Assembly (NCBI GenBank): GCA_003641545.1
Contig: QNAU01000019.1
Coordinates: forward strand, 1 to 11,785
DNA from: Thermotoga sp.
GTDB lineage: Bacteria > Thermotogota > Thermotogae > B21-G9
Length of the DNA stretch: 11,785 nt
Direction: 5' to 3'
Part shown: one piece after another, positions 1-11,785 of the stretch
Numbering within the stretch: the first letter of the stretch is position 1
How the letters are laid out: every line of letters begins with the position of its first letter
The notes under the pieces: generated by a model
Databases searched by the model: none
What the model was told of the DNA's origin: nothing
What the model saw: the letters and a program-made list of their open reading frames with translations, nothing else
Position numbers and translations under genes: made by a program

Positions 1-2
1 AA

Positions 3-947
3 TCAATCCACGTTCATCAAATCCATCTTCAGATTTTCCAAAATCTTCTCGTTCACCACTTTCAATTTCGAGATCGCCAACATCAGTGCTCCCCCAACTG
101 GTGGAAGTTCAGGTTTTGAGAGTTCGTATCCTTGTTTTTTCAGTTCTTCTTCAACGAGCTTTCTGAAATGTTCCGACTTGAAGACCCCACCCGAATATGA
201 CACGAAATCCGAGTTCACCTTTCTACACACCGGTTCCACTCCCTCGACGAGTTCCTTCACATTTTTCAGAACGATCTCTCTTGATATCTCATCACCTTCC
301 TCAGCGTGTTTCATCACCATCTTTGCGAAGGATGCGAGGTGACTTTTGGGATGTTTTTCGGAGTAGAAGTATCTCAACACATCCGAGAAATCACCCAGTC
401 CCATCTGCCTTTTGAATTCCTCAACGAGTGGTGTCCACCTTTCTCTACCTTCCCAGTATTTCATCACCATCTTCAGAGCATCCAAGGATATGTCGTATGC
501 ACTCCCAGGATCACCGAGTAGATGTCCCCATCCACCTACCCTGTGTATTTTTCCCTCCTCATCGACTCCTATGACCATCGATCCAGTTCCAGCAACAATT
601 ATGACGCCTTTTTTTCTCATCCCAAGGGCACCTCTGAGGGCAACAACACAATCGTTTATAACACTTATCTCATCTGCCTTGAGGAAATTTCTCAAAAATT
701 CATGAATTTTTCCCGCGCTTCTCTCGGAAAAACCACCACCTGCCACTCCCAAGAATGCGGATTCGAAGTGCCAATCTTCCACACCTGCATCTTTCATGGC
801 TTTTAGCAAGGATTCTTTGAATCCTTCCATACCAACATCGTAGTGGTTACCGGGTCCTCCCGTTCCAACAGCCAGAATCTTCCCTTTTTCATTACACACC
901 GCCAATCTCGTCTTCGTTCCACCTGCATCAACACCCAGGAATTTCAT
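3..947 (-). CDS. BadF/BadG-type kinase, probable N-acetylglucosamine (or MurNAc) kinase
   Basis: A 314-residue, complete ATP-dependent sugar kinase of the ASKHA fold, in the BadF/BadG family that includes animal GlcNAc kinase and clostridial MurK. The motifs are phosphate-1 GVDAGGTKT (5-13), IND (97-99) with Asp99 at the place of the GlcNAc-kinase catalytic base, phosphate-2 VAGTGSM (118-124), the sugar-site/family block GGWGHLLGDPGS (138-149), and the adenosine-site SYSGG near residue 254. It would produce GlcNAc-6-P or MurNAc-6-P from the sugar released by NagZ; clostridial MurK is likewise found beside nagZ. I chose ATG 947, nine nt after GGAGG; ATGs at 953 and 965 are also in frame but spaced worse. 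It overlaps the ceramidase-like gene by 20 nt. The stop is at 5-3, so further operon genes may lie beyond the left edge. Confidence 0.85.
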   Translation of the reverse strand: MKFLGVDAGGTKTRLAVCNEKGKILAVGTGGPGNHYDVGMEGFKESLLKAMKDAGVEDWHFESAFLGVAGGGFSERSAGKIHEFLRNFLKADEISVINDCVVALRGALGMRKKGVIIVAGTGSMVIGVDEEGKIHRVGGWGHLLGDPGSAYDISLDALKMVMKYWEGRERWTPLVEEFKRQMGLGDFSDVLRYFYSEKHPKSHLASFAKMVMKHAEEGDEISREIVLKNVKELVEGVEPVCRKVNSDFVSYSGGVFKSEHFRKLVEEELKKQGYELSKPELPPVGGALMLAISKLKVVNEKILENLKMDLMNVD

Positions 948-2058
948 CCACATTTTCCTCCGCATCCATATGATTCTGTATATTCCTCAGCTCCCTCATC
1001 ACGCGATTGAATATAATTTTTTCCACACCCTCAGGGTATGGGGATACCATCCATTCGTAGGTTCCATCAATCCCTTCAGGGACGACGTAAGATCTGTAAG
1101 AATGGGCGTAATTTATCAAAATTGTGTTTTCACTCTCAAAATTTTGACAACTTTCATGGAAGAGTTCGAAAGGTAAAAACACGAGATTCAAATCGTCGAT
1201 CTTGAGGATGGATACCCTCGCCCTTTCAAATTTTTCATGATCCCTCTTAGTTTTCAAAAGTTCAACCGCAGGTTTCAGCCTTTCATCGTTTTCCAGAATC
1301 ACCCTTTTCTTCACAACGATCGGGAGTTTCAGTTCGAATTCTCGAAATTTCATGGTCGTTGGTTCCATCTCCTTCTCCCTTTTCCAATCGAGTTTTTCCA
1401 CGAAGATTTCAGATAGTCTCTCAACTTCTCTGAAACTTCGTTCTGTCCTCGTTCTGTTGGTGCTTATGTTTCCACAGCATGAATTCAAATATACCACGGA
1501 ACCACCCATTTTTTCCTCGAATTTTCTTCTAATGCCACCCGCAAGATCCGACGAATACAGGAGGTTTTCAGGACCGAGAACTGTGGGATGACATCGAAAG
1601 ATGAGAAGGAAAAAGGATTCATCCGTTGTTTTGAATTCCATCAAAACGACGGGTAATTTCGTCGATTCGGCTCTGTCCCTGTAATCGCAGATTCCGTCCA
1701 CCATCGTTCCCCTGATCACCATTTTTTCGAGATTTTTGCTCTTTTTTTTGGCTCTCTTGACCAATTCGCGCGAATACTCCACGATTTTTTCAAAGACCAT
1801 CGAAGGCTTTGGCCCAGAATGAGTATGTGTGGCGACCGGGATCAGTGGAACACCATTCAAAGATTGAGGAAATTTCTCCGGTATTCCCAGAAGATCGTAA
1901 ACGAGTATCGCTACCTCCGATGATCCATCACTCAGATATACGCAGAACGCTTCCAGCGGATCGTGTGTTCCTAAGGATGGATCCTGTCTGAAAACGTATC
2001 CAGCCATTTCGATACCTGCGGGAAATTCCATGATCAGTCTTGAGAATCCCGCTACCAT
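928..2058 (-). CDS. Neutral/alkaline ceramidase-like zinc amidase
   Basis: A 376-residue protein resembling the N-terminal catalytic domain of neutral/alkaline non-lysosomal ceramidases, which cleave N-acyl amide bonds using zinc. Visible landmarks in family order are EMAGY (17-21), HDPLEAF (32-38), the zinc motif THTHSGP (77-83), the second ligand region CHPTVLG (156-162) followed by SSDLAGG, and LNSCCGNIS (191-199), the counterpart of the usual GDVSPN stretch. It lacks the extra C-terminal domain of true ceramidases and has no signal peptide, so it should act in the cytoplasm, where a ceramide substrate is unlikely. Start ATG 2058 follows GGGAGG by 8 nt and overlaps the DUF917 stop; an in-frame ATG at 2085 lies inside that gene. 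Its stop lies 20 nt inside the kinase gene. An N-acyl amino-sugar deacylase role is plausible but inferred. Confidence 0.78.
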   Translation of the reverse strand: MVAGFSRLIMEFPAGIEMAGYVFRQDPSLGTHDPLEAFCVYLSDGSSEVAILVYDLLGIPEKFPQSLNGVPLIPVATHTHSGPKPSMVFEKIVEYSRELVKRAKKKSKNLEKMVIRGTMVDGICDYRDRAESTKLPVVLMEFKTTDESFFLLIFRCHPTVLGPENLLYSSDLAGGIRRKFEEKMGGSVVYLNSCCGNISTNRTRTERSFREVERLSEIFVEKLDWKREKEMEPTTMKFREFELKLPIVVKKRVILENDERLKPAVELLKTKRDHEKFERARVSILKIDDLNLVFLPFELFHESCQNFESENTILINYAHSYRSYVVPEGIDGTYEWMVSPYPEGVEKIIFNRVMRELRNIQNHMDAEENVDEIPGC

Positions 2059-3011
2059 TCCATCTTCCTCCCATAGGTGTACCATCTCTCATCCGCCCTG
2101 ACTGTGAAAACGTAAACACACTCTCCTTCCCTCGGTGGATTTTCCATTGGTAGAAGATCCTTCGTGCCCAGAAGAACCAGCAAATCCGGAAATTCGTATC
2201 TCCTTCCTCCACATTCAAAGACCATGTTCTCATTCTTGAAATACATCACATCACCATCTATCCAGACCCTACCTTCCGTAAAACCTTCAGACTGGATTCC
2301 CTCAACCTTCTCTATCTTCCCTTCCTTCAAAATCTTCCCATTCGTCAAACTGAGGATGGAATCCAGATCACCCCTTCTCAGAAATTCTCCAACCTTCAAA
2401 GAGGTGGTCAAACTTTCCCTGACGAGTGATCTTTTCGCATCCTTCACCTTCATGGGATGATCGCATACACCGACATTTCCAAATTTTGAGACCAAATGTC
2501 TCACGATCTTTTCGAATTTTTCATCGCTCTCCACGTCCTTGAAGATCAGTGTATCTCCATTTGAAAGAACCACACTGGCGGGAATTGCTCTGTATCCTAA
2601 GAACGAGGGGATGGAATGTTGGATCTCTGGAACTGCCCTTCCCGCACCGTCTCCATCGATGACGGGTATTCCCAATTCTTTCGAAATCCTGAAAATCACC
2701 GCGGTGTTGTATGCACCAAGTTCGGTTGCGAACAATCCTGCGAATTCAACCTTCAGGAAATTCTGCAGTTCGAGAACTGCCTTCAATTCTTTGAACACTC
2801 CTTCTTCATTCGGAAGATCCGATTCCAACGAACCGCAAGCATAGGGTGATGCGATCATCATCTCGTCATCGAGTTCATCGAGATCGACGAGATCGATCCT
2901 CCCGATCCCTCTTATCATTTCCAAACCTTCTTTTCTCGATCCTCCTCCACCGCATCCGAAAAAGCTGAGTCCAATCACCATGTTGATCAGATCTTCCTCA
3001 TCGAGGAACAT
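2052..3011 (-). CDS. DUF917 / S-methyl-thiohydantoin desulfurase-like protein
   Basis: A 319-residue cytoplasmic protein of the DUF917 family, whose domains are now named after S-methyl-thiohydantoin desulfurase. Family hallmarks are the N-terminal glycine cluster FFGCGGGGS (17-25), ASPYACGSLES (54-64), and the strongly conserved DGDGAGRAVPEIQ (119-131). The C-terminal half (about 155-319) is the more variable second domain. It is slightly shorter than many relatives. In other bacteria DUF917 genes often accompany hydantoinase HyuA/HyuB genes; here there is no hydantoinase, and the neighbours are BPL_N and ceramidase-like proteins. Start ATG 3011 follows AGGAGG with a 6-nt spacer, giving a 25-nt overlap with the preceding gene; its stop overlaps the next start in ATGGTAG. 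Family membership is fairly secure; the reaction in this operon is unknown. Confidence 0.8.
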   Translation of the reverse strand: MFLDEEDLINMVIGLSFFGCGGGGSRKEGLEMIRGIGRIDLVDLDELDDEMMIASPYACGSLESDLPNEEGVFKELKAVLELQNFLKVEFAGLFATELGAYNTAVIFRISKELGIPVIDGDGAGRAVPEIQHSIPSFLGYRAIPASVVLSNGDTLIFKDVESDEKFEKIVRHLVSKFGNVGVCDHPMKVKDAKRSLVRESLTTSLKVGEFLRRGDLDSILSLTNGKILKEGKIEKVEGIQSEGFTEGRVWIDGDVMYFKNENMVFECGGRRYEFPDLLVLLGTKDLLPMENPPREGECVYVFTVRADERWYTYGRKMEW

Positions 3012-3652
3012 ACTTTCCCTCCTTGGAAAATTATCGCGTTGAATAGAAGTTTCTGCGCTTGCTCTTCAGACAATTCCGGATGTGGACTGAACAGAACAAC
3101 ATCTCCGAATCCATACTTTGCGGTTATGATCGCCGGACTTTTTCTCATCGATATCGACGATCCACATTCGTTCACATCATCCAAGAATTCACCTATCACA
3201 TCGTATTTCCCTTTCGAAAAGATGGGACCGTTCTCATACCACATCCTCACCTCTCTCATTCCTGAAGCGATGGGATGATCATGCAATCTGATTCTCACAA
3301 ATCCTTTTCCCCGTTTCCAATTCCAAATATCAGGGTGATTCGTTTCAACGAGGACGATCTCCCCCGTCAGCGTTGTATCCTCCCAATAACCACCGATCGC
3401 CAAATACGCACCTGCACATATTCCAATGTATCTTGCCCCATCCTTCACGAGGCTTTTCAACATTTGAAGATTTCCCTTTCCAAGCGAGTTTGAGATTTCC
3501 GACGCTCTCCCGCCGGGTATTATCAAGACATCGGTCTCGGGAATCTCATCTTTGAAATCCACCACGTGGTCGAAGTTTTCCTTGAGAAGATCCATGATCT
3601 TTTTCAAACTCTCGTTGGCTGTTCCATTCCCAGAATACACACCGATTTTCAT
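2987..3652 (-). CDS. BPL_N-domain protein, class I glutamine-amidotransferase-like
   Basis: A 221-residue cytoplasmic protein with the flavodoxin-like class I glutamine amidotransferase fold of the BPL_N family, named for the N-terminus of some biotin-protein ligases; no ligase part is attached. It begins KIGVYSGNGT and has PGGRASE (46-52). The nucleophile elbow GICAGAYLA places Cys79, and SPHPEL (189-194) supplies His191 and Glu193, so a Cys-His-Glu triad appears intact and an active amidase or peptidase is plausible. Start ATG 3652 overlaps the permease stop by 4 nt (ATGA) and starts exactly where the family begins. Upstream in-frame ATGs lie inside the permease gene. The stop lies 25 nt inside the DUF917 gene. 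The substrate is unknown; from context, an amide or peptide bond on an imported amino-sugar compound is a guess. Confidence 0.78.
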   Translation of the reverse strand: MKIGVYSGNGTANESLKKIMDLLKENFDHVVDFKDEIPETDVLIIPGGRASEISNSLGKGNLQMLKSLVKDGARYIGICAGAYLAIGGYWEDTTLTGEIVLVETNHPDIWNWKRGKGFVRIRLHDHPIASGMREVRMWYENGPIFSKGKYDVIGEFLDDVNECGSSISMRKSPAIITAKYGFGDVVLFSPHPELSEEQAQKLLFNAIIFQGGKVCSSMRKI

Positions 3653-4497
3653 CCCTTCAACGCCCCCGCAGTCAATCCCCTTATGAACCATTTCTGCAGG
3701 GTGAGGAAGAGAATTATTATTGGGAGAGTTGCTATGATCATTCCAGCGGTCAAAAGACCCCATTTAGTTACATACTGGCCTCGGAATATGGTCAAACCGA
3801 GATTTATCGGCATTTTGGAGTAATCCTGTATTATCAAAAGGGGCCAGAAGAACATGTTCCATGACCACAGAACCTTGAATATAGCCATGGTTGCAATCGT
3901 CGGTTTCACGAGAGGTAACATTATCTTCCAATATATGAAGAGATCTCCAGCACCGTCTATCCTCGCAGCTTCCTCCAACTCCAGTGGAATGGACAGAAAG
4001 GTCTGTCTGAACAAGAAGACACCGAATCCGCTGGAGATGAATGGAATTATCAATCCGGTCAGGGTGTTTATCAACCCGAGTTTCATGGTTATCAGATACA
4101 TCGGTATCACGACCACGTAAAATGGTATCATCAGGGTTGAAAGTGCCAACCAAAAAAGGAAATTCCTCCCGGGAAATCTTTTCCTCGCCAAGGAATATCC
4201 CGCCATCGAGTCGAAGAGCAGACTCAACACCGTTATGATGGATGATACGATGATACTGTTCAAAAACATCGTTCCGAGTGTTACATTTGGATCGTAAAGT
4301 TTCGGATAATTCCAAGCTTCGACGTAATTTCTGAACGTCACCTCCTTGGGTATGAGAGAGTAAGATTCCAAACCTTTATCTGGCTCCAGAGAAGTTGATA
4401 TCATCCATATCAACGGTAAAAGGGTGAAGAAGGAAACGAATGACAGCAGAAGATATTTGAACAACAACAGAATTGGTTTCTTACGTTTTCTCATCAT
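3649..4497 (-). CDS. ABC sugar transporter permease, MalG/UgpE type
   Basis: A 282-residue inner-membrane partner of the preceding permease. It has six predicted hydrophobic segments, the first at about 13-35. The EAA loop at about 172-199 reads LELEEAARIDGAG, then KIMLPLVKP, a close match to the carbohydrate-uptake-1 consensus. The C-terminus QKWFIRGLTAGALKG is the standard tail of MalG-type permeases, so the protein is complete. The start is ATG 4497 or the adjacent ATG 4494; GGGAGG at 4507-4502 is spaced 4 or 7 nt respectively, so 4494 is at least as likely. Its last codons overlap the BPL_N gene in an ATGA, indicating coupled translation and tying the transporter to the downstream catabolic genes. 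Confidence 0.93.
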   Translation of the reverse strand: MMRKRKKPILLLFKYLLLSFVSFFTLLPLIWMISTSLEPDKGLESYSLIPKEVTFRNYVEAWNYPKLYDPNVTLGTMFLNSIIVSSIITVLSLLFDSMAGYSLARKRFPGRNFLFWLALSTLMIPFYVVVIPMYLITMKLGLINTLTGLIIPFISSGFGVFLFRQTFLSIPLELEEAARIDGAGDLFIYWKIMLPLVKPTIATMAIFKVLWSWNMFFWPLLIIQDYSKMPINLGLTIFRGQYVTKWGLLTAGMIIATLPIIILFLTLQKWFIRGLTAGALKG

Positions 4498-4507
4498 TTT
4501 TCCTCCC

Positions 4508-5392
4508 TCAGAAAATCTCCTCCGAACCGAATCCTTTCTTCTGAATGAAGGTCAGTATTATCAGCATGAGAAAGAGCACATAACTTATCGCGGATGCGTA
4601 TCCCATTTCAAACTCCTTGAAACCTTTCTCGTAGAGATAGTTGACGAGCGTGGTGGTTGCGTATCCGGGTCCTCCACCGGTCATTATGTATATAGGTGTG
4701 AATATCTGAAAAGAATCTATAACTGATGTGACTACCAGAAAGAATGTCGTCGGTTTCAACAGGGGAATAGTTATGTAGATGGTTTTCTTCCAACCGGTTG
4801 CACCATCGAGTTCCGCAGATTCGTAAAGTTCATACGGGATACTCTGCATTGCTGCAAGATACAGGAGCATCTTGTATCCAAAGGTTTTCCAAACCATGAC
4901 CATCGCGACCGAGAGCATGGCAAGTTTTGGATCAGTCAACCATCCCTTCGGAGGAATACCGAAAAGCCCGAGCAATCTGTTGGCAAGACTCGTCGGATGG
5001 GCGGATAATATCAGCATCCACACTATGCTGGCAACGACCATAGGTACGACCACCGGTATGAACATTGAGAGTCTGAAGAAATTTCTCCCGGGAAAATCGT
5101 CGTTCAGCATCAATGCGAAGATGAATCCTATCACGAGGGTCGTTGGAACATACAATATGGAGTAATAGATCGTGTTCAAAACCGCCCTCAGAAAAACTGG
5201 ATCCTTGAAAAGCTCGATGTAATTTGCCAATCCAACGAATTCGGGTTTCCCAAAGGTCAATAAACTGTAATCGGTAAAACTGAGTATGAATGACCAGATT
5301 ATTGGCACGAAGATGAAGATGGTGAATATCAAATAAGCCGGTGCGCAGAAGAGATAGGATACGATCGTATCTTTCAGTGATCTGCTCTTCAT
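4508..5392 (-). CDS. ABC sugar transporter permease, MalF/UgpA type
   Basis: A 294-residue inner-membrane protein with six predicted membrane segments (about 11-40, 71-96, 106-130, 158-182, 204-222, 260-284). The cytoplasmic EAA loop that docks on the ATPase is at about 188-213, with the pattern ELYESAELDGATGW followed by ITIPLLKP. This is the usual form in the first permease of carbohydrate-uptake-1 family importers. Start ATG 5392 follows AGGAGG by 7 nt, but that Shine-Dalgarno lies in the hairpin described for 5397-5432. The second permease starts 10 nt after its stop. The two permeases should form the heterodimeric channel for the binding protein encoded just upstream. No ATPase is encoded nearby, so a shared MsmX/UgpC-like ATPase from elsewhere probably drives import. 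Confidence 0.93.
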   Translation of the reverse strand: MKSRSLKDTIVSYLFCAPAYLIFTIFIFVPIIWSFILSFTDYSLLTFGKPEFVGLANYIELFKDPVFLRAVLNTIYYSILYVPTTLVIGFIFALMLNDDFPGRNFFRLSMFIPVVVPMVVASIVWMLILSAHPTSLANRLLGLFGIPPKGWLTDPKLAMLSVAMVMVWKTFGYKMLLYLAAMQSIPYELYESAELDGATGWKKTIYITIPLLKPTTFFLVVTSVIDSFQIFTPIYIMTGGGPGYATTTLVNYLYEKGFKEFEMGYASAISYVLFLMLIILTFIQKKGFGSEEIF

Positions 5393-5396
5393 GAAA

Positions 5397-5432
5397 CCCC
5401 CTCCTGAAGGAGGAGGGGGAAGAGAATCCCCC
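5397..5432 (-). promoter_or_regulatory. Mutually exclusive intergenic hairpins sequestering the permease ribosome-binding site
   Basis: The 40 nt between the binding-protein stop (5433) and the permease start (5392) can fold two ways. Hairpin B pairs CCCCCTCCT with AGGAGGGGG (5419-5411 with 5405-5397, 5-nt loop), nine perfect and mostly GC pairs. It buries the permease Shine-Dalgarno AGGAGG. Hairpin A pairs GGGGGA (5432-5427) with TCCCCC (5420-5415, 6-nt loop), using the same C-run and so freeing the Shine-Dalgarno sequence. The G-run of A begins directly after the binding-protein stop codon, so a terminating ribosome would cover it. Only three U residues follow B, so it is not a good intrinsic terminator. 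Likely roles are lowering permease translation relative to the binding protein, protecting the upstream mRNA 3' end, or both. The pairing is seen; the regulatory role is inferred. Confidence 0.65.
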
Positions 5433-6707
5433 TCACTTGATGTAGCCCTTCTTTCTCAGATACTTTTCTATCTCCTTTTGAGCCTGTTCGAAGGCATCCT
5501 TTATACTCTTCTTCCCGGTGAGTGCATCCTGCATCGCCACTCCCAAGGTTCTGGATATGAAGCTGGCTTCTGGGTGCTTTATCCAACCCCTCGAATCTTC
5601 GAGTTGTTTCAAATACATGGCTTTTATTGGATCTTCCTTGAAGAATGGATCCTGAGCCGCGTCAACTCTCGCCGGTAGGAATCCGGACACTTTGCAGTAT
5701 TCGAGCATTCTGTCTTTTTCGATCAACCAGAGGAGAAGTTTCGCAGCTTCTTCCTTGTATCTTGACTGCCTCGGTATGACGAAAGCATCCGCACCGGAGA
5801 AAGCGGTTCTCTTACCTGTCACCGGATGTTTGGGAAGTAGACCTACACCGAGTTTTTCGCCGAGCTCTTCCTTCAGAACTTTGGCGCTGTCCCCACAGTC
5901 GACATACATCGCGACCTTACCTTCCGCAAGCAGTTTTCTCACATCCCACAGATGGACGTTTATGGCGCCTGGTTGGACAACTCTGTACTCGTTGAAAAGC
6001 TTCCAGAAGAATTCTGCGCCTTCCAAGAATTCCTTGGAGTTGACGACCGGTCTGTCGTTCTCATCGAGTATCCTTCCACCAGCCTGCCATGAGAACACGA
6101 TCCACTGCGATCTGTATCTTGCGGACGTTCCAAAACCGTAAACATCTATCTTTCCATCCCCATCTCTATCGAAGGTGAGTTTCTTGGCATATTTCACGAA
6201 ATCATCCCAAGTCCAGTCTATCGGATCTGGAACGCCCCTTTCTTGGAATATATCCTTTCTGTAGAGGATCGTTCTGACATCGGTGAAGTATGGTATCGAG
6301 ATGAGCTTACCCTTGAGATATCTTGGGGAGTTGGCGTGGTATCTTGATTCCTCGAGAACCGATGGAATGAACTTTTTTAGCACATCCTCTGGAATGTATT
6401 TATCGAGAGGTTCCAAAACCCCGAATTTTGCCAGGACATGCTCGAATGGGGATCCAAGCTTTATCAGATCCGGTGCCTTTCCGGACGCAATCGCCACCTG
6501 TATCTTCGTGTGAGGATCCTCCGCCCACGGTATGACGACGAATTTTACCTTTATCCCTGTCGCTTTTTCGAATTCCTCGATGTATTTTTTGACGAGTGGA
6601 AGATCCGTCTTCGGATCTCCACCGGCGAACCAGAAGGTTATCTGTTTCGCCTGAAGTGCGGTTATAGCCAAAAGGAAGATGACAAACACCAAGATTATTC
6701 TTCTCAT
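5433..6707 (-). CDS. ABC transporter sugar-binding protein (family 1 extracellular solute-binding)
   Basis: A 424-residue periplasmic binding protein of the MalE/UgpB type. Residues 1-20 form a Sec signal ending LQA with no lipobox cysteine, so the mature protein is soluble, as is common in Thermotogales. The mature start KQITFWFAGG is typical of the family. A calcium-loop pattern DRDGDGKID (180-188) is present, as in many family-1 binding proteins. Later parts show 'LLAEGKVAMYVDCGD' and 'FSGADAFVIPRQS', both usual for the C-lobe, where stacking aromatics hold the sugar. Start ATG 6707 follows GGGGGTG. It lies between the secreted hydrolase and the two permeases, so the ligand is probably an oligosaccharide or glycoconjugate containing GlcNAc; this is inferred from position only. 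The gap after it holds a strong hairpin that may keep binding-protein levels above permease levels. Confidence 0.92.
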   Translation of the reverse strand: MRRIILVFVIFLLAITALQAKQITFWFAGGDPKTDLPLVKKYIEEFEKATGIKVKFVVIPWAEDPHTKIQVAIASGKAPDLIKLGSPFEHVLAKFGVLEPLDKYIPEDVLKKFIPSVLEESRYHANSPRYLKGKLISIPYFTDVRTILYRKDIFQERGVPDPIDWTWDDFVKYAKKLTFDRDGDGKIDVYGFGTSARYRSQWIVFSWQAGGRILDENDRPVVNSKEFLEGAEFFWKLFNEYRVVQPGAINVHLWDVRKLLAEGKVAMYVDCGDSAKVLKEELGEKLGVGLLPKHPVTGKRTAFSGADAFVIPRQSRYKEEAAKLLLWLIEKDRMLEYCKVSGFLPARVDAAQDPFFKEDPIKAMYLKQLEDSRGWIKHPEASFISRTLGVAMQDALTGKKSIKDAFEQAQKEIEKYLRKKGYIK

Positions 6708-6724
6708 GAATCACACCCCCTTCA

Positions 6725-8395
6725 TCATTTGATAGCTTCGAGGATGGCTTTTTTCAACTCATCGTTCAAAGAACCGTATCTGAAGACGACGAATCCATCC
6801 GCACCAGCCTGTCTCGATGCGTATATAGCCTTTTGAAGCTCGATCGGTGATATATCGTATCCCTGAACACCCATGAGTATCTTCACCTCGGGTGGCACCA
6901 CTTCTTTCGTTCCCTTGTAAACGTCTATTATCCACTGTGCTTTCTTTCCGAACTCCAGATGGTATGTCATCGGGATGAGGAACTGGCAGAATTCTCCAAA
7001 ATCGGAGTATCTCTGACCGTAATGAACCATCGCGAAGGCGTTGGCATTCGGATCGGTGTCTCCACCCTCTGGCATGAGAGCGGCGCTGAGTATCACATCC
7101 GGTTTCACGGATTTGACCGCATCGTGGATTTCCTTCACGAAGTTTCTGACGTCATCCATCCTCATCTGAACCCAAGCGTTTATGTCGTAATACCTGAATT
7201 CCTTGTACATCTCTATGAATTTCTTTCCATCTCCTTTGTTTCCCCACGTTTCTATCGCTGTCTTGAGTAGAAAGTCGAGATCCAATCCTTCCATCCATGC
7301 TCTTCCTATCTGGTATGGTCCCCATCCCCAAGCTCCCGTTGGATACCTTATGTAATCGAGATGTATTCCATCCACATCGTATCTCAGGAGGACCTGTTTC
7401 ATGAGATCCTCGACATATCTTCTGTACGCAGAATCAACCGCAAAGTCAATTGTGCTCTTGGCTCTTCTGAAATCCATACCTTCCTCGAGTGGTATTCCAT
7501 ACATACCGGATTCCGGATACAACGCCAAATAAGTTTTGTCCTTTGAAACGACGAACCACGCGTGAAGCTTCATGCCGTATTCATGGGCGGATTTTACCGC
7601 TCTTCTGAGTATGGAAGTGTCCTCCCAGAACCCCAAAGCACTTGGTGACTCCCAACACACCTTTCCCGAAATTCCCTTCACGAGCAGGAAGACATCGGTG
7701 AATCCAAGATCGTGTATCTCCTTCATTGCCTTTTCCACGCCGACCTTTCCGAGTGTGTCGTACCAAACCCATATACCTCTTATTTCCCCCGGTTTGGCTG
7801 GAACCTTTTCAATTTTGACTTCAGGTTTTTCCACAGGTGGCCAACTTGGAGGAGGAACGACGGGTCTTATGGAAGCGTAATTTGGCATACGTTTGTTGTT
7901 GTCCACCCATCTGATCGTTCTCGCGAGGAGGTAGATCAAGACGTCTGCAGTTATCACATCTTCTTTTCTGTCGTTCAGAATCTTTATCTGAGGTGGTATC
8001 CCCGGATTTTTCTCGAACTCCTCAACCAATTCCTTGGTGAGTTTGTATATGTCGTCCCACCAGATCTTCCCACCTTGAGCTCCCATGATCATCTTCTCTG
8101 GTTTTTTCAACTCCACAAGTTGAACTTCCTTCGGGATTACTCCAACCTTTTTGCCATTTTCACCATACAGTGCGAGCCATTTCGTCATGAGATACAGGGC
8201 TTCTTCCATCGACACTTTCTCCTTCGTTCCAGGCACGGTTATCTCATCCGGGAGCTTTTTTCCCAATTCTTCTATGGTGTTCGCAAGGACCGTTCCGAGT
8301 TTGAGTATCTGTTCACCGGTGAAAACCTTTGAAACTGAGAAACTGATCGACACGATCATGAGAAGAATCAGGTTGAACACCAAGAACCTCCGCAT
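6725..8395 (-). CDS. Secreted family-10-type glycosyl hydrolase with N-terminal pseudomurein-binding-like repeats
   Basis: A 556-residue exported protein. Residues 1-20 form a Sec signal (MRR plus a hydrophobic stretch ending near SFS). Residues 24-77 and 112-180 hold two divergent copies of one pattern: a helix 'IxKLxxxL...', an 'LP/IPP..I.V' turn, then a helix 'MEEALYLMTKWL' or 'ADVLIYLLARTI', followed by NNKRMPNY. This resembles the pseudomurein-binding repeat (PMBR) of methanogen surface proteins and pseudomurein endopeptidases. A proline-rich linker (178-202) leads to a TIM-barrel glycosyl hydrolase of the GHL10/DUF187-DUF4015 superfamily: GIWVWY (207-212), GMKLHAWFV (274-282), and VDGIHLDYIRYP (341-352), whose Asp347 is a likely catalytic or binding acid. 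The start ATG 8395 follows GGGAGGTG. It sits 24 nt after the SIS gene and 17 nt before the sugar-binding protein, so it probably produces what that protein captures. The polymer is unknown. Confidence 0.82.
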   Translation of the reverse strand: MRRFLVFNLILLMIVSISFSVSKVFTGEQILKLGTVLANTIEELGKKLPDEITVPGTKEKVSMEEALYLMTKWLALYGENGKKVGVIPKEVQLVELKKPEKMIMGAQGGKIWWDDIYKLTKELVEEFEKNPGIPPQIKILNDRKEDVITADVLIYLLARTIRWVDNNKRMPNYASIRPVVPPPSWPPVEKPEVKIEKVPAKPGEIRGIWVWYDTLGKVGVEKAMKEIHDLGFTDVFLLVKGISGKVCWESPSALGFWEDTSILRRAVKSAHEYGMKLHAWFVVSKDKTYLALYPESGMYGIPLEEGMDFRRAKSTIDFAVDSAYRRYVEDLMKQVLLRYDVDGIHLDYIRYPTGAWGWGPYQIGRAWMEGLDLDFLLKTAIETWGNKGDGKKFIEMYKEFRYYDINAWVQMRMDDVRNFVKEIHDAVKSVKPDVILSAALMPEGGDTDPNANAFAMVHYGQRYSDFGEFCQFLIPMTYHLEFGKKAQWIIDVYKGTKEVVPPEVKILMGVQGYDISPIELQKAIYASRQAGADGFVVFRYGSLNDELKKAILEAIK

Positions 8396-8419
8396 ACGAA
8401 GACACCTCCCTTGAATTAT

Positions 8420-9142
8420 TCATAACGATGGGATGAGCTTGGAATACTTTTCGATGAACTTTTTGTTCATCTTGTCCCCACCTTCAACGTTCGAGCTCAC
8501 GAAAACGGGCGGAGTTTCACCTGATTTTGCAAACAGATCCGCTATCTCCGAAACCAAACAGTTCAGAATGAATATCCCCGAGATGCTGGATAGTGGTGCG
8601 ACTTTCATCCCGTTGATCTCCAAAACCGCATCACCGTATGGGACGTGGTTGTCGATGGCGAGATCCACGATTTCGTGGAGTTTCTTTCCAAACCTGTTCC
8701 TCGCTCCGACCATGTTTGCATGATCGAATGATGTTATCGCAGTAACGTGTGTGCCCATGCGTTTCGCAACCATCGCAAATTCCACTGGAACGGAGTTGAC
8801 ACCTGAATTTGAAAATATCATGACCACATCGTTCGGTTTCAAATCCAACGACTCCGCTATTATCTCTCCGTATCCATCGAGTTTCTCCAACCTCGAACTT
8901 CTGACTGCCCCTTCGTGAAGCATGAGAGAACTCACAAGAACGGGATAAACGGGAACGAGTCCACCAGCTCTGTAGAACAGCTCCTCCACGAGCATGTGGG
9001 AATGTCCCGTTCCAAAGGCGTAAATCAACCCATCGGATTTGAAGGAATGATAGATCCTATTCGCAAGGTTTTTGATTTTTTCCCCTTCCTGTGTCATGAT
9101 TTCCTTCAGGATACGATCAACCGCTTCATGGTATTTCTCCAT
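8420..9142 (-). CDS. SIS-domain sugar-phosphate protein (UPF0309-like)
   Basis: A 240-residue cytoplasmic protein built as one SIS (sugar isomerase) domain after an N-terminal helical lead. Visible motifs are the phosphosugar-binding GTGHSH (44-49) followed by EELFYRAGG (53-61), and the second phosphate loop SNSGVN (111-116). The order and spacing fit the UPF0309 group rather than full GlmS, which has an extra glutaminase domain, or classical MurQ etherase, which is longer. In a NagZ operon, candidate reactions are GlcN-6-P isomerisation/deamination or MurNAc-6-P de-etherification; the sequence alone does not choose. The start at ATG 9142 is supported by GAGGTGATC at 9157-9149, complementary to the 16S rRNA tail, with a 6-nt spacer. 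An in-frame GTG at 9154 lies inside that site. It overlaps the nagZ end by 17 nt, suggesting translational coupling. Family call fairly sure, reaction unknown. Confidence 0.82.
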   Translation of the reverse strand: MEKYHEAVDRILKEIMTQEGEKIKNLANRIYHSFKSDGLIYAFGTGHSHMLVEELFYRAGGLVPVYPVLVSSLMLHEGAVRSSRLEKLDGYGEIIAESLDLKPNDVVMIFSNSGVNSVPVEFAMVAKRMGTHVTAITSFDHANMVGARNRFGKKLHEIVDLAIDNHVPYGDAVLEINGMKVAPLSSISGIFILNCLVSEIADLFAKSGETPPVFVSSNVEGGDKMNKKFIEKYSKLIPSL

Positions 9143-10670
9143 CACATCGATCACCTCGCACGCTCCATCTCAAAGGAAGAACGGAGTTGGGATACCTCCC
9201 ATCCAGGAGAGCCTTAGCGACTGCCTCAAGTTGATGTTCCTCCGAACCGAACGATGCGATACTCACCGTGGTGAAGTCGAGCAAGATCATGTCGTATGGG
9301 TTGAAGAGGGAGATGTGAATCGATTCTTTCCCGATCGATTTCAAAATATTTTTCATGCGAAGAATTTCGATCGAGGATTTGGATTTTGAACGGGTCAGTA
9401 AGATGATCGTGTCGAAATTCGAGCAGGTTTCCAAAATCTTCGTGTCGTCTTCATCCACATCCATCCTTTCAATTCTGACAACCTTGGTCTTCAGTCTCTC
9501 GACGAAAAATTCGGCTTTCTCTTCATCGGATTTCGAATACAGGATGATCACGGATCTATCCGGTTTCAACGGAAGGACCCTTTTCCTCTCGAGAACGAAT
9601 ACGGATTTTGAAGAGGCTAAGTTCTCGAAATCCTTATCCTTCGAAAAATCCAGTATCTTTTCAACATCCTCCGGGAATTCGGGAAGATCGTTCAGAAATC
9701 TCTCCAACCTCTCGAGACTTTTCTCGATCTTCCACTTCGGTATGAAACCAGATTCCATCGCATCTTTGAGGGCAGACATGCTCTTCCTCTGATCATCCGG
9801 GGAATGGCTTATGAGTATCAGATCCACTCCAGCGTTGAATGCTTCGACTGTCGCTTTTTCAATTCCGTAATGTTCTTTCATTGCCCTCATCTCGAGACAA
9901 TCGCTTATGACCAAACCGTCGAACCCAATCTCCTCCCTCAGGATCGTGGTTATGAACCTCTTCGAGATGGTACCTGGTTTGTCATCAACGCTGGGATAGA
10001 GAACGTGCGCCGTCATGACCATGTCCACCAGATCGTTCTTGATGATCTGGTTGAATGGTTTCAAATGTATCGCACGGTATTCTTCCTCCAAGAGCCTCAC
10101 GATGGGTAGATCTTCATGGCTGTCCTCACTGGTTGGACCATGACCGGGAAAATGCTTCACGCACACTTTCAAATTGTGCTTTTTCAATCCTTCCATGAAT
10201 TTCTCCGCGTAGAGGATAACATCATCGGGATCATCCGAGAAGGACCGAATACCTATTATGGGATTTTCGATCGATGTGTTCACGTCAAGAACGGGTGCAA
10301 AGATGGTGTTTACACCGACGGTTGAAAGTTCCTTAGAGAATATTTCTCCCTGCCTTCTCGCAAGTTCGGGATCATTTCCAGCCCTGAGAGCCATTGGAGG
10401 AACACCAACTGTGAATCCATACTTGAGGGAGGAGAATCCACCTCCCTCCTGATCCGTCGCGATTATCAGTTTTCTTCCAGCGAAATTCACCAGATGATTC
10501 AGTTCCACCCACAACTGCACGGGATCGGATAGGTTCCTCGGAAAAAGATCTACCCCAGAGATACCGTATCTTATGAATTCATGTATCTCTTTTCCCAACG
10601 CCCCGTTGGGTTGGTTCCATCCAAAACCGAAGACGAAGAATCTTGGTGCGACTTCATCGATCCAACCCAC
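9126..10670 (-). CDS. nagZ: Glycoside hydrolase family 3 beta-N-acetylhexosaminidase (NagZ type)
   Basis: A 514-residue enzyme that should remove terminal beta-linked N-acetylglucosamine from imported fragments such as chito-oligomers or muropeptides. Residues 1-310 form the GH3 TIM barrel: DQEGGG (73-78), the NagZ signature KHFPGHG (172-178) with DSHEDLP (183-189) supplying the His/Asp acid-base dyad, and ISDCLEM (255-261), whose Asp257 is the expected nucleophile. Residues 330-514 form a GH3 C-terminal domain, which single-domain proteobacterial NagZ lacks; it ends with FGSEEHQLEAVAKALLDGRYP. There is no signal peptide, so it is cytoplasmic. I chose GTG 10670, nine nt after AGGAGG. The frame stays open to 10763, but ATG codons there lie upstream of the promoter's likely start point. 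It is the first gene of the operon and its 3' end overlaps the SIS gene by 17 nt. Other beta-hexosaminide substrates are possible. Confidence 0.9.
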   Translation of the reverse strand: MGWIDEVAPRFFVFGFGWNQPNGALGKEIHEFIRYGISGVDLFPRNLSDPVQLWVELNHLVNFAGRKLIIATDQEGGGFSSLKYGFTVGVPPMALRAGNDPELARRQGEIFSKELSTVGVNTIFAPVLDVNTSIENPIIGIRSFSDDPDDVILYAEKFMEGLKKHNLKVCVKHFPGHGPTSEDSHEDLPIVRLLEEEYRAIHLKPFNQIIKNDLVDMVMTAHVLYPSVDDKPGTISKRFITTILREEIGFDGLVISDCLEMRAMKEHYGIEKATVEAFNAGVDLILISHSPDDQRKSMSALKDAMESGFIPKWKIEKSLERLERFLNDLPEFPEDVEKILDFSKDKDFENLASSKSVFVLERKRVLPLKPDRSVIILYSKSDEEKAEFFVERLKTKVVRIERMDVDEDDTKILETCSNFDTIILLTRSKSKSSIEILRMKNILKSIGKESIHISLFNPYDMILLDFTTVSIASFGSEEHQLEAVAKALLDGRYPNSVLPLRWSVRGDRCDGEIP

Positions 10671-10693
10671 CCATCGGAACCTCCTGAAAATTT

Positions 10694-10730
10694 TTGATAA
10701 TATTATATGATATTTATCAGATATTATCAA
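10694..10730. promoter_or_regulatory. Nested palindromic operator overlapping the nagZ promoter
   Basis: Plus-strand TTGATAATAT (10694-10703) is matched by its exact reverse complement ATATTATCAA (10721-10730), a perfect 10-bp inverted repeat with a 17-bp centre. Inside the centre is a second palindrome, TGATA-TT-TATCA (10708-10719). The TGATA element therefore occurs four times, twice in each orientation. The outer arms cover the -35 hexamer and the region between -10 and the start point, and the inner palindrome fills the 17-bp spacer. A dimer or tetramer bound here would block RNA polymerase. The natural candidate is the DeoR-family protein encoded just upstream, but a ROK-type or LacI-type regulator elsewhere could also use it. 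Because the region is very AT-rich, chance contributes to some of the symmetry. The perfect 10-bp arms placed on the promoter argue for function. Confidence 0.6.
10702..10730 (-). promoter_or_regulatory. Strong sigma-A promoter of the nagZ operon
   Basis: On the minus strand, TTGATA (10730-10725) matches five of the six bases of the -35 consensus TTGACA. It is separated by exactly 17 bp from a perfect TATAAT (10707-10702). Transcription would start near 10695, leaving a leader of about 25 nt with AGGAGG at 10685-10680 and a GTG start at 10670. This is the only convincing promoter in the window and stands before a run of ten closely spaced genes. It lies inside the inverted repeats described separately. 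A weaker candidate upstream (TTGGCG 10795-10790, 17 bp, TAATAC 10772-10767) may be a secondary start or chance. Confidence 0.8.
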
Positions 10731-10813
10731 TACCATTCTAAAAAAATCGATGATTAGTAGCAATCTGTATTAGTATTTTAGCATACTTCCGCCAATTGAT
10801 AAATAATGAAAAT

Positions 10814-10830
10814 ATGTGAAAAGATCACAT
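10814..10830 (-). terminator. Weak hairpin after the DeoR gene; poor terminator or regulator site
   Basis: Seventeen to 33 nt past the DeoR stop codon, the minus strand reads ATGTGA-TCTTT-TCACAT, a perfect 6-bp inverted repeat with a 5-nt loop, followed by ATTTTCATTATTT. The stem is short and AT-rich and the T-tract is interrupted, so as an intrinsic terminator it would be weak, especially in a thermophile. The half-sites TGTGA/TCACA also resemble the two halves of a CRP/FNR-type operator, but the spacing is 5 rather than 6 nt. I cannot decide between partial terminator, regulator site and chance. Confidence 0.25.
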
Positions 10831-10846
10831 GAAGAAGTGTTAAAAC

Positions 10847-11614
10847 TCAGCGGTGGGACAATATGATCCTAACTTTTTGAGGAATCTTCTTAAGGAAGGT
10901 TTCACTCACACCATCGTCGGTTATCAGAATGTCGATATCGGTGATATCGACGGATAGATACTGAGCGGATCTTCTGAATTTTGAGCTGTCCACGACTCCG
11001 ATTATCTTTGAACTGTTTCTCGCGAGTTGTCTCACGACTTCCGCTCCTTCGAGATCCGAGGTGAAGAATCCCCTTTCGGGTATCACGGCGCTTGCACCTA
11101 TGAAACATAGATCGAATCGGAACATGTTCAAAGCCCTGTTCGTCACCGGACCGACGAATGACAGATTCTTCACATCGTACTTTCCCCCTATGAGTATGAC
11201 ATCAGATCTTTCCGAGCGGGACATGAGCTGAAGTATGGGTAAACATGGAGTGACAACGGTGACGCTGATCTTCCTCTCCACGATCTGTCTCGCTATTTGA
11301 AGGGTGGTCGTCCCAGCATCCAGACCTATCAGCATTCCATCCTTTATGAAATTCATCGCTTCCCTCGCTATGCTCACCTTCAGCTTGACGTTTTCTTTTT
11401 CCCTCTCCATGAAGGAGAGTTCATATTCGGAGAGATCCGGGAGGAACACGATACCCCTACTGCGTATGACTTTGCCCTCATGTTCCAAAACCTTTATATC
11501 CCTTCTGACGGTTATCTCGGATGTTCCCAAAATTTTCGACAGTTCACCTATGCTCATCTTCTTCTTGGCTTTCAGAATCTCAAGGATCCTTCTCCTTCTC
11601 TCAACTACCGTCAT
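10847..11614 (-). CDS. DeoR-family transcriptional repressor, probable regulator of the downstream amino-sugar operon
   Basis: A 255-residue protein of typical DeoR/GlpR length. Residues 1-57 form the N-terminal winged helix: the usual ERRRRILEIL opening, the helix-turn-helix MSIGELSKILGTSEITVRRD (about 20-39), then a wing ending in RSRGI. Residues 75-235 form the DeoRC sensor domain, related to phosphosugar isomerases, with the phosphosugar-loop pattern LDAGTTTLQIA. In this family a phosphorylated sugar normally relieves repression. I place the start at ATG 11614 because GGGAGG stands 6 nt before it and the family usually begins just before ERxxxIL. A GTG at 11638 would add eight residues. 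The gene ends 176 nt before the nagZ start, on the same strand, and the strong promoter with inverted repeats in that gap is its most likely target. That target and the inducer, perhaps GlcNAc-6-P or GlcN-6-P, are inference. Confidence 0.9.
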   Translation of the reverse strand: MTVVERRRRILEILKAKKKMSIGELSKILGTSEITVRRDIKVLEHEGKVIRSRGIVFLPDLSEYELSFMEREKENVKLKVSIAREAMNFIKDGMLIGLDAGTTTLQIARQIVERKISVTVVTPCLPILQLMSRSERSDVILIGGKYDVKNLSFVGPVTNRALNMFRFDLCFIGASAVIPERGFFTSDLEGAEVVRQLARNSSKIIGVVDSSKFRRSAQYLSVDITDIDILITDDGVSETFLKKIPQKVRIILSHR

Positions 11615-11668
11615 CTCGAGCCTCCCACCGATATCCACCTTGTCGACCTTATGATACCATGATGAGAT

Positions 11669-11785
11669 TCATAGAAGGTCCAGATACAATTTTTCCCATC
11701 TTTTCAACGTTTCCTCGGGTGAATAAATTCTCGCAAGTTTTCTCGACCTTTTCACCCATTCATCGTATTCCCGTGGATTCGATCT
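11669..11785 (-). CDS. C-terminal end of a probable glycosyltransferase (partial, enters from right edge)
   Basis: An open frame enters from the right edge and ends at a TGA at 11671-11669, giving the last 38 codons of a protein. The readable tail has the pattern NPREYDEWVKRSRKLA, then YSPEETLKRWEKLY. This alternation of a charged amphipathic helix with a terminal 'SPEE...W..LY' helix is what family-1/4 (GT-B fold) glycosyltransferases typically show at their extreme C-terminus, after the nucleotide-sugar site. No catalytic part lies in the window, so the substrate cannot be inferred. Its stop codon is 54 nt upstream of the preferred start of the DeoR-family gene on the same strand, so the two may be co-transcribed. 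That the frame codes is fairly sure; the glycosyltransferase call is tentative because it rests on a short tail. Confidence 0.55.
   Translation of the reverse strand, partial: RSNPREYDEWVKRSRKLARIYSPEETLKRWEKLYLDLL

Follow-up and report, generated by a model that had tools for sequence, protein, structure and literature searches.

The operon and its genes

The window, by which we mean the whole stretch of 11,785 nucleotides from a Thermotoga sp. that was analysed here, carries on its minus strand the genes for a DeoR-family regulator, NagZ, a SIS-domain protein, a GHL10-type enzyme, the binding protein and two permeases of an ABC importer, a GATase-like protein, a DUF917-like protein, the conserved protein encoded at 928-2085 and a sugar kinase, in that order (Table 1). 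The first-pass annotation of this DNA had described an amino-sugar import operon, and this is borne out. No signal peptide was evident by eye in NagZ. The kinase had been described as being of the GlcNAc/MurNAc type; it is of the BcrAD/BadF type (PF01869), and its score with the GlcNAc-kinase model NagK_SO3507 was 101 bits, short of the cut-off (370). Likewise, from the "several amidase-like proteins" that had been listed, the GATase-like and DUF917-like proteins were recognised by Pfam, whereas the 928-2085 protein had no Pfam match above the cut-off and no NCBIfam or PDB match; it may be neutral-ceramidase-like.

Table 1. Genes of the window and features of the GHL10-type enzyme (residue numbers refer to the 556-aa protein)
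Feature	Positions	Strand	Basis
DeoR-family regulator (AgaR-like)	10847..11638	-	AgaR 168 bits, cut-off 260
NagZ-type GH3 beta-N-acetylhexosaminidase	9126..10763	-	PF00933; PRK05337 213.6 bits, cut-off 207
SIS-domain sugar-phosphate protein (UPF0309/NagS-like)	8420..9154	-	PRK02947 292.5 bits, cut-off 135; PDB 3cvj, 9eol
556-aa GHL10-type enzyme, PMBR array at the N-terminus	6725..8395	-	ORF, Pfam, AlphaFold model
Signal-peptide-like N-terminus, residues 1-20	8336..8395	-	Read by eye; Cys absent
PMBR-like unit 1, residues 24-53	8237..8326	-	Model secondary structure and profile alignment; no Pfam match
PMBR-like unit 2, residues 60-92	8120..8218	-	Model secondary structure and profile alignment; no Pfam match
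PMBR-like unit 3, residues 110-141	7973..8068	-	Model secondary structure and profile alignment; no Pfam match
PMBR unit 4, residues 144-176	7868..7966	-	PF09373 above cut-off at 147-176
TIM barrel, residues 204-556	6728..7786	-	GHL10 match 204-522
Asp347 (LDYIRYP), candidate active-site residue	7355..7357	-	Conservation; putative role
Glu443 (LMPE), candidate catalytic acid	7067..7069	-	Conservation; putative role
YGQ motif, residues 459-461	7013..7021	-	Conservation
ABC importer sugar-binding protein	5433..6707	-	PF13416, PF01547
ABC permease	4508..5392	-	NCBIfam permease models, every one below cut-off
ABC permease	3649..4497	-	PF00528
GATase-like protein (BPL_N)	2987..3763	-	PF09825 65.7 bits, cut-off 24.2
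DUF917/S-Me-THD-like protein	2052..3011	-	PF06032, PF20906
Conserved operon protein	928..2085	-	Conserved across operon relatives
BadF-type sugar kinase (NagK-like)	3..965	-	PF01869; NagK_SO3507 below cut-off

Two of the listed ORFs are probably too long at their 5' ends. The GATase-like ORF overlaps that of a permease, so its start codon probably lies further inside. A promoter-like sequence, TTGATA-17-TATAAT (11/12; 10702-10730, minus strand), falls within the 5' part of the NagZ ORF as listed, and the true NagZ start is therefore probably further in; this site may be the operon promoter, and the scan returned 28 promoter-like sites against 15.3 in shuffled sequences.

MurQ, a mark of MurNAc recycling, was not found within the operon, where the SIS protein is of the PRK02947/UPF0309 type. 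It was found above the cut-off on another contig of the same genome (G000:C21:3543-4415, L048), next to a NagA gene, and in all nine genomes tested; a second NagA match lies elsewhere in the window's genome. We asked whether the SIS protein could act as a NagS and decided against it, because three homologues with 25.7-35.7% identity lack this activity according to the accessible part of PMC12680351.

Domain architecture of the enzyme

The presence of a GHL10 barrel in the enzyme, one of the points to be checked with profile models, was upheld by Pfam: residues 204-522 match GHL10 (PF02638) with an E of 5.9e-15 and 55.6 bits (cut-off 27.9), and the 556-aa protein also has the TIM-barrel fold in the model. 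No peptidase domain of the C71 or C39 (Pei) type was found by Pfam in the 556 aa at E 1. Upstream of the barrel, residues 147-176 match the pseudomurein-binding repeat (PMBR, PF09373) with an E of 3.1e-6 and 27.4 bits (cut-off 24.9), a score that rises to 30.6 bits when the fragment 112-200 is scanned alone. No second copy was detected by Pfam, and residues 22-111 alone gave no match at E 10. AlphaFold models were obtained for the whole protein (pLDDT 86.9, pTM 0.66) and for the N-terminal domain alone (pLDDT 95.2, pTM 0.92), and in both of them residues 24-176 form, in the same order, four beta-alpha units arranged in two pairs: strand 24-26, helix 27-43 and strand 51-53, then strand 60-62, helix 63-77 and strand 90-92 in the first pair, and strand 110-112, helix 113-129 and strand 137-141, then strand 144-148, helix 150-167 and strand 173-175 in the second. 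The two PMBR copies proposed in the first-pass annotation are better seen as four units, Pfam recognising one repeat and the predicted structure, together with a whole-length profile alignment, four. Between the two halves of the array the sequence likeness is weak (hhalign 21%, E 0.001).

In that alignment, residues 21-180 match methanogen PMBR arrays from end to end (hhalign 97.4%, E 3.7e-11, 146/161 columns). It compared a profile of 12 bacterial sequences with one of 22 methanogen-type PMBR regions, picked by hand from 121 such proteins; the probability fell to 0.1% for the reversed control and did not exceed 1.0% in any of 50 column shuffles. A first search with the N-terminal profile against solved structures gave no match under E 0.4, and a methanogen PMBR profile found unit 4 alone in the bacterial proteins, with P0009-P0012 under 7 bits. 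When the N-terminal model was used in a fold search, the top four PDB rows were all pseudomurein endoisopeptidases, namely PeiP (8z4f_A; E 6.6e-5, prob 1.00), PeiR (8z4n_A and 8z4h_A; E 0.10 and 0.11) and 8z4f_B (E 0.27), followed by a CBS protein as the fifth row (E 0.59, prob 0.04). Of the four, 8z4f_A alone has a strong E-value. The predicted fold is that of the solved pseudomurein lysins, with PeiP and PeiR ranking first. When the whole domain is laid over 8z4f_A the fit is poor (TM 0.37, with an rmsd of 12.7 across 158 columns), and a good fit is confined to a part of the array, 73 residues at rmsd 2.4. That the PMBR match is a coincidence between short helical repeats, with an unrelated role for the N-terminal domain, is hardly credible, since it is largely refuted by the controlled whole-length profile match and by an independent fold search topped by the lysins. 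The earlier observation is confirmed and is stronger than when first stated.

The window protein shares its PMBR domain with PeiP, PeiW and PeiR, of which PeiW and PeiP have four repeats and PeiR two. Unlike it, these proteins carry a peptidase (C71 or C39) as catalytic domain instead of a glycosidase barrel.

The barrel and its candidate active site

Asp347 is an aspartate in all 246 aligned barrels. Glu443 is a glutamate in 209 of 209 rows (14 bacterial ones with the N-terminal domain, three f8 long, 122 archaeal-type, seven viral, nine short and 54 other), apart from 37 distant rows where it is not conserved. Tyr459 of the YGQ motif is kept in 200 rows, which make up all these groups except the short one, and is replaced in the nine short rows, some of which are near-copies of each other; Gly460 is an alanine in 28 of the 54 other rows. 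A YGQxY pattern is also present in 24 of these 54 barrels, none of which has PF09373 in the precomputed column.

The GHL10 barrel fold is also that of the lytic transglycosylase Cwp19, with which DigH is grouped; both act on murein. Cwp19 differs in carrying CWB2 repeats (PMC6016235), and Asp196 has been proposed for its active site (PMC5765458). In our alignment, with the numbering worked out by hand, Asp195-Asp196 of Cwp19 correspond to Asp347-Tyr348 of the window protein, so that a lytic transglycosylase activity cannot be assumed. In the open-access literature, as far as its accessible parts go, we recognised no enzyme that cuts the glycan of pseudomurein, the known degraders being enzymes that cut peptides.

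Some barrels carry additional parts. Five methanogen-type barrels (P0075, P0083, P0086, P0091 and P0105) have a middle insert rich in Trp, Lys and Tyr, which P0085 and the window protein lack. Two other barrel proteins, P0023 and P0024, have BPL_N and PF06283 in their precomputed Pfam columns, the latter being presumably ThuA-type, and this BPL_N echoes the separate BPL_N GATase gene of the window.

Relatives and operon conservation in bacteria

The enzyme has at least 11 full-length relatives (P0002-P0012), 52-75% identical over the alignment, one of which is labelled Candidatus Bipolaricaulota. Among P0001-P0012, PF09373 appears in the precomputed column for P0001 only; when P0002, P0006, P0007, P0010 and P0012 were rescanned, PMBR was found below the cut-off in four and absent from P0010. 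The PMBR link of this family has therefore been hidden by the Pfam cut-off. The occurrence of PMBR in bacteria is not new as such, as it was already noted in seven bacterial proteins in the accessible part of PMC2989375. PF09373 was above the cut-off in two of 103 Thermotogota genomes and in none of 14 controls. Some match to the whole protein was present in 21 of the 103, and in seven (G000, G022, G062, G063, G064, G086 and G087) it also spanned the N-terminal part; the window's genome is 79% complete. PF12386, the Pei-type peptidase, was found in none of the 103 Thermotogota genomes, in a search that gave no match to any positive control, and PF01841 was found in five of seven genomes tested, outside the operon.

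Relatives of the DeoR, SIS, enzyme, three importer, 928-2085 and kinase genes occur together at five other loci (L033-L036 and L038) in other Thermotogota. The strand is reversed for the regulator of L033 and for the kinase of L038, and L002 keeps the order of the first part of the operon. The window shares NagZ with L033, whereas L034-L036 and L038 lack it; L034 and L035, which are f8 operons, have a GH20 gene after that of the kinase. L034-L036 have two GHL10 barrel genes, of which one encodes YGQ and a diverged N-terminal domain and the other, a short one, neither. The long proteins of family f8 (G062-G064) have a diverged N-terminus, and PMBR was absent from the one that was scanned.

Relatives in methanogens and on viral contigs

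Within the best 120 of 231 matches to the enzyme, there are proteins with PMBR, a transglutaminase domain and a barrel that aligns with that of the query, the strongest of them at E 3e-18. A search from one such methanogen-type protein gave 298 matches, and PF09373 was present in all 120 of those listed; PF01841 was also present in 111 of these best 120, counted by hand. Apart from metagenome labels, the rows with an organism name are methanogens, mostly Methanothermobacter and Methanobacterium, with two MAG rows of Methanomicrobiales. Extracellular methanogen transglutaminases have been put forward as candidate cross-linkers in the accessible part of PMC11915815. Four proteins (P0129, P0131, P0134 and P0145) lack the transglutaminase and have PMBR followed by the barrel, the order of the window protein. 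The Methanothermobacter proteins P0129, P0131 and P0134, which P0145 resembles, are named in their sources as pseudomurein-binding repeat-containing, DUF4015-containing or hypothetical. These proteins share with the window protein the PMBR array, the barrel type and the LDYIRYP, SAALMPE and YGQ motifs, and P0131 and P0134 also share a signal-like start, as judged by eye. They differ from it in being archaeal, in the separate clade of their barrels and in a shorter stretch between LDYIRYP and MPE, and P0129, P0131 and P0134 also in having two arrays by eye.

The same pairing was found on viral contigs, five of which (L046, L050, L051, L053 and L054) have a barrel together with a PMBR that is above its cut-off; in L052 the PMBR is below the cut-off, and L055 has a barrel below the Pfam cut-off and no PMBR match. 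These contigs came from scans in which query A1 matched one of 22 stretches and query A4 seven of 22, the contig of L046 again and six further ones; query A3 matched none of 28, and the L046 barrel protein matched itself alone among three. In L046, one gene encodes C39 (43.3 bits, cut-off 22) with PMBR (24.2 bits, cut-off 24.9), the next one PMBR (35.8 bits) with a barrel below the Pfam cut-off (DUF4015 16.9), and terminase, portal and head genes follow. The identity of the L046 barrel protein with P0131 is 38% along 319 residues that cover both domains, and its barrel has 25% identity with that of the window protein. In L050 the gene adjoins terminase and portal genes, L052 and L054 have an endolysin-like C-terminal part (PHROGs), the C-terminal domain that L053 and L054 have in common also occurs in a PDB chain with the name P210 WT, and the middle of L054 matches 8z4f_B. 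The viral proteins resemble the window protein in the barrel motifs and differ in lying on viral contigs, with an adjoining C39 gene (L046) or an endolysin-like C-terminus (L052 and L054). From the PMBR we infer that their hosts are methanogens. An additional barrel match, H2/L045 (MT839309.1, unverified, "Bacteriophage sp."), was dropped, as its other genes look cellular and Bacteroidota-like by eye. The occurrence of the PMBR-barrel pairing in methanogen proteins and on viral contigs strengthens the earlier interpretation.

In the final barrel tree (65 of 246 barrels), the seven viral and 16 archaeal-type rows lie on one side of a branch with 100/100 support, the viral rows nested among the archaeal-type ones (100/99). 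The bacterial rows with the N-terminal domain fall in a set of 17 together with f8 long and short rows (100/100), and this set adjoins rows without PF09373 that were taken as bacterial. This tree and an earlier one (86 of 239) were hand-picked, unrooted and made without a motif filter; they replaced a first tree in which the filter had removed 29 rows. Such a grouping implies either several origins of the pairing of PMBR with the barrel or frequent losses of it, and does not support the view that the bacteria recently acquired the whole gene from the methanogens sampled. Since the bacterial PMBR barrels group with barrels that show no PMBR and not with the archaeal-type and viral ones, a common substrate is not forced either.

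What the enzyme and its operon may do

The PMBR domain of MTH719 needed three motifs to bind pseudomurein, bound bacterial spheroplasts treated with lysozyme when it had two, and bound neither purified murein particles nor intact bacteria; that of PeiW also bound lysozyme-treated spheroplasts, and the authors presume that GlcNAc is recognised (PMC3124540, accessible part). Taking these published data together with our computed results, it is close to an even call that the Thermotogota enzyme holds a wall glycan with GlcNAc in it, probably pseudomurein, and cuts it for import. The bacterium would secrete the enzyme, the four-unit PMBR array would keep it on its substrate, and the barrel would cut the backbone, with its GlcNAc, of a wall polymer that is most likely pseudomurein, in the form of debris left by methanogens. 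The fragments would be taken up by the ABC importer, and cytoplasmic NagZ (or GH20 in some relatives) would remove GlcNAc from them. The sugars would then be passed on by the kinase and the SIS protein, and the DeoR-family protein would regulate the operon. The methanogen and viral PMBR-barrel proteins suggest a glycan-cutting enzyme for pseudomurein-type walls. We propose, more tentatively, that the operon could be a pseudomurein-utilisation locus, with which the bacterium would feed on methanogen walls by means of a glycan hydrolase anchored to them, and that the same barrel could serve wall turnover in methanogens and lysis by their viruses, as the glycan-cutting counterpart of the endoisopeptidases. 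Several observations speak against pseudomurein as the substrate: the separate clade of the bacterial barrels, the binding of PMBR to lysozyme-treated bacterial spheroplasts in the accessible part of PMC3124540, the YGQxY pattern in PMBR-less barrels, the poor superposition on PeiP, the diverged f8 N-terminus, the loci without NagZ, and the fact that we identified no gene for talosaminuronate breakdown. As a whole, the earlier interpretation of the locus is partly supported.

The binding to spheroplasts leaves bacterial wall debris as a possible substrate, and in a rather unlikely reading the enzyme would bind and cut bacterial murein, its own or debris, once other enzymes have opened it, the PMBR recognising exposed GlcNAc ends and the importer feeding NagZ. 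However, the MTH719 domain did not bind purified murein or intact bacteria in the accessible part of that study, MurQ and a NagA are encoded at another locus, GH20 replaces NagZ in L034 and L035, and the Tyr348 found in place of Asp196 means that the activity of Cwp19 is not transferable. It is distinctly unlikely that the array has been re-used for a different polysaccharide of amino sugars (for example an exopolysaccharide, the glycan of an S-layer or a glycoprotein, or a wall resembling methanochondroitin), as would fit the bacterial clade apart from the archaeal and viral one, a regulator closest to AgaR (below the cut-off), the diverged f8 N-terminal domain and the GH20 of two f8 operons; against it, the full-length family keeps the four-unit layout of methanogens, and Asp347 and Glu443 are kept in the barrel, although they are also kept in barrels without PMBR.

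If the barrel does cut the glycan of pseudomurein, it would represent a missing type of enzyme for opening methanogen walls. This would also explain the unnamed proteins of methanogens and viral contigs, and it would mean that bacteria recycle archaeal wall material.
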